This document shows positions 1 to 64,000 of a stretch of DNA of 64,000 bases, piece by piece. The first letter of the stretch is position 1. Every line of letters begins with the position of its first letter. The stretch comes from Deltaproteobacteria bacterium. GTDB taxonomy: Bacteria > Myxococcota_A > UBA796 > UBA2385. The position numbers were made by a program, and so were the translations under genes. The notes beneath the pieces were generated by a model. That model worked only from the letters and a program-made list of their open reading frames with translations, was not told the origin of the DNA and did no database searches. The DNA lies in contig JAGYJW010000004.1 of assembly GCA_018401435.1 (NCBI GenBank), forward strand, positions 124,001 to 188,000. The letters are read 5' to 3'.

Positions 1-1684
1 TGGTGGCCGAGCGCGACGGGCACGCCATTCGCCTGCTGGCCCTGGATGGTGGCCTGGCCCGCAGCGCGCTGCTGGCCCCCACGGGAATGCTGGGGGCCCT
101 GCGCATCCACGCCGCAGCAGATCGCATGCACCACGCCGCGGCGCTGTCCCTGGAGCAGCTGGACCCGGCTCGGGTCTCGGCCCTGTTGGGCGCGCTGGCG
201 GAGGCTTCGGCCTGGCTGCGGCCCACGGTCCCCTGGCAGCTGGTGGAGCGCCTGCCCCCAACCACGCGCTGCAACCCGCCGCCGGGCCTGCCCCTGGCCG
301 CCGCGCTGGCCCGCCTGCCCCCCGAGATGGCCGATCGGCTGCGGCGCGACCCCTCGCCCTTTGCCTTGGGGCCCGACTGGCAGGTGACCCTGGACCGCTT
401 CGACGGGGCCGATCGCCTGCATGCCGCGGGCGCCCGGGTGAGCGGCCTGGTGGCGGCGTTGGCCCGGCATGCCGCCCGCAACCCCGATGACCTTGAGCTG
501 CGGCAGGCCCTCGAGGGGCCCAGGAGGCCCTTGGCCAGGGGCAGAACGCCGCCGTGCTGGAGCCCGGCCCCTCCGGCCGGCTCTGGGACCCCGCCGCCCG
601 GGCCCGGGCCTGGACCCAGCTGTTGCGTGCAGAAGGCATCGCATGGAAGCGCCTGGGCAAGGGCCGCAACTTCGTCCACAGCGGCGACCCCACGGGGGAT
701 CGCCCGGCCCGCGAGGGCCTGCGGGTGCGCACCCCAGACCTCCAGGCCGTGATCGATCTCAGCCGGGGCGGCGCCTTGTCCGAGCTCAGCCTGTGGGATG
801 AGCACCAGCTCCTCAACACCCTGGCCCGCCAGGCCCGCCTGGACCTGCAGGCCGCCGAAGAGGTGCTGCCGGTCCTGCTGGGCGAGGACGGGGAGCCCAT
901 GGACTGCCTGCAGGACGGGCCCTCTCTCGTACGCGTGGAAGACGGCCCCACCGACGAGGCCGACTTCGGCCCCGGCGAGCCGCCTTCGTCGGTGGACCGG
1001 CTGCCCCGCCTGGCCTTTCAGGACCGCTTCTTTGGCGAGCCCTTGACCCTGGCCAACCTCTGGCGCAGCCAGCCGCCCGAAATTGGCGACTTCGCCGATG
1101 GGGCATTCCGGGTGGAGCGCGCCGAGGTGGTGGAGGGCGGGGTCGAGGTGCTGCTGGGGCGCGAAGGCCCCGTGCGCCCCGCGCCAGACCAGGAGGGCCA
1201 CATCCGGGTGAGCCACCACTGGACCTTCTCGGGTCACGCCCCCTGCTTGGGCCGCGAGACCACCCTCATCAACCGCTCCCGCGAACCGCTGCGCTGCCGC
1301 TATGGCACCAGCCTCACCCTGAATGTGGATGGGGTGGTGGGTCCCTCGCGGGTCTTGCGCCTCGCCAACGACCGCCCAGAGCCCATGGATACGGCGACAG
1401 AGCGCGACGATATCAGCGCGCTGGCGCTCGTTTTCGCGGATCTTGGCTTTGAGGTGCTGCTGCGGGTGCAGCCGGCCGTCACCCTGTTCTGCTACCCCGT
1501 GCGGGTGCCCGCCCCCCCCGATGATCTGCATCCCCAGCCCCAGCTGCGCCAGGGCTCCCCCTTCCAGGGCCTCTGCTTGAACCTGGTCTGGCCCATGCAC
1601 CTGTGGGGCGAAGAGCGCCGCCGGGTGAGTCTGGAGCTCGAGGTCCGCAACCTCGCCCTTCGCGCCCGCCGAGGAGCCCGATGA
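1..1684 (+). CDS. GH57 4-alpha-glucanotransferase/amylase, C-terminal part, frameshifted
   Basis: This is the 3' part of a glycoside hydrolase family 57 enzyme of the 4-alpha-glucanotransferase/alpha-amylase type; its start lies outside the window. The first part reads in the frame beginning at base 3 and contains a helical stretch with the family-like run RLHAAGARVSGLV. The second part holds the C-terminal DUF1926-like beta domain, with DLSRGGALSELSLWD followed by LLNTLARQARLD. The reading frame changes near base 515, within a GGGGCCC run: codons up to ALEG are in one frame, and AQEALGQGQ onward are in another, as expected from one missing base. The stop overlaps the next GH57 gene (ATGATGA at 1681), so the two are probably translated together and act in glycogen or maltodextrin metabolism. 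The sub-family is inferred from the C-terminal domain only. Confidence 0.72.
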
Positions 1685-3372
1685 TGAAGCCCGCTGGCAG
1701 CCTGGTCCTCACCCTTCATGGCCACATGCCCTGGGTCATGCAGCACGGCCAGTGGCCCCACGGCGAGCATTGGCTCTACGAGGCGGCCTTGGAGGTGTGG
1801 CTGCCCCTGCTGGAGGCCATCGAGGCCGTGCACAAGCGCGGCGCCCGGGCCCCCCTCACCATCGGGCTGACCCCGGTGCTGCTGGAGCAGCTGCGCTTGC
1901 CCCGCTTCCAGGACGGCTTTTCGGCCTTTCTGGACGAGCGCCTGGCCATGGCCGCCCGCGATGGCCGCCCCGACGCCGACCCCTCCATTCGCGGCCTGGC
2001 CCGTCACTACTGGGAGCCCTGGCTGTTGCGGCACAAGGCCCGCTTCGAGGCCATCGACCGCGACATCGTCGGCGCCTACGCCCGCCTGGCCCAGGCCGGC
2101 CACATCGAGCTGCTCAGCAGCCTGGCCACCCATGGCTATGCCGCACTGATCAAGCACGACCGCTGCATTCGCGCCCAGCTGGACATCGGCCTGGCCACCT
2201 CGGAACGCCACCTGGGCTTCCGGCCGCGGGGCATCTGGCTGCCCGAGTGCAGCTTTCGCCCGGCCGGGGAGTGGAAGCAGCCGGTGCTTGGGGGCAGCCG
2301 CAGCCGCACCGGGGTGGACCGAATCCTTGAAGAGTCAGGTGTAACGCACTTTTTCGTAGATGCGCACCTGGTGGCTGGCGCCCGCAGCGAGGGCCTGTGG
2401 GATGGCGCCCGCTTTGCCAAGGTGGACTGGCAGGCGGCCGACCGGGACGAAAAACGGGGCTGGCGCAGCGTGCTGGAACCCCACCGGGTGAACAGCCTGG
2501 GTGGGCCCGGCCGGGTCACCGCCTTCGCGCGTCACCCCGACGTCAGCGAGCAGGTCTGGTCGGCCGACGCCGGCTACCCCGGTGACGCCCGCTACCTGGA
2601 ATTCCACAAGCGCCAGGGCCAGGACGGCCTGCGCTACTGGCGGGTGACCGACCGCAAGGCCGATCTGGGCGAGAAGGACTGGTATGACCCCGAGGCCACC
2701 CCCCACGCGGTCTTCAGCCAGGCCCAACACTTCGCCAGCCTGGCCCGCAGGCGCCTGCTGGACTGGCGCAAGGCCACCGGTCGGGATGGCTGCGTCACGG
2801 CCCCCTTTGACGCCGAACTCTTCGGCCACTGGTGGCACGAGGGCGTGGACTTCCTGCGGGACCTGCTGCTGACCCTGCACCATGACCCCGATGTGCGGGT
2901 GGAGACCGCCCAGCAGCGGCTTGAGCGGGTGCCGCCTGACAAGGTGGCCTGGCTGCCCGAAGGCAGCTGGGGCGAAGGTGGGGATCACCGCGTCTGGATC
3001 AACGACCAGACCGCCTGGACCTGGGAGGCGCAATACCGCATCGAAGACCGCTTCCTGGGCCTGCGCTACCGGGTGGTGGACGAGCCGGGGGCATCGGCGG
3101 CGGCGCGGCAGCTCCTGCGCGAGGTGGCCCGCGAGCTGCTGCTGCTGCAAGCCAGTGACTGGCAATTCGTCATCCACAGCGGTGGCGCGGTGGACTACGG
3201 CTTCCGCCGCATCTGCGGCCACCTCGAGCGCCTGGAGGCCCTCTTCGCCATGGTGGAGGACGCCCTGGCCGGGCGGCCCTCTCGACCGGAACACATCCTG
3301 CGCCGGCAAGAGGCCAACTTGAGCGATCCCTGCTTTGCCGACCTCGACCTGGCGGCCTGGCGCCCCCGCTGA
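1681..3372 (+). CDS. GH57 glycogen branching enzyme (1,4-alpha-glucan branching enzyme)
   Basis: This GH57 protein of about 563 residues belongs to the branching-enzyme clade (DUF1957 type). These enzymes cut alpha-1,4-glucan chains and rejoin them through alpha-1,6 links in the cytoplasm. The N-terminus shows the family's metal/active-site strand (LVLTLHGHMPWV, then EHWLYEAALEVWLPLL). GIWLPECSF is the conserved glutamate strand, and APFDAELFGHWWHEG carries the second conserved acidic segment. The helical C-terminal domain, with SDWQFVIHSGGAVDYG, matches the WQF element of branching enzymes. I place the start at the first of two adjacent ATGs, which overlaps the upstream stop. Longer in-frame starts would run into the previous gene. 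Coupling to a GH57 glucanotransferase suggests an alpha-glucan storage or remodelling operon. Confidence 0.88.
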   Translation: MMKPAGSLVLTLHGHMPWVMQHGQWPHGEHWLYEAALEVWLPLLEAIEAVHKRGARAPLTIGLTPVLLEQLRLPRFQDGFSAFLDERLAMAARDGRPDADPSIRGLARHYWEPWLLRHKARFEAIDRDIVGAYARLAQAGHIELLSSLATHGYAALIKHDRCIRAQLDIGLATSERHLGFRPRGIWLPECSFRPAGEWKQPVLGGSRSRTGVDRILEESGVTHFFVDAHLVAGARSEGLWDGARFAKVDWQAADRDEKRGWRSVLEPHRVNSLGGPGRVTAFARHPDVSEQVWSADAGYPGDARYLEFHKRQGQDGLRYWRVTDRKADLGEKDWYDPEATPHAVFSQAQHFASLARRRLLDWRKATGRDGCVTAPFDAELFGHWWHEGVDFLRDLLLTLHHDPDVRVETAQQRLERVPPDKVAWLPEGSWGEGGDHRVWINDQTAWTWEAQYRIEDRFLGLRYRVVDEPGASAAARQLLREVARELLLLQASDWQFVIHSGGAVDYGFRRICGHLERLEALFAMVEDALAGRPSRPEHILRRQEANLSDPCFADLDLAAWRPR

Positions 3373-3403
3373 GGGCGGCTGGCGTGCAACGCAGCGGCCG
3401 AGC

Positions 3404-5284
3404 TCAGGTCCGCAGCTCCTGTTCGGCCCGCAAGGCGGCCCGTTGCCGCATCATCACGGTGGCGACCCAGCGCTGACCCGCCTCGCGGTCCATGCCACCC
3501 TCATACAGCTCCAGGCCGCACTCCACCACCGTCAGCGTGCCCGAGCCGGGCCCCAGGCTGCCCTGGATCTTGCGGGCCCGGGCCACGCGCGCCCGGGCGA
3601 GCACCGGCTCACCCCCATCTGGCAGAAACAGGGTGAGGTCGACGATCTCCTGGACTGGGAGCACTGGCCCTCGGGTGTCGAGCAGCACCAGGCCGATGCC
3701 GTCCAGGGACATGTCCCGGATGACCGCATCCAGCCGAGGAGCGCCTGCGCCCCCGGAGATGCAGGCGCGCATGGGCTGCTTGGGATCGGCCGCTACCCGC
3801 ACGCTGCGGCGGCGGTTGAGCCCCGAGAAGATGTGGGCCCGGAGCGCATCTTCGTGATGTGGTGCCCCCACCACCCGCAAGGTTGCGGTGGTGGGGCCGC
3901 GCACACCGGTGAGCAGCGGCCCCGAGATATTGCTGAGCTCGACGGGGGCCTTGACGGCGTGGCCATCCCGGGCCCGCCCGACCTCCAGCCAGATGCCGGC
4001 CACCCGGGCGTCGTCTGCGAGCTGCTGGAGCAGCTCCTCCTCGGCATCTTCAAAGGCCACATCCACCCGGCGCGGGGCCAGGACCCGCAGCTGCGTGGGC
4101 AGGGCGAAGGCCCCACTCACCAGGCGGGACCAGCCGGGCCAACCCTGGATGGGCGTGGGTCCGCGGGTGGCCCGCTCCAGCTCGATCGCCAGGCTGAGGG
4201 TCGCCGTCAGATCGGGCTCGCCACCCCCACCCCGCACCGGCGGAGGCTGAGCCACCCAGCTGGCGGCGCGCGCGGCGGGGCGGGCAGGGACCCTGGCCAC
4301 CGGGATGGCCGCGTCAGCCGGGGGCGGCACTGTCGCGGTCCAGCTGTTCAGCTCGACCCGGCGCGCGAGGCCCTCGGGGATCGCGTATTGCTGCAGCATG
4401 CGGCGGCCCACGGCGGCGCCCATCGCCTCCATGCGTTGCACCAGGGCCGGGCCTGGCGTGGCAAATTCGCTGCTGCTGCGGGCTGCGGCCATCAGGGTGA
4501 GGGGACCGATGGCTTGAAGCAGCCCGGTCAGCTCGCCCAGATCACCCGAGGGGCCGGTGCGGCGCTGGCTGGCCGCGCGCACCGCCTGCAGTGTCCAGCC
4601 CGCGGCCGTCTGGGCCCAGGGCCCTTCCACGCTCCAGGCCGTGCCGATCAGCGCAGACCCCAGAAACATCGACCCGACCTCATCGTCGGATGCGAGCGTG
4701 CGCAGGGACCTGGCGAGGCTTGCGGGCAGGGCCGCGCGCCCCGTGGCCGAGACCCAAGTGGTGCGGCCACCCACAAAACGGGCGGAGTCTTCGAGTGGGG
4801 TCAGCTGCGGGCCGATCGCGTCGGGTCCCTCCCGCTCCAGTTGGCCGAGGATGCCCACCACATGCTGAATCATATTGAGGTTGGGGGCGGCTAGTCGCGG
4901 CTTGAGGGTGGGGCAGGCCCAGGCCCGATCCAAGGCCTTCGCGAGGTCGGCCAGGCCGAAGGGCTTGTTCAGGAAGTCCACGACGGGAAGGCGCACGGCG
5001 CGGCCCAGATCGTCCACGCTGGCATTGCCGCTCATCAAGATGACCGGGGGCATGGCGAGGTTGGCAAAGGCCACCGGGATCAGGTCCAGGCAGTTGCCCT
5101 CCGATAGGTTGAGATCGATCAACATCGCGTCCCAGGCCCCGGTCTTCACGGCCTGGGTGGCGCCGGGCAGGTTCTCGACCGCTGTGCAATGGGCCCCCAG
5201 GGCACCCAGCAGCCGTCCTGTCGCCCGCAACATCTGCGCATCGTCGTCAACGACCAGGACCCGACGTGGATTGGCAAGAGTCAT
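3404..5284 (-). CDS. Response regulator with N-terminal receiver, HDOD-like middle and C-terminal PilZ domain
   Basis: This cytoplasmic signalling protein has about 626 residues. Residues 5-125 are a CheY-type receiver: VLVVDDDAQML gives the acidic pair, DAMLIDLNLSEGN the phospho-accepting Asp, ILMSGN the switch Ser, and FLNKPF the conserved Lys-Pro. The middle 350 residues are poorly recognisable. A stretch with RMEAMGAAVGRRMLQQYAIP resembles HDOD domains, which is inference. The last 130 residues begin with NRRRSVRVA and continue with DMSLDGIGL, the RxxxR and DxSxxG signatures of a c-di-GMP-binding PilZ domain. The ATG at 5284 has GGAAG just upstream and is preferred to a TTG four codons earlier. 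The gene probably turns a phosphorelay and c-di-GMP into an output, but its target is unknown. It converges on the GH57 genes. Confidence 0.8.
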   Translation of the reverse strand: MTLANPRRVLVVDDDAQMLRATGRLLGALGAHCTAVENLPGATQAVKTGAWDAMLIDLNLSEGNCLDLIPVAFANLAMPPVILMSGNASVDDLGRAVRLPVVDFLNKPFGLADLAKALDRAWACPTLKPRLAAPNLNMIQHVVGILGQLEREGPDAIGPQLTPLEDSARFVGGRTTWVSATGRAALPASLARSLRTLASDDEVGSMFLGSALIGTAWSVEGPWAQTAAGWTLQAVRAASQRRTGPSGDLGELTGLLQAIGPLTLMAAARSSSEFATPGPALVQRMEAMGAAVGRRMLQQYAIPEGLARRVELNSWTATVPPPADAAIPVARVPARPAARAASWVAQPPPVRGGGGEPDLTATLSLAIELERATRGPTPIQGWPGWSRLVSGAFALPTQLRVLAPRRVDVAFEDAEEELLQQLADDARVAGIWLEVGRARDGHAVKAPVELSNISGPLLTGVRGPTTATLRVVGAPHHEDALRAHIFSGLNRRRSVRVAADPKQPMRACISGGAGAPRLDAVIRDMSLDGIGLVLLDTRGPVLPVQEIVDLTLFLPDGGEPVLARARVARARKIQGSLGPGSGTLTVVECGLELYEGGMDREAGQRWVATVMMRQRAALRAEQELRT

Positions 5285-5426
5285 GGGGACTTCCAAGCAA
5301 GGTGTCGCGATGGAGCGCCCTTCGGCTACGCCCTGCGGCCCCTATCCGATCGGGGCCTAAGCTGCGCAGAATCGCCGATCTGAGAAGGCGGCCCGAGAGC
5401 CGGGCCAGGGGCCCGGCCGGAGGGAT

Positions 5427-6350
<924 letters not shown>

Positions 6351-6545
6351 GGGCGCCTCCGGACCGCACGGTAGCATGGGCCCCGTCGTTGCGGTCGGGG
6401 TGGTGCGTGACGGGAAGTTCACCGGCCGAGGCTGGGGCGGTGGAGATCCGGGATTAGAGTAGGGGTGCTCGGCGCCGCTGCGTGCTTTGCGCGCAGACGA
6501 CCGGCCCGACGGCCGACCTCGCACGCTGCCCTCCCCGGAGTGTCC

Positions 6546-7640
6546 ATGCTCGTCGCCCTCGCCCTGACCCTCGCCCCCGCCCTGGTGGCCCCCGCCTCCG
6601 CCCAAGAGGCCCCGCCCATCGTCGGGGGCAGCACCACCTCCAGCTTCGAGCAGGTGGGCGCCCTCATGGCCATCTCCGGGCGCTATGGCGCGGACTTCTG
6701 TTCGGGCACCCTGGTGGACAGCAACTGGGTGGTCACGGCGGCCCACTGCATCGAGGCCGCCGAGGACTACGACCGCTACGGCTATGACATCTACTTCGTG
6801 CTGGGAACCGACATCTACGAGACCTGGCTGGACTACGCGCAGGCTGTCAGCCTCATCCCCCACCCCAGCTACAACTCTTCCAGCCTGGCCAACGACATCG
6901 GCCTGTTGGAGCTGGGCGGCAGCGGCATCACCTCGGTGACGCCCATGCCCATGAATACCACCGCGCCCGGCTCCAGCTGGTCCGAGATCACCTATGTGGG
7001 CTGGGGCATCACGGGCGATGACCTTTACGACTCGGGCACCAAGCGCACGGTGACGGTCGAGTATTTCGACCGCGACTCGATGTTCCTCTACACTTGGGAC
7101 CCCGAGGGCCGCTCCAACATCTGCTCGGGCGACTCTGGTGGGGCCGCCCTCTGGTGGGACGGCAGCAGGTTCACCTTGGCGGGCGCCAACAGCCACGGCT
7201 TCGACATCTATGGCGGCAGGCCCCGTTGCCAGGGTGCTGGCGCGGCCGCGGGCGCCTCGCGCGTGGACGCCTACTACTCCTGGATCACCGGCTATGTCAG
7301 CGGCGGGGGCAGCTCGGGCGGCTCGTCGGGCAGCTCTGGCAGCTCGGGCAGCAGCGGCAGCTCGGGCGGCAGCGGCAGCTCGGGCAGCGGGTCCTCGGAT
7401 GGCGGCAGCGGGTCCTCGGATGGCGGCAGCGGGTCCTCGGATGGCGGCAGCGGCGGGTCGGAAGGGGGCAGCGACGGCGGCAGCGTGGACACGGGCAGCC
7501 CTGGGACCGGTGACGAGCCGCGCAGCTTCGGTTCGGCCGAGGCCCCGCCTGCTGGCTGCTCCAGCGCAGGCTTGGGTGCGGTGGGGCTGGGGGCCCTCCT
7601 GCTGCCGGCCCTCGCCCTGGTCCGCCGTCGCCAGGACTGA
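6546..7640 (+). CDS. Secreted trypsin-like serine protease (S1) with Ser/Gly stalk and MYXO-CTERM-like tail
   Basis: This is an extracytoplasmic chymotrypsin-fold protease of 364 residues. MLVALALTLAPALVAPASA is a Sec signal peptide ending at an AxA site. The mature N-terminus has IVGG, the usual trypsin activation end. The catalytic triad is visible: His in TAAHC, Asp in NDIGLLEL, and Ser in CSGDSGG. After the protease domain come about 60 residues of Ser-Gly stalk with three copies of a GSGSSDG-like unit. The C-terminus has a Cys-containing motif (PAGCSSAG), a hydrophobic helix and VRRRQD, matching MYXO-CTERM/GlyGly-CTERM-type sorting signals. The frame is open back to 6465 with a GTG, but the ATG at 6546 directly precedes the signal peptide. 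It is likely anchored to, or released from, the outer surface. Confidence 0.9.
   Translation: MLVALALTLAPALVAPASAQEAPPIVGGSTTSSFEQVGALMAISGRYGADFCSGTLVDSNWVVTAAHCIEAAEDYDRYGYDIYFVLGTDIYETWLDYAQAVSLIPHPSYNSSSLANDIGLLELGGSGITSVTPMPMNTTAPGSSWSEITYVGWGITGDDLYDSGTKRTVTVEYFDRDSMFLYTWDPEGRSNICSGDSGGAALWWDGSRFTLAGANSHGFDIYGGRPRCQGAGAAAGASRVDAYYSWITGYVSGGGSSGGSSGSSGSSGSSGSSGGSGSSGSGSSDGGSGSSDGGSGSSDGGSGGSEGGSDGGSVDTGSPGTGDEPRSFGSAEAPPAGCSSAGLGAVGLGALLLPALALVRRRQD
7305..7470. repeat. Tandem Ser/Gly-coding repeats of the protease stalk
   Basis: Tandem ggcagctcg-type 9-mers occupy about 7310-7390. Three near-perfect copies of an 18-bp unit (gcagcgggtcctcggatg) follow at about 7385-7455. All units are multiples of three bases, so copy-number change alters stalk length while keeping the frame. 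Confidence 0.8.
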
Positions 7641-7671
7641 TCCCGGTTCGCGGCGGCGGTCGGGGTGGGCT

Positions 7672-8574
7672 TCAGGCCCGCTCGATGTCGTCGATGCGAC
7701 GGTGGTGCACGATGATGTGCCCATCGTCGCTATTTTCGAGCATATCCACGAAGCGCATGCCCCAATGCAGATCGTCGGGGCCATAGAGCTGTCGGGCGTG
7801 AACGGTCTGCACCATGGTGTCGTCGGTGCCCGTCAGGTTGACGACGATGGCCACGAGGTCCTCGGCCACGCCTTCGGGCCCCACCCGCCCAAAGAGGGGG
7901 CTGCCGGGCACGATGGGGTGCATGGCCACCCAGCTGAGGGAGAACATGGGGGTGCGATCCCGCAGCAGCTTGAGGTCCACGAGGCGGCGCAGGCGCTCGC
8001 CCTCTGCCGTCACCTCGTCGATCAGGGCCACCACGGACAGCTGGGCCTCGACGATCTGGTTGCCGCGCTCGTTGGACATGCGAAATTGCAGCGTGGGCAC
8101 GCCGTTGCGGTCGTTCACGACCGCCCGGCTGCTGAAGCTGATGCGCGCCGTGGGGCGGGAGAACTTGGCGAACATCAGGCCGCTGGCCATGGCCATGCCG
8201 ATCAAGCCCAGGAAGCCCTCGAGGTTGCTGAGCAGGTAGGCCCAGGGGGTGGTGGGGGCCATCGCGCCGTAGCCAATGGAGGCCGCGGTCTGCACGCTGA
8301 AGGAGAAGGCCAGCAGCAGGTTGCCGGGCTCCGAAGCGTTGATGCAGTCGCCACCTGCCAGGTATAGCAATGCAAAGATGAGGTTGAAGGCAGTGAAGCC
8401 GACAGCCATCTGGCCGATCAACCGGCCCCAGCCCGCGGTGAGCAGGTGGTGGTAGAGGTCGGCGAGGCCCGCCCCTCGGGCCCCCCGCTGTTCGAAATTG
8501 CCCGCGCTGCCGCCGGGACCCAGGAGGGTCCGCGGGCGGCGCGGGCGGGAGGGGGGTGCGTCGGGGGCCTTCAT
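7672..8574 (-). CDS. Inward-rectifier (KirBac-type) potassium channel
   Basis: This is a 300-residue inner-membrane channel subunit. A first membrane helix (about MAVGFTAFNLIFALLYLAGG) and a pore helix come first. The selectivity filter is in TAASIGYGAMAP, whose IGYG matches the K+ filter signature, and a second helix (GFLGLIGMAMASGLMFAKFS) follows. The C-terminal 170 residues form the cytoplasmic Kir immunoglobulin-like domain, with SRPTARISFSSRAVV at its start and LTGTDDTMVQTVHARQLY near the ligand-binding strand region. KirBac channels work as tetramers. The ATG at 8574 follows the last sensible upstream codon. The 5' end faces an unknown gene starting at 8648, leaving about 70 bases for both promoters. 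Confidence 0.9.
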   Translation of the reverse strand: MKAPDAPPSRPRRPRTLLGPGGSAGNFEQRGARGAGLADLYHHLLTAGWGRLIGQMAVGFTAFNLIFALLYLAGGDCINASEPGNLLLAFSFSVQTAASIGYGAMAPTTPWAYLLSNLEGFLGLIGMAMASGLMFAKFSRPTARISFSSRAVVNDRNGVPTLQFRMSNERGNQIVEAQLSVVALIDEVTAEGERLRRLVDLKLLRDRTPMFSLSWVAMHPIVPGSPLFGRVGPEGVAEDLVAIVVNLTGTDDTMVQTVHARQLYGPDDLHWGMRFVDMLENSDDGHIIVHHRRIDDIERA

Positions 8575-8647
8575 CCGGCCCCAGCCTACCCCATCGGGCT
8601 CAATCGGCGACGGCGTAGACCAGGTTGGTTGCGATGCCCGCGGCCTT

Positions 8648-9916
8648 GTGGGCCGGCCGGAAGAAGGGGCTGCGCCAGCGGAGCCTGGGGTGGCGCCGGC
8701 GGCCGATCCCGCCCCCGCCGTGCAAAAGGACACCTTCTCCACCGGGTCCAAGCTCTGGACAGCGCGCGCCGCGGCCGACCTGCCCGCCACCACCCCCACC
8801 CGGGTGGGGCGCACGCCCATCCCCCTTGAGCCCGACCCCCGCTATGATCGCGTGCTGGAGCGGCTCAAGGCGGTGGTGACCCAGCACGCCGGCGACCCCG
8901 ACAACCCCTGGGCCATCGGTCACGGCCTCCTGGCCATGGGGCCCGACTTCCAGCTGACCAACCAGCAGCCGGCGGTGGACTGGCTCTTCTCCCAATATGC
9001 CGAGGAGCTGCCGGTGGGGGAGGGTGCGGAGGCCCGAAGCTATGTGCGCTTCCCGACCTCCCGGGGCAGCCAGCGCATCGAGCCCCACACCGGGCTGATG
9101 CTCAAGGTGCTCGCCGAGGTGGGCGTGGACCCCCAGCGCACTGTGCAGGTGCAGGGCCACCCCCACCCGGTCGCGGACCTCTACCGGGGGGTGCTGGTCA
9201 GCAGCTACCTGGTGCCCGAGCGCAACCACTCCTCCTTCCAATCGCCCAACGACCTGCCCTGGGCCCTGCAAGGCCTGGCCACCTGGGCGCCGCCGGGGCC
9301 CCTGCGCTGGGAGGCCCTGGATGGCACCCCCATGAGCATGGACGATCTGACGGCCTTCTCGGCCACCGTGCTGATGGCCGAGAGCCAGTTCCTATTCGAG
9401 GCCATGCAGGCTGGCGCGAGCTTCGAGAAGAAGGGCCAGGGCATCTTTGCCTACACCTGCGGCGGGGCCCACCTGCTGCAGGGCACCGCCTATGCCGTGG
9501 CCCGGGGCCATGGCGGCGAGCTGGTACACAAGGGCCTGCTGGGCCAGGTGCCGCTGCTCTACTTCCGCTTTCCGCGCGAGCTGCAGATCTACGACAGCCT
9601 GATGAAGAAGGCCCCGCAGCATGCCGCGCTGCTGCTGGTGCAGCGCCTCAAATTCGTGGGGCACTTCTTGGAGAGCGCCCACAAGATGGCGGCCATGGGC
9701 CTCTACCGCCCCAGCGAAGAGCAGCAGCGCATGCTCCAGGGTGCCGCCCAGCAGCTTGTTCTGGTGGTCGAGGGCATGGAGCAGCAAGCCATCTTCGACG
9801 CCTTGGACGCGCTGCGCACCACCGATGAGCAGATGTACCTGGACGTGGTGGGCGACTCGGCCCACGCGATCCGCGGCCTCGAGCTCGCGCTGGGCCGCGG
9901 AGAGGTCCGCTACTGA
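8648..9916 (+). CDS. Conserved hypothetical protein, unknown function
   Basis: I do not recognise this protein of about 422 residues. It starts with a short Ala/Pro-rich segment and continues as a soluble-looking, mostly helical protein. Striking elements are WAIGHGLLAMG near residue 95, IEPHTGLMLKVLAEVG, and FAYTCGGAHLLQGTAYAVARGHGG. The spaced His and Cys residues could bind metal, which is speculation. The start is uncertain: GTG at 8648 is the first plausible in-frame start after the divergent channel gene, and the first in-frame ATG is only near 8936. No signal peptide is clear. The gene ends nine bases before an opposing unknown gene. Confidence 0.6.
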   Translation: MGRPEEGAAPAEPGVAPAADPAPAVQKDTFSTGSKLWTARAAADLPATTPTRVGRTPIPLEPDPRYDRVLERLKAVVTQHAGDPDNPWAIGHGLLAMGPDFQLTNQQPAVDWLFSQYAEELPVGEGAEARSYVRFPTSRGSQRIEPHTGLMLKVLAEVGVDPQRTVQVQGHPHPVADLYRGVLVSSYLVPERNHSSFQSPNDLPWALQGLATWAPPGPLRWEALDGTPMSMDDLTAFSATVLMAESQFLFEAMQAGASFEKKGQGIFAYTCGGAHLLQGTAYAVARGHGGELVHKGLLGQVPLLYFRFPRELQIYDSLMKKAPQHAALLLVQRLKFVGHFLESAHKMAAMGLYRPSEEQQRMLQGAAQQLVLVVEGMEQQAIFDALDALRTTDEQMYLDVVGDSAHAIRGLELALGRGEVRY

Positions 9917-9925
9917 GCCGGCCGG

Positions 9926-11048
9926 TCAGGCCAGGCTGCCGGGATCGGCGTCCTGGCGGGACTTCAGCCCGCGCTGCACGGCCTCGGTGACATGGGCGAG
10001 CTGGCGTTCGACGCTGGCCCGCACAAAGGGCACCTCGTGCCCGGCCTTGCCGGCCCGGATGGCCAGGGCGGTGTGGCGCGCGGACAGGGCGAGGTCGCCG
10101 TCGCCGCGGTCCACGGCGATGCGGGCGGTGAGGTCCAGGGCCAGGGCCCAGGCCCGCCGGCTCTCTTCGGTCAGGGCCTGGTCGGCCGCGGCGTCGAGCA
10201 CCGACTTCAGGCGCGCGGCCCGCGTGTCGTCGTTGAGCTCCAGGGCGCTCTGCAGCGCACCCACCAGCTCGCCGACGGCGGCGGCGCCCACCTCCTCGGT
10301 CAGGCCGAAGAGCAGCTGGTGGCGGCGATCCAGCAGGGGCTCGACATTGCGCAGCGCCGCCTCGTCCAGGGCCTGGGCGTGGTCGCGCATGGGGTCGAGC
10401 AGCCGGGCGCTGGTGATCACGCCAGGGCCCACGAGGTCGGCGAAGTGGGCCCACTCGTGGGGGCGGTTGCCCCCCTCGTCAAAGGCCCGGTCCAGGAAGT
10501 GCAGGGCCACATGGGGGGGTAGCTCGTGCAGATCGTGCCCCCGGCGCGCATCGTAGACCAGCTTCTTGGCGTCGGAGCGGCCGACGTGGCTGTGGTAGCA
10601 GTCCTTCTGCCCGAAGCCCGCCCCGGCGAGCCCGGCGAAGGCCACGGTCTCTTCGGCCCCAAAGGACATCACCATGAAGGGGAACCAGCCCTCGGGGTCG
10701 GGGTAGCCCAGCAGGGTGACCGGGGGCTGGGCCTCCTTGACCTCGGTGGCTAGGGTCCACTGGGTGGGGGCGACCGGCGTGGGCACGTCGACCCCGGTGG
10801 AGCGCAGGCGGTGGGCGGCGGCGGCGGCGAATTTGCGCACATCCTTGTCGCTGGCTTCGGCCAAGGCCGAGCCCACCCGGTCGCCGCTTCATGCGCACGG
10901 CGGCCTCGATGGCGCTGATGGCGACGCGGGTGTCGAGCAGGTCGATGCTGCCGGAGCCGGCATAGAGCCAGTCGCTCGCGGCGTCGTCGGCGGGGCCCTT
11001 CATGAGCTGGGTCACGACGGCGAGGTCGTGCTTGAGGGTCTTGGCCAT
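9926..11048 (-). CDS. Hypothetical protein downstream of maeB, frameshifted
   Basis: The product is unknown, about 373 residues if repaired. The ATG at 11048 lies right after the maeB stop, so both are probably one transcript. The first 55 residues (MAKTLKHDLAVVTQLMKG, then DTRVAISAIEAAVRMK) are in one frame. From about 10885 the coding sequence continues in another frame with VGSALAEASDKDV, so a 1-2 base indel lies in the AAGCGGCGACC stretch. The central part has FPFMVMSFGAEETVAFAGLAG and a His-rich stretch (CYHSHVG, then RPHEWAHFADLVGPG). The C-terminal third is helical. No known motif was identified. Confidence 0.55.
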
Positions 11049-11049
11049 T

Positions 11050-13359
<2,310 letters not shown>

Positions 13360-13438
13360 CGGGTCTCCCGGATCGGTCTGGCCCTGTACCTGCGCGCTCC
13401 TGCATGGGCAACCGCCCCGCCCCCCGAAGGGGACAGGG

Positions 13439-13902
13439 CGGGTCGAAGGTTTCCATAAGCCGGGTTCTGTTCCGCGGTCCGGTCTCCCTCGCCGCGGTGG
13501 GGGTCATTCATCTAGGCCCGCCGTTGCCGACGGGCTCGAGCGGCCTACCCGGAAGCTTCGGGCGGACAGCCCTCAAGCGCTCCACTATTCGGCCTTGCTC
13601 CGGATGGGGTTTGCCTGGCCGACCCTGTCACCAGGGCCGCCGGTGCGCTCTTACCGCACCCTTTCAACCTTGCCGGGGCCCCCGAGGGAGCCCCCCGGCG
13701 CTCACCCCGAGGGGCGCGGCGCGCGGACGCGTACGTGGCGGTCTGCTCTCTGTTGCACTTGCCTGCAGGTCACCCTGACCGGCCGTTGACCGGCATCCTG
13801 TCCTACGGAGCCCGGACTTTCCTCCCGCAGGAGCCGGGGGACGGCTTTGAAGGCCGCCCTCAGCCACCCTGCCGGCGACCTCCTGGTCGCCTTCGACGGC
13901 AG
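13439..13902 (-). ncRNA. rnpB: RNase P RNA (bacterial type A)
   Basis: The minus strand carries the catalytic RNA of ribonuclease P, which matures tRNA 5' ends. The universal sequence GAGGAAAGTCCGGGCTCC lies at 13824-13807. The P4-partner region reads ACAGAACCCGGCTTAT near the 3' end (about 13471-13456). The core CAGGATGCCGGTCAACGGCC and GCAAGTGCAACAGAGAGCAG follow the expected order. The ends pair to form P1: GTCGAAGG (13897-13890) with CCTTCGAC (13449-13442). The exact ends are estimated from that helix. Open frames here are spurious. Confidence 0.95.
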
Positions 13903-13945
13903 CGACCTAAACGCCGGGGGCTGCAGGGGCAAGGGCATCGCGGCT
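13903..13945 (-). promoter_or_regulatory. Possible rnpB promoter
   Basis: Just upstream of the RNase P RNA the minus strand shows TTGCCC, then about 15-16 bases, then TTTAGG, placed so that transcription would begin at the P1 helix. The match to a sigma-70 consensus is partial and the call rests mainly on position. Confidence 0.3.
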
Positions 13946-14022
13946 GGTCACGCATATGCGATGCTTCGGCCGCGCCTGGAGAACCCGACCTGGCCAGTGG
14001 ACTCTTCGGCCGGAAGCGCCCC

Positions 14023-16215
14023 ATGGAGCGGGCGAAGGCTTCGGATTGGAAGAGTGCCGAGGAGCACGCCGAGCTGCTCGCCGAGCTGAAGGCCAGCCGC
14101 ATTCGCCCCAAGGAGGCGATCGAGCTGCTCGGGCTCAACGACGCCGGGCTGCGGCAGGTCGGCGTCGAGAAATTCCTCGATGGCTGCGACGCCGCTTCGG
14201 TGGAGGCCCTCTTTGTGGCCTTGCCGGCGCAGCCCCGCCATGCGGTGGCCTTTGTCAGCCGCCTGGTGCCCTGCATGCCCGAAGACGCCGTGTCCAAGGC
14301 GCTGGAGAAGCTGATCCGCGACTCGGTGGCCGGTCGCAGCGCATGGGCTGGCAGCTCGCCCTGGAGTCCCGGGGTCCCAGCCGCGAGCGGTGGTTGCAGC
14401 GCGCCTTGGACGAGGCGCCCGGGTCGGTGCGCCTGAGCGCCCTGCGGGGGCTGGTTCACGATGGCCGCGTCCAGGCCATGCTCGAGCGGCTGATCGAGCG
14501 GGCCAAGGGGGAAGGGGAGCTGGCGGCCGTGGCCCTGGAGGCCGTGCTGCCCTTGCCCGACCCCCGGGTCTCTGCCCTGATGATGGACCGCTTCGCCCAT
14601 GGCGACGCCGCCACCCGGGACCGGGCCGCCCGCTACCTGCGCGAGGCCGCCGCCCGCGACCCCAAGACCACCCGGACCCGCTTGTTGGCCCTGCTGGGCG
14701 AGGGCGATGACGGCACGCGGCGCCTGAGCATCGAGATCCTGCTGGAGACCGGCAAGAGCGACGAGGTGCTGCTCGACATCCTCGAATATAGCAAGGAAAT
14801 ATAGCAAGGAGCTGGTGGGCTGGTTGCGCAGCCGCATCCTCGAGACGGTGCAGACCTTTGGCGCCCAGCTGCTCGAACCCGCGCTGGCCCTGCTCGACCA
14901 CCCCGAAGAGCCCATCCGCACCAGCGCCCTGGTCCTGGCCGAACAATTCAACGACCCCCGGGTGGTGCCGCCGGTGGCGCGCCTGCTCAAGTCCGAGGAC
15001 TGGTGGCTGCGCATCACCGCATGCGACACCCTGGGTCGCATCGGCTCCGAGGACGCGGTGCCGGCGCTCGTGGCGGGGTTGGACGACGAAGACACGCGCT
15101 GGGCGGCCATTGATGCCTTGGCGCAGATCGGTTCGCCCACCGCCTTGACCCACCTCACCAAGCAGCTGCGGGACCGCCGCCCCGACGTGCGCAGCGAGCA
15201 GCTGAACAAGCCCATTGACAAGCTGCTGGCGAAGAACCGCGAGATGGGCGCCAGCGACCTGCACCTGACGGTGGGTGAGCCCCCCTTGCTGCGCGTCAAC
15301 GGGCGGCTGGAGCGGGTGGAGGGCTGGCCCGCCCTCTCTGCAAAATCCACCCAGAGCGCCGTGATGGGGCTGCTCTCCGACAAGCAGCGCAGGCACTTCG
15401 AGGAGGAGGGCGAGCTGGACTTCTGCTATGCCATCCCCGAGGTGGGTCGCTACCGCACCAACGCCTACACCCAACGCAAGGGCATCGGCGCGGCCTTCCG
15501 GGTGATTCCCAACATCCCGCCCACCTTTGCCGATATTCGGCTGCCCGGGCGGCTGACGGAGCTGCTGGACTACCACCAGGGCCTGATCATGGTGTCCGGG
15601 CCGGCCTCCTCGGGCAAGTCCACCACCCTGGCCGCCATCATCAACCTGATCAACGAGGCCCGGTCCACCCACGTCATCACCCTCGAAGACCCCATCGAGT
15701 TCGTGCACCCCGTCAAGACCGCCTTGGTGAACCAGCGCGAGGTGGGCAAACACACCGAGAGCTTCGGCCGGGCCTTGCGCGGCGCCTTGCGACAGGACCC
15801 CGATGTGATCATGGTCGGCGAGATGCGCGACCCCGAGACCATCCGCATGGCCTTGGAGGCATCGGAGACCGGGCACCTTGTCATCGCCACCATGCACACC
15901 ACCTCGGCCATCCAGACGGTGGAGCGCCTGGTCCAGAGCTTCCCTCCCGACGAGCAGCCCCAGGTGCGCATGTCCTTGTCCGAGTCGCTGAAGTGGGTGG
16001 TCTGCCAGTCGCTGATCCCAAGGGCCGATGGCGTGGGGCGGGTGGCCGTCTTCGAGCTGCTCAAGAACACATTCAGCGTGGGCAGCCCCGAGACGGCCTG
16101 GATGCGGGCAGAGCAGCCCGACGCCTTCGCCGCCTTGTGCGCGCCCCGCTTCATTCAGAACCAGTCCAACCCCGGCGAGGCCCCCGACAGCCCCGTGGAG
16201 GAGACCCCCGCATGA
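14023..16215 (+). pseudogene. HEAT-repeat/PilT fusion ATPase, disrupted by a frameshift and a 13-bp duplication
   Basis: If repaired this is about a 725-residue protein. The N-terminal 400 residues are HEAT-like helical pairs (for example ALDEAPGSVRLSALRGLV, then DWWLRITACDTLGRIGSEDA). They are followed by a PilT-family secretion/twitching ATPase starting at EMGASDLHLTVGEPPLLRVN. The ATPase has Walker A GPASSGKST, the Asp-box ITLEDPIEF, Walker B DPDVIMVGEMRD and the His-box HLVIATMHT. PilT drives type IV pilus retraction at the inner-membrane base. The frame changes near 14335 and again at the tandem duplication at 14785, which puts a TAG at 14802. The C-terminus also looks unusual: after GRVAVFELLKNTFSVGS, the usual LIRE...GM.T tail is replaced by an Ala/Pro-rich end. 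The stop overlaps the next ATG (ATGA). The GGAAG before ATG 14023 supports the start. Confidence 0.75.
14785..14810. repeat. 13-bp perfect tandem duplication breaking the HEAT-PilT frame
   Basis: AATATAGCAAGGA occurs twice head to tail (14785-14797 and 14798-14810). With one copy the frame reads LEYSKELVGWLRSR without interruption. With two it hits TAG at 14802 and shifts frame. It is a direct, simple explanation of the break. Confidence 0.95.
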
Positions 16216-16666
16216 GCACCGAGACGGCCCCGCGGGCCCCCGCCCACGCCGTCGTGGCACCTTGCATACCAACTCAGCGTCCAAGACCATGGACCGCATC
16301 ATCAACGTCTTCCCCAGCGACCGGCAGGAGGGTGTGCGCCAGGTGCTGGCCACGGTGGTCCAGGCCGTGCTCAGCCAGCAGCTGTTGCGGCGGAAGAAGG
16401 GCGGCCGGGTGGCGGCCCTGGAGGTGATGTTCGGCTCGCCCACCTTGGCCTCCCTCATCCGCGAGGGCAAGACCACCCAAATCAAGGGCTACATCAGCAC
16501 CGGCAAGCGTCGCGGCATGATCGGCATGGACAACAGCCTGCGCACGCTCTTTCTCGACGGCGACATCGAGGCCGAGGCCGCGTTGGAGAAGGCGCTGGAC
16601 AAGGACGAGATGCGCAGCTGGCTGGCCGAGCAGGGCCAGGAGCTGGAGGCCGACGACGGGGCCTGA
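16212..16666 (+). pseudogene. Second PilT-family ATPase, internal core missing
   Basis: An ATG overlapping the previous stop starts MSTETAPRAPAHAVV. After only about 45 bases the reading jumps, in another frame, to the C-terminal third of a PilT ATPase. That part begins at GTLHTNSASKTMDRIINVFP (the His-box) and continues with ALEVMFGSPTLASLIREGKT and RRGMIGMDNSLRTLF. The whole N-terminal PAS-like domain, Walker A, Asp-box and Walker B, roughly 220 residues, are absent. It cannot hydrolyse ATP as it stands. Either a deletion has cored out a real second pilT, or the assembler collapsed two similar pilT copies. The tail is otherwise well conserved, favouring a recent event. Confidence 0.8.
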
Positions 16667-16675
16667 GCGCGCGGA

Positions 16676-17410
16676 TCAGTCCCCGTCTTCGTCTTCGGGG
16701 GGCGGGGTCTCGCGGGCCTCGTAGAGGAAGGCGCCGCAGCCGCGACAATTGTGCAGCCGGTCGGCGCCGCCGCTGACGTCCACCAGGGCCTGGGGGGGGG
16801 CCTCCATATGGCAGCTCTCGCAGACCCCATCGATGAGGTCGACCACGGGGGTGACCCCCTTGGTGCGCAGGTCGTTGTAGCGACTGCGGGTGTGCGCGGG
16901 CACGGCGGCTGCGCGCTCGGCCTGTACCGGCTTCAGCGCGCCATAGCGTTCGGAGATCTCGGCCCGGCGGGTGCCCTGCTTGGACCGGGCATTTTCGAGG
17001 CGGAGGTTGCCCTCGTAGCGGCGGGCCTTGAGGGTCTCGCGGTCGGCCTCCAGCTTCTCGCGGCGCTCCATCTGCTCCAGCAGCAGGGTCTCGTTGTCGT
17101 CGGCCAGGGCGATCAGGGATTCGAGCTGGTGCTGGGCCAGCGCGAAGTCCGGGGCCCGGCCCTCGTCGATCAGGGCGCGGGTGCGGTCCCGTTTCTGCAC
17201 ATAATCGTCCACCTTGCGGGCCAGCAGGCCCTCGGCGTGGCGGGCCGCTTGGATGGCGGCGTCCAAGGCCACCGCCGCAGCATCCATTTCGGCGTTGCGG
17301 GCCTGCTGGGTGCGAACGGCCTCGGCCAGGGCGGCGGCCTCGGCCTTCAGCGCGTCCATCTCGAAGTCCACACGGTAGAGGTCGTGCAGGTCGAGCAAGG
17401 TCTGGTTCAA
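16676..17410 (-). CDS. Coiled-coil protein with C4 zinc ribbon (DUF164/CdsZ-like)
   Basis: This cytoplasmic protein has 244 residues. The first 190 residues form a long Ala/Glu/Arg coiled-coil hairpin (LEADRETLKARRYEGNLRLE is one part). The C-terminus is a zinc ribbon with two CxxC pairs, CESCHMEAPPQ and HNCRGCGAFLY, followed by an acidic tail. The family is widespread in bacteria, and its precise role is not settled. A TTG at 17410 preceded by GGAG is the likely start. The gene follows rpoD and a tRNA on the same strand, leaving about 60 bases after the tRNA. Confidence 0.85.
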   Translation of the reverse strand: MNQTLLDLHDLYRVDFEMDALKAEAAALAEAVRTQQARNAEMDAAAVALDAAIQAARHAEGLLARKVDDYVQKRDRTRALIDEGRAPDFALAQHQLESLIALADDNETLLLEQMERREKLEADRETLKARRYEGNLRLENARSKQGTRRAEISERYGALKPVQAERAAAVPAHTRSRYNDLRTKGVTPVVDLIDGVCESCHMEAPPQALVDVSGGADRLHNCRGCGAFLYEARETPPPEDEDGD

Positions 17411-17469
17411 GCGGACTCCGGGAGCGGCGCCGGTCTGGCGCCTGTCGGAGTGTAGCGGAGGAGGCGGGG

Positions 17470-17543
17470 TGGGCCCACCAGGACTTGAACCTGGGACCCT
17501 CCGGTTATGAGCCGGGTGCTCTGACCAACTGAGCTATAGGCCC
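17470..17543 (-). tRNA. tRNA with anticodon CAT (Ile2 or elongator Met)
   Basis: The minus strand folds as a tRNA of 74 bases. The acceptor stem is GGGCCTA/TGGGCCC, the D arm GCTC...GAGC, the anticodon loop CTCATAA with CAT at positions 34-36, and the T arm CCAGG-TTCAAGT-CCTGG. The discriminator is A and CCA is not encoded. There is one C-A mismatch at the top of the anticodon stem. The GGGCCTA acceptor end resembles isoleucine tRNAs, where C34 would be modified to lysidine, but elongator Met cannot be excluded. It lies 24 bases after rpoD on the same strand and may be cut from that transcript. Confidence 0.93.
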
Positions 17544-17567
17544 CGATGGGTGCTCCCTCCAGCGGGA

Positions 17568-19292
<1,725 letters not shown>

Positions 19293-19472
19293 GTGACAGC
19301 CTCGGGCCGGAATGGTGGTTGGGGATCGCGTTCGGTCGTGCGTCGCAGAGAGCGAAGGCGGCGCGGCGGTTGGCCTGACGAACCCACTAATGTGTCAAGC
19401 TGCCCGGGGAACAGGGTGGCTGCAAGTGAGATCGGGCTTTCCAGGTCGCGGGGGAGTCGGAGGGGCCGGGAG

Positions 19473-21257
19473 TCAGGGGGGGCCGCTGCGGCCCTTGCGC
19501 TTCAACGAGCCCATGCTGCGTTGAAGCTCCTGACGTTGTCGTAACAAGTCCAGTCTTGACATGTCATCGCCTGTTCCGCAAGCGGCCAGGCGCTGCTCGA
19601 TTTGCGAGATTTCGGCCCTTATCTGGTTCTGCAGCAGGCGATCGAGGATCTGTCGGGCGGCGGGGGCGGCCTGTTCGGCCGAATAGAGGCCCTCGCGCGC
19701 CGCGGCCGCGCGCAAGATGCGCGCAAGCTCGGGATCCTGGGTGGCTTCCATGACCTCGGGCAAGTTCTTCTGCTCCAGCAGCATCGCGATGGCGAGGAGG
19801 GCGGACTCCCGGCGGGTGACCAGGGTGGGTTCGATCTCGGCGATGATCTCGGCGACCTGGGCGGGGTGGTGCAGAACCAGCCAGAGCAGGTGGTTGAGTT
19901 CGACCGTGCCCCGCCACTGGGCGGGCGGGCGCTGGGCCCCCGGTGCCGGGGTGGGCGTGGACTGGCCGATGGCCTCGTTGATGGCACGGGGGTCCATCCA
20001 CAAGGCGCGCTGCAGGCGGGATGCGATCGGATCGCGGGATTCGGGTGGGTAGAGCCGCACCACCGGGGCGAGGTCTCGCAGCACCGACGATCGGCCGCCG
20101 GGGGTGGTGCCATGGCGCTCCATCGCCCGGCGCAGGACCAGCTCGAAGAGGGGCTCGGCCTTGCCCAGGGCGGCCTCGAAGGCCTCGGCCCCCTGCTCTT
20201 GCACGAAGTCGTCGGGGTCCTTGGCGCCATCGAGGGTGAGGCGGCGGGGCTCGATGCCCACCCCCAGAAAGACCTCCATGGAGCGCACGGCCGCCCGCTC
20301 ACCGGCCTCGTCCGAGTCGAAGAGGGCGACCACGGTGCGGGTGAGGGTGCGAACGGCGCGGGCGTGTTCGGCAGTCAGCGCCGTGCCGCAGGTGGCCACG
20401 CTCTCTTGGAAGCCCGCCTGGTGCAGGCTGAGCACGTCGAAGTAGCCCTCGACCACCAACATGCGGCCCTTGCGTTGGATGGCCGTGCGCGCCTGGCGCA
20501 GGCCAAAGAGCACGCTGGACTTCTTGTAGATGGGCGTCTCTGGCGAATTCACGTATTTGGGGGCGTCGGCGCGCGCCCCGGGCAGCACCCGCCCGCCAAA
20601 GGCCACCACCCGGCCGCGGGGGTCTTCGATGGGCAGCAGGATGCGGTCGCGAAAGAGGTCATAGGCGCCCCGGTCCCGGCCGCCGCCCTCGCGGGCCTTG
20701 GCCAGGCCGGCGCTGACGGCGAGGTCGGCGGGAACGCCTTTGCTGTGCAGGAAGTTGAGCAGGCCGTCCCAGCTCTCCGGCGCGTAGCCCACCCGCCAGG
20801 TGTTGAGGGTGTCGGCGCTCATGCCCCGGCTGGCGAGGTATTCCCGAGCCAGCTTGCCCTCGGGGCGGGTCTGCAGGTTGGACTGGAACCAGCCGGCGGC
20901 CAGCTCGCAGACCTCGTGCAGGTCGGCCCGGGCCCGGATGCGCTTGCGCTCATCCGCGCTCAGCTCGCGGTCCTCAATCTGGATGCCCGCCCCAGCCGCG
21001 AGCTCCTTGACCACGTCGGCAAAGGGGATGCCACGCGTCTTCTCGATGAACTTGAAGACGTCGCCGCCCTCTCCACAGCCAAAGCAATGGTAGATGCCCT
21101 TGTGGGGGACCACGCTGAAGCTGGGGCTCTTCTCCTGGTGGAAGGGGCAGAGGCCCATCAGGCTGGCGCCCTTGCGCTGCAGCGTGACCACCTGGGAGAC
21201 CACCTCGACGATGTCGGTGCGCTCGCGGATGGCTTCGATGATGTCCCGGGAGATCAC
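19473..21257 (-). CDS. dnaG: DNA primase DnaG (in frame with murA, no stop between)
   Basis: This primase makes RNA primers at the replication fork. Counting from a possible GTG at 21257 it has 594 residues, normal for the family, and begins with the typical [20 protein letters not shown]. The zinc ribbon is [11 protein letters not shown] with [10 protein letters not shown] (Cys37, His40, Cys58, Cys61). The TOPRIM core has [15 protein letters not shown] and [13 protein letters not shown] with its acidic metal ligands. The C-terminal helicase-binding region is helical. The frame runs open without a stop into the upstream murA, so a MurA-DnaG fusion of 1055 residues is what the sequence literally encodes. 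Whether the GTG is used is unknown; the upstream GGGTGGG is a weak ribosome site. Confidence 0.9.
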
Positions 21258-22640
21258 GCGCGCGCCCACCCTGGGCCGCCAAGGGGAGCGGCCCGGGGGC
21301 TGCTTGCCCGCGGCGAGGCGCTGCGCCGCCGTGGCCAGGCTGCCGCTGCGCACCCGCATGTCGTCGGGCACCCGCGAGACCCGGGCGCCCAGGGCCGCGA
21401 GCTTGTCGTCCAGGCGCTCGTAGCCGCGATCGAGGTGGTAGAGCCGGAGGATCTCGGTCTGGCCCTGGGCGGCCAGGCCCGCGAGCACCAAGGAGGCGCT
21501 GGCCCGCAGGTCGGTGGCCATGACGGTGGCGCCCTTGAGGCCCGCGCTGCCATCAATGAAGGCGCAGTGGCCGTCGATGTGGATGTTGGCGCCCAGCCGC
21601 AGCAGCTCGGCGACATGCATGAAGCGGTTCTCGAAGATGGTCTCGCAGATCTCGCTCTTGCCGCCCGCGACGGTCATCAGGGCCATCCACTGGGCCTGCA
21701 TATCGGTGGGGAAGCCGGGGTGGGGCTGGGTCTCGATGTCCACCGGCAGGAGCGGGCCGCTGCGCCGCACCCGCACGCGGTCCTCGCCCACATCCACGGT
21801 GCAACCCGCCGCCCGCAAGGCGATCAGCAGGGGGCTGAGGTCGTCGGGGCGCAGGCGGGTGACGGTGACGTCGCCGCCGGTGATGGCCGCAGCGACCAGG
21901 TAGGTGCCGGCCTCGATGCGGTCGGGCAGGATGCTGTAGGGCTGCCGGGCGGGGCGCAGGGCCGGCACGCCGTCGACTTCGAGGGTGGCGGTGCCCTCGC
22001 CGGTGATGCGGGCGCCCATGGCACGCAAGAAGCGCGCGAGATCGACGATCTCGGGTTCGCGGGCGGCGTTGTGGATGACGCTGGTGCCATCTGCGAGAAC
22101 GGCCGCCATCAGGATGTTTTCGGTGCCGGTGACCGTGGGCACATCCAGGTGGATCTCGGCCCCGCGCAGGTGGTCGACCGTCCCGTGCACATAGCCCTGG
22201 GCGAGCTCGAAGCGGCAGCCGAGGGCCTCGAGGCCCTTGAGGTGCTGGTCGATGGGGCGCACGCCAATGGCGCAGCCGCCGGGCAAGGACACCCGCGCCG
22301 CGCCGCAGCGTGCCAACAGCGGGCCCAGGGCGAGCACGCTGGCCCGCATCTTGCGAACGAGGTCGTAGGGGGCCTCGTTGAAGGCGACCCGGGTGGTGTC
22401 CAGGCGCACCCGCTGGCCGAAGCTCTGGCCGTCGGGTTCGGGCACCAGCGAGGGGCAACCCAGGCGCCCCAGCAGGGACAGGGTGGTCGAGACGTCCACC
22501 AGGTCGGGGATGTTGTCCAGCTCGTGCTCACCCGGGGCCAGCAGGGTGGAGATGAGGATGGGCAGCGCGGCGTTCTTTGCGCCGCTGGCCGGGACTTCGC
22601 CGCGCAGGGCGATGCCGCCTTCGATGACGAGCTTTTCCAT
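21258..22640 (-). CDS. murA: UDP-N-acetylglucosamine 1-carboxyvinyltransferase (N-terminal part of a MurA-DnaG open frame)
   Basis: MurA transfers enolpyruvate from PEP to UDP-GlcNAc, the first committed step of peptidoglycan synthesis. The N-terminus [20 protein letters not shown], with KNAALPIL after it, is canonical. The catalytic Cys sits in [20 protein letters not shown]. The C-terminal lobe has [16 protein letters not shown] and the end [21 protein letters not shown] normal MurA would stop soon after this. Here about 35 further residues (Arg/Ala/Gly/Pro-rich) run without stop into DnaG. The ATG at 22640 is secure. The enzyme acts in the cytoplasm and is the target of fosfomycin; the sensitive Cys is present. 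Confidence 0.93.
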
Positions 22641-22872
22641 GGAGGACTCGGGTGCGGAGGGGAGGGTTCGGGGAGGGAGAGGATGCGGGCTCGAGGGGGA
22701 TTCGAGCGCGACGCAGAGACCCCGAGGCGGGTGCGGTTGGCCCTCCGGGCGAGGAGCCGGCCGTCTTTGCATCGTAATGGACTGGGTCCCACCCCGGCAA
22801 TACGCAAGCTCCATGCCAGGTCGCGGCGCGGTGGAGTGCCCGGCTACAGGCCGGTCACGATACGATGCTGTC

Positions 22873-25800
22873 GTGAGCCCGCACGCCCCCGACCCCCAGG
22901 CCGCTGCCCCCACGGAAGCCCCGCGTGGCGGGGCGCGTGCATCGTTCGAAAAGATGCGCGGGATGTCGATTCCCGGCGCGATGTTGGAGGGCGCGGACCT
23001 GCGGGGCTTCGACCTGCGCCGTGCCGATCTGCAGGGGGCGCGCCTGTCGGGGGCGCAGCTGGATGGGGCCATCGCCCACGGCGCATGCCTGCGCGGCGCG
23101 GTGTTGACGGGCGCCTCCGCGGTCGGACTCCTGGGACGGGACCTGGACCTGGAGCGGGCGCACCTCTCGGGTGCGGTGCTTCACAGTGCCGTCCTGTGTT
23201 TCGCCGTACTGCTGGAGGCGGACCTCGCGGGCGCCGACCTGTCGGGCGCCGACCTGTCGGGTGCGGATCTTCGGGGTGCGGACCTTCGGGGTGCGGATCT
23301 TCGAGGTGCGGAGCTGTCGGGGGCCGACCTGGCCGGCGCCCGCCTGGAGGGGGCTCGGGTCGAGGGCCTGCGCGGACAGCGGGTCCGCCTGCACCGGGTC
23401 TCTGATCCCGATGGTGCGGCGCTGCGCGCCTTGATCGAGGCCGGCGGCTACACGGGCTTGGTCGCCCCTCTGGTCGGGGCGGGGGTCGCCTCGGGCCGGA
23501 GCGGGTCAGGTGGGCGCGCGCCTGCTCCGGGCCTCGCGCGACAGCCTGTCGGGTCCCTCTCCCCTGTGGGCCCCGGCTGCGGGCAGCCGGCCTGCGCCTG
23601 CGGCTTCGCATCGCCGGGGGCGCCGCCGAGGCCACACCCGCCAGGAGCGGCGGGCCGCCGAGTCCAGGAGCGACAGGCCCGGTGGCGCCGCATCCGCGCC
23701 CAGCGGCAGGCCGATCCGCCAGCGTCGCGCCAGGACCAGGCGGTGAGCGGAACACCGCAGCCGGCGTGCGGAGCGTGCGGCCCGGCGCCTGCGCCACCAG
23801 CCCAGCTTCCGGGTGGGGCCCAGCGCAGCCCTTGCTGGTGGACCTGCCCCGGCGGGTCCTGCGCTTGCCGCGCGCCCTCGGGTGCCGGCGCCGCCGCCGC
23901 CCGGCTGCAGCTGCTGGCCCATCGCCGCGCCAGATACTCCTCGCGCGCACGTGAGATGGGATTGCTGGCGCATCTTCGCGGTGCGGCCAGACGCATCCTC
24001 TCCCGTGCCCGGGCCGTCCAGCCCGGGCCGTCGACGACCGCCCGGGCCGCGGCCGAGGCCGCCCACCAGGCGCGGCTGGAGGCCAGAAGAGGCCCGCCCG
24101 CGCCGCCGGGCGGGCGGGAGGACCGACGCCCAGCGGGCGGCGGCCAGGACGCCCAGGCTCGGCTTGCCGCCGAAGCCCAGTTGGCGGCCCGCCCAGCAGG
24201 CCGATGCCCGCGCGCAGGCCTTGGGCGACGCGGCAGGAGCGGGCCCGCCGCGCCTTACGCCGCCGTCAGGCCGATCTCGCCGATCTTGCGGCGGCGGCCA
24301 GCGCCTTGCAAAGCCCGCCAGGCCCTCGCCGACAGCGCGAGCTGGAGGCGCTGGACCGGCAGCAGGCGGGCGGCCGCGGTCAACGCCAGGCCCCGCCGGG
24401 CCCCTGCGCCCGAAGGGCTCAAAGGCCGCGTCTGGCGCTGCCCGGTCCCGGGGCCTTGCCCCAGGGCCCCAGGGTGGACCTCTGGCGCAGATCTGCGGCG
24501 CAGGCGGCTGGGGGCCCTGAACTGGCCCGGAGCCACGTCTGCGCGAGGCTCGGCTGTCCGGGCGCGCGGCTGGAGGCGCGAATCTGCGAGGAAGCGAGAT
24601 AGAGAGAAGGCGCGGATTTCAGGTGCGCGCCTGGCGGGCATTCGGACAGGGTGGCTGCGGGGCGGGGGTCCGCCTGTCGGGCGCGCGGCTGCGGCGGGCC
24701 AGCCTGGTGGAGCGCCCAGCTGTCAGGTGCCCGCCCTGGTGGACGCGGATCTGCGGGATGCGAGGATCTGCGCGGAGCCGAGCCTCTCGGCGCGGACCTC
24801 ACCGGCGTGGACCTGCGGCGGTGCCGCCTGACCGGGGCCAACCTGCGGGGGGCTCGCCTGAGCGCCGCCCGCATGTCGGATCTCGACCTGCGCGGGCTGT
24901 TCCTGGAAGACGCCACCTTGGACCAGGCCGACCTCGCGGGTTGCCAGTGGGAGGGCGCTGGCGTGCGCGGGGCCGACCTCGCCAGAGGCCCTGGGGCTGT
25001 CGGGTCGGGAGCGCGGGCCCTGGCCGAGCGGGGCGCGCGCACCGGCGAGCCGGGGCCTCGAAGAGAGCTGTTGGGGGGCCTGCGCCTTCCAGCTTCGCGC
25101 GGCCCTGGTCATCCTCGGCCTGGGGCTCGGGGCCTGGCTGGGGGCGCGCTTTCTGGCGGGTCAAGAAGACCCGGCGGTGCTGGCTGAACAAGCCGCCGCC
25201 CTGCGCAGCGAGGCCCCGCTGGACGCCAGCGCCGCCTATGCCAGCCTTGCCGACTTGAGCACCCGGGTGGACGAGCGCGTCGGCTACCTGGTCGAGGCCG
25301 CGGGCCTGGCCGACCTGGGCGGGGACGCCGAGCGCGCCTCGGCCCTGATGGACGAGGCGCTGGTGGTGGCGGGCAGCAGCCCGGGCATCTCGGCGGATGT
25401 GCGCGTGCGCAAGGGGCTCCCGCCTGGGCGGGGGGAGTGGGTGGCGGCCCCGCGAGACGGTGCTGCCGCTGCACTGGGCCTCGAAGGCCACCCGGCCGAG
25501 ACCCGCGCCCGCGCCGTGGTGGTCTGGCAAGGGCGCGCTGCCCTGGACCTGCCCCCGCAAGCCGACGAGGGGGACCCCGTGGCGGCCCTGGTGGGCTCCT
25601 TGGCCGAGCTGCCCGAAGCCGCCGCCGACCTCTACCTCGCTGTGGCCGAGCTTCGCAGCGGCCGTGGCGGGGACCCGCAGCCCTGGGCCAGCTGGACGCG
25701 GCCCGCCGCCCTGGACCTGCCCCTTCGGCCAGGGCTGGCGCCTGCAGGAGAGCCGGGCCCGGGTGCTGGACCGGGCGGGAGGCTGGAGGCGGCCGCCGCC

Positions 25801-28219
25801 CTACTATGCGCTGCTGGCCGAGGCTCCCGACCTCAGCACCCCCCGGGCGGCGCTGGCCCGGCTGGCGCTGGCCGACATTCACCAACGGCGAGGCGCCTGG
25901 ACGAGGCCGCCGCGCTGGTATTGCCCCTGGCCGAGACCGCCGGGGACGCGGGGGTGCGCGGCCGGGCCTTGCTGCTGACCGGGCGCCTGGCCGAACAGGG
26001 CGAGGATGCCACGGCGGCCCTGGCGGCCTACCAGCAGGTGCTGACCCTGGACGGCATCGACGCCGACACCCGCGACGAGGCGCGCATCTCGCCAGCGCGG
26101 AATTGCTGATGGAGGGGGCGCGGGGCCGACGCAGAGGCGGCGATCGCCGGCCTGCCGCCCGATGCTGCGGCCCTGGTGGTGGCCCACGCGCGCCTGGGTG
26201 AGGCCCGGGGCCTGATGGACGACGGCCAGGCCGAAGCCGCCCTCGCCGTCTACGATGCCCTGCTCGAAAATGAAGCATTGATCGATGATCTGCGGCGTGG
26301 CGCCCTCTCTGGGCGGGCCGAGGCCCTGGCCTACCTGGGCGAGCTTTCCGAGGCCACCGAGCTGTGGCGGGCCCTGCTCGCTGAGAACCCGGACGCCGCG
26401 GAGCGTGCCGAGATCGAGCTGCGCCTGGCCTATGGGCTGCTGCAGGGGGGAGAGCCCGCCCAGGGCGATCGGGCCTTCCAGAGCCTCGCCGCCGCATCCG
26501 ACCCGGATGTGCGCTTCCGGGGCCTGTTGGGCCAGGCCGAGGTGGCCTTGAGCGCGGGCGAGCGTTCGCGTGCAGGCCTCGCAGGCAGGTGGCTGACCGG
26601 GCGCCCGACGCCGCCTTCCAGGTGCAGGCCCTGCAAGAGCTGGCGCTGCTATCGGCCGAGGAGGAGCGCCCCGAGGCCGCCCTGGAGGCCTGGCGCCGGC
26701 TGTTGGGCGTGGCGCCGCCGGGCCACCCCTCCATCGCCAACGCGCGCCTGGCGCTGCTGGGGCGCTGTGGAGCCTGGGGCCCACGCCTGGACGAGGCCCT
26801 GGGCATCTGTGAGCAGGCCGTCGCCACCACGACCGGGCTGGATCACGCCGCGGGCCCGGGCAGGCTGCGCCGGAAGGCTGCGAGCGGGCCCGTCACCTGG
26901 AGGAGGCCGCGGGAAGCCAGGTCAGGTTGGCCCGCAGTGCCGGTCCTGCCAGCCGATCGCAGGCGACGCCTGGCTGAGGCCGCCCGCTGCACCTCGCCCT
27001 GGACCAGCCCCGCCGCCGCCGCGCGCCTGGCGCGAGGCTGCCTCCCTTGAGTCAGGCGGTGCCCCTGCCTGCCGCTGCACAGGCCTGGGTGGAGGCCCTG
27101 GAGCAGCTTGGCGCGCCCGCAGCCCTGGCGGCAGCGCGGGCCGGGCGGGACGCCCTGGTGGGCCGCCCCCGCCCTGGCCAGCCCCTGCTGTTGCAGTCGG
27201 CCCCAGGCCCGGTCCCAGGGCCGCCCCGACAGGCCGCCCGCATGCTGGAGCGCGCCTTGTCCTTGCCCCTGTCCACCGCCGAGCGCGCCGGCGCGCTGGT
27301 GGAGCTGGGTGACACCTGGTTGGAGGCCGGGCAGATCGCCGCGGCCCAAGCCCGCTTCGCCGAGGTCGCCGATCTGGAGGGGGTGGAGGATCCCACCCGC
27401 TTCGCCGCCGCCATGGGGCGGGCCGAGGCCCTGCACGCCGCCAGGGGGATCTGCCCGGCGCCTTGGATGCGCTCTCCCAGCTCGATCCCCCCGATCCCAG
27501 CAGCCGCCGCTGGTGGCTGGAGACCCGGGCGGGCCTGCAGGTGGAGGCGGGCGATGCCGAAGCCGCGCTGGTCACCTGGATGGCCTTAGTGGAGGCCGCC
27601 GCCCGATGTCTCCGGGGGCCCGCACCGCGGCCTGCGCGGGGCGGCCGACGCCGAGCTGACCCTGGACCGGCCCCAGGCAGCGCTGGCCCTCTACGAGCAG
27701 GCCGCCGCCAGCGCGACGGACGGTCCGGCTTCGGGCTGGGCGCGCCTGGGCCTCGCGGCGGCCCTGGCGGAGCTGGGGGGGGGACCGGGCCCGGAGCCAG
27801 GCCCCATTTGTGCGGTCCCACGCCGATCCGGAGGTCCAGCTCCAGGCGGCCCTGGAGAGCGCGCGCATTTCCGCTGGGAATGAAGACTGGGACTCCGTTG
27901 TCGCTGTGTTGGAAGGTGTGGATGCCGCACCGCTGGGCCCCGGCTGGGACGCCTCGCTGGTGGAGGTGCGGGCGGCAGCCCAGGTGGGCCAGGGTGAGCC
28001 GGACGCCGCGGCCGAGGCCTGGGCGGCCCTGGCCGCCGCTGGCCCGAGAGCGAAGAGGCCCTGCTGCCGGCCTGGCTGGGGCTGGCCGATCCCTGGCCCT
28101 GGCCCGCGGTAGTCTGCAAGAGGCCCCGCCAGTGGGCCGACCGCGCCGTGCTGCTGGCCCGGGACCCCGGCTACCTGGACCGGGCGCGCGCCCTGGTGGC
28201 CCGGCTGGACGGGGGATGA
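22873..28219 (+). pseudogene. Giant pentapeptide-repeat / coiled-coil / membrane / TPR protein with many frameshifts
   Basis: Repaired, this would be about 1780 residues. From a GTG at 22873, residues 30-185 are pentapeptide repeats ([20 protein letters not shown]). From about 23500 the coding signal hops between frames. It passes through an Ala/Arg/Gln coiled coil (pieces [20 protein letters not shown] at 24234 and [13 protein letters not shown]), then returns to pentapeptide repeats ([20 protein letters not shown] near 24790). A single membrane helix (LRAALVILGLGLGAWLGARF, about 25096) precedes a long TPR-like region to 28219. Examples there are DEAAALVLPLAETAGDAGVR and AEAALAVYDALLENEALIDD. 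At least a dozen frame switches occur, yet each segment stays coding-like. The stop overlaps the next ATG (ATGA at 28216). Either recent decay or local assembly errors could explain it. The family is not recognised as a whole. Its 5' end is divergent from murA, with a 232-base gap that shows nothing clear. Confidence 0.65.
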
Positions 28220-29747
28220 GGCCGGCGCCGGGGTCGGACCGCTGGCCGCCCTCCCTCTTCGGCGCCTGCCGCCCTGCCTGTGAAGATCTCGACCAGGTGC
28301 CCATCCTCACCGAGGCCGCCCCAGACCCGGTCGCTTGGCAGGCCGAGATCGCGGGCACGCTATCGGACTTCCTGGCCTGGAGCGGCGAGGGGACCTGCTT
28401 GTCGGCGGTGTCGGTGGGGCTGCCCTCCGCAATCCAGGGCGACCCCCGCTCTCCGAGGGCCTTCGACCGCTGGCAGCGGCGCATCCACCTCGCGCCGGAT
28501 CTCGACCTGCAGGCCGTGGCCCCGGTGCTGCAGCACGAGCTCTGCCACGCCTGGGACGCCTCTCGCGGCTTCGTCTCCGATGAGCACCCTGAGCTTTTTC
28601 CCGCGGAGCAGCTGCCCGCGGCCTGCATACCGCCACCCATCCGGCAGGGACCGGCGGCGCGAGAGGTCTTCGCCTTCTTGTGCGGGGTGGGCCCGGTGGA
28701 CCCGGCCCTGGTGCGCAGCCTGGATGCCGGCGGCTGCGATGCGGGCTTGACCCCGGGCTGGCGCTTCGTGCTCGACCAGGTCTACCCCGAGGCTCCGGCT
28801 GGGGAGCCCGCGGCCCTGGGCGCCGCCCTGCCGGCCGCCATCCGGCAGGTGCCCATCGCTGATCCGCCCGCCCAGCGCATCTACGACGTCGCCTTCGTGG
28901 GGGATGGGCTCTGGATCCTCAGCCTGGAGCACCCGCCGCCCACCTGGGAGCTCAACCGCCTGGACCTGCTCACGGGCGAATGGACCACCCACCGGCCCCT
29001 GCCAGCGACCGATCCGCTGCCCGGCGCATTCCTGGTGGCGGGCCCGGAGGAGGGGCGCCTGGTGGCCCGCTGGGGGGAGGTCTGGACCGCCTTTCGCCTG
29101 CCGCCGGATGGCGGCGAAGCCAGCCCGGTGGTCAGCGTCGGTGCGCCGCCCAGCTTTGAATCCGGCGCCTTGTGGTGGCAGGGCCGGCTGTGGCAGCTCG
29201 TTGGAGATGGGCTGCTGGAGCACGATCCCATCGACGGAAGCAGCGGCGTCCACCCCTTTCCCGAGGGGCTCTCGGGCCTGTCGAACCGCAGCCTGCACCC
29301 CCGCTCTGGCGGCTTGGGCTTTGTGGGCACGGTGGGCGGCCACGCGGTGCAAGGCTTCACGGACGGGGGCGGGGCCTGGTCTCATGCAGCCGCCCCCACC
29401 CGCCGACCGCTAGTCCGGAGCTGGCCGATGGGCGCCTGGTGGGGGGAGGGGATCTGCGGGGCCTCGGCTTGCCCGCGCTGGCCTTGCGCGGCTGGACCCG
29501 GCCCGAGGCCGAGCTGCTTGCGGTGATCGACCCCGAGGCTGGCGCCTATTGGCTGGGCGGCTGCTTCGACCCGGCCCTGGTCCCTTCGGATGCGGGGGAT
29601 CTGGGCGCCTGGGTCAGCTCGGATGGCGTGATCTGGTTGCTGGGCGAAGGGCAGGAGGGGCTCACCCTGCTGGCCATCACGCCGGGCGGGGAGTCCGATC
29701 GCGATCGCAGGGCAGATCGGCTCAATGTCGGCGGTGGGCGTCCGTAG
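28216..29747 (+). CDS. Putative HExxH-containing protein with beta-propeller-like C-terminus, frameshifted
   Basis: This gene is coupled to the preceding one by ATGA. Repaired length is about 510 residues. Near residue 115 is VAPVLQHELCHAWDASRG, an HExxH zinc-peptidase-like motif preceded by hydrophobic residues. A downstream EVFAFLCG could supply a further acidic residue. From about residue 210 the protein becomes strand-rich with short repeated blades (VAFVGDGLWILSLEHPPP, FESGALWWQGRLWQLVGDGL, GGLGFVGTVGGHAVQGF), suggesting a propeller. The frame changes near 29400, where HAAAPT continues as PELADGRLVGGGDLRGLGL in another frame. No signal peptide is visible. Peptidase activity is a possibility, not a conclusion; a third zinc ligand is not identified. 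Confidence 0.6.
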
Positions 29748-29797
29748 ACGGGGTGCCTGGTCGCCCGGGCTTGCCCCGCCCCCCGTCAGGAGACCCC

Positions 29798-30751
29798 ATG
29801 ACGGATTTTCACGCCGCACACACGCGCGCACCGCAGATCTTCTGCGAGCCGAACCCGACCGATGAGGTCACTGTCGCGGACCGCGTCGAGCGCCTGCAGA
29901 TCCCGATGGATCGCCGGCGGCCCACCTTGACGCTGCTGTCGGGCATCGAGGCGGGGCGGCAGTTTGCGTTGGCCCAGGGGCGCACCATCCTGGGGCGCGG
30001 CTCGGAGGCCGACGTGGTCCTCGACGAGGACGGCGTGTCGCGGCAGCATTGCGCCATCGACGTGTACAGCGGGGGACAGGCCTTCATCACGGATCTGCGG
30101 AGCACGAATGGCACCGGCGTGGACGGCCAGGTGGTGGGCGACGCCGCAATCCCCTTGACCGATGGCGCCCTGCTGGCCCTTGGGGGCTCCTTGACCCTCA
30201 AATTCGCCCTGCGCCACGAGGTGGAGGAGAAGGTCCAGCACAGCCTCTACAACGCGGCGGTGCGCGACGGCCTGACCGGCCTCTACAACAAGCGCTACCT
30301 GCAGGAGCGCATGGAGCAGGAATTCGCCTGGGCCCTTCGGAATGGGCGCCCACTGTCCATTCTCGTCGTTGACCTCGACTTCTTCAAGCGGGTGAACGAC
30401 CAGCACGGCCACCCGGCCGGGGACGAGGTGCTGCGGGTTGCGGCGGGCCGCATGCAGGAGGGCCTGCGGAGGGAGGACGTGCTCGCCCGCTTTGGCGGCG
30501 AAGAATTCGTCATCCTCATGCGGGAGACGCCCGCGCAGCGGGGTTGGGAGGTGGGGCAGCGGGTGGCCGAGGCCGTCCGCAGGGCGCCCGTGCACTTCGG
30601 GGCCCTGCGGATCCCCATCACGGCCTCCATGGGGCTGGCCAGCAGCGAGGAGCCGCGGGTGCTCCGGGTGGCGGATCTCTTCGCCCGGGCCGATCGGCGG
30701 CTGTACAAGGCCAAGTCCAATGGACGGAACCAGGTGGTCGCCCGGGACTGA
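29798..30751 (+). CDS. FHA-GGDEF diguanylate cyclase
   Basis: This is a 317-residue soluble protein. Residues 40-140 are an FHA phosphothreonine-binding domain: GRTILGRGSEADVVL, then VSRQHCAI and DLRSTNGTGVDG. Residues 155-315 are a GGDEF domain beginning DGLTGLYNKRYL. The active-site loop is ARFGGEEFVIL (GGEEF, competent), and RRED five residues upstream is a product-inhibition I-site (RxxD). The enzyme should make c-di-GMP from two GTP, with recruitment or control through a phosphorylated partner. TCAGGAG lies upstream of ATG 29798. The window also holds a PilZ receptor at 3.4-5.3 kb, a possible downstream reader. The gene ends six bases from an opposing gene. Confidence 0.93.
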   Translation: MTDFHAAHTRAPQIFCEPNPTDEVTVADRVERLQIPMDRRRPTLTLLSGIEAGRQFALAQGRTILGRGSEADVVLDEDGVSRQHCAIDVYSGGQAFITDLRSTNGTGVDGQVVGDAAIPLTDGALLALGGSLTLKFALRHEVEEKVQHSLYNAAVRDGLTGLYNKRYLQERMEQEFAWALRNGRPLSILVVDLDFFKRVNDQHGHPAGDEVLRVAAGRMQEGLRREDVLARFGGEEFVILMRETPAQRGWEVGQRVAEAVRRAPVHFGALRIPITASMGLASSEEPRVLRVADLFARADRRLYKAKSNGRNQVVARD

Positions 30752-30757
30752 AGGCCC

Positions 30758-31765
30758 TCAGGGCCGGGCGGGGGCCGCCAGGCCGCGGGCCTTCAGGGCG
30801 CCCAGCCGGGCGCGGGTGGCCACCAGGTCGTCCCGGTCGGGGTAGAGCTCGGCGACCTCTTCGACCAGGGCGCTTGCGGCCTCCAGCTCGCCCAGGTCCA
30901 TATGGAGCTGGGCCCGCAGCAGGCGCAGCATCGGGTGCCGCTGGTACTCCCACTGGGGCTCGTCCAGGGTGTCCAAGGCGGTCTCGGGGCCGAACTCCCG
31001 GCGGTCCAGCTCGACCCGCAAGGCGAGCACGTCGGGGTTGCGCAGGTTGCGGGTGCGCAGCCGCCGAATCGTGCGCCGCACATCCTTGTAGAGCCCCTCT
31101 TCGAGGTCCATATAGGCCCGCAGCAGGTGGCCCCGGTAGACGCCGGAGGTCTGCAGGCGGTCGGACTCCCAGAGCAGCCAGGCGGCCTCTTCCCGGTTGC
31201 CGGCCTCCCACTCCAGCTCGGCCAGGTAGGCGTAGAGGGTGGAGGCGCGGGGGTAGGCGGCGACGGCCTCGATGCCCACCTCGCGGGCCTCGGCGTAGCG
31301 GTGGGCGGTGCGATAGTCGGCGATCAGTCCGATATAGTGCATCAAACCGGTCTTTTCGGTTGCGACGGCGAGGGCTTCGCGGCGCAGGGCGGCGGCTTCG
31401 AGGGGGCGGCCGGCCTCGCGCAGGGCGTCGGCATGCTGGCGCAGGCCGCCGATCTTTTCGTAGTAGGCGCCCCCGCCGGTCGACATCTCGAAGGACTCGA
31501 TGGCGTCGGTAAAGGCGCCCATCTTGACCAGGATCAGGCCCAGCTGGGCGTGCAGATCGGGGTCATCGGGGCGTTGGTCCAGCTCTTCGAGCACCTTGTT
31601 GTAGGCGCCCCGGGGCATGCCGCGGCCGAGAATCATCATCGCCGTCGCCGACGGAGTCGCCCGTGCGCGCGGGGTTGCGACGAGGCCCAGGCCGACGGCG
31701 GCGCTGAGCAGCAAGGCGAAGGGGGCCGAGGGCCACTTCGCGGCGGGGATGGGCCTGTCGGGCAT
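30758..31765 (-). CDS. Secreted TPR-repeat protein
   Basis: The protein has 335 residues. An N-terminal signal-like helix (FALLLSAAVGLGLVATPRARA) is followed by a helical-repeat protein. Tetratricopeptide-like units are visible from residue 50 on, for example DDPDLHAQLGLILVKMGAFT and YPRASTLYAYLAELEWEAGN. Such proteins usually scaffold protein complexes in the periplasm. The ATG at 31765 precedes a basic n-region. The gene is divergent from the sulfatase-TPR gene at 31853, sharing an 87-base spacer. No specific family is recognised. Confidence 0.75.
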   Translation of the reverse strand: MPDRPIPAAKWPSAPFALLLSAAVGLGLVATPRARATPSATAMMILGRGMPRGAYNKVLEELDQRPDDPDLHAQLGLILVKMGAFTDAIESFEMSTGGGAYYEKIGGLRQHADALREAGRPLEAAALRREALAVATEKTGLMHYIGLIADYRTAHRYAEAREVGIEAVAAYPRASTLYAYLAELEWEAGNREEAAWLLWESDRLQTSGVYRGHLLRAYMDLEEGLYKDVRRTIRRLRTRNLRNPDVLALRVELDRREFGPETALDTLDEPQWEYQRHPMLRLLRAQLHMDLGELEAASALVEEVAELYPDRDDLVATRARLGALKARGLAAPARP

Positions 31766-31852
31766 GGGGTTGATAGGGCCCTCGCCCCGCGCTTGGGGGC
31801 ATTGGCGTCCGCCGCTGCGGGTGCTGCCCCCGGATAACGACAGGAACCTGCC

Positions 31853-34268
31853 ATGGCAAAGCCCCACCGCCTCCTCTTCCTCCTGCTGGCCGCCTGCTCG
31901 GGCGATGCGGCGAAGACCGAGGCCCCGCCGGCCCCCACCGAGGCCGCCCCCGAGGTCCCCGCCGAAGCCGCTGTTGTGGCCAAGGCCGGCTCCGGGCCCT
32001 CGCTGCTGCTGGTGACCATGGACACCACGCGGGCCGACCGCATCGGCGCCTATGGCTATGCCGACGCCCACACGCCCCATATCGACAAGGTGGCCGCAGA
32101 GGGTGTGCGCTTCTCGCGGGCCTATGCCACGGTGCCCCTGACCACGCCCTCGCACGCCTCGATGCTGACGGGGCTCTACCCCACGCGACACGGTGTCCAC
32201 AACAACGGTGACGCCGTGCTTCCCGACGAGCTGACCACGCTGGCCGAGCTGCTGGTGGGTCGGGGTTACCACACCGCCGGCTCCGTCTCGGCCTTTGTGA
32301 CCACCCGGGTCTGGAACCTGGACCAGGGCTTTGACGCCTACTTTGACACGGTGCAAACCCATGAGGGCGGCCGGGCCGACAGCCGGTGGGGCCGCGAGCG
32401 CAGCGCCGCCGAGGTGGTGGACGACCTCGCGGGTTGGCTGAAGGAGAAGCCCGCTGGGGCGCCCTTCTTCACCTGGGCCCACATGTATGACCCCCACGAC
32501 CCCTATGCGCCCCCCAAGGAGTGGGCCGAGAAGATGCCCGGGCGGCCCTATGACGGCGAGATCGCCTATATGGACGAGCAGATCGGCCGGCTGATCGCCG
32601 CCGCCGAGGCCGCGGCCGGCCCCGAGGGCGTGGCCATCGTGCTGGTGGCCGACCATGGCGAGGCCTTCAACAATGAACATGGCGAGCAGAGCCATGGCAT
32701 GTACACCTTCGACCCCACCATGCGCATCCCCTTCATCGTGCGGCCTCCCAAGCCCCTGGCCCAGGGCCGCGAGGTGTCCGAGATCACCGTCAGCAACGTC
32801 GATGTGACCCCGACGGCGCTGGGCCTGCTGGGCATGCCATCGCCCGAGGATCTGGACGGCGCGGACCTCAGCGTCTTCTCGCGCGGCGAGACCCGCGACC
32901 GCGAGCCCGTCTTCTTGGAGGCCGAGACCCCCTGGAACCGCTTCGGTTTCCACCCCGAGTGGACGGCGGCCCAGGGCCCCTGGAAGCTCATGGCCACCCC
33001 CAACCCGCGCCTCTTCGACGTGGACGCCGACCCCAAGGAGCTGACCAACCGCTACGCCGAACAGGGCGAGGTCGCGGGCAAGCTCAAGGCCTTCGTGGAC
33101 GGGGTGCAGGCCCGCCGGGTGAATTCCGAGACCATGTCCGCCAGCCCCGAGATGATCGAGCAGCTGGCCGCCTTGGGCTATGTCGCCGGCACCGACGCCG
33201 GGCCCGCCGATGTGGCCGGGCTGCCCGACGCCAAGGACCAGCAGCAGGTCATCAACCGCATCGAGGCCGCGCGCCGGCTCACCCGCCAGCCCAACAAGAC
33301 CAAGGAGGCCGAGGCCGCCATGCGCGGCATCCTGCGCGACTTCCCGATGATGGGCGAGATGCGCATGAGCCTCTCCCGGGTGCTGCAGCGCCAGGGCAAG
33401 TTCGCCCAGGCCGAGAAGGTGCTCAAGGAGGGCGTCGAGCTGCAGCCCGCCAGCACGCTGATGCGCTCACACCTCGCCGGCGTCATCGCCCGGCAGGGCC
33501 GCTTGCAAGAGGCCTATGACCTGGTGCGCACCATCTACGAGCAGGTGCCCGGGGATGACCTCTCGCGCATCTCCATGCTGCGCTACCTCACCGATATGAA
33601 CCGGGTGGACGAGGCCCTGGCCCTGGGCCAGCAGTGGCTGGCCACCGAGCCCGAGAACCGTGGCTTGCAGTCCATGGTCGGCATCTTGCTGGTGCACAAG
33701 CGCGATCTGCGGGGCGCCGAGCCCTTGTTGCAGGCCTCCTTGCTGGACGGCCAACCCCGCGAGCAGGTGCACCGGGCCCTGGGCATGATCGCCCTGGCCA
33801 AGGGAGACACCGAGGGCCTGATCGGCCACCTGCAGGCCGAGAGCGCTGATTTCCCGTCCAATCTGGGCGTGCGGATGGAGCTGGGCAACACCTTCATGAC
33901 CGCGCGTCGCTGGGACGAGGCCGCCGCCGAATATGCCGCCATCGCCGAGCAGAACCCCAAGGACTTCAACGCGCGCCGGGCCTGGGCCCAGGCGGTCTTC
34001 AACAGCGGCGACTACGAGCTGGCCGCCAAGCTGCTGGCCCCAGCGCTGGCGGGCGCCCCCGACAACCCCGAGGTGCTGCTGCTGCACGCCAACCTCTTGG
34101 ACAAGCAGGGCAAGACCGAGGAGGCCAAGGCCGCAGCCGAGGAGGCCAAGGCCCTGTGGGCTGCCGGCCGGGCGGCGGAGGAGGCCGAGCCCCCTGCCGC
34201 TGTTCACCGAGATCGAGGAGGACCCCGAGCTTCGGGACCTCGACCTGCCCGGCATCACCAACCCCTGA
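31853..34268 (+). CDS. Sulfatase-superfamily lipoprotein with C-terminal TPR domain, frameshift near end
   Basis: The product is a lipoprotein (MAKPHRLLFLLLAACSGD, lipobox LAAC) of about 804 residues if repaired. Residues 45-430 are an alkaline-phosphatase/sulfatase fold: LLLVTMDTTRADRIGAYGY gives the first metal Asp pair, VPLTTPSHASMLTGLYPTRH the nucleophile loop, and IVLVADHGEAFNNEHGEQSH the second metal site. The loop lacks the Cys/Ser of the formylglycine signature (CxPxR); a Thr is in place, as in phosphotransferase relatives. Residues 460-790 are TPR repeats. Near 34195 a C5 run shifts the frame: AEEAEP should continue PLPLFTEIEEDPELRDLDL and stop at 34268, which restores a sensible acidic end. 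Substrate unknown. A related shorter gene lies at 41936. Confidence 0.85.
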
Positions 34269-34276
34269 TCGGCGGG

Positions 34277-34336
34277 GCTCCCCTTCGGGGGAGCGCCCCA
34301 ATTGGAGAGGCCCGCCCCCGAAGGGGAGCGGGCCTC
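34277..34336. terminator. Back-to-back terminator hairpins between convergent genes
   Basis: Two hairpins lie between the sulfatase end (34268) and the opposing lipoprotein end (34381). The first is GCTCCCC-TTCG-GGGGAGC (34277-34294), with a stable UUCG loop in the + transcript. The second (34307-34336) pairs GAGGCCCGC plus CCCC with GGGG plus GCGGGCCTC, and shows its UUCG loop in the minus transcript. Each faces the gene it would end. No T-run follows either. Confidence 0.7.
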
Positions 34337-34380
34337 GTCGTCAGACCCCCGCAGCGCGAGGGCCCGGGCGACTCAATCCA

Positions 34381-34962
34381 TCACTCGATGTGGGCCCAGA
34401 CACCGTAGTAGTAGGTGTAGCCGTAGTAGTCGTAGGCGTAGTAGGCCTTGAAGTTGTAGTCGGCGCCGCCGGGGGTCCAGGTGTCCACGTAGGCCAGCGG
34501 GTAGAAGCTGCCGCCGAACTCGTAGAACAGGTAGGTGCCGTCGGAGGCGTAGGTCTGGCTGTAGTCCGAACCGCTGCCGCAGATGCCCTCGTTGGAGACG
34601 CCGGCGTCGTAGCTGGCGCTCACGTCGAAGGCGAAGGCGCAGCCGTCGCAGGTGCTGGACGAGGGGGTGCCGGAGGTGAACCACACCAGCTGGCAGAGGT
34701 CGGCGCTGGAGGCGCCGGGGCTGTAGAGGTCGAAGAAGTCGAAGCCGTCCCAGCTGGTGAAGCTGCCGCCGTCGGTGCCGTCGGTGCCGTCGGTGCCATC
34801 GGTGCCGTCGGTGCCGTCGGTGCCGTCGGTGCCGTCGGTGCCGTCGGTGCCGTCGGTGCCGTCGGTGCCGTCGGTGCCGGTGTCTTCACCGGTGTCACCC
34901 TTGTCGGTGCAGCCGGTGGCCAGCAAGGCCCCGGCGAAGATCAGGGAGGTAAGGTTGCGCAT
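34381..34962 (-). CDS. Small lipoprotein with Thr-Asp-Gly repeat linker
   Basis: The protein has 193 residues. MRNLTSLIFAGALLATGCTD is a lipoprotein signal with lipobox ATGC. An acidic linker of about a dozen Thr-Asp-Gly tripeptides comes next. The folded part is rich in Tyr, Asp, Gly and Phe (ending YYAYDYYGYTYYYGVWAHIE) and has two CxxC-like Cys pairs (CDGC, and ICGSGSD nearby). AGGAGA precedes the ATG at 34962, which is preferred to an upstream in-frame start. The function is unknown; a surface or outer-membrane lipoprotein is likely. Confidence 0.85.
   Translation of the reverse strand: MRNLTSLIFAGALLATGCTDKGDTGEDTGTDGTDGTDGTDGTDGTDGTDGTDGTDGTDGTDGTDGGSFTSWDGFDFFDLYSPGASSADLCQLVWFTSGTPSSSTCDGCAFAFDVSASYDAGVSNEGICGSGSDYSQTYASDGTYLFYEFGGSFYPLAYVDTWTPGGADYNFKAYYAYDYYGYTYYYGVWAHIE
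34768..34880. repeat. 9-bp microsatellite (about 12 copies) coding Thr-Asp-Gly
   Basis: The + strand shows gccgtcggt repeated about twelve times with one variant (gccatcggt). It encodes the TDG linker of the minus-strand lipoprotein. Units of three codons keep the frame when copy number changes. Confidence 0.93.
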
Positions 34963-35106
34963 TGCGTCTCCTGTGTGAAGGAACATGATGTTCCCGAGGG
35001 CGCACTTTAGTGGCTACGCGGGTGACCGGCAAGGGCAGCCAGGGGCTGCCGACCACACTTGGCACCGGCATGCAGCCGAAAACGGCCTGCTGGTGCGCGC
35101 CTCGGC

Positions 35107-35286
35107 CTAGTCGAGCCCCCATCGGGTTGACAGGTCGTCCACCAGGGTTCCGACCGCCCGGTGGAAGTCCGGCATCCAGATATAGGCCGCCGCGATCAGC
35201 GCGACGAAGGCCACAGAGGCCACCAGGAGCCAGTCGACGACGACGGCCCCGCGGCGGTCGCGGCGGATCGGAGTGCTTCGGGCCAA
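35107..35286 (-). CDS. 59-residue pilin-like / single-span membrane protein
   Basis: This short gene starts at TTG 35286 with GAGGAG six bases upstream, and follows the dehydrogenase stop by nine bases. The product begins MARSTPIRRDRRGAVVVDWL and continues into a hydrophobic helix (LLVASVAFVALIAAAYIW), then a short soluble tail ending STRWGLD. A basic leader, an RG junction and a hydrophobic helix starting VVVDW resemble Flp-type or other small prepilins cut after Gly. The usual Glu at +5 is replaced by Asp, so processing is uncertain. It may simply be a small membrane protein. No other pilus gene is adjacent. Confidence 0.6.
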   Translation of the reverse strand: MARSTPIRRDRRGAVVVDWLLVASVAFVALIAAAYIWMPDFHRAVGTLVDDLSTRWGLD

Positions 35287-35295
35287 CGGGGCTCC

Positions 35296-36822
35296 TCAGA
35301 TCTCGAAGGTGACGCCTTGGGCCAGGGGAAGCTCCGGGCTCCAATTCAAGGTGCAAGTCTGCCGCCGCATATAGGCCTTCCACGAGTCCGATCCGGCCTC
35401 GCGGCCACCGCCGGTCTCTTTTTCGCCGCCAAAGGCCCCGCCAATCTCGGCGCCGCTGGTGCCAATATTGACGTTGGCGATGCCGCAGTCGCTGCCCTCG
35501 TGGCTCAAGAAGCGCTCGACGTTGCGGAAGCTGTCGCTGAAGATGGAGCTGGAGAGGCCCTGGGGGACGTCATTCTGCCAGGCGATGGCCTGGGACAGAT
35601 CCCGATAGGTGAAGACGTAGAGGATGGGCGCGAAGGTCTCGTGCTGGCAGATGGCCATGTCGGGGCGGGCGCGCACGACGGTGGGCCGCACAAAGCTGCC
35701 GGGGCGGTCGATCACGCTGCCGCCCGTGAGGATCTCGCCGCCCTGCTGCCGGATGGCGTCGATGGCTTGCAGATACTGCTGCACGGCGTCGTCGTCGATC
35801 AGTGGGCCCATCAGCGTGCTGGGATCGCTGGGGTCGCCGATGCGCACCTGCTCATAGGCGGCCACCAGCCGGTCGGTGAAGGCCGGGGCGATGCTCTCGT
35901 GCAGGAAGAGGCGGCGGGTGGAGGTGCAGCGCTGCCCGGCGGTGCCCACCGCCCCAAAGAGGATGCCCCGCAGCGCCAGGTCGAGGTCGGCGCTGGGGTC
36001 CACGATGATGGCGTTATTTCCACCCAATTCGAGCAGGCAGCGGGCGAGGCGGGCCGCGGTGGCCTGGCCCACATGGCGGCCCATGCGGGTGGACCCGGTG
36101 GCGCTGATCAGGGGCAGGCGCTTGTCGTGGATCATCGCCTCGCCCACTTCGGCGTCGGCGCCGATGATGAGGCCCAGCAGGCCGCCAAAGCCATGCTCTT
36201 CCAGCACGGCGTTGCAGACACGGTGGGTGGCGATGGCGGTGAGGGGGGCCTTGAGCGAGGGCTTCCAGACCACCGCGTCGCCGCCGATCAGGGCGACCAT
36301 GGCATTCCAGGCCCACACGGCATTGGGGAAGTTGAAGGCGGTGATCACGCCGATGGTGCCCAGGGGGTGCCACTGCTCGTACATGCGGTGGCGGTCGCGT
36401 TCGCTGTGCATGGTCAGGCCGTTGAGCTGCCGCGACATGCCCACCGCGAGGTCGGCCATGTCGATGCTCTCCTGCACCTCGCCCATGCCTTCGGAGAGGA
36501 TCTTGCCCACCTCCAAGGTGACCAGGCGGCCGAGCAGATCCTTCTGGTCCCGCATGGCATTGCCCATCTGCCGGACGATCTCGCCGCGCTTGGGCGCGGG
36601 CACCATGCGCCAGCGCTGGTAGGCGGCCTGGGCGGCCTCGATGACCTGGTCGTAGTGGGCGCGGGTGGCGAGGCTGACCTCGGCCAGGGTCTCGCCGGTG
36701 GCGGGGTTGGTGGAGGCCACCCGCTGCCCGCCGTCGGTGTCCAGGGCCCCTCCGGCCCAGGCGCCGGAGTTGACGGCGTCGATGCCGAGGCTGCTGAGAA
36801 GCTGCTGAGTCGAGGTCTTCAT
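35296..36822 (-). CDS. ALDH7-family aldehyde dehydrogenase (alpha-aminoadipic semialdehyde / piperideine-6-carboxylate type)
   Basis: The protein has 508 residues, the usual length for the antiquitin-like ALDH7 clade. It oxidises alpha-aminoadipic semialdehyde (or a similar aldehyde) with NAD(P)+, probably in lysine catabolism. The catalytic Cys is in GTAGQRCTSTRRL and the general-base Glu in LLELGGNNAI. NAD-site residues lie in ITAFNFPNAVWAWN, and the clade-typical end is GAFGGEKETGGGREAGSDS with the following WKAYMRRQT. The ATG at 36822 fits. No lysine-pathway gene lies next to it, so the substrate is assigned from family similarity. The small pilin-like gene is just downstream. Confidence 0.9.
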   Translation of the reverse strand: MKTSTQQLLSSLGIDAVNSGAWAGGALDTDGGQRVASTNPATGETLAEVSLATRAHYDQVIEAAQAAYQRWRMVPAPKRGEIVRQMGNAMRDQKDLLGRLVTLEVGKILSEGMGEVQESIDMADLAVGMSRQLNGLTMHSERDRHRMYEQWHPLGTIGVITAFNFPNAVWAWNAMVALIGGDAVVWKPSLKAPLTAIATHRVCNAVLEEHGFGGLLGLIIGADAEVGEAMIHDKRLPLISATGSTRMGRHVGQATAARLARCLLELGGNNAIIVDPSADLDLALRGILFGAVGTAGQRCTSTRRLFLHESIAPAFTDRLVAAYEQVRIGDPSDPSTLMGPLIDDDAVQQYLQAIDAIRQQGGEILTGGSVIDRPGSFVRPTVVRARPDMAICQHETFAPILYVFTYRDLSQAIAWQNDVPQGLSSSIFSDSFRNVERFLSHEGSDCGIANVNIGTSGAEIGGAFGGEKETGGGREAGSDSWKAYMRRQTCTLNWSPELPLAQGVTFEI

Positions 36823-36876
36823 GGGGGCCCTCCCAAGGCGTGGCCCCGCCTGGGCGGCGGCGACCGGAGAGGCCGG

Positions 36877-37974
36877 CTAACCCACGCTGGGGCCCTGCGC
36901 CTGGGGCCCTTCCTGCCAGCGCAAGACCGCCGCGCCGTCTTCGGTGCCGTCTTTGACCAGGCAAGGCAGGGCCCCCAAGGACCCGGCGGCCTGGGGCCAG
37001 GTGGCCCAGGGGTTCATCCAGCCCCGGGCGCGCAGCCCGGTGGGGTCGTCCGATGGGCGCTCGATCATCAACACGCCCGAAACGCAGCGGTACTGCGGAT
37101 CCCGGAAGAGGGCAGGGGCGTAGTCGTCGCTGAAGGAGAAGGTGACGCCGGCTTCGTCCACCCGGGTCCAGTTGGGCTTGCCCAGGAAGAGCTCGCGCTG
37201 GTAGCCCCGGTTGATGCGCCAGGGCTGGTCGGCCACGCAGGCCACCCACACCGGCCGGCGCTGTCCGCCCCCCCGCATCCGCCAGCTGTCCAGCTCGAAG
37301 ATGAGCTGGCTTTCGAGGATCTGGAGGGTGCGGTGGGCCGCGAAGGGCCCCAGGGTGAAGGCGACCACCCCGGCGTCGCCCTGGGCTTGTTCCCCCGTCA
37401 GGGCGAATTCCAAGGAGACGTGCTCGTCGTCATAGGCGGCGTAGCGCCCATCCCAGCCGCCCCGGTCCACCTCGCGCAACCACATCTCCACCGCCCGGCG
37501 CACGGGCTCGGGGTCGAAGTCATGGGGCAACCAGCGGCGCACCAGCACCACCAGTCGGCTGCGGCTGCCGGCGCGGTCCAGGGAGCGGGCGAGGCGCTCG
37601 ATCACCGCCCGGTCCGGGCCGGGGCGCACCTGGTGGATAAAGCTGAGAACGAGGAGGTCGACTTCATTCCCAGCGGGGTCAGTGGCAAGCAGCAGGCCGC
37701 CTTCGGGCTGCACCGATCGCAGCTGCCAGCCGGCGGCGGTGAGGATGCGGCTGGCGGCAGTCTCGCCAAAGCCCTGGAAGAAGCGGCGGTTGTCGAGGGA
37801 TGTGAGGACCTGGGACCAGCGCTGCGCCACGCTCTCGCCCACCTCGGCGCGGGCTTGTTCCAGCACGGCGCGCAGGGGTTGCCCTTCGGGGGCGGCCAGC
37901 TGCTTGAGGAAGCTGTGGTTGGCGCCGGGAAGGCGGCGCAGCTCGGCGAGGAGCTCCTCAGAGTACAGGTGCAA
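36877..37974 (-). CDS. Hypothetical protein, unknown (possible nuclease-like core)
   Basis: The protein has about 365 residues and is unrecognised. The likely start is TTG 37974 with GGGGAGG upstream (LHLYSEELLAELRRLPGANH). Longer in-frame starts would overlap the subtilase gene. A stretch ASRILTAAGWQLRSV, then NEVDLLVLSF and SRLVVLVRRW, resembles the helix-strand-strand core of restriction-nuclease-like folds, with the Asp of EVDLL as a possible catalytic residue. This is weak inference. The C-terminal half is strand-rich with many Trp and Arg. The gene sits between the subtilase and ALDH7 genes on the same strand, with a 30-base gap to the former. Confidence 0.6.
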   Translation of the reverse strand: MHLYSEELLAELRRLPGANHSFLKQLAAPEGQPLRAVLEQARAEVGESVAQRWSQVLTSLDNRRFFQGFGETAASRILTAAGWQLRSVQPEGGLLLATDPAGNEVDLLVLSFIHQVRPGPDRAVIERLARSLDRAGSRSRLVVLVRRWLPHDFDPEPVRRAVEMWLREVDRGGWDGRYAAYDDEHVSLEFALTGEQAQGDAGVVAFTLGPFAAHRTLQILESQLIFELDSWRMRGGGQRRPVWVACVADQPWRINRGYQRELFLGKPNWTRVDEAGVTFSFSDDYAPALFRDPQYRCVSGVLMIERPSDDPTGLRARGWMNPWATWPQAAGSLGALPCLVKDGTEDGAAVLRWQEGPQAQGPSVG

Positions 37975-38003
37975 GCGCCCTCCCCAGGGTTGAGCCCCGG
38001 TCG

Positions 38004-39685
38004 CTATCCGCGGGACCTGCCCCTCGCAAGGCGCCAGCCGGAGGGCCGCCGCCGGAAGAGCAGGAAGAAGGCGGCGCAGCCGGCGGACCAGGGCAGCGGC
38101 TGGCTGCCGCCGCAGCCGCAGCCGGGGTCGGGAGCGCCGGCCTGGGCGCCGCCGTGGCCGCTGCGGTTGTCGCGGCCGGGCTCTCCCAGATCGCGGGCGC
38201 GGCGGGCGAGGCGGTCGTAGATGCGCGCGCTCTCGCCCTCCAGTCGGGCGCCGTCGGCCACCAGGGCGGCGAGGCCGGCGATGTGGGGGCGGCCGCCGAG
38301 GTGCCTTCAAAGGCGCCCTCCCCAAAGCTGTCGGTGCTCACGCCGGTCGGGCCGCAGAGATCGGGCTTGGTGCGCCCGTCTTCGGTGGGGCCCCGCGAGC
38401 TGTATTGCTGGGCCGGCCCGGTCGATGTGTACTGCCCCTGCTCCAGGTCGCAGGCGCCCACCGACACGCCCAGGAAGCTGTCGGCGGGCAGGGTGAGGGT
38501 GCCGCCGTCCGCCCGGTGCCGCGCGTCCACCCCGCCAGGGTTGTAGAGATAGGCGTCGATCTCCTGAAGCCGGCCCTCGCCCGGCGCCTTCAGCACGGCC
38601 ACCGCAAAGGCCCGGGCGCCGCCGCAGGGCCCCAGGACGGACTCGTAGGGGTCGTCGCCGAGGCCGCCCTGGGGCTCTTCGGAGCGCAGGCAGGGCGCGT
38701 CGCCGTCCAGGAAGTCCTGTTCGGCCGTCCACACGTGCAGGTCGATATCCCAGGTGGCGGCGCCCATGGGCTCGGTCCAGCGCAAGCTGAGCAGGCGGCC
38801 GGCCAGCAGGTCATCGATGCGGGTGCCCTCCTGGCCGCCAATCTCGAGGTAGCCGTCCCCGTCGACATCCGACAGCGGGCCGATGTGGTAGCGGTCCTGC
38901 TCGTTGCCGGCGGCGGCCACGTAGACGGCGCCGCTGCGCTGGATGAAGGCGTCCACGGCGCGGGTGGGCGCGCTGCTGCCATCGGCGGGCCCGATATTGT
39001 CAAAGCCGATGCTGGCGTTGACCACATCCATGCCATCGGCCTCGATCAGGGCCAGGGCCTCGTCGAATTCCACGTCGGTGCGGAATTGGTAGAGGTGCAG
39101 GCGGGCCCCTGGGGCGAGGTCGTGGATGACCTCGGCGACGGCGCTTCCATGGGGGCTGCCCGCCTCGGGATCCAGCAGGTCGGCCCGCACCCGGCGGGGC
39201 AGCTCGGTGCCCTGAAGGGCCTCCCAGCCGTCAAAGGCCACGTCCAGCACGGCCACATCGACACCCTTGCCGTCGATGCCTTCATCGCGCCAGTCTGTAT
39301 CGTTGAAGATGGGCTCCAAGCCTTCGCTTTCGATGAGTCCGGCCCCCAGGGACTTGGGGCTCGCCAGGTGGGGTTGACGGGCGCGCCGGAGGCCGGGAAC
39401 CGCCTCCAAGGCGGCGAGGCGGTGCCGGGGCAGCTGCACCTGGATGCGCCCGGGGGCCGCGGCCTGCACCCGCAGGTCCAGCTCCGCCAGGGCCCTTGTC
39501 GCGACCGCGGCGTCCTCCACCTCCAGCACCACCACCACGCCGCTGGGGTCCTCCAGGCGCAGGGGCCCCGCCAGGGTGCCGGCGCGGGCGGCCTCGACCA
39601 GGACGCGGTCGAGGTGGGGCAAGGCTTGGTCGCGGGGGGCCGCGGCCAAGCCGGCCGCCCACAGGCCGAAGAGCAGGGGGGTCAT
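38004..39685 (-). CDS. Secreted subtilisin-like serine protease (S8) with Cys-containing membrane tail, frameshifted
   Basis: This is an exported subtilase of about 560 residues. MTPLLFGLWAAGLAAAPRDQ is a signal peptide, and an inhibitor-like prodomain follows. The catalytic Asp is in VDVAVLDVAFDGW, the His in GSPHGSAVAEVIHD, and the Ser in FEGTSAAAP. An insert with DVDGDGYLEIGG carries a DxDxDG calcium loop. The frame breaks at a C5 run near 38302: one more C would give AAAPHIAGLAALVADGARLE and a C-terminus with GCGCGGSQPLP, a hydrophobic helix and LLFRRR. That tail is a MYXO-CTERM-like sorting signal. The start overlaps the stop of the upstream flavoprotein gene (ATGA at 39685), so the two are translated together. 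Confidence 0.85.
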
Positions 39686-41883
39686 CGGGGAGAGTCCTGC
39701 TCCCAGGCGGCTTTGGGAAGGGCCAGCAGGCCCTCGTCCAGGTTGAGGGTCACCGGGCGGTTCCGGTCGATGCTCAGCACATCCATGGGGCAGACCTGGA
39801 TGCAAATGCCGCATTGGATGCAGGCCGAATTGCCATTGTGCAGCAACGTGCCAGTCTGGGCGAAGCGCTGCACGTCGATGCCCATCTGGCAGTAGCGGGT
39901 GCACTCTCCGCAGCCGATGCAGCGGTCATCCGCCCGAATCGTGATGCGCGAGAAACGCTTGGACAGGGCCTCCATCCAGGCGCGCAGCGGACAGAAGAAG
40001 CGGCACCAGACGCGGTTTCCCAGGTAGGGGTAGAGGGCCACCCCCAGCACGCTGGCCAGCCAGAAGTCCACCATCAGCCCATACCAGTGCTGGGCAAAGG
40101 CCGTGGTCTGGTAGAGGGCGTCCTGGGCGAAGAAGGCCCAGGCGTCGTTGAGGATGAGCAGGGTCACGGGCACGGCCAGGAGCAGGATGGCCCGCCCGAA
40201 GCGCTCGGCGCTGCGGGCGCTTCGGCCCCGGGGGGCCAGGTGGCGCCAGAAGTCGCCCAGGGTCTCGGCCAGACCGCCACAGCCGCAGAGGTAGGAGCAG
40301 AAGCGTTCGCCATTGCGGCGCACATAGAGGGGGATGGCGACAAAGGCCGAGAATGCGCCGGCACCCATCCACAGCAGGGCGGTGGTGCGGTCGCCGTCGG
40401 GCGTCCAGGAGGGCGCGTCCACCAGCGACCAGATGGAGAGGGGCCAGGGCACGGTCAAGGCGTAGAATTTCCAGGGCCGGTCGATGATCAGGGGGGCCAG
40501 CAGCTCGGGGATGCCAAAGAGGAAGAGGGCCTGGAAGGTCATCAAGGACAGGTAGCGGCGCTTCTGGACCCGGTCGGGGTAGCGGCGGTAGCCCCGGATG
40601 CCGAAGACCACGATGATCAGGCTATAGAGGGCCGTGCCCCAGAAGCCCCCGTCGGCGGTGCGAAAGCCCAGGTCGAGGTGCAAGGCGGCCGGCAGCCCGG
40701 CGAGGGGGTCGCCCTCGCCGAAGGGGAAGAGGTCGCGCTTCTGCTTGAGGACGTAGAAGAGCCAGGTGATGGCGGCGAAGGCCACCAGCCACAAGGCCCG
40801 GGCGGCGTCCATCTCGCCTTGCATGCGCACGCCCAGGCGCTTGAGGAGTTCCAAGGGCATGCGGGTGCCGATGAGCACCAGCACATCGTCGGCGGGCACA
40901 TCCCGGGTGCTCCCGTCCGCCCCCCGCAGGGTGACCGTCTGGGGGCCGATGGCCACGGGCGCGGTCTCGGTGACCACCGTGACGCGGCCGGCCTCCCGGG
41001 CGGCCTCCAGGCGGGCGAGGTTGCGCTTCTTCAGGCGATGAAAGCCTGCGCCCCGGTAGCTGAGCAGCACGCTGCCGCCCTCGTCGGCGATGCTGGTCGC
41101 GGCCTCCACCGCCGAATCGCCGCCCCCCACCACCACCACCTGCCGGCCGGCGTGGACCTTTGGATCCTTGAGGCAGTGCAGGACATGGGGGAGGGATTCG
41201 CCAGGAATATCCAGGCGTTTTAGCTGGCCCCTCTTGCCGGCGGCCACCAGCACCCGGCGGGCCTGGTAGCGGTTCTCGGCGTCGGGGGCGGCAGAGGCGG
41301 CGGCGTGGGGGTGGCGCTGCAGGCCCGCGCTGCCCACCTTGGTGCTCACGGTGAAGCGGTCGCCCTGCCGGCGCGCGCTGATCACCTCCTCGGGCTGCTG
41401 GATGGGCAGCGCGTGCTCTTCGTCCAGGGCCTGGTTCCAACGCTCGACCAGCTCCTCCTTGGGGGCGTCCTGGAACCAGAAATTGCCGGGGTTCGCCAGA
41501 TCCGGGGGCTCGCTGAAGATCAGCTTGTGCTTGGGGAAGTTCTGGATGGTGGCAAAGGGCGCGTCGCGTTCGACGATGAGGAAGCGCAGCCCGCGGGCCT
41601 CCAGCGCCAGGCCCGCGCCGATGCCCGCGGGGCCGGCCCCCACGATGAGCACGTCCAGCACGTCGGGATCGGCGCTCGGGCCGCCAAGCTCGTCGGCGAT
41701 GTGTTGGGCCACATCGTGCCCCTGGCGCAGCGCTACCTTGATGATGGGGGCGTCGGCCAGATCGCCCACAATATAGAGCCCCCGCACATTGGACTGGTGG
41801 TGGCGATCGATGCGCGGCAGGTCCCGGACCCCCAGCTTGGGGGAGAATTCCAGCTCGACCTTGAGGATGTCGGGGACTCGCAC
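39682..41883 (-). CDS. FAD-dependent oxidoreductase fused to NapH/CcoG-like polyferredoxin membrane protein
   Basis: The protein has 733 residues, starting at GTG 41883. The first 75 residues resemble the C-terminal end of a thioredoxin-reductase fold (GLYIVGDLADAPIIKVALRQ). A complete FAD/NAD(P) domain follows, with VLIVGAGPAGIGAGLALEAR and a second dinucleotide site VVVVGGGDSAVEAA. The second half has several membrane helices and NapH/CcoG-type Cys motifs (RFCSYLCGCGG, CRFFCPLRAWME). It ends with two 4Fe-4S ferredoxin motifs, CIGCGECTRYCQ and CIQCGICIQVCPM. It probably moves electrons between NAD(P)H and a membrane or periplasmic acceptor; the partner is not evident. It is coupled to the subtilase downstream. 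Confidence 0.88.
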   Translation of the reverse strand: MRVPDILKVELEFSPKLGVRDLPRIDRHHQSNVRGLYIVGDLADAPIIKVALRQGHDVAQHIADELGGPSADPDVLDVLIVGAGPAGIGAGLALEARGLRFLIVERDAPFATIQNFPKHKLIFSEPPDLANPGNFWFQDAPKEELVERWNQALDEEHALPIQQPEEVISARRQGDRFTVSTKVGSAGLQRHPHAAASAAPDAENRYQARRVLVAAGKRGQLKRLDIPGESLPHVLHCLKDPKVHAGRQVVVVGGGDSAVEAATSIADEGGSVLLSYRGAGFHRLKKRNLARLEAAREAGRVTVVTETAPVAIGPQTVTLRGADGSTRDVPADDVLVLIGTRMPLELLKRLGVRMQGEMDAARALWLVAFAAITWLFYVLKQKRDLFPFGEGDPLAGLPAALHLDLGFRTADGGFWGTALYSLIIVVFGIRGYRRYPDRVQKRRYLSLMTFQALFLFGIPELLAPLIIDRPWKFYALTVPWPLSIWSLVDAPSWTPDGDRTTALLWMGAGAFSAFVAIPLYVRRNGERFCSYLCGCGGLAETLGDFWRHLAPRGRSARSAERFGRAILLLAVPVTLLILNDAWAFFAQDALYQTTAFAQHWYGLMVDFWLASVLGVALYPYLGNRVWCRFFCPLRAWMEALSKRFSRITIRADDRCIGCGECTRYCQMGIDVQRFAQTGTLLHNGNSACIQCGICIQVCPMDVLSIDRNRPVTLNLDEGLLALPKAAWEQDSPR

Positions 41884-41935
41884 GGTTGCCGTCGCCTTTT
41901 CCGAGGGGTGGCCCCCCGCAGGTTAGGCCGGGACG

Positions 41936-43069
41936 ATGCGCTGCACCGGCTCATGGTTGCGAATCCTTTGCGCTATCGCGGCGGGCCCGGCTTGCACGGG
42001 CGCCCCCAAGCCGCCCCCGCCCCCGCCGCGGGTGGCCCTGCTGACCCTCGACACCTGGCGCCTGGACCACTTTGACGCGAAGCACAGCCCCCGGCTGTGG
42101 GCCTTGTCCCAGCAGGGCGAGCGCTTTGACAACGCCTGGACCCCGATCGGCCTGACCAGCCCGGCCCACGCGACGATGTTCTCGGGGCTAATGCCCTGGC
42201 AGCACGGCATGGAGGGCAACAACCACCACGGCTACAACCTGCCCGAGGCGGTCGAGACCGTCGCCGAGCGCTTGCAAGCGGCAGGCTACCAAACCGGCGC
42301 CTTTGTCAGCGCCTATCCGGCGGGGCCAGAAGGTGGATTGAACCAGGGCTTTGAGGTCTTCGACGGCCCTGCTGACGGGGAGCGGTCCGGCGACCAGGCC
42401 GTGCAAGCGGCCCTGGACTGGCTGCCTGCGGACGCGCCGGCCTTCTTGTGGGTGCACCTCTACGAGCCCCACGGGCCCTATGTCGGGCAGGGCGCCACCG
42501 ATTCGGAGCGCTACGCCGAAGAGGTCGCCCGGGCCGATGCCTTGTTGGCCCCCCTGCTGGAGCGGCTGGTGGCCGAGGGCGCCCGCATCGTGGTCGCCGC
42601 AGACCATGGCGAGGTCCTGCTGGAGGAGCGCTGTGGGCGGCAGCACGAGCGCTCGACCCACCCCGTCGTGCTGCGGGTGCCCCTCTTTCGCTGGGCGCCG
42701 GGGGGCCCGGTGGCGGTGCACCCCGAGCGGCGCTCGCTGGCCGATGTGGCGGCGTTGTTGGAAGGGGCTCCGGCTGCAGCGCTCCCCACCCGCAGCCTCA
42801 GCCTGGCCGAGAGCGGGCTCTGCGAGGCCGGGTGCGCCCCGGGCTGCGCGCCGGCGGGCCTGCTGGGCCGGGACCGGGTGGCCATCGATGATGGCGGGCG
42901 CTTCGTCAAGCGCCCGGGACGGGGCATCTGGGCCGAGGGCCAGCCCCAGGGTGCCCACCAGGCCGCCCTGGAGGCGCTGCCGCCGGTGGCGCCCCCCGAC
43001 GGGACCCCGGACCTGGAGGGCTTGCAGAGCCTGGGCTACCGCGACCCGGGCCTGCCGTCGGCTCCTTGA
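41936..43069 (+). CDS. Sulfatase-superfamily lipoprotein (hydrolase)
   Basis: The protein has 377 residues. The N-terminus MRCTGSWLRILCAIAAGPAC suggests a lipoprotein (Cys in AGPACTG), although the hydrophobic stretch is short. It has the alkaline-phosphatase/sulfatase fold: VALLTLDTWRLDHFDA (metal Asp), LTSPAHATMFSGLMPWQHG (nucleophile loop) and IVVAADHGEVLLEE (second metal site). As in the larger relative at 31853, the formylglycine signature is absent; a Ser or Thr takes that place. There is no TPR part. The end LQSLGYRDP also resembles the close of the larger protein's catalytic part (LAALGYVAG), supporting shared descent. Divergent from the flavoprotein gene; the substrate is unknown. 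Confidence 0.83.
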   Translation: MRCTGSWLRILCAIAAGPACTGAPKPPPPPPRVALLTLDTWRLDHFDAKHSPRLWALSQQGERFDNAWTPIGLTSPAHATMFSGLMPWQHGMEGNNHHGYNLPEAVETVAERLQAAGYQTGAFVSAYPAGPEGGLNQGFEVFDGPADGERSGDQAVQAALDWLPADAPAFLWVHLYEPHGPYVGQGATDSERYAEEVARADALLAPLLERLVAEGARIVVAADHGEVLLEERCGRQHERSTHPVVLRVPLFRWAPGGPVAVHPERRSLADVAALLEGAPAAALPTRSLSLAESGLCEAGCAPGCAPAGLLGRDRVAIDDGGRFVKRPGRGIWAEGQPQGAHQAALEALPPVAPPDGTPDLEGLQSLGYRDPGLPSAP

Positions 43070-43076
43070 CCCGGGG

Positions 43077-43976
43077 TCAGGGCTTGGGGGGGCCCTTGCT
43101 GCCGCCGGGGCCGCGCACCACGCGCTTGCGCTTGTAGCCGGGCTTGATGGTCTTCTGGGCCTTGGGCCGGGCGTAGCCCTTCTTGTAGCGGGTGCCGTGG
43201 CCAGCCTCGCGGGGGTCGCGACCCTCGGCGATCTCCTGGATGCGGCGGACCTCTTCCCCCGTCAGCGGGCGCACATCCCCGCGCTCCATGCCCCGGATGG
43301 ACAAGGTGGCGAAGCTCTCGCGGCGCAGCTTGGACACCGGGTGGCCGATGGTCTCGAAGAGGCGGCGCACCAGGCGGTTGCGGCCCTCGGTGACCGTGAC
43401 CTCGAACCAGGTGTTGCCGGTGTCCGTCGTCTCCATCGGTCGAACCAAAGCGGGCTTTGTCCGCCCATCATCCAGTTGCAGGCCGCGCTTGATGCGTTCG
43501 AGCTGCTTGGGGTGCGGGCGCTTCCACACCTTGACGGCGTAGCGCTTGGGCACATTGGTGCTGGGGTGGGTGAGCTTGTGCGCCAGCTCGCCATCGTTGG
43601 TGAGCAGCAGCGCGCCTTCGGTGTCCATGTCCAGGCGCCCGACCGGTTCGACCCGGATGGGCAGCGCGTCGATGAACTCCATCACGGTGCGGCGACCGTC
43701 GGGGTCCTCGCGGGTGGTGAGCACGCCGCGGGGCTTGTACAGCAGGAAGTAGGCCAGGGGCGGCGGACGGGGCAGGGGCTTGCCGTCCACGCGCACATCG
43801 GCGCCCTTCAGGACGGGGTGGCCGGGGTGGTAGACGGTCTCCCCGTTGACCGTCACGCGGCCTTCTTCCACCATGCGCTCGGCGGCGCGGCGGCTGGCGA
43901 CGCCCGTGTGGGCAATCACCTTGGCAAGTCTCTCCCCGCCGCCGTCGGCAGCGCGGGATTCATCATCGGTGCTCAT
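43077..43976 (-). CDS. rluB: rRNA pseudouridine synthase, RsuA/RluB family
   Basis: The protein has 299 residues. An S4 RNA-binding domain (RLAKVIAHTGVASRRAAERM) is followed by the pseudouridine synthase domain. The catalytic Asp lies in PVGRLDMDTEGALLLTNDG. FFATIGHPVSKLRR-like closing elements are present (here FETIGHPVSKLRRESF). A basic Lys/Arg/Gly tail ends the protein. It modifies 23S rRNA, most likely the RluB site, but RsuA/RluE/RluF paralogues are alike. It lies downstream of scpB-scpA on the same strand, a common arrangement, with a 66-base gap. The ATG at 43976 is preferred. Confidence 0.9.
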   Translation of the reverse strand: MSTDDESRAADGGGERLAKVIAHTGVASRRAAERMVEEGRVTVNGETVYHPGHPVLKGADVRVDGKPLPRPPPLAYFLLYKPRGVLTTREDPDGRRTVMEFIDALPIRVEPVGRLDMDTEGALLLTNDGELAHKLTHPSTNVPKRYAVKVWKRPHPKQLERIKRGLQLDDGRTKPALVRPMETTDTGNTWFEVTVTEGRNRLVRRLFETIGHPVSKLRRESFATLSIRGMERGDVRPLTGEEVRRIQEIAEGRDPREAGHGTRYKKGYARPKAQKTIKPGYKRKRVVRGPGGSKGPPKP

Positions 43977-44042
43977 GACTTCCTCGAGGCTCTGAGCGAG
44001 CCTGCGGGGTCTATCCAGTCCGGGCGCTGCGCGTCGGGACTG

Positions 44043-45002
44043 TCAGGCCTCGTCGTCGAAGTCCTCTGGCAGGTCGTCGGGGTCCGGCGGCAGCAGGCTG
44101 GTCTGCCGACCTCGGCGAGGGGGGGCTGCAGGAGGCTCTTCTTCGCCGTCGCTCCAGTCGTCCTCGCCCTCGTCCAGCGGGCCTTGGCCGGCGGCCAACA
44201 AGGTCAGGCCGCTGCCCTCCATCTCGTCGTCGTCTGTGCCCGCACCCGGTGCTTCCCGAGGATCATCCTGGCGAAGTTCGCGCAGGTCCCGCAGGGTGGG
44301 CAGGTCGGAGAGGTCGCGCAGGCTGAACATGGCGAGGAATTCAGGGGTGGTGCCATAGAGCAGCGGGCGACCGGGGGCGTCCTTGCGGCCGGTGACCGCG
44401 ACCAGGCCGCGCTCGCAGAGCATGCGCAACACACCGCCTGAATCGCAGCCCCGCAGGTCTTCCACCTCGGTTCGGGTGACGGGCTGACGGTAGGCGACGA
44501 TGGTGAGGGTCTCCAGGGCGGCCCGGGACAGCTTGACGGGCCGGCCGCCGCGCATGGCGGCCACCCAGGGCGCAAAGCGCACATCGGTGCGCAGCTGCCA
44601 GCCCTTGGCCACCTGCACCAGGCGGATGCCGCCATAGCCCCGGCGCAGGCGGTCCTGGATGCCTTGCAGGGCGTCGCGCACGGCCGCCAGACCCGGCAGG
44701 CCCAGCCAGCGGTCCAGCTCGTGCTCCATCACGGGTCCGTCGGCCGCCAGCAGCAGGGCCTCGACCGCGCCCTCCATGAGGTGGCTGCTGGGCGGAGCCA
44801 GCTCGCCCGGCGCGCCGGGCGGCTCTTCGAGGCCTTCGGCGGGGCCGTCGGGGAAGTGCTCGTCGGGGCTGACGGTGCGAAGCCCGAAGCCACCAAAGCT
44901 GGGGAGGAGGATGACGTTGTCGTCGCCTCCGCCCTCGCCGTCGTCCGCGTCGTCGTCGTCTTGGGGATCTTCGGGGGGAGGCTCGGGCGGCAGGCCGCTC
45001 AT
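44043..45002 (-). CDS. scpB: Segregation and condensation protein B
   Basis: ScpB binds ScpA and helps load SMC on chromosomes. The product has 319 residues, longer than the usual 180-260, because of acidic low-complexity tails at both ends. The core from about residue 75 has two winged-helix domains: MEGAVEALLLAADGPVMEHE, then SRAALETLTIVAYRQPVTRT and EDLRGCDSGGVLRMLCERGL, with LYGTTPEFLAMFSLRDLSDL. The start overlaps scpA's stop by four bases (ATGA). Confidence 0.94.
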   Translation of the reverse strand: MSGLPPEPPPEDPQDDDDADDGEGGGDDNVILLPSFGGFGLRTVSPDEHFPDGPAEGLEEPPGAPGELAPPSSHLMEGAVEALLLAADGPVMEHELDRWLGLPGLAAVRDALQGIQDRLRRGYGGIRLVQVAKGWQLRTDVRFAPWVAAMRGGRPVKLSRAALETLTIVAYRQPVTRTEVEDLRGCDSGGVLRMLCERGLVAVTGRKDAPGRPLLYGTTPEFLAMFSLRDLSDLPTLRDLRELRQDDPREAPGAGTDDDEMEGSGLTLLAAGQGPLDEGEDDWSDGEEEPPAAPPRRGRQTSLLPPDPDDLPEDFDDEA

Positions 45003-45778
45003 CCCACGCTCCCGTTGAGGGCCGAGAGGTCGGCGCCGGCGCTGGGACCGAAGGCGCGCAGGACCACGGCGCCGAGGTGCTCGCTCTGTTCGATGGCGAG
45101 CAGGTTGAGGCGCGCCATCTCGAGGCTGGCCAGGAAGCCCACCACCCGGTCGGTCCGGGAGTCCAGCTCACCCAGCAGGTCCGCGAGGTCGCGGGGGCTG
45201 GCGTCCAAGCGGTCGAGAATCCAGACCGCCATCTCTTGCAAGGTGTAGTGCTCGAGGGTGACCTCGTGCACCGGCGCCGGTTTGCGTTGGCGCTGCAGCA
45301 GCTCGTAGTAGATCTGCAGCAGGCCCAGGGCGTCGGTGCCCGGGCTGACCGGGCGCTTGATCTCGTCGTCGAGCACCGGCGGCACCACCGAGAACACGTC
45401 CCGGTCGAGCATGGGGCGCTGGTTGAGGGCGTCGGCGGCCTCGCGGAAGCGCTGGTAGTCCAGCAGCCGCCGGTGAAGCTGCTCGCGCACCTCGGTGGCT
45501 TCATCCTCGTCGCCCAGGTCGGCCTGGGTCTGGCGAGGCATGAGCTCACAGCTCTTGAGCCAGCAGAGGGTGGCGGCCATCACCAGGAAGTCCGACGCGA
45601 CATCCAGGTCCAGGGCCTCCATGAGGTCGATCTGGGCGCAGAAAGCGTCGGTGATGGGCGCGATGGCTACGTCCCGCATGTCCACTCCTTCCCGGCGCAC
45701 CAGGAAGAGGAGCAGCTCAAGCGGACCGTCAAAGACGTCCGTGTGGACGGCGTAGAGGGATGAGTCGCTGTCGAGCAC
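44999..45778 (-). CDS. scpA: Segregation and condensation protein A (kleisin)
   Basis: ScpA is the kleisin that bridges the SMC heads. The product has 259 residues and a canonical N-terminus, HTDVFDGPLELLLFLVRREG, followed by ATLCWLKSCELMPR. The C-terminal winged helix lies near EMAVWILDRLDASPRDLADL. The GTG at 45778 is the likely start, and the frame is closed soon upstream. scpB and rluB follow as one operon. The 183-base gap behind it, up to the stress-protein gene, shows no gene; it must contain the operon's promoter. Confidence 0.94.
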   Translation of the reverse strand: MLDSDSSLYAVHTDVFDGPLELLLFLVRREGVDMRDVAIAPITDAFCAQIDLMEALDLDVASDFLVMAATLCWLKSCELMPRQTQADLGDEDEATEVREQLHRRLLDYQRFREAADALNQRPMLDRDVFSVVPPVLDDEIKRPVSPGTDALGLLQIYYELLQRQRKPAPVHEVTLEHYTLQEMAVWILDRLDASPRDLADLLGELDSRTDRVVGFLASLEMARLNLLAIEQSEHLGAVVLRAFGPSAGADLSALNGSVG

Positions 45779-45961
45779 GGCGGGGAGGGGGGCAGGGAGG
45801 GGAGGGGGTGGTCGGAGGCCGACCGGTGGGCGTCGTATCGGACCCGGCGTGGCCCGTGGGAGTGGGCGCAGCGTGCCGGGTGTGGATGGCGACCATACTC
45901 CGCCGCGATCGCCTACACAACCGTCAAGGCGATTTCGATGCAGAAGGCGCCTTGACCTACC

Positions 45962-46798
45962 TCAGCGCGCCACCAGCAGGCCCAGGTTGACCCCCCCCAC
46001 CAGCCACTCCGTCGTGCGGCCCAGGAAGATGTCTTTGAGCGCGGCGTGCCCACGATGGCCGAGGGCCAGCACATCGCAGCCGGCGGCCAGGGCCTGGGCT
46101 GGCAAGGCGTCGCGGGCTTCGCCGGTGGCGTGTCGTGCATGCACCACAACGCCGGCCTCGGTCAGGCGCGCGAGGGCGGGGGCCAGCGGGTCGGGCTGGG
46201 GCGGGCTGGGCGCGATGTGCAAGGCCACCACCTCGAGCTCGACCAGCGAAGCCAGGCGCAGGCAGAGGGCGAGGGCGAGGTCGGCCCCCACGCTGCCGTC
46301 ATAGGCGAGGGCCACCCGCCGGAGCTGAATGGCGCGGTCGGTGGTGATGAGCGTAGGAAAATGCCCGCGACGGAGGATGCGGTCCGCGGTGCCCCCCCCT
46401 TGGCCCGGGAAGCGCTGCTCGGTGTCGCCGCGGCTGCCCATCACCACCAGGTCGGCCGGGTTGCCATGCTTGACAATGCAGTCTACGACGGCACCCTGGT
46501 CAAGGGTGGCGGTCGCGCTCACCCCCGCGTGGGCGGCCCTGGCCAGCGCGGCGTCCAGCAGGGCCTGCCCCCGCGCGCGGTAGAGCGCGGCGACCTTCTG
46601 GGGGACGAGCACGGGCTCCAGCCCCAGCAGGGCCGACAGGTCCTCCACCAGGCGCCCCTGGATGGTGGTCACGTTCACGACATGAAGCAGGTGCAGGCTG
46701 ACCGGCAGCCGCGCCCGCTGCGCAAGGTCGATCGCCGTGTCCAGGGCAGCCTGGCTCCACGTGGACTCATCGATGGGCACGAGCATGCGGGTGGTCAT
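45962..46798 (-). CDS. Universal stress protein, two tandem UspA domains
   Basis: The protein has 278 residues and is cytoplasmic. The first Usp domain starts MTTRMLVPIDESTWSQAALD and contains DLVVMGSRGDTEQRFPGQGG, a GxxG-type ATP-binding loop. The second starts LRRVALAYDGSVGADLALAL and ends with DVLALGHRGHAALKDIFLGR followed by TTEWL. Tandem Usp proteins bind ATP and are linked to stress survival. The ATG at 46798 begins the first strand; an in-frame extension upstream has no domain support. Confidence 0.9.
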   Translation of the reverse strand: MTTRMLVPIDESTWSQAALDTAIDLAQRARLPVSLHLLHVVNVTTIQGRLVEDLSALLGLEPVLVPQKVAALYRARGQALLDAALARAAHAGVSATATLDQGAVVDCIVKHGNPADLVVMGSRGDTEQRFPGQGGGTADRILRRGHFPTLITTDRAIQLRRVALAYDGSVGADLALALCLRLASLVELEVVALHIAPSPPQPDPLAPALARLTEAGVVVHARHATGEARDALPAQALAAGCDVLALGHRGHAALKDIFLGRTTEWLVGGVNLGLLVAR

Positions 46799-46917
46799 GG
46801 CGGGGCTCCCGGTGGGATCGAGGCGGGCGAGGGGTGTATCCTGCCCTCTGCCGGCCCGGGTCGGGGCGGCTGGAGCCCCCGCTGTCTGCTGTCCTGCACG
46901 AGAAGGCACCTGTCGCC

Positions 46918-47646
46918 GTGCCGGCCTGGCCCGCCCTGCTGGCGGTTCAGCTCACCCTCGCCCTGGCCTTTGTGGCCGTGGGGCTCACGCTCGCCCCGCC
47001 GCGGGCCCTGGACCCCGCCCCGCCCATCGAACAGCGCCTGCAGGCCCTGGACCTGCCTGCCTCCGAGGCCGCGGTGGGGGCGGCCCTGGCCCAGCTTGCG
47101 GTGCCCGGCCAGCTGGCGCCTGGGGACGAGGCCGCCGCCGAGGCTGCCCTGGAGGCCGCTGCGCAGGCGGCGGGCCTGAGCCTCGCGGGCCTGAGCTGGG
47201 CCAGCCCCCGGGTAGAAGGCGCGTCGACCCGCCTGCCCTTCAGCCTGCAGCTCCGGGGAGACCCCTATGGGCTGCCCATCTTGCTTTCGGGCCTGGCCCG
47301 GGGTCCGCTGGATCTGCGGGTGGAGGCCATCGACGCCATGTCGGCGGGAGGCCATGCCGCCAACCTGCGGGTGGACCTGAGCTTCAGCCGCCCGGTGGCG
47401 CCCCTTGGATTGGTTGGCCGGGCGTCCGGTCGCGGCGCCGGGGGGCGGCGGCCGCGTGCCGGTCTGGAAGACGCGGGCCGCCTGGCCGCCGCGCGCGCCT
47501 ATGGGGCCGAGGCCGACCGCCGCAAGCAGCAGTCGCTGGCGGCCGCCCAGGACGCGGCCCTTCGCCTGGCCCCCGCCCTCATCCGCCTGCGGTCCGAGGG
47601 GGGGCGGCTGACCTGGAAACCCGGTGCCAGCCCCCGTCTTCGCTGA
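46918..47646 (+). CDS. Single-span membrane protein, possibly PilO-like
   Basis: The protein has about 242 residues. A membrane helix (LLAVQLTLALAFVAVGLTLA) sits at the N-terminus. An Ala/Leu-rich helical segment and a small alpha/beta domain (RLPFSLQLRGDPYGLPILLS, then LRVEAIDAM and LRVDLSFSR) follow. This layout resembles PilO/GspM-type pilus or secretion assembly proteins, but similarity is weak and no pilM, pilN or pilP lies beside it. The start is uncertain: GTG 46918 precedes the helix, and an earlier GTG at 46834 is possible. The gene ends six bases before the opposing leucine dehydrogenase gene. Confidence 0.5.
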   Translation: MPAWPALLAVQLTLALAFVAVGLTLAPPRALDPAPPIEQRLQALDLPASEAAVGAALAQLAVPGQLAPGDEAAAEAALEAAAQAAGLSLAGLSWASPRVEGASTRLPFSLQLRGDPYGLPILLSGLARGPLDLRVEAIDAMSAGGHAANLRVDLSFSRPVAPLGLVGRASGRGAGGRRPRAGLEDAGRLAAARAYGAEADRRKQQSLAAAQDAALRLAPALIRLRSEGGRLTWKPGASPRLR

Positions 47647-47652
47647 GGTCCC

Positions 47653-48741
47653 TCAGAGCTCGATGCCGCGCGAGGGCAGGTTGAGCCGACGGATGCGGGC
47701 CACCTGCTCGATGCGCTCTTCGGCCACCTGGTTGCTGGCCTGGGTGGTGGTGATGCCCTGGGCCTTGGCCTTGTTGATGATGACCTTGACCGTGTTGAAG
47801 ATATTGGCGGCGTCGGCCATGGCCTTTTCCGAGGGCAGCTTCTTGAGTTCGGCGTAGACGTTGATCAGGCCGCCGGCGTTGATGACATAGTCCGGCGCAT
47901 AGATGATGCCGGCCTTGTCGACCGCGGCGCCGTCGCGCTTCTCGTCGTCGAGTTGGTTGTTGGCCGCGCCCGCGATGATGGGCGCCCGGATGCCGGGGAT
48001 GGAGCTGGCGTTGATGGTGCCGCCGATGGCGCAGGGGGCGAGCACGTCGCAGTCCACGCCGTAGAAGTCGTCCCCATCCACGATGCGCCCGCCGAATTCG
48101 TCCACGCACTGGGCGAGCTTGCGCTCGGAGATATCGCTGAAGACGAGCTTGGCGCCGCCATCGTGGAGGTAGCGGGCGAGGTGGTAGCCCACAGAGCCCA
48201 CGCCCTGGATGGCGATGGTGCGGCCGGCGACATCGGAGCTGCCATAGACCACCTCGAGGCAGGCGCGGATGCCGTGGAAGACGCCCCAGGCGGTGACCGG
48301 GGAGGGGTCGCCCGAGCCGCCGGCATATTTGGCCGAGCCGGTGACCCAGCGGGTCTCGCGGCCGATCCAGTTCATATCCTCCACCGTCGTGTTCATGTCT
48401 TCGGCGGTGATGTAGCGGCCGTTGAGGCTCTCGACGAAGCGGCCGAAGGCGCGGAAGAGGCCCTCGTTCTTGACCGAGGCGGGGTCGCCGATGATGACGG
48501 CCTTGCCGCCACCCAGGTCCAGGCCGGCCACGGCGGCCTTGTAGGTCATGCCGCGGGACAGGCGGAGCACGTCGCGCAAGGCGTCGGCCTCGTTGGCGTA
48601 GTTCCACAGGCGGCAGCCCCCCAGGGCCGGGCCCAGGGTGGTGTTGTGAACGCCGATGATCGCCCGCAGGCCGACCTCGTCGTTGCGGCAGAAGACGAGC
48701 TGCTCGTGGCCCAGATCGGCCATCTCGGAGAAGGTGCTCAT
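47653..48741 (-). CDS. Leucine (branched-chain amino acid) dehydrogenase
   Basis: The protein has 362 residues, the family length. It reversibly deaminates leucine, valine or isoleucine with NAD+ to the 2-oxo acids, which can feed branched-chain fatty acids. The catalytic region has TLGPALGGCRLWNY and the Lys in GLDLGGGKAVIIG, with AEDMNTTVEDMNWIGRETRW in the clade-typical active site. The Rossmann motif is IQGVGSVGYHLA. LVFCRNDEVGLRAIIGVHNT is the Leu/Val/Phe-dehydrogenase start. The ATG at 48741 has AAAGGAG upstream. Phenylalanine specificity cannot be fully excluded. Confidence 0.9.
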   Translation of the reverse strand: MSTFSEMADLGHEQLVFCRNDEVGLRAIIGVHNTTLGPALGGCRLWNYANEADALRDVLRLSRGMTYKAAVAGLDLGGGKAVIIGDPASVKNEGLFRAFGRFVESLNGRYITAEDMNTTVEDMNWIGRETRWVTGSAKYAGGSGDPSPVTAWGVFHGIRACLEVVYGSSDVAGRTIAIQGVGSVGYHLARYLHDGGAKLVFSDISERKLAQCVDEFGGRIVDGDDFYGVDCDVLAPCAIGGTINASSIPGIRAPIIAGAANNQLDDEKRDGAAVDKAGIIYAPDYVINAGGLINVYAELKKLPSEKAMADAANIFNTVKVIINKAKAQGITTTQASNQVAEERIEQVARIRRLNLPSRGIEL

Positions 48742-48814
48742 GCTGGCTCCTTTGAGGCGTGGCTGTCGTTCTAATCCGGTGCTGGGCGCCGTGGGTGGGG
48801 GGTTGCGGGCCCCA

Positions 48815-49660
48815 TCACGGGAAGTTGACGGGACGCAGGGGTGGGGACGCTGCCAGGGAGGCGACCAGGGCGGCTGGATCGCTGTGGAAGGGCCAGGCCT
48901 GGGCCCCCGCCGGACACCAGGTGGCGGGATCCGTGGGGCCGAAGAGCACATGGGTGGGGGCGCCCGCCGCCGCGGCGAGGTGCGAGGTGCCGGTGTCGTT
49001 GCCCACCCAGGCTCGACAGCGGGCCGCGACCGCCACAAGGTCAGGCAGGGCCAGCACCGGAAGGACCCGACCGGGCAGGCCCGGGTCCAGAGGGGCCTCG
49101 TCCAGGCCGGGCGCCCACCAGACCTCCACGCCGGCCTGGGAGAGAAGCTCTGCCAGCAGCGCGAAGTGGGGCCACTGCTTGCGCGGGGCAGCAGCCCCGG
49201 GCGCCAGGACGAGGGGGGCCTTGCCTCCCAGCAGGCGCTCCATGCGGGCGATCGCCTCCGGGATCGCGGCCGTGTGGGGTGCGGGGGGCTGGGGGCCCGC
49301 AAGAGGCGCCACCGGCGCCCACAGCTGCTTCAGGGCAGAGGCGCCCGGGGCAGGGTGGACATCGGCCTGCAAGACGCGGGGCACGCCCAGGTCACGGAGC
49401 CGATCGGCCACGCCGGGGGTGTAGACCAGGGCCGCGTCGGGCAAGGGGCCCGGGGGCCTGCCCCCAAAGAGCCATGCGCCGGCCGACCCGTGCAGATCGC
49501 CCACCTCATCGGCGAGGTCGGGAAAGGCGGCGGCAAAGCGGGGGTTGCAGAGCAGGTGAAGCGGGGCGGCCCGATCCCGCAAGGCGCGGATGGCGGGGGT
49601 GGTGAGCACGAAGTCGCCCAGGGCCCCGCCGCGCACCACCAGCCAGCGCGTGGCGCTCAA
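48815..49660 (-). CDS. GT9-family (heptosyltransferase-like) glycosyltransferase
   Basis: The protein has 281 residues. Its GT-B fold is like ADP-heptose:LPS heptosyltransferases, acting at the inner face of the inner membrane on lipopolysaccharide core. Family marks are WLVVRGGALGDFVLTTPAIR at the start and LVLAPGAAAPRKQWP. The donor-site segment is AWVGNDTGTSHLAAAAGAPT, then VLFGPTDPATWCP. It is somewhat short for the family (about 340). The TTG at 49660 overlaps the stop of the upstream regulator (TTGA), suggesting coupling; a GTG a few codons later is an alternative. The sugar is unknown. Confidence 0.82.
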   Translation of the reverse strand: MSATRWLVVRGGALGDFVLTTPAIRALRDRAAPLHLLCNPRFAAAFPDLADEVGDLHGSAGAWLFGGRPPGPLPDAALVYTPGVADRLRDLGVPRVLQADVHPAPGASALKQLWAPVAPLAGPQPPAPHTAAIPEAIARMERLLGGKAPLVLAPGAAAPRKQWPHFALLAELLSQAGVEVWWAPGLDEAPLDPGLPGRVLPVLALPDLVAVAARCRAWVGNDTGTSHLAAAAGAPTHVLFGPTDPATWCPAGAQAWPFHSDPAALVASLAASPPLRPVNFP

Positions 49661-51261
49661 GGACCGCCGGTCTCATCGTCCGGGCCGCCCGCCGCGTCGC
49701 CCCGCCGCTTCACCCGGAAGCCCAGGCGGGTGGTGGGCTTGTCCACCCCGAACTGCTTCATCTTCTTGGAGAAGTTGGGGCGGAGCATCCCGGAATTCGT
49801 GGCCGCCAAGGTGATATTGCCGTTGGCTTCTTGCAGGCGGTGCTCCAGGTAGGCCACCGTGAAGCGATGCAGCACGTGGTCCTTGGCCTGGTTGTATTCC
49901 ATGGTGAAGATGTCGTCGTAGAGACCATTCTGAGGGGGCGGTTGCACCAGGGCGGGGGCGCTCTGCGGGCTGCGCGGAGGGCGCTGGGCCGGCGCTGGCG
50001 TCGGTGCGGGCGTCGCTGCAGGGGGGGGTGTGTCGAGAGGGGCGGATGCCCGCTCCTCCTCCTCCATGGGGACGCGCAGCAGCTCCTCGGTGATGGCGGC
50101 GCCATCCTCGCAATAGACGATTGCGCGCTTGATCACCTTCGCGAGGCCGCGCACATTGCCCGCCCACGCGCCCCGGCGGAGCATGTCCATGGCCCCAGGC
50201 GTGATGCGCTCGATGCGGCGGCGGAATTCCCGGCTGTAGTGATCGGTGAAATAGTAGGCCAGCAGGGGGATGTCCTCGGGCCGATCCCGCAGGGCGGGGA
50301 TGCGGACCGGGAACTGGTTGACCCGGTGGTAGAGATCCTCGCGGAAGCGCTTCTCCTGCACCTCGACGGCGAGATCCCGGTTGGTGGCCAGCACCAGGCG
50401 GCCCTCGAAGCTCTCGGTCTTGTGGCCGCCCGAGCGGGTGTAGATGCGCTGGTCTACCAGCTTGAGCAGCCTGGCCTGGAGATGGAAGGGCAGCTCTCCG
50501 ATCTCGTCGAGGAAGAGCGTGCCCTTGCCGACCTCGGCGCAGGCGCCGGTGTCGCGCCCGACGCCGGTGAAGGCCTCGTTTCCGAAGAGCACCCGGTCCA
50601 GGGTGTTCAGGTCCATGGCCGCGCAATTCAGCTCGATGAAGGCGTGGGCGCTCTGGGCCGTGGACTCGTGAAAGGCCTGCGCGGTGTGGGTCTTGCCGAC
50701 GCCCGTGGGGCCCAGCAGCAGCAGGGGTTCGCTGGCGGGCAGCCGGCTGTAGCGGTCCACCAGCAGGCGCAGCTCGCGGGTGGCGGCGGAATTGCCGACG
50801 ATGCGGTTGACGCCGCGTTCGGGGTCGAGCCCGGGGGCGGTGGGCAGCTTCTTGAGCTGCGCGCCGAACTCGACCCCCTCTTGGGCCGCCACGGCCTTGC
50901 GAATGCAATCGTAGAGCCGGTCAGGCTCTTTGAGGGGCTTCTCGAAGTACTCGATGGCCCCTTCGCGCAGCATCTGCATGGCCACCTTGGGATTGCCTTG
51001 GCCCGTGATGGCGATGACCGCGATGTGGGGGGCCATCTGCTTGATCCGGCGGGTGAGTTCGATGCCGGTCATGTCGGGCAGGTGGTAGTCCACCAGGGCC
51101 AGGCAGATGGGGGCGCGCGCCAAGGCTGCGAGCGCCCGTTCGCTGGAGCTGGCCGTGATCACCGTGTAGTTCTGGCGTTCCAGTTGGGCGGCCAACACCT
51201 GGAGGATCCGCCGGTCGTCGTCCACCAGCAGGAGGGTGGGTCGCGCGTCTTCGTTGGGCAT
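49657..51261 (-). CDS. NtrC-type response regulator with AAA+ and Fis-type domains, altered GAFTGA loop
   Basis: The protein has 534 residues. The receiver domain has LLLVDDDRRILQVLAAQLER and the phospho-accepting Asp in LALVDYHLPDMTG. The AAA+ domain has Walker A GPTGVGKTHTA and Walker B GTLFLDEIGELP, with an RxxxR-type sensor region in RFREDLYHRVNQFPVRIPAL. Where sigma-54 activators carry GHEKGAFTGA, this protein has FGNEAFTGVGRD: two residues are missing and the motif is degenerate. A Pro/Ala-rich linker leads to a Fis-type helix-turn-helix (NITLAATNSGMLRPNFSKKM). It may not contact sigma-54 in the usual way. The neighbour at 51358 is divergent, and the GT9 gene is coupled downstream. Confidence 0.88.
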   Translation of the reverse strand: MPNEDARPTLLLVDDDRRILQVLAAQLERQNYTVITASSSERALAALARAPICLALVDYHLPDMTGIELTRRIKQMAPHIAVIAITGQGNPKVAMQMLREGAIEYFEKPLKEPDRLYDCIRKAVAAQEGVEFGAQLKKLPTAPGLDPERGVNRIVGNSAATRELRLLVDRYSRLPASEPLLLLGPTGVGKTHTAQAFHESTAQSAHAFIELNCAAMDLNTLDRVLFGNEAFTGVGRDTGACAEVGKGTLFLDEIGELPFHLQARLLKLVDQRIYTRSGGHKTESFEGRLVLATNRDLAVEVQEKRFREDLYHRVNQFPVRIPALRDRPEDIPLLAYYFTDHYSREFRRRIERITPGAMDMLRRGAWAGNVRGLAKVIKRAIVYCEDGAAITEELLRVPMEEEERASAPLDTPPPAATPAPTPAPAQRPPRSPQSAPALVQPPPQNGLYDDIFTMEYNQAKDHVLHRFTVAYLEHRLQEANGNITLAATNSGMLRPNFSKKMKQFGVDKPTTRLGFRVKRRGDAAGGPDDETGGP

Positions 51262-51357
51262 GCGGGCGGCTCCGGGCTGGCTGTGTTGTATCGAGGGATC
51301 GACCTTGCGGCTTGCCCCAGCCCGCAGGCCCCCCCGCGCGGCTGTTAGGCTGGCGCG

Positions 51358-52527
51358 ATGAACGACGACCTGATTCATCGCTGGCGCTCCGGTGAGCCCA
51401 CCGCCACCACCGCGGTGCGCAATGGCGTGCGCTCCATCGCCGAGCGCGTCCTGGGTCACCCCATGCTGGTGCAGTCGGTCGGCCCCGCAGCCGCCGCCCA
51501 GCTGGGGCGCGAAGATCGGCGCAGAGAGCTGACTTCCGAGGTTGCCCGCGAGGTCATGTCGCGGCGGGTGGACAGCGCCGCCCAGCTGACGGCGATGGCC
51601 CTGGTGGTGGCCGGCCGGCATGCGGTCGAGGCCCTGCAGAAGGCCCATCCCCCCATCGAGGGCGCCCACCTGCCGCCCCAGGTGGCGGTGACCCTGGCCC
51701 TGGCCCCGGGCGGCCTGGTGGGTGGGGTGCGGGATGCGGCCGAGCGCCACCTCGCCGAGTGTTCGCATTGTGTCGAGGATCTTCGCCTGATCGCGCGCAT
51801 CGCCGCGGCACAGGAGGCCTCGGACCCCGATGGCCCCGACCACGACGACATCGCCGAGGAAGCCCGCAGGGTGGAGGCCCTCTTCGCCGAGGCCGAGGCC
51901 GATCTGCAGGCGCCGGCGCCTTCGGCCGCCCAGGCGCGCCGGACCGCCAGCGCCGCCCGCGGCGGTCGGCGCGTGCTCCCGGCGCCTCCCAAGCCCCGCC
52001 GGGCCTGGCTCCTCGCCCTGCCGGTGCTGGTGCTGGTGGGCCTGGGCCTGTGGTTGGCCCGGGCGCCAGAGTCCCCGGTCTCGCGGGGCCCCGTGGCCGG
52101 TCTGGCCGAGCTGGCCGATCGCAGCCCGCCCGAGGTCGCCCGCCTGGGGGATCTGCCCAGCGAGGTGCAATTCGCCGTGGCCGACCTCAGCCGGGGCGAC
52201 TGCAAGACCGCGGCGGGTCGCTTCCGGTCGGCCCGAGGGCGGGCGCCCAAAGAGCTGCGCCTCTTCTTGCTGGAAGGGGCCTCCTTCATTTGCGCCAACG
52301 AGGGCAGCAAGGCCCTCAAGGTCTTTGCCGAACTCGAGGCCGAGCTGCCAGAAGGACAGGAGCCGCCCCGCGCCTTGCATTGGTACAAGGCCCAGGCCCA
52401 CCTCCTGCAAGGCGAGGCCGATCCAGCGCTGGCGCAGCTTCAGCAGGCGGCCATCCACGATGCGGGGCATCGAAAGGCTGCCGACGAGCAGATCTCCCGG
52501 GTGCGGGCCTTGCTTCAGGCCCCTTGA
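51358..52527 (+). CDS. Membrane protein with anti-sigma-like HxxxCxxC and C-terminal TPR-like domain
   Basis: The protein has 389 residues. The N-terminal half is cytoplasmic and holds AERHLAECSHCVEDL, the HxxxCxxC zinc motif of anti-sigma factors. A membrane helix (AWLLALPVLVLVGLGLWLAR) sits near residue 220. The outer half is helical, with TPR-like pairs (LRLFLLEGASFICANEGSKA, then RALHWYKAQAHLLQGEADPA). It starts 97 bases from the divergent NtrC-type gene, so they may share control. No ECF sigma gene is adjacent, so the sigma partner is unknown. The last 13 bases overlap the opposing gene. Confidence 0.75.
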   Translation: MNDDLIHRWRSGEPTATTAVRNGVRSIAERVLGHPMLVQSVGPAAAAQLGREDRRRELTSEVAREVMSRRVDSAAQLTAMALVVAGRHAVEALQKAHPPIEGAHLPPQVAVTLALAPGGLVGGVRDAAERHLAECSHCVEDLRLIARIAAAQEASDPDGPDHDDIAEEARRVEALFAEAEADLQAPAPSAAQARRTASAARGGRRVLPAPPKPRRAWLLALPVLVLVGLGLWLARAPESPVSRGPVAGLAELADRSPPEVARLGDLPSEVQFAVADLSRGDCKTAAGRFRSARGRAPKELRLFLLEGASFICANEGSKALKVFAELEAELPEGQEPPRALHWYKAQAHLLQGEADPALAQLQQAAIHDAGHRKAADEQISRVRALLQAP

Positions 52528-53429
52528 TCCGCGTCCGCGTCGTCGGGCCAGTCATCGAAGGGTCGCAGGGCGGGCCAACCCGGCCGGGCCAGCCAGGCGC
52601 CGAAGAAGCCGTCGCAGCGGTCGTCGGCCACACAGAAGCGGCAGCCGTCGTCTTTGTGGAAGGCCAGCAGATCCGGCAGGAAGAGCAGGGCCGCTCCCCC
52701 CTGGTGGTCTGCGTCCACATACCATCGGTTCTGGGTGCGGCGCATGCGCTGGGCATACCGGCCCAGGAAGCAGGCGGGCAGCCCCTTCACCCAGCAAGGC
52801 AGCCCGAGGGCCTGCAAGTGGGCCAGGGCAGGCATCAGGGCCCGCAGCGCCTCCTGGGGGGAGGGGACCCGGGCGGGGTCGAGGCCGGCATGGTGGAAGG
52901 GAAAGGTGAAGCCCAGGCCCGCCGGCCCGAGGGCAACGAGGCGGCGGCTGGCCCCTTCCAGCTGCGGCAGCGCGTCGTCCCACAGCACCAGGTTGAGCTG
53001 CAGCCGGCCGCGCGCGGGGTGGTCTGCCAAGGCGTCCAGGGCGCCCGAGAGCGCGTCGTCGGGCTGCACGGTGAGCGCCAGGCCGTCGATGCCCTGCAGC
53101 AGGTCCGCCGGCGCCCCCAGCAGGTCGGCGGCGTCGGTGTGCAGCACCACCCGCAGCAGGCCCTCCTGTCGACCCAGGGCCAGGGCGCCAGGCAGATCCG
53201 GCCGCGCCAGCAGCCCTGCTCCCGACAGCACCAGGCCCGAACAGGGCGCCGTCCGCGGGCCGCGCAATCCTGCTGTGAAGTGCAGGATATTCGCCCGCAA
53301 TTCCGATTCGGTCAGGCTGCGGGAGGGGGCTGGGGCGCCGGCTTGCACCCGCCCGGCATGGGGCTGCTGGGCGCGGATCTGCACGGTGGTGGGCGTGGCC
53401 ACGGCACCCTTGGTGGTCCAACGGATCAT
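52515..53429 (-). CDS. Radical-SAM-like protein lacking the cluster cysteines
   Basis: The protein has 304 residues and looks like a radical SAM fold. TPTTVQIRA is where such enzymes usually begin the cluster loop. The Ser/Gly loop SGLVLSGAGLLARPDLPG corresponds to the SAM-binding SGGEP-like motif, and strand-helix units follow. The CxxxCxxC that holds the 4Fe-4S cluster is absent: no Cys occurs in the first 55 residues. The C-terminus keeps an auxiliary-type Cys set (GCRFCVADDRCDGFFGAWLA) and RRTQNRWYVD. It may be a non-catalytic relative, or a binding partner. Start ATG 53429; the stop end overlaps the opposing gene. Confidence 0.68.
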   Translation of the reverse strand: MIRWTTKGAVATPTTVQIRAQQPHAGRVQAGAPAPSRSLTESELRANILHFTAGLRGPRTAPCSGLVLSGAGLLARPDLPGALALGRQEGLLRVVLHTDAADLLGAPADLLQGIDGLALTVQPDDALSGALDALADHPARGRLQLNLVLWDDALPQLEGASRRLVALGPAGLGFTFPFHHAGLDPARVPSPQEALRALMPALAHLQALGLPCWVKGLPACFLGRYAQRMRRTQNRWYVDADHQGGAALLFLPDLLAFHKDDGCRFCVADDRCDGFFGAWLARPGWPALRPFDDWPDDADADQGA

Positions 53430-53469
53430 CGGGTGCTTCTAAGCTGCCGGGTGGCGCCGTGCCGGGGGC

Positions 53470-54264
53470 TCAGCAGCCGGTGGTGTCGAGCTGCGCGGCG
53501 GGGGCGACCAGGTCGCCGGGGGCGGCCAGGCGGCTGAGCAGGAGCTGGGTGCGGCTGCGGTTGCCTTCGACATCCAGCTCCAGGAGCAGGTCCGTCTCGC
53601 CGTCGCCGTCGAGGTCGCCGGCCCACAGCAGGTAGGGGCCGCCATCGGGGTCGGCCTGGGCCATCTGGGCCAGCTCTTGCACCCGCAGACCCCCTGCCGG
53701 GTCCTTCCGGTGCAGGGCGATGCGGATGCCGCTGTGGGGGTCGATGCGGTCGGGGTCGGTCATCCCGTCGCCGTCGGTGACCACCAGCCTCGTGCCCAGC
53801 GGGCCGCCGGGCAGGTCCCAGCGGCTGCCGGCCGAGAGCAGGGCGTGGGCCGGCCAGATGCCGCTCACCGGACCCGCCTGCAGGGGCAGCCCGTGCAGGA
53901 GGAGCAGGGCCTCGGCCGCGCCGCCATCGGCCAGGGTCGCGCCCACATCCACGCCACTCTGCTGGCTGGGGCCCGCGTCCCGGATGGGATCGAAGCTGGC
54001 GCGGGCGCCCACCTGGGCCGGACTCAGCCGCATGCCCTCCGCGTCCATGACCAGGGCCAGCCAGCCCTGGGTGGGCAAGGTGGCCGGGTTGGGGACCTCG
54101 TCCCCGTGGAAGAGCCCGGGCTCCAACATCAGGCCGGGCAGCGGCCGATCGGGGGTGGCCGCGGGCCGCAGGATCGCGATGGGGGCGTCGGCCTGGGGCT
54201 GGGGCAAGGGGCCGATGCCGGTGGGCAAAGCGGCGAGGAGGGCGAAGGCGCTGAAGAGCGGCAT
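53470..54264 (-). CDS. Secreted FG-GAP/VCBS-like protein
   Basis: The protein has 264 residues. The start at ATG 54264 precedes a signal-like stretch (MPLFSAFALLAALPTGIG). The body is strand-rich and carries VTDGDGMTDPDRID and WAGDLDGDGETDLLLELDVE, the DxDxDG calcium loops of FG-GAP/VCBS repeats. It ends with a Cys as its last residue. It is probably exported; the role is unknown. An upstream in-frame ATG would add 29 residues without a signal peptide, so it is rejected. Confidence 0.7.
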   Translation of the reverse strand: MPLFSAFALLAALPTGIGPLPQPQADAPIAILRPAATPDRPLPGLMLEPGLFHGDEVPNPATLPTQGWLALVMDAEGMRLSPAQVGARASFDPIRDAGPSQQSGVDVGATLADGGAAEALLLLHGLPLQAGPVSGIWPAHALLSAGSRWDLPGGPLGTRLVVTDGDGMTDPDRIDPHSGIRIALHRKDPAGGLRVQELAQMAQADPDGGPYLLWAGDLDGDGETDLLLELDVEGNRSRTQLLLSRLAAPGDLVAPAAQLDTTGC

Positions 54265-54348
54265 GGGGGCTCCCGGGTGCTGCCGCCCATGATTGCAAGC
54301 TGCGTGCCAGGCCCCGCAGCGGACGCTGGGCGCCCGCCGCACCGATTC

Positions 54349-54365
54349 CACTGCGTTTCGCAGTG
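54349..54365. terminator. Perfect 7-bp hairpin between genes
   Basis: CACTGCG-TTT-CGCAGTG forms a 7-bp stem. It lies 20 bases after the stop of the PA0069-type gene (minus strand) and ahead of the FG-GAP gene, so it could end the upstream transcript. No T-run follows. It may instead be an operator for the gene at 54264. Confidence 0.35.
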
Positions 54366-54384
54366 TGACCTGATGCGTTTCAGA

Positions 54385-55425
54385 TCATCGGGCTGGGCCC
54401 GGCGGAAAGAGCCCGACTTGTACGCCTTGGCCCGGCCGACGAAAGGGGCCGGGATCGGGCCTGGGGGGGGGATCCTGGAAGCCCAGCCGCCGGACGAAGG
54501 TGTCAAAGAGGCGCCGGGTGGCGGCCCAGGCCTCGCCCTGACCCTTCATGCGCTGCCCCGGGGGCCCCCCCGACAGGGGGCCCTCCCCGCGCATGCGGCG
54601 GATGCGGGCCAGGATGCTGTCGGCCCGCAGGGGCAGGGCCTCGCGCAGGCGCTCGGTGAAGACCTGCTCGACCGAGGGCGACAGCCGAACCGGAATCATC
54701 CAGGCCCAGGCCGCCCCTGCGTCCCGGGCGGCCTGCAAGGCGGCAGGGATGCCGGCGTCGTTGAGGCCGGGGATGACCGGGCTGATGGAGACGCCCACCG
54801 GGATGCCGGCGTCGGCCAGGGCGGCGATGGCGGCGAAGCGGCGGGAGGGGGCCGGCGCCCCGGGCTCGATCAGCCGGCAGAGCTCCTCGTCGGCGATGGG
54901 GATGGAGAGGTTCACCCGCACCGCGTCGTGGGCGGCCAGCGCCTGCAACAGGTCGATGTCCCGGGTGACGAGGGGCGAGCGCGTGATGATGCCCACGGGG
55001 TTGCGGTAGCGGGCGCAGACCTCGAGGAGGCCGCGGGTGAGGGCGTAGCGGCGCTCGATCGGCTGGTAGGGGTCGGTGACGCCCGACAGCACCACGCCCT
55101 CGCCGGTCCAGGAGGCCTTGTCGAAGGCGGCCTGCAGCAGGGCCGGCGCATCCAGCTTCACCCGAAGCCGGCGTTCAAAGTCAGTTCCGGCGCCCATGTC
55201 CAGGTATTCGTGGAAGGCCCGCGCATAGCAGTAGGCGCAGGCGTGGGTGCAGCCCCGGTAGGGGTTGACCGACCAGGTGAAGGGGATGTCGGGGCTGTCG
55301 TTTCGCGCCAGGATGCTGCGGCTGTGGTCCTGGCGGATCTCCAGCCGCGCCGGGGGCGGGGCCTCGTCCCAGTCGATCTCGGTGCTGCGGAAGCGCCCCA
55401 GGGGGTTGGAGACGGGCCTGCTCAT
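54385..55425 (-). CDS. PA0069-family radical SAM protein
   Basis: The protein has 346 residues and belongs to the radical SAM superfamily, which generates a 5'-deoxyadenosyl radical. The cluster motif is NPYRGCTHACAYCYARAFHE (CxxxCxYC). The SAM-contact loop is LSGVTDPYQPIERRYALTRG, and later strands include IGIITRSPL-like (here VGIITRSPLVTRDIDLL) and VSISPVIPGLND. The clade is widespread; its substrate is not established. The start ATG 55425 is secure. The gene lies last in a run of four same-strand genes with short gaps (58361-54385). Confidence 0.88.
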   Translation of the reverse strand: MSRPVSNPLGRFRSTEIDWDEAPPPARLEIRQDHSRSILARNDSPDIPFTWSVNPYRGCTHACAYCYARAFHEYLDMGAGTDFERRLRVKLDAPALLQAAFDKASWTGEGVVLSGVTDPYQPIERRYALTRGLLEVCARYRNPVGIITRSPLVTRDIDLLQALAAHDAVRVNLSIPIADEELCRLIEPGAPAPSRRFAAIAALADAGIPVGVSISPVIPGLNDAGIPAALQAARDAGAAWAWMIPVRLSPSVEQVFTERLREALPLRADSILARIRRMRGEGPLSGGPPGQRMKGQGEAWAATRRLFDTFVRRLGFQDPPPRPDPGPFRRPGQGVQVGLFPPGPAR

Positions 55426-55458
55426 CTGTTCAGGCTAACGCGACCCGGCCCCCTGGCA

Positions 55459-56241
55459 TCAGAAGGTCCACCACAGGTTGAGGTAGAGCCAGGGCAGCAC
55501 ATTGGGAAAGTTGATGGGCCCCTCGCCGATGACGGCCAGCGCCCGGTTCACGCCCGCTCCCAGGTTGGGGGTGTAGACCAGCCCGGGGCCCACATTCAGG
55601 CGAAGGGTGCGCCAGGCCCAGGCCCAGGCCACCCCCCCGTTGGCAGAGACCGTGCCCCCCGACAGGGTGGGACCCAGGTCGAGGTTGAGCTGCACCCGGA
55701 AGTTCTGCCGGTCGGTCTTGACGCGGTCATAAGACAGCCGCAGCGGCAGGCTGTCGGCGTTGAGCACCGCCGTGGCCTCGTTCTTTGTCCCCCTTCCCGT
55801 CACCGTCGTCTCTTGCAGCTTGCCATAGCCCAGGGCGAGGTTGACGCGGTCATAGTCCGCCACCCGCAAGGTGAGGGTGCTCAACAGCGAGGCGTCCCAG
55901 CTGGCCCCCGACCAGGTGGCGGATCCGGCCGGGGTCAAGGACAGGGCCAGGCGGTCGCCGTTGACCACCGGCACCTCGATGCCCGCGCCGGGGCGGCCGA
56001 GGGCCCCCAACAGCCAGACATCGAGCTGGGCCTTGCCCCCCAGGGTGAAGCTGCTCCGGGTGGACAGGCGGATCTGCTGGGCGCCCTTGGGCAGCACATG
56101 GGCTGTGTCGGCCAGCTCGCCGCTGTTGAGCGGCGTGTAGGCCTCGCGGGGGGGCGGCGGCGGGGCAGAGGGCATGCCCTGGGCCTGGGCCGCCGGTCCG
56201 GCCGCGAGGTGTAGAAAGGCGGCGAAGATCGACGGAATCAT
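55459..56241 (-). CDS. Outer-membrane beta-barrel-like protein
   Basis: The protein has 260 residues. MIPSIFAAFLHLAAGPAAQA is a signal peptide. A Pro-rich spacer comes next, then alternating strands (LRVADYDRVNLALGYGKLQE, LRLSYDRVKTDRQNFRVQLN) and a C-terminal aromatic strand LYLNLWWTF ending in Phe, the usual end of barrel proteins. It likely spans the outer membrane, but no family is recognised. It lies 24 bases downstream of mqnD. Confidence 0.7.
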   Translation of the reverse strand: MIPSIFAAFLHLAAGPAAQAQGMPSAPPPPPREAYTPLNSGELADTAHVLPKGAQQIRLSTRSSFTLGGKAQLDVWLLGALGRPGAGIEVPVVNGDRLALSLTPAGSATWSGASWDASLLSTLTLRVADYDRVNLALGYGKLQETTVTGRGTKNEATAVLNADSLPLRLSYDRVKTDRQNFRVQLNLDLGPTLSGGTVSANGGVAWAWAWRTLRLNVGPGLVYTPNLGAGVNRALAVIGEGPINFPNVLPWLYLNLWWTF

Positions 56242-56265
56242 GGTTCTCTCGCGGGCTGGGTGGCC

Positions 56266-57123
56266 TCAGGGGGCAAAATCCAGGGGGCCGGTTTCGGGCA
56301 GCAGCTTGAGGGCCGCGCCCCGGTCCAACAGCTCGCGGATGCCGGCGCGCCCGTCGTCGCCATAGTCCAGCGTGTCGGCATTGGCGTAGAGCGAGAGGTA
56401 GTGGTCCACCTGTTGCCGGCTGCGCAGGGGCCCCGCTCCGCGATCCAGCAGCCAGCCGATGGCGTCTTCGCGGTGGTCCAGCGCGTGGGCGATGCTCTGG
56501 CGCATCACTGCGCTGGCCGCGGCGATGGTGGGCGCGCCCAGGCTGCGGCGGATGGCGTTGCCGCCCAGCGGCAAGGGCAGGCCGGTCTCGTCCAGCCACC
56601 AGGCGCCAATGTCGAGAATGGAGTGCAGGCCGTGATCCTGGAAGGTCAGCCGGCCCTCGTGGATCAGCAGGGCGGCGTCCACCCGTCCCTCGGCCAGGGC
56701 TTCAAAGCTGCGCTCGGGCGGCGTGATGGGGATGACCACGGGCTCGAAGTCGCAGAACATGCGCAGCACGGTGTAGGCGGTGGTGCTGGTGCCCGGAACG
56801 CCGATGCGCTTGCCCGCGAGGTCGGCCGGGTCGAGGGCCATGGGGGCCACCACCACGGGGCCATAGCCGCGGCCCACCGATCCGCCGTGGGGGAGCAGCA
56901 TCCAGTCGGCCTGCAGCTGCGGGTACCAGGCGATGCTGATGGCCGAGACGTCGGGCACGCGGGTCACCCGCTCGCCCCGGGCGACCCGGTTGAGGGCGTC
57001 GGTGTCGGCGGTGCCGATGTCGAAGGCCAGGTCCCCCGGGTCGATCAAGCCCAGCATCAGGGCCCGGAACATGAAGAGGTCATCGGCGTCGGGGCTGATG
57101 GCGCAGCGGAGGGTGGTGGCCAT
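56266..57123 (-). CDS. MqnD-like menaquinone (futalosine pathway) protein
   Basis: The protein has 285 residues and a two-lobed periplasmic-binding fold of the MqnA/MqnD family. The start LRCAISPDADDLFMFRALML fits MqnD-type enzymes (1,4-dihydroxy-6-naphthoate synthase), and RIGVPGTSTTAYTVLRMFC and ALLIHEGRLTFQDHGL are other conserved loops. The latter carries the His expected in the active site. Other mqn genes are not in the window, so the exact reaction is inferred. The gene sits eight bases after the PP2C gene. Confidence 0.8.
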   Translation of the reverse strand: MATTLRCAISPDADDLFMFRALMLGLIDPGDLAFDIGTADTDALNRVARGERVTRVPDVSAISIAWYPQLQADWMLLPHGGSVGRGYGPVVVAPMALDPADLAGKRIGVPGTSTTAYTVLRMFCDFEPVVIPITPPERSFEALAEGRVDAALLIHEGRLTFQDHGLHSILDIGAWWLDETGLPLPLGGNAIRRSLGAPTIAAASAVMRQSIAHALDHREDAIGWLLDRGAGPLRSRQQVDHYLSLYANADTLDYGDDGRAGIRELLDRGAALKLLPETGPLDFAP

Positions 57124-57131
57124 GGGCGGGC

Positions 57132-58361
57132 TCAGGAGGGGGAGGTGCCGGCGGCCTTGTGGGCGCGCTGGGCGAGCAGCAGGTTGGATTCGCCCAGACG
57201 GCTGCCCAGGGTGGCCAGCATGCGCCACAGCATCTGGTTGCCCAGGGCGGGCTCGCGCACGCAGAATTCCTGGAGCTCGGCCCGGCGGATGAGGATGGCC
57301 GAGCCATAGGTGCGGCCGGTCACCGTGGCGGTGCGGTGGTGGTCTTCGAGCAGGCCCAGCTCGCCGAAGTGCTCGCCGCCTTGCAGGGTGGCCAGCTCGA
57401 CGCCGGATCGCGTGACCGCCACCTCGCCCTGCACGATGACGAACATGGCGTCGCCCGTGCTGCCCTCTTGAACCAGCTGCTGGCCGGGAGTGAAGAAGAG
57501 CTCGCGGCAGATGCGGGACACGCGCAATCGGGCGTGAAAGGGCAGCCCCCGAAACAAGAAGAGCTCTTGCATGACCTGAGCCCGGGCCCGGGCGGCCTCG
57601 GTCTGGGGGGTGGCCTCGGGCTCCACCAGCACCACGCTGACGTTGTCGGGGCCGCCGGCGTCCAGGGCGGCCTCGATCAGGTGGCGGGTGGCGGTGTCCA
57701 CCTCGTCCTGGCTGGCCATCTCTTCGATGCGGTCGGTGGCCACGGGGTCAGACAGGCCGTCGGTATTGAGCACCAGCCGGTCCCCCGGCAGGATCTCGAT
57801 GCTCATCAGGTCGGCTTGCACCGTGGGGTAGAGGCCCACCGCCCGGGTGATGACGCTGCGGTAGCGCGAGCGCTTGGCCTCTTCGAAGGTCATCTGGCCG
57901 GTGCGCACCAGCTCGTTGACCATGCTGTGGTCTTCGGTGAGCTGGCGGATCAGGCCGTCGCGCACCAGCCAGGCCCGGCTGTCACCCACATGGGCCACGA
58001 AGGCGGCGCCGCCGCCGACCAGCGAGGCCACCAGGGTGGTGGTCATGCCGCGGCGGCCGATGGCCTCGGACTCCTCGTAGACCCGCTGGCTGGCCTGTTG
58101 GCAGACCTCGTCCAGGGCCTCCAGCACCTCGTTTCGGGTGGACCACTCGGGGTTTTCGGCGTATTTGCGCACAGACGCAGAGAGGCGGGGGGCGGCGGCC
58201 TGGAAGGTCTCGATGGTGAGGGCCGAGGCCACCTCGCCGGCCGCCCGGCCCCCCACACCATCGGCGACGACAAAGAGGCCGAACTCGGGCAGAGCGAGCA
58301 CGGCGTCTTCATTCTGCTCGCGCTTCTTTCCGGGGTGGGTCTGGGCGCTGAATCGGATCAT
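57132..58361 (-). CDS. PP2C-family protein phosphatase fused to a cyclic-nucleotide-binding domain
   Basis: The protein has 409 residues and is cytoplasmic. Residues 1-245 are a PPM/PP2C Ser/Thr phosphatase with RFSAQTHPGKKREQNEDAVL, VADGVGGRAAGEVAS, AHVGDSRAWLV, LVLNTDGLSD and GGPDNVSVVLVE, giving all metal-binding Asp residues. Residues 270-390 are a cyclic-nucleotide-binding domain. Its phosphate-binding cassette GGEHFGELGLLEDHHRTATV keeps the key Glu and Arg, so cAMP or cGMP binding is plausible. The phosphatase would be tuned by a cyclic nucleotide. GGAGG lies before ATG 58361, and mqnD follows directly. Confidence 0.93.
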   Translation of the reverse strand: MIRFSAQTHPGKKREQNEDAVLALPEFGLFVVADGVGGRAAGEVASALTIETFQAAAPRLSASVRKYAENPEWSTRNEVLEALDEVCQQASQRVYEESEAIGRRGMTTTLVASLVGGGAAFVAHVGDSRAWLVRDGLIRQLTEDHSMVNELVRTGQMTFEEAKRSRYRSVITRAVGLYPTVQADLMSIEILPGDRLVLNTDGLSDPVATDRIEEMASQDEVDTATRHLIEAALDAGGPDNVSVVLVEPEATPQTEAARARAQVMQELFLFRGLPFHARLRVSRICRELFFTPGQQLVQEGSTGDAMFVIVQGEVAVTRSGVELATLQGGEHFGELGLLEDHHRTATVTGRTYGSAILIRRAELQEFCVREPALGNQMLWRMLATLGSRLGESNLLLAQRAHKAAGTSPS

Positions 58362-58410
58362 CGGTCCTCCCGCCGGCGCCATCCGCCGACCCGATCACAA
58401 GGGACTGGGC

Positions 58411-59607
58411 TCACAATACCGGCACGGGGATGCTGCGGACGACGACCGCCTCACCGATCGCGCCTTCGCGCACCGGCAGCAGGGACACCCGCAGGGTCGC
58501 GCGCTGGGCCTTGTGCTTCTGGTCGACCTGCAGCACAGGCGTCACCTGCAAGGCGCCGCCCGCGACGATGCGGTTGTCGGCCAGGGTGCGCCAGGGCGGC
58601 GCGTCTTCGACCCTTCGGCCGATGTCCTGGGTGAAGGCGGGGGCCAACGCCTTTCCGTCGGCGCCGGTCAGCTCCACCGACAGGCGGTAGGACTTGAAGG
58701 GCGAGCCGGTGGGAAAGCTGTGGCCAGCCCCGGTGTTCTGCACGGTGATCTGCAGGCGGTAGTCCTGGCCCCGCTGAAATTCGGGGGCGGGCAGATCCAC
58801 CAGGATGGACACGGCGCGCGCGCTGTCGGTGGCAAAGGCGTGGGACGCCTGCACCACCCGGCTGCTGGCGGCGGCGACCCCGGCCACGGGCGCCATATGG
58901 CAGTCCTGGCAGCGCACGCCAGCGGCCGCATAGCCGCTGCGCTCCCACTCTCCAAAGGTGTCGTAGAAGGGCTGGTCGGCGCCGGGCCAGGTGAGCTGGT
59001 GGCAGCTGGCGCAAAAGGCGCTGGTGCTCAGCTCGGTGGAGACGGCGACCGGGTGGGGGGCGCTGCTGACCGCGCGGGGGCCGAGCACCTGGCCATCCCG
59101 CACATGGCAGGCGGCGCAGGTGACGCCTTCGCTCATCAGGCCGGCATCCCACTGGGTGTTGGGCTGCAGATCCGGGCGCGCCAGGTCGCCGGCCACATAG
59201 CCGGCCGCAAGGCGGGGGTGCTGGTTGGTCAGGGGCAGGTGGCAGGACAGGCAGGCGGTGGAGCCGCCCACGCCATCGAGGGCCGCTTGGAAGTGGGGGT
59301 CCTGCCAGGCGGTGGCATGGGCTGTGCCCGCCCAGGCGTCGTGGGCCTGCACATGGCAGGCGTTGCAGCCCTGGGCCGACAGGTTGGCCAGGCCGTCGGG
59401 GGTCTGCTGCACGGCGACGGGCAGGCCGTCGGGGAAGAGGGGCGGCGCGGTGGGCGCATGGGGCGCCGCCTCCGCAGGCGGGGCCGGCGCCTCGTCAACG
59501 GGGGCGGGGTCGCCCTTCTTGCCGAAGAGGCCGAGGCCACCCGCGGCGGCAACGCCGACGCCGAGCACGAGCGCCAGCAGGATGCGGGAGATGGGCCACC
59601 TCGTCAT
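58411..59607 (-). CDS. Pentaheme c-type cytochrome
   Basis: The protein has 398 residues. A signal/anchor helix (ILLALVLGVGVAAAGGLGLF) starts the protein, followed by a Pro/Ala-rich spacer. Five CxxCH haem sites are present: CNACH, CLSCH, CAACH, CASCH and CQDCH. The C-terminal part holds GAGHSFPTGSPFKSY, the GHxFPTG element of multihaem c554-like cytochromes. It is a periplasmic electron carrier or reductase; the partner is unknown. It is the same strand as the PP2C gene (49-base gap) and the moeZ gene (79 bases). Confidence 0.9.
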   Translation of the reverse strand: MTRWPISRILLALVLGVGVAAAGGLGLFGKKGDPAPVDEAPAPPAEAAPHAPTAPPLFPDGLPVAVQQTPDGLANLSAQGCNACHVQAHDAWAGTAHATAWQDPHFQAALDGVGGSTACLSCHLPLTNQHPRLAAGYVAGDLARPDLQPNTQWDAGLMSEGVTCAACHVRDGQVLGPRAVSSAPHPVAVSTELSTSAFCASCHQLTWPGADQPFYDTFGEWERSGYAAAGVRCQDCHMAPVAGVAAASSRVVQASHAFATDSARAVSILVDLPAPEFQRGQDYRLQITVQNTGAGHSFPTGSPFKSYRLSVELTGADGKALAPAFTQDIGRRVEDAPPWRTLADNRIVAGGALQVTPVLQVDQKHKAQRATLRVSLLPVREGAIGEAVVVRSIPVPVL

Positions 59608-59686
59608 GAGAATCTTCGGGGGGCCTTATCCCGCTTCGGGGGTGGCTGTCCCGCTACGCGCCGGGTTGCCGGACCCGGCGCGGCGC

Positions 59687-60880
59687 TCAATAGGTGGGCA
59701 TGCTGGGGTCGATCTCGGCCGCCCAGCCGTTGATGCCGCCCTCCATATTGGTCACGTCGGTCCAGCCCGCCGCCACCAGGGTCGCCGCCGCCATGGCCGA
59801 GCGCCCTCCCGAGCGGCAGTGGATGAGCACCGGGCGATCCTTGGGGATGCCCGAGAGGTCGCCGGCGACGACCCGCTCGTGGGGCCGCAGCAGGTCCACG
59901 AAGTCGAAGCTGGAGATCTGGGCCTCATGGGGCTTGCGCACGTCCAACACAAAGGGCTTCCACCCTCCATCGAGCTTCTTCTTCGTCTCTTGCACGCTGA
60001 GGCGGGCGAATCCTTCGGACACGGGGGACTCCGGGGCGGGGGCGTCGCTGGGGCTCTGAATGCCGCAGAACTGGTTGTAGTCGATGAGCCCCGTGATGGG
60101 GGCCGCGTCGGGATCGCGCCGGAGCTTCAGCTCGCGGAAGCGCATGCCCAGGGCATCATAGAGCAGGAGCCGCCCCGACAGGGTGTCGCCCTTGCCCAGG
60201 AGGATCTTGATCGTCTCGGTGGCCTGGATGCAGCCGATGACCCCGGGCAGGATGCCCAGCACGCCGCCCTCTGCGCAGGAGGGCACCAGCCCCGGCGGCG
60301 GGGGCTCGGGGTAGAGGTCGCGGTAGTTGGGGCCTCCCCGGTAGTTGAAGACCGAGGCCTGACCCTCGAACTTGAAGATGCTGCCATAGACATTGGGCTT
60401 GCCCAGCAGCACGCAGGCGTCGTTCACCAGGTAGCGGGTGGGGAAGTTGTCGGTGCCGTCCACCACCACATCGTAGGGACGCACGATGTCCAGCGCGTTT
60501 TCGGCCATCAACGCGACCGGGTGCAGATCCACCTGGCAGCGGGGGTTGATGTCGAGGATGCGGGCCCGGGCGCTCTCGAGCTTGGGGCGGCCCACGGTGC
60601 TGCTGCCGTGGATGACCTGCCGCTGCAGGTTGCTCTCGTCCACGATGTCGAAGTCCACGATGCCGATGCGGCCCACGCCGGCGGCGGCGAGGTAGAGCAG
60701 CAGCGGAGAGCCCAGGCCCCCCGTCCCGATGCAGAGCACGGCCGCGCCTTTAAGGCGGCGCTGCCCGTCCACCCCCACCTCGTCCAGCAGCAGGTGCCGC
60801 GAATAGCGGGCGATGTCGCGGTTGTCGAGATCGGGCAGAACGCGCCCCTCAAGCACATCCTGGTCGATGGCGTCGCTCAT
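59687..60880 (-). CDS. moeZ: E1-like adenylyl/sulfurtransferase MoeZ (ThiF-rhodanese)
   Basis: The protein has 397 residues. The N-terminal ThiF/MoeB domain has the ATP-binding GTGGLGSPLLLYLAAAGVGR and VDGTDNFPTRYLVNDAC. The C-terminal rhodanese domain has the persulfide Cys in VLIHCRSGGRSAMAAA. It adenylates the C-terminal Gly of a ubiquitin-like carrier and swaps in sulfur. The neighbour is such a carrier, and the start overlaps its stop (ATGA). In Mycobacterium the same set makes cysteine from CysO thiocarboxylate. Confidence 0.95.
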   Translation of the reverse strand: MSDAIDQDVLEGRVLPDLDNRDIARYSRHLLLDEVGVDGQRRLKGAAVLCIGTGGLGSPLLLYLAAAGVGRIGIVDFDIVDESNLQRQVIHGSSTVGRPKLESARARILDINPRCQVDLHPVALMAENALDIVRPYDVVVDGTDNFPTRYLVNDACVLLGKPNVYGSIFKFEGQASVFNYRGGPNYRDLYPEPPPPGLVPSCAEGGVLGILPGVIGCIQATETIKILLGKGDTLSGRLLLYDALGMRFRELKLRRDPDAAPITGLIDYNQFCGIQSPSDAPAPESPVSEGFARLSVQETKKKLDGGWKPFVLDVRKPHEAQISSFDFVDLLRPHERVVAGDLSGIPKDRPVLIHCRSGGRSAMAAATLVAAGWTDVTNMEGGINGWAAEIDPSMPTY

Positions 60881-61173
60881 GCTGCCCCCCCGGCGATGCT
60901 GGGCACGATGATCAGCTCGGCGCCTTCGGTGAGGGCCGTGCCCTCCTTGTCCGGCAAGAAGCGGATGTCCTCGTCGCCCAGGTAGATGTTGACGAAGCTG
61001 CGCAGCTTTCCGTCGGGGCCGCGCAGGTGCTTCTCCAGGCCGGCGTGGTCGGTGGTGAGGCGTTGCAGGGCCTCGGCCACGGTGTGGCCCTGGACGGCGA
61101 CGCGGGCGGCGCCCCCGGCAAAGGAGCGCAAGGCGGTGGGGATGGCGATCTGCACGGTGGGGGGGGTGGACAT
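60877..61173 (-). CDS. cysO: Ubiquitin-like sulfur carrier, CysO/MoaD type, with Ala-Ala tail
   Basis: The protein has 98 residues and a beta-grasp MoaD/ThiS fold: VQIAIPTALRSFAGGAARVA, then GKLRSFVNIYLGDEDIRFL and GAELIIVPSIAGG. It carries sulfur as a C-terminal Gly-thiocarboxylate, but here Gly-Gly is followed by two Ala. These must be removed first, presumably by the JAMM protease encoded next door. ATG 61173 is preferred to TTG 61176. It lies 21 bases after mec. Confidence 0.92.
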   Translation of the reverse strand: MSTPPTVQIAIPTALRSFAGGAARVAVQGHTVAEALQRLTTDHAGLEKHLRGPDGKLRSFVNIYLGDEDIRFLPDKEGTALTEGAELIIVPSIAGGAA

Positions 61174-61194
61174 CAACGCTCCGGTGCGGGAATT

Positions 61195-61689
61195 TCAGGG
61201 GGAGGGGAGGAGGACCAGCAGGTCGTCGAGCAGGGCGCCGCGGTCGTCCGCGAGGCGGTAGGCCCGGGTGTCGATGACCCGGGTGCGCTCGCCGTCGCCC
61301 TCGGGGCCGTCGGGGCCGTGCACCGCGGTGATGACATAGGCGGTGGCGGGCAGCGCCTGGTCGCGGTCGGCATCGGACCAGGCCGCGGGGTGGTCGGGGT
61401 GGCTGTGGTAATAGCCCAGGACCTCGTCGCCATCGGCTTCGACGGCCTGTTCGGCCCGCATCAGCCGCAGCCCGTCCACAGCGAAGCGACGGGCGGGGTC
61501 GGCCTGGTTCTCATTTTCGAGGGGCACCACCCGGCGCACGCGGCCCGCGGACCGCTCTCCGGCGAGCAGGCCCACGACCTCGTGGGGGTAGCCCTCCACC
61601 GCGTGGGCGTGAATGCGGGCGAGGGCGCGCTCGTCGATCTCCAGGCGCTGGCCCGAGGGCCGGTGGGGGCGCGGGATGAGGCTGGACAT
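61195..61689 (-). CDS. mec: JAMM metalloprotease Mec (CysO-cysteine hydrolase)
   Basis: The protein has 164 residues. The JAMM zinc site is complete: Glu in PHEVVGLLAGE, HSHP in VLGYYHSHPDHPAAW, and the Ser/Asp in SDADRD. In the CysO pathway Mec cuts the carrier-cysteine bond to release cysteine; here it may also trim the carrier's Ala-Ala end. Gap to cysM is two bases, so translation is probably coupled. Confidence 0.93.
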   Translation of the reverse strand: MSSLIPRPHRPSGQRLEIDERALARIHAHAVEGYPHEVVGLLAGERSAGRVRRVVPLENENQADPARRFAVDGLRLMRAEQAVEADGDEVLGYYHSHPDHPAAWSDADRDQALPATAYVITAVHGPDGPEGDGERTRVIDTRAYRLADDRGALLDDLLVLLPSP

Positions 61690-61691
61690 GC

Positions 61692-62639
61692 TCAGCCGCC
61701 CAGGATGTGGGCTTCGCTGAGGTAGCGCTCGCCCCCATCGGGAAAGAGCGTCACCACCACCCCCTCGGTGAGGGTGGAGGCGAGCTCCAGGGCGGCCCAG
61801 GCCGCGGCCCCGGCGCTGGGACCCACAAAGAGGCCCTCCTCGCGGGCGAGGCGGCGGACCAGGGCCAGGCTCTCTTCGGTGGGGGCGCCGAGGTTGAGGT
61901 CGGCCAGGCCCGGATCGTAGATGGCGGGCACCAGGGCCGTCTCCATATGCTTCAGGCCCTCCAGCCCGTGAAAGGGGGAGTCCGGCTGCACCGAAACGGC
62001 CACCACGTCGGGGTTCTGGGCCTTGAGGAAGCGCGCGGTGCCCGTGAAGGTGCCGCTGGTGCCCAGGCAGGCCACCCAGTGGGTCACCTGGCCGCCGGTG
62101 TCCCGCCAGATCTCAGGCCCCGTGCCGCGGAAGTGGGCCTGCCAATTCGCGTCATTGCTGTACTGGTCGAGGTAGAGCAGGCCCTCGGGGTCTTGCGCCG
62201 CCAGCCTGCGGGCCACCGCGATGGCCCCGTCGCTGCCCTCCAGCGGGTCGGTCTCGATGATCTCGACCCCATAGGCCCGCAGGGTGGCCTTGCGCTCGAC
62301 GTTGGCGTTGGCGGGCAGGCAGAGCTTGAGCTTGTAGCCGCGCTGGGCGGCGATCCAGCCATAGGCGATGCCGGTATTGCCCGAGGAGCTGTCGAGCAGG
62401 GTCATGCCCGGCCGCAGCCGGCCGCTGGCCTCGGCCTGCAGGATCATGGACAGGGCCGCGCGGTCCTTGACCGAGCCCCCCGGGTTGAAGGACTCCAGCT
62501 TGGCAAAGAGCTTCACGCCGGGGGCCAGCCGCCCCTCCGTCACCCGGGAGAGCTGCACCAGGGGCGTGTTCCCGACGCGGGCCAGCAGTCCGGTGAGCGG
62601 CGTGGCGTGGTGGGGGAGGGCGCGCTGCAGGGCCACCAT
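61692..62639 (-). CDS. cysM: Cysteine synthase CysM (thiocarboxylate-dependent type)
   Basis: The protein has 315 residues and is a PLP enzyme. The PLP Lys is in ESFNPGGSVKDRAAL, with the Asn loop DSSSGNTGIAYG and the phosphate loop GTSGTFTGTARFL. It condenses O-phospho- or O-acetylserine with the CysO thiocarboxylate to make the CysO-cysteine adduct. It is first in an operon cysM-mec-cysO-moeZ. The start ATG 62639 follows a 31-base palindrome that probably controls the operon. A plain sulfide-dependent cysteine synthase is possible from sequence alone, but the neighbours point to the carrier route. Confidence 0.92.
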   Translation of the reverse strand: MVALQRALPHHATPLTGLLARVGNTPLVQLSRVTEGRLAPGVKLFAKLESFNPGGSVKDRAALSMILQAEASGRLRPGMTLLDSSSGNTGIAYGWIAAQRGYKLKLCLPANANVERKATLRAYGVEIIETDPLEGSDGAIAVARRLAAQDPEGLLYLDQYSNDANWQAHFRGTGPEIWRDTGGQVTHWVACLGTSGTFTGTARFLKAQNPDVVAVSVQPDSPFHGLEGLKHMETALVPAIYDPGLADLNLGAPTEESLALVRRLAREEGLFVGPSAGAAAWAALELASTLTEGVVVTLFPDGGERYLSEAHILGG

Positions 62640-62640
62640 G

Positions 62641-62671
62641 GCTATCTCCTACCAAAAAGGTGGGAGTTAGC
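62641..62671. promoter_or_regulatory. Palindromic operator upstream of the cysteine operon
   Basis: GCTATCTCCTACC (62641-62653), AAAAA, GGTGGGAGTTAGC (62659-62671): the arms are inverted with 11 of 13 positions paired. It abuts the cysM start codon and covers the ribosome-binding position, so a bound repressor would block transcription or a folded leader could block translation. An Rrf2-type (CymR/IscR-like) sulfur regulator is one candidate; none is encoded nearby. Confidence 0.65.
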
Positions 62672-62701
62672 TACCCCGGGCGCAGAAGCTTGCAAGGGCG
62701 C

Positions 62702-64000
62702 TCAGCGGCTCTCGATGCGCGGCTGCCCCGCCAAGGCGCTCGACAGAAAGTCCCCATAGGCCTTGGCTGCCGCTGGATCCTGGAAGATCGCGAAGTGGTC
62801 CTGGTCGGGGTACTGCAGCACCCCGCCGGTCACCCGGCTGCCGTCATAGGCGACGATATTGCCGTCCAGGGGCAGGCCCTCGCCCCGGGGATCCACGAAT
62901 TCCTGGGCCTCCCAGGTCTGGCCGATGGGGGCGAGGATCGGGATGTGGGCTGCGGCCGCCAGGGCGCCCACGGTGGAGGGCGGCGTGTGCACATCCTGCA
63001 GGCCGTGGATCACCAGCACATGGGCCGGGGTGGTGGCATAGGGCTGGGCGGCGTGAAACCAGGCGTCGGCGTAGTTCAGGGGGTCGGTGGCCTCGGCCAC
63101 GAATTGCACCATGCCCACCACAGGGTGCATCAGGTCCAGCTCTTCGCCTGGCGCAAAAGCGAGGGCAGAGCTTAGCAATCCTTGGATGTCGAAGTCCCCG
63201 GCGTCGCGTTCGATGATGGAGACGGACAGCCCGCCGCCGCCGCCAGAGAGCACCACCGCCTTGACCCCGGGGCCAAAGAAGGGGGCCGCGATGATGCCGA
63301 TCTCGGCGCCGTGGCTGTGGCCCAGGTAGGCGACCCGGTCCGGGTCCAGGGTGGCGGTGAAGCCGCCGGGGCCGCTGAGCTGGGTGGCCTGGTGGCTGAG
63401 CAGGCGGGTCAGCCAGATCTGCTCCAAGGCGGCCTGGCGGAAGGTGGCGCGGCCGGACTCGGGGTTGAGGTAGTTGAAGCTCAACAGCTCGACATTGCCG
63501 CCCTGGTAGCGGTCTCCGTGGAAGGGCAAGGAGATGCCCAGGCCGGCGATACCCCGGTCGGCCAGCACGCTGGCGACCTCCATCGGGCTGCGAGAGTTGG
63601 CGAAGGTCCAGCGATCTCCACCGGTGCCATGGCCATAGACCACAACGGGCCAGCCCGCCGTCGGCATGGTCTTGCCCCGGGGGATGGTCAGGGTGAATTC
63701 CACGGCGTCCAGGTTGACCAGGGTGGGCCAGCCGCGGTCATCCAGCAGAAAGCCCCCGCCCTGGGTGGTGTAGGGGGCCTGCCCCTGCTGCCAGATGGGG
63801 ACGCGCACCACGCCGCTATAGGCCTGGTAGCGGTCATTTCCCCACCCATAGGTCAACGTCGGGTCCGGAGGGGTCAGGGGCAGGGCCTCGTCCATGCGGG
63901 CCACGATCCAGGCCATGTCGGAGGTGGCGTCCTGGGTGGTAAACTGGGTGGCAAAGGCGACGGAGGCCGCGTCCACATCCAGGCTGAACAAGGTCTCGAC
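62702..64000 (-). CDS. Alpha/beta hydrolase, 5' end outside the window
   Basis: The visible part has more than 425 residues and its start is cut by the right edge. The hydrolase core has VVYGHGTGGDRWTFANSRSP (oxyanion strand), the nucleophile elbow YLGHSHGAEIG (GHSHG, Ser), VIHGLQDVHTPPST with the acid, and DQDHFAIFQDP with the catalytic His. The upstream part is strand-rich. It resembles secreted esterase/lipase-like proteins of Myxococcota. It lies 30 bases behind the cysteine operon's palindrome and is not coupled to it. Confidence 0.8.
   Translation of the reverse strand, partial: VETLFSLDVDAASVAFATQFTTQDATSDMAWIVARMDEALPLTPPDPTLTYGWGNDRYQAYSGVVRVPIWQQGQAPYTTQGGGFLLDDRGWPTLVNLDAVEFTLTIPRGKTMPTAGWPVVVYGHGTGGDRWTFANSRSPMEVASVLADRGIAGLGISLPFHGDRYQGGNVELLSFNYLNPESGRATFRQAALEQIWLTRLLSHQATQLSGPGGFTATLDPDRVAYLGHSHGAEIGIIAAPFFGPGVKAVVLSGGGGGLSVSIIERDAGDFDIQGLLSSALAFAPGEELDLMHPVVGMVQFVAEATDPLNYADAWFHAAQPYATTPAHVLVIHGLQDVHTPPSTVGALAAAAHIPILAPIGQTWEAQEFVDPRGEGLPLDGNIVAYDGSRVTGGVLQYPDQDHFAIFQDPAAAKAYGDFLSSALAGQPRIESR

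Follow-up and report, generated by a model that had tools for sequence, protein, structure and literature searches.

Few pentapeptide-repeat (PPR) proteins have a known function, and membrane-bound examples such as HglK carry their transmembrane (TM) helices first and the PPR last (PMC8145042). HglK, which has effects on septal junctions and on where glycolipids are placed (PMC8145042 and its reference 25), is a protein of 727 aa with four predicted N-terminal TM helices and a C-terminal PPR, and neither a coiled coil nor TPRs are described there (PMC8145042). Among TPR proteins, FimV/HubP positions or acts on envelope machines (PMC5285504) and FimV, a TPR hub, binds a diguanylate cyclase in Pseudomonas (PMC7033161). 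YbgF and PorW/SprE form periplasmic TPR solenoids. The gyrase-protecting proteins MfpA and Qnr, built as a PPR right-handed beta-helix, are small and soluble.

We describe here a giant gene, located within a 64,000-nucleotide stretch of DNA (the window), whose predicted product carries both kinds of repeat in one chain. Codon statistics trained on the intact window genes were used to score the region 22873-28219 after translation in three frames; the first PPR block reads in frame from GTG 22873. The parts are as follows:

22873..28219, + strand: giant PPR-linker-PPR-TM-TPR gene, frame-broken here; would be ~1,780 codons without the breaks (sequence left uncorrected)
22966..23382, + strand: first pentapeptide-repeat block (PPR1), in frame with GTG 22873; Pfam PF00805, 6.7e-35
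23383..24535, + strand: Ala/Arg/Gln-rich linker, frame uncertain
24536..24993, + strand: second pentapeptide-repeat block (PPR2), pieces in three frames; motifs at 24536-24986, orthologues aligned
25093..25152, + strand: single membrane helix LRAALVILGLGLGAWLGARF
25165..28216, + strand: TPR solenoid, ~1,017 codons, ~29 repeats if 35 aa each; stop codon TGA 28217-28219

Like the polar hubs FimV, HubP and TspA, the giant would be large, cross the inner membrane once, contain an acidic TPR part and, as proposed below, have a scaffold role. In FimV, however, the LysM domain is periplasmic and the TPRs (three predicted) are cytoplasmic, whereas the giant has ~29 TPRs predicted to be periplasmic, PPR blocks and no LysM, none being detected in Pfam scans of four orthologues. 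FimV/HubP is the nearest analogue in logic and not a relative, the order of parts being inverted and no homology shown. The giant also departs from the HglK-type order, as its conserved TM helix is C-terminal of the PPR blocks. YbgF and PorW/SprE have the TPR fold in common with it but are far shorter, are without PPR and give NCBIfam scores far below cut-off. Similarly, MfpA and Qnr share the PPR beta-helix, but the giant falls under the curated equivalog cut-offs (NCBIfam; 77 bits versus 240-360 or more). The preliminary description of this DNA knew of no protein with such an order of parts and our survey agrees, as no description of a PPR-linker-PPR-TM-TPR combination was found in the open-licence literature. 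The giant family thus consists of known repeat folds in a combination without a description found.

The window pieces of the giant are not a product of chance, because a profile (A4) of 19 orthologues matches them at 2.1e-83, across one in-frame stop, and a 771 aa read-through of the pieces is 40-46% identical to intact single-frame orthologues, with E down to 2.8e-110. Translation, Pfam and profile A4 thereby located the coding pieces in successive frames where they had been claimed. The Ala/Arg/Gln coiled coil, also claimed earlier, is favoured by the orthologue linkers; the window linker (~23383-24535) itself is not reliably readable in frame, and the coiled-coil reading therefore rests on orthologues.

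Querying with the read-through of the window pieces detected intact homologues across much of the order. Complete single open frames of 1,591-3,312 codons encode PPR, linker, PPR, one membrane helix and 800-1,060 residues of TPR: G018 and G023 (1,591 codons each, stop to stop), G026 (2,075), G002 (3,312), G032 (2,682), G054 (2,462), G017 (2,001) and G038 (2,278), together with G030 (2,501) and G061 (2,097), these last two being judged from frame length and profile match only. Further orthologue frames are found in G044 (2,331 codons, beginning within 2 codons of the contig start) and G050 (3,714 codons, running on beyond the stretch examined, with murA on the same contig at that end). Pfam detects PPR at 1e-40 to 1e-63 and TPR_19 at 1e-8 to 1e-21 in four orthologues, and alignment of 19 orthologues over PPR2, the TM helix and the TPR gives 44% mean column identity, with a conserved GALGLSxxxRxxLxxRGA immediately N-terminal of the membrane helix. 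The ten complete frames are unsplit at the proposed joins, in agreement with the earlier view of one polypeptide with this order of parts. Splitting into separate genes at those joins had been named as the observation that would overturn it, and one distant homologue, in an f3 genome (G020, L176:2088-5459), does carry the TM-TPR half alone, without PPR and away from murA; thus, the PPR and TM-TPR halves are separable in one lineage. A homologue in G063 has the order PPR-TM-TPR without a coiled linker. Overall, the orthologues show, so far as parts can be predicted from sequence, an architecture of PPR, variable linker, PPR, one conserved membrane helix and near-constant TPR.

Linker length ranges from ~110 residues (G023) to ~1,770 (G002, in which the linker contains a 120-residue tandem repeat) and ~2,080 (G050). 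Linker composition is 65-83% A/R/E/Q/L/K/D, mostly helix-like, in the seven measured orthologues other than G017, which has an extra PPR and a PEPE stretch in place of a helix-like linker. The C-terminal (TPR) side measures about 934-1,057 aa wherever the 3' end of an f1, f2 or f6 gene is complete and 795 in G017, while the N side varies from 555 to >2,200 aa among orthologues. The near-constancy of the one beside the variability of the other suggests that the TPR is a size-constrained solenoid and the linker an unconstrained spacer.

With respect to topology, every measured orthologue (18 of 18) is more positively charged over the 30 residues N-terminal of the helix than over the 30 C-terminal of it, and the C-terminal side has a net negative charge overall. 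No signal peptide was seen ahead of PPR1 on inspection by eye, without a predictor. The charge bias and the lack of a visible signal peptide support a cytoplasmic N-terminus, PPR and linker and a periplasmic TPR, the same arrangement, beta helix inside and solenoid outside the inner membrane, that was proposed at the outset. It is given as a prediction because some orthologues (G018, G023, G024 and G038) have extra hydrophobic stretches ahead of the linker or second PPR block, which could alter their topology.

Assignment of the repeats is based on profile and structural matches. Pentapeptide repeats were detected by PF00805 on the window piece and on intact G023 (6.7e-63). Tandem 34-residue helix-turn-helix repeats typical of TPR were recognized by PF14559 on G023 (2.3e-21), by an AF2 model of window 26116-26580, a helical repeat with pLDDT 83.5, and by profile matches to engineered and consensus TPR structures in the PDB, down to 1.1e-18. 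Foldseek with the window TPR piece returned many TPR proteins among its best matches, including the YbgF TPR (2xev), none at E<=0.001. A single-sequence AF2 model of window PPR1 gave a period-5 strand pattern; it was not relied on, being of low confidence (mean pLDDT 49.9; ~70 over residues 120-160).

Distribution of the giant is restricted to one lineage. Profile A4 at E<=1e-10 detects it in 37 of 71 genomes of one Myxococcota class, a count that includes a partial, TPR-only match (G067). Carriers belong to families f1, f2, f5, f6 and f7 plus one f3 genome, and 0 of 21 f4 genomes match; nearly every carrier has about one copy per genome. A scan of 379 genomes of the phylum at 1e-20 yielded 36 matches, all of the same class; as the top 4 candidates per genome were scored, distant members could be missed. 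A Corallococcus genome, representing the classical myxobacteria, was searched directly and gave no match. As a specificity control, a scan of genome contigs retrieved only generic PPR proteins, mostly cyanobacterial, with the TM-TPR core encoded at 0 of 80 loci. Contig breaks hide some members, as in G046 and G052, in which the TM-TPR part was not found and a PPR gene start beside murA runs to the contig end.

The surroundings of the giant are conserved upstream and more variable downstream. In the window, the neighbouring genes are:

17568..19292, - strand: rpoD (sigma-70), part of a conserved block
19473..21257, - strand: dnaG, with an approximate start; belongs to the conserved rpoD-dnaG-murA block
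21369..22640, - strand: murA, divergent neighbour, conserved in 12/13 testable loci
28216..29747, + strand: HExxH (HELCHAWD) gene, putative metallopeptidase-like lipoprotein; ATGA overlap with the giant, frame-broken near 29400
29798..30751, + strand: FHA-GGDEF gene, putative diguanylate cyclase; Pfam GGDEF 5.1e-43, FHA 1.9e-16

Thirteen loci retain 1 kb or more of upstream DNA, and in all but the distant G020 (12 of 13) murA, a cell-wall gene, lies divergent from the giant, with dnaG and rpoD next to it wherever the contig is long enough. This link may be merely a conserved chromosomal place. The RpoD of G026 is 72% identical to the window RpoD. Downstream, a beta-propeller-like lipoprotein gene occurs 0-2.6 kb from the giant in 15 loci (f1, f2, f3 and f6) and an FHA-GGDEF gene follows in 5 f1/f6 loci. 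The propeller lipoprotein is present in 30 of 63 genomes of the order; at the threshold of this order-wide search, neither f5 nor the window genome has it. Neither of the two downstream genes always accompanies the giant, as f5 genomes carry the giant without the propeller and in genus g8 the best propeller match is on a contig other than that of the giant. Family f4, which is without the giant, was checked for split halves beside murA and no PPR half was seen in the flanks, which contain RNA methyltransferase-like and DnaK-like genes or others. In one f4 genome (G033) the propeller lipoprotein gene directly adjoins murA, as though the giant had once separated the two and was then lost.

The order of parts, together with a fixed TPR length and a free linker length, leads us to infer that the giant is a single-pass inner-membrane scaffold or hub that would anchor machinery of the envelope or cell wall to a component of the cell interior, a reading preferred tentatively and placed just short of probable. 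The PPR blocks and rod would form a cytoplasmic platform of freely variable reach, up to ~300 nm if the longest linker is one continuous helix, and the fixed-length solenoid would dock particular partners, either periplasmic or attached to the outer membrane, following a FimV/HubP-like logic with opposite topology. Conserved neighbours offer candidate partners, the propeller lipoprotein outside and the FHA diguanylate cyclase inside, alongside the co-location with murA; naming these two is a guess. The lack of a catalytic domain in the giant counts against the hub reading, as do the patchy occurrence of both downstream neighbours, the extra hydrophobic stretches of some orthologues and the lone TM-TPR half of G020. 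A more specific version, in which an undescribed lineage-specific hub of cytoplasmic beta-helix and rod, one helix and a 1,000-residue periplasmic TPR would organise envelope assembly with the propeller lipoprotein and the diguanylate cyclase, is possible and rather doubtful.

Other functions were weighed against the scaffold. The giant could belong to a machine for envelope export or for glycan/lipoprotein assembly, its TPR acting like those of BcsC/PgaA, Slam or PorW/SprE and its cytoplasmic part sensing or gating supply. Weak TPR matches (TPR_Slam 0.0016; PorW/SprE 3e-18, far under cut-off) and a lipoprotein as the commonest downstream gene point in this direction, but such matches are generic to TPR and no conserved beta-barrel, polymerase or secretion gene adjoins the giant in the loci examined, leaving this an unlikely account. 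Alternatively, the PPR blocks might be MfpA/Qnr-like gyrase DNA mimics whose activity the rest of the protein tethers to the membrane, for example in chromosome organisation beside dnaG/rpoD. Their similarity to MfpA/Qnr models, in the 1e-21 range, is expected of any PPR and at 77 bits remains under the cut-offs given above; moreover, the fold alone is no predictor of activity, and a role of this kind is very improbable. The preliminary description had suggested that the giant and the adjacent HExxH gene may act together, which would make them a protease-scaffold pair. The ATGA overlap on which this was based is real, being present in the window and in a second contig of the same genome (C11). 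However, a profile of 14 HExxH homologues detected the gene, even at E=10, at 0 of the 27 orthologous loci that have 1 kb or more of downstream DNA, so that the answer to whether it always follows the giant is negative. As a neighbour it was seen in the window genome only; homologues are found elsewhere, beside the pyruvate phosphate dikinase gene (ppdK) in G002, G005 and G008. The flanks rule out the HExxH protein as a conserved partner, and a functional pair is thus unsupported and extremely improbable.

A different objection is that the window copy is a true decaying pseudogene. The giant contains about 20 frame switches (21 by Viterbi), whereas 19 other genes of the window have 0-2 apiece. 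The switches are limited to the region in which the GC content of the window peaks (74-78% per 2 kb), which the giant occupies. C11, a separate contig of 3,869 bases from the same genome (G000), covers window 25490-29356; between the two there are 52 substitutions and 69 indels, the latter nearly all of 1-2 nt. Over the shared stretch, Viterbi frame switches number 10 in the window and 4 in C11; C11 is in one frame from 1 to about 1760 where the window breaks, and the converse holds at places where the window reads cleanly. If the two contigs came from diverged strains, substitutions should predominate and indels that break the frame should be few, whereas here indels outnumber substitutions. 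The frame breaks are therefore most likely a local assembly or consensus error in the 74-78% GC stretch, as read from these two contigs, and from the same comparison a genuine pseudogene was rejected as highly unlikely.

A gene whose frame is broken in a draft assembly can therefore be the sign of a large, conserved product that automated annotation would overlook. In the giant family, two PPR blocks hold a fixed position with respect to one membrane helix and a very large TPR solenoid, an arrangement conserved across several families of one class and mostly located beside murA. As the abundant pentapeptide-repeat proteins are mostly without known function, the family provides a testable system for the role of a membrane-tethered PPR. 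Finally, the giant suggests that this uncultured myxobacterial lineage may possess an envelope-spanning hub of its own.

Contig ends fall within the giant gene in many orthologues, indicating that assemblies break at this gene. In genome G002 (locus L056), the linker is ∼1,770 residues long, coiled-coil-like, and contains a 120-residue tandem repeat with 79% identity at that offset. In the window's own genome, the separate contig C11 (L020) is a short, unmerged second copy of part of the giant-gene locus, so high-GC genes elsewhere in the assembly may be duplicated or broken as well.

A TACGAT-like −10 hexamer is observed ∼8–10 bases upstream of a GTG start in several orthologues (window 22859-22873; L053, L055 and L059), which could point to a leaderless mRNA.

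At 15 loci, the giant gene is followed by a gene for a secreted beta-propeller-like lipoprotein, for example:

L068:5612-6691, (-), beta-propeller-like lipoprotein gene
L176:1051-2034, (-), beta-propeller-like lipoprotein gene
L060:5583-6740, (-), beta-propeller-like lipoprotein gene

A Pfam search with the lipoprotein returned no match, the putative propeller fold being assigned by repeat pattern. In G033, a family f4 genome lacking the giant gene, the lipoprotein gene (L187:4001-5002) directly adjoins murA. The f3 genome G020 carries the TM-TPR core on its own (L176:2088-5459, (-)), pentapeptide repeats being absent; this core is not near murA, yet the lipoprotein gene is retained downstream.

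The HExxH protein (window 28216-29747) belongs to a family whose 14 sequences have HE(L/F)CHAxD in common, with an ExFA motif further downstream, suggesting likeness to gluzincin-type metallopeptidases. Homologues adjoin a pyruvate phosphate dikinase gene in three genomes. In C11, the HExxH protein N-terminus reads GVGPLAALLFGAC, differing through indels from the window at the same place, and this reading resembles a lipobox.

What the first reader, a model, noticed from the sequence alone, without database searches (positions are those of the whole stretch)
22873..29747. HExxH protein coupled to a TPR membrane protein: candidate two-gene system
The ATGA overlap at 28216 links the solenoid protein to a product with VLQHELCHAWD and propeller-like blades. 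Together they could form a periplasmic peptidase-scaffold unit. The combination is not a known system to me.
Basis: inference. Interest (0 to 1): 0.55.

Follow-up and report, generated by a model that had tools for sequence, protein, structure and literature searches.

The report
Peptidase lipoprotein beside unrelated giant scaffold
A probable zinc-peptidase lipoprotein happens to sit next to a giant pentapeptide/TPR membrane protein in this uncultured bacterium; relatives carry the two genes apart, so they look like two separate, undescribed families and not a two-gene system.

Summary
Both genes are real; the "system" is not supported. The window copy of the solenoid gene (22873-28219) is full of frameshifts: a second contig of the same assembly, C11, differs by 69 indels, 67 not multiples of three, clustered in patches, which looks like assembly error. 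Intact relatives show gene 1 to be a giant protein: pentapeptide block, variable linker, second pentapeptide block, one TM, about 1,000 aa of TPRs; it is in 35 of 71 genomes of the class and divergently beside murA in 9 of 10 loci holding that side. Gene 2 (28216-29747) is a lipoprotein of an order-restricted, uncatalogued family: HELCHAxD, an invariant Glu 34-39 residues later (likely third zinc ligand), then a six-bladed propeller; 26 of 71 genomes. Eighteen genomes have both genes, 17.8 expected from family membership alone; only the window genome has them on one contig. In relatives the FHA-GGDEF gene follows gene 1 directly, with no peptidase gene between. Most likely: a lipid-anchored zinc peptidase placed by chance downstream of an unrelated envelope scaffold. 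The scaffold family is the more interesting part.

The parts
22873..28219 (+). Gene 1, giant pentapeptide - linker - pentapeptide - TM - TPR protein; frame broken many times in this assembly
22975..23370 (+). First pentapeptide-repeat block
   Evidence: Pfam PF00805 7.9e-35 for 22873-23520; 15-base repeats
23400..24650 (+). Linker region, frame scrambled; coiled coil of variable length in relatives
24660..24990 (+). Second pentapeptide-repeat block
   Evidence: Pfam PF00805 5.5e-13 for 24651-25058
25099..25161 (+). Predicted single TM segment
   Evidence: read from the translation; aligned position in relatives
25180..28219 (+). TPR solenoid, predicted periplasmic
   Evidence: C11 copy: TPR_19 27.7 bits, cut-off 25; orthologues 39-47% identical
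28216..28219 (+). ATGA overlap of gene 1 stop and gene 2 start
   Evidence: same in C11
28216..29747 (+). Gene 2, putative zinc-peptidase lipoprotein; frame changes near 29,400
28267..28269 (+). Predicted lipid-anchored Cys (mature N-terminus)
   Evidence: Invariant Cys in 17 of 17 rows (counting rows that reach it)
28534..28548 (+). HELCH, predicted zinc-binding and catalytic motif
   Evidence: Invariant in the 17 rows; 14 of 15 rows have the Glu in the wider set
28663..28665 (+). Invariant Glu, candidate third zinc ligand
   Evidence: helix 132-145 of the relative's model
28840..29747 (+). Propeller region
21276..22643 (-). murA, divergent neighbour of gene 1
   Evidence: TIGR01072 532 bits, cut-off 393
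29798..30751 (+). FHA-GGDEF gene, direct neighbour of gene 1 in five relatives' loci

Best explanation
Two independent genes that became neighbours in this lineage. Gene 2 makes a secreted lipoprotein: after cleavage before the conserved Cys it is held by lipid; an N-terminal zincin-like domain binds zinc through the two His of HELCH and the Glu about 36 residues later, with the Glu of HELCH as general base; the C-terminal six-bladed propeller most likely positions a substrate or partner. It acts as a peptidase in the periplasm or at the surface. Gene 1 makes an inner-membrane scaffold: a pentapeptide - coiled coil - pentapeptide rod in the cytoplasm, one TM, and a TPR solenoid in the periplasm; its lasting place beside murA suggests a role in cell-wall growth or division. 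The peptidase gene came to lie between gene 1 and the GGDEF gene in the window's lineage, and its product need not touch that of gene 1. Shown: families, conserved residues, propeller, gene order. Inferred: zinc, peptidase activity, lipid anchor, topology, roles.
For: Peptidase and gene 1 are unlinked elsewhere: 0 of 15 and 0 of 31 stretches; 18 genomes with both, 17.8 expected within families, one contig only in G000. FHA-GGDEF follows gene 1 directly in 5 loci without a peptidase gene. Peptidase genes elsewhere mostly have a divergent upstream neighbour (8 of 11), and the nearest relatives adjoin a pyruvate phosphate dikinase gene instead. Invariant HELCHA-D and Glu; model with HELCH and Glu in separate helices; propeller Z up to 17.9. 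murA beside gene 1 in 9 of 10 loci.
Against: The overlap exists in both contigs of the window genome and implies translational coupling there. No genome of the same genus was available. Over the whole class the joint count exceeds the unstratified expectation of 12.8 (P 0.010). Zinc-site geometry and activity were not tested; the fold of the N-terminal domain was not tested by the fold searches. One paralogue has HGLCH.
Confidence: 0.72

Rival explanations
1. A lineage-specific functional pair: the peptidase lipoprotein docks on the periplasmic TPR domain of gene 1, which presents it to envelope substrates; the overlap fixes their ratio.
For: ATGA overlap in both contigs; predicted periplasmic side for both.
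Against: No linkage in any other genome examined; no co-occurrence beyond family membership.
Confidence: 0.13
2. Gene 2 is a binding lipoprotein, not an enzyme: the propeller is the working part and the zinc site is structural or inactive.
For: One paralogue, L033, has HGLCH, without the catalytic Glu; no known peptidase family passes its cut-off; the propeller is the larger domain.
Against: HExxH with its Glu and the downstream Glu are kept in 14 of 15 rows and 17 of 17 rows while the rest of the protein is only about 25-30% identical, as expected for catalysis.
Confidence: 0.2
3. The window copy is a decaying pseudogene and C11 an intact second copy.
For: Two contigs carry the region and differ.
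Against: Differences are mostly frame-changing indels in patches with long identical runs between (716 bases against at most 362 in 2,000 random placements). C11 breaks frame itself further on. The region is 77% G+C. Decay should spread substitutions more evenly.
Confidence: 0.05

Closest known systems
Zincins with HExxH and a downstream Glu, such as Pro-Pro endopeptidases (PPEP) and the catalytic domain of lethal factor
   Same: HExxH in an active-site helix preceded by short strands; a conserved Glu some 35-40 residues later; often a Tyr shortly before it; secreted (PPEP passages of PMC12828418; model; spacing)
   Different: No Pfam model of such a family was listed for 16 members at E up to 0.1 other than the weak ones named; PDB profile match E 1.3 only; fused to a propeller and a lipoprotein signal; the Tyr is mostly 9 residues before the Glu, 7 in PPEP-1 by recall
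DUF6782, putative metallopeptidase family (PF20573)
   Same: Local match around HExxH, E 2.6e-4
   Different: 20.8 bits against a cut-off of 27; 0 of 39 genomes over the cut-off
Pentapeptide-repeat proteins (PF00805; HetL, Qnr, MfpA and others)
   Same: Both blocks of gene 1 match PF00805 far above cut-off
   Different: Fused in one chain to a long linker, a TM and a TPR solenoid; below the NCBIfam cut-offs of HetL, Qnr and MfpA, above that of Alr5209 only
HubP/FimV-type single-TM polar scaffolds (recalled, no call)
   Same: Large single-TM scaffold joining a TPR domain to the other side of the membrane
   Different: By recall HubP/FimV has cytoplasmic TPR and periplasmic LysM; here the predicted orientation is reversed and Pfam listed no LysM in three relatives

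Membership tests
Conserved two-gene system (gene 1 with gene 2) | The two genes adjacent in other genomes | tested here: not met
   0 of 15 gene-1 loci, 0 of 31 peptidase stretches (21 distinct loci); only the window genome has both on one contig among 18 with both
Conserved two-gene system (gene 1 with gene 2) | Co-occurrence beyond shared ancestry | tested here: not met
   18 observed, 17.8 expected within families; 12.8 expected without families
Zincin metallopeptidase | HExxH conserved | tested here: met
   17 of 17 rows; 14 of 15 rows in the wider set, one HGLCH
Zincin metallopeptidase | Third protein zinc ligand | tested here: inconclusive
   Invariant Glu 34-39 residues on in 17 of 17 rows, in its own helix; distance not measurable, no coordinates
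Zincin metallopeptidase | Zinc content and peptide cleavage | not testable with these tools
   Needs purified protein
Lethal-factor/PPEP-type peptidases | Match to a curated model of the family | tested here: not met
   Not among the families listed for 16 members at E up to 0.1
Lethal-factor/PPEP-type peptidases | Same fold of the catalytic domain | tested here: inconclusive
   The propeller filled the fold-search lists
DUF6782 (PF20573) | Score over the curated cut-off | tested here: not met
   20.8 against 27 bits; 0 of 39 genomes
Bacterial lipoprotein | Signal peptide with lipobox-like Cys | tested here: met
   Hydrophobic N-terminus and Cys in the clean members; Cys invariant; processing itself not tested; Pfam LPAM_1 in only 1 of 16 members
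Six-bladed beta-propeller | Fold | tested here: met
   Relative's model residues 193-483: Z 17.9, rmsd 3.6, 251 aligned. The window's own shortened model covers part of it, best Z 13.5
Pentapeptide-repeat protein (gene 1) | PF00805 above cut-off | tested here: met
   118.4 and 48.7 bits against 20.2
TPR protein (gene 1) | A TPR model above cut-off | tested here: met
   TPR_19 27.7 bits in C11, cut-off 25; 61.0 and 76.7 in two relatives

The most novel reading that the evidence does not exclude
Gene 1 founds an undescribed, class-specific family of giant trans-envelope scaffolds: two cytoplasmic pentapeptide beta-helices held apart by a coiled coil whose length varies from about 200 to 2,300 aa between species, one TM, and a periplasmic TPR solenoid, kept beside murA to organise peptidoglycan synthesis. 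In the window species a lipid-anchored zinc peptidase has been recruited to it by operon capture.
Probability: 0.2. Interest if true: 0.65.

Novelty: new variant of a known kind. Interest (0 to 1): 0.36.

Why it matters
It removes a doubtful two-gene system and puts two apparently undescribed families in its place. One is an order-restricted family of HExxH-propeller lipoproteins, often several per genome. The other is a giant pentapeptide-coil-pentapeptide-TM-TPR protein with a stable place beside murA, a candidate organiser of the cell envelope in a group known here only from metagenome assemblies. It also warns that G+C-rich genes of this window carry assembly frameshifts.

Tried and rejected
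Considered and rejected: (a) a conserved two-gene system; (b) DUF6782 membership; (c) a pseudogene; (d) an anti-phage system (no PADLOC match at E up to 0.01 for three proteins); (e) a plasmid-borne family (one member as tblastn query, no match in 72,556 plasmid records).

Led nowhere: PDB sequence profiles; fold searches with whole proteins, in which the propeller filled the list and no metallopeptidase was shown, which says nothing about the N-terminal domain; the first genome-contig scan with the C11 protein, which found nothing. Literature: the searches listed nothing that I took to describe either family. I saw the listings only, plus passages of PMC12828418 (found) and PMC4158809.

Limits: the comparison genomes are draft assemblies of varying completeness, so absences are uncertain; 71 genomes of the class were held; the length of gene 1's linker in this species is unknown; in G030 and G038 the script picked a hydrophobic stretch inside the linker, so topology there may differ. 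A first attempt to place the GGDEF gene used a wrong frame and was repeated correctly. The orphan hit near the dikinase gene in the window genome (best E 0.003) was taken as chance.

Full report
1. The observation. The ATGA at 28216-28219, the HELCHAWD motif (28534-28557), a TM segment and TPR-like helices are in the sequence. Gene 1, however, is not an open frame in the window: codon phase switches repeatedly from about 23,400 to 28,050. The window is part of contig C139 of genome G000, and a second contig of that genome, C11 (3,869 bp), holds the same region. C11 matches window 25490-29356 with 52 mismatches and 69 indels, of which 67 are not multiples of three and 63 fall in gene 1. The 121 differences are clustered: 68% of bases lie in clean runs of over 100 bases, against at most 36% in 2,000 random placements, and the longest clean run is 716, against at most 362. 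C11 keeps 610 codons of gene 1 open but breaks frame further on. This looks like error-prone consensus in 77% G+C sequence and not like decay of a gene. In gene 2 a lost base near 28230 turns a normal lipoprotein signal (C11: MRPAPGVGPLAALLFGAC) into MRPAPGSDRWPPSLFGAC, and the end of the gene runs in another frame to a stop at 29747.

2. Gene 2, the family. The C11 protein has relatives in 13 of 58 related genomes, own genome included; with a profile of 15 members, 26 of 71 genomes of the class match. In a 235-genome sample of the phylum 22 match, all in the window's order. The named records with relatives are mostly uncultured Deltaproteobacteria, proteobacteria and Myxococcota assemblies. 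The family is often multi-copy: neighbouring copies in G009 contig C33 and in G007 contig C140, and a second copy in the window genome on contig C172. Clean members begin with a hydrophobic signal and a Cys. Over 17 rows (16 genes) Cys1, Cys5, F35, C44, HELCHA-D, E133, F135, A136 and C139 are invariant. The Glu lies 34-39 residues after the second His in 17 of 17 rows. In the other, 15-row alignment one paralogue (L033) has HGLCH.

3. Gene 2, the structure. A relative (L069, 483 aa) was predicted with mean pLDDT 84.2 and pTM 0.84. HELCH (98-102) lies in helix 92-108, after two short strands, and the Glu (138) in helix 132-145 (residue numbers). Residues 193-483 form a propeller like six-bladed ones (best Z 17.9, rmsd 3.6, 251 aligned). 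The window's own, shortened protein gave a weaker model (pLDDT 75.8, pTM 0.58) with the same plan. The propeller filled the fold-search lists, so the fold of the catalytic domain was not tested. No coordinates could be read, so the zinc site rests on conservation and not on distances.

4. Gene 2, known families. No Pfam model passed its cut-off: DUF6782 reached 20.8 bits against 27 and was over the cut-off in 0 of 39 genomes. Over 16 members Pfam gave only weak, scattered matches and NCBIfam one unrelated weak match. The only metallopeptidase in the PDB profile search was the active-site region of lethal factor at E 1.3, which is not significant. The arrangement resembles Pro-Pro endopeptidases, which have HExxH in an active-site helix and a zinc-coordinating Glu (passages of PMC12828418). 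So gene 2 most probably works like such zincins, but it is not filed as a member.

5. Gene 1. The TPR part has relatives of 39-47% identity in families f1 and f6, in open frames. Long relatives have 3,249 (G002), 2,046 (G026), 1,567 (G023) and at least 1,855 (G001, cut by the contig end) residues. The plan is pentapeptide block, variable linker, pentapeptide block, TM, about 1,000 aa of TPRs; G001 has a further pentapeptide block. The two blocks are about 200 residues apart in G023 and about 1,800 in G002, where the linker is rich in A, E and R; in G050 of family f2 they are about 2,300 apart. Not every homologue has the blocks: the N-terminal tail of G020's is short. In 17 of 21 members the 15 residues before the chosen hydrophobic segment hold more K/R than the 15 after it, which suggests a cytoplasmic pentapeptide part and periplasmic TPRs; two are equal, and in G030 and G038 the script chose another stretch. 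With a profile of nine members, 35 of 71 genomes of the class match at E up to 1e-30; in the 235-genome phylum sample 25 match, all in this class.

6. Neighbourhoods. murA lies divergently beside gene 1 in 9 of the 10 gene-1 loci that hold that side (L048, L050, L052, L053, L056, L081, L082, L083, L088; not L059). The window has murA and dnaG in the same place. The FHA-GGDEF gene that follows gene 2 in the window lies directly after gene 1 in L048, L049, L050, L051 and L057 and one ORF later in L053, that is in 6 of the 11 loci of the first set with at least 900 bases held downstream. It was not found in the eight loci of the second set. A sulfatase-like gene of the window recurs in five of the first set. 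So gene 2 lies between two genes that are direct neighbours in relatives.

7. Co-occurrence. No peptidase-family hit lies in 15 gene-1 loci, and no gene-1 hit in 31 peptidase stretches, which are 21 distinct loci (repeats judged from the contig lengths). By genome 26 have the peptidase, 35 gene 1 and 18 both, own genome included. Expectation without families is 12.8 (P 0.010), but expectation within families sums to 17.8. Both on one contig: the window genome only. Peptidase genes elsewhere have an oppositely directed upstream neighbour in 8 of the 11 loci where one could be called, of 12 given. The close relatives in G008, G002 and G005 adjoin a pyruvate phosphate dikinase gene. In the window genome that gene is on contig C57, and the stretch around it shows only weak hits (best E 0.003). 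The peptidase gene therefore seems to change place.

8. Verdict. The parts are real, and both families are undescribed in the libraries and papers searched, but the pair is not a system on this evidence. Most likely, gene 2 is a lipid-anchored zinc peptidase whose propeller holds substrate or partner, and gene 1 an envelope scaffold linked to cell-wall growth; the second is inferred from position and domains alone.

Noticed in passing
window 22873-29400; L004 (contig C11): Patches of indels against a second contig of the same assembly: G+C-rich genes of this window carry assembly frameshifts.
   Followed up: yes
window 22873-28219; L050, L052, L053, L056, L081: Class-specific giant pentapeptide - coiled coil - pentapeptide - TM - TPR protein kept beside murA.
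   Followed up: partly
L033:1117-2526 (-): A peptidase paralogue with HGLCH in place of HELCH, possibly an inactive member.
   Followed up: no
G009:C33:37213-40017; L029:2507-5079: Neighbouring copies of the peptidase gene.
   Followed up: no
L089:4589-6046 (+), window genome contig C172: Second copy of the peptidase family in the window genome, with HELCHLWD and the same downstream ESFA motif.
   Followed up: partly
L021:5567-8245 (-), L025, L023: In three relatives the peptidase gene lies divergently beside a pyruvate phosphate dikinase gene.
   Followed up: partly
L082, L088 (gene-1 homologues of G030 and G038): The strongest hydrophobic stretch lies in the linker, so a second TM is possible.
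   Followed up: no
L073: Record titled Bifidobacterium breve carries a member of this family at a contig end; probably a mislabelled metagenome bin.
   Followed up: no
window 31853-34300 (+): Sulfatase-like protein with a repeat-rich C-terminus, read; related genes lie near gene 1 in five relatives' loci, so the conserved block is longer than murA and gene 1.
   Followed up: no
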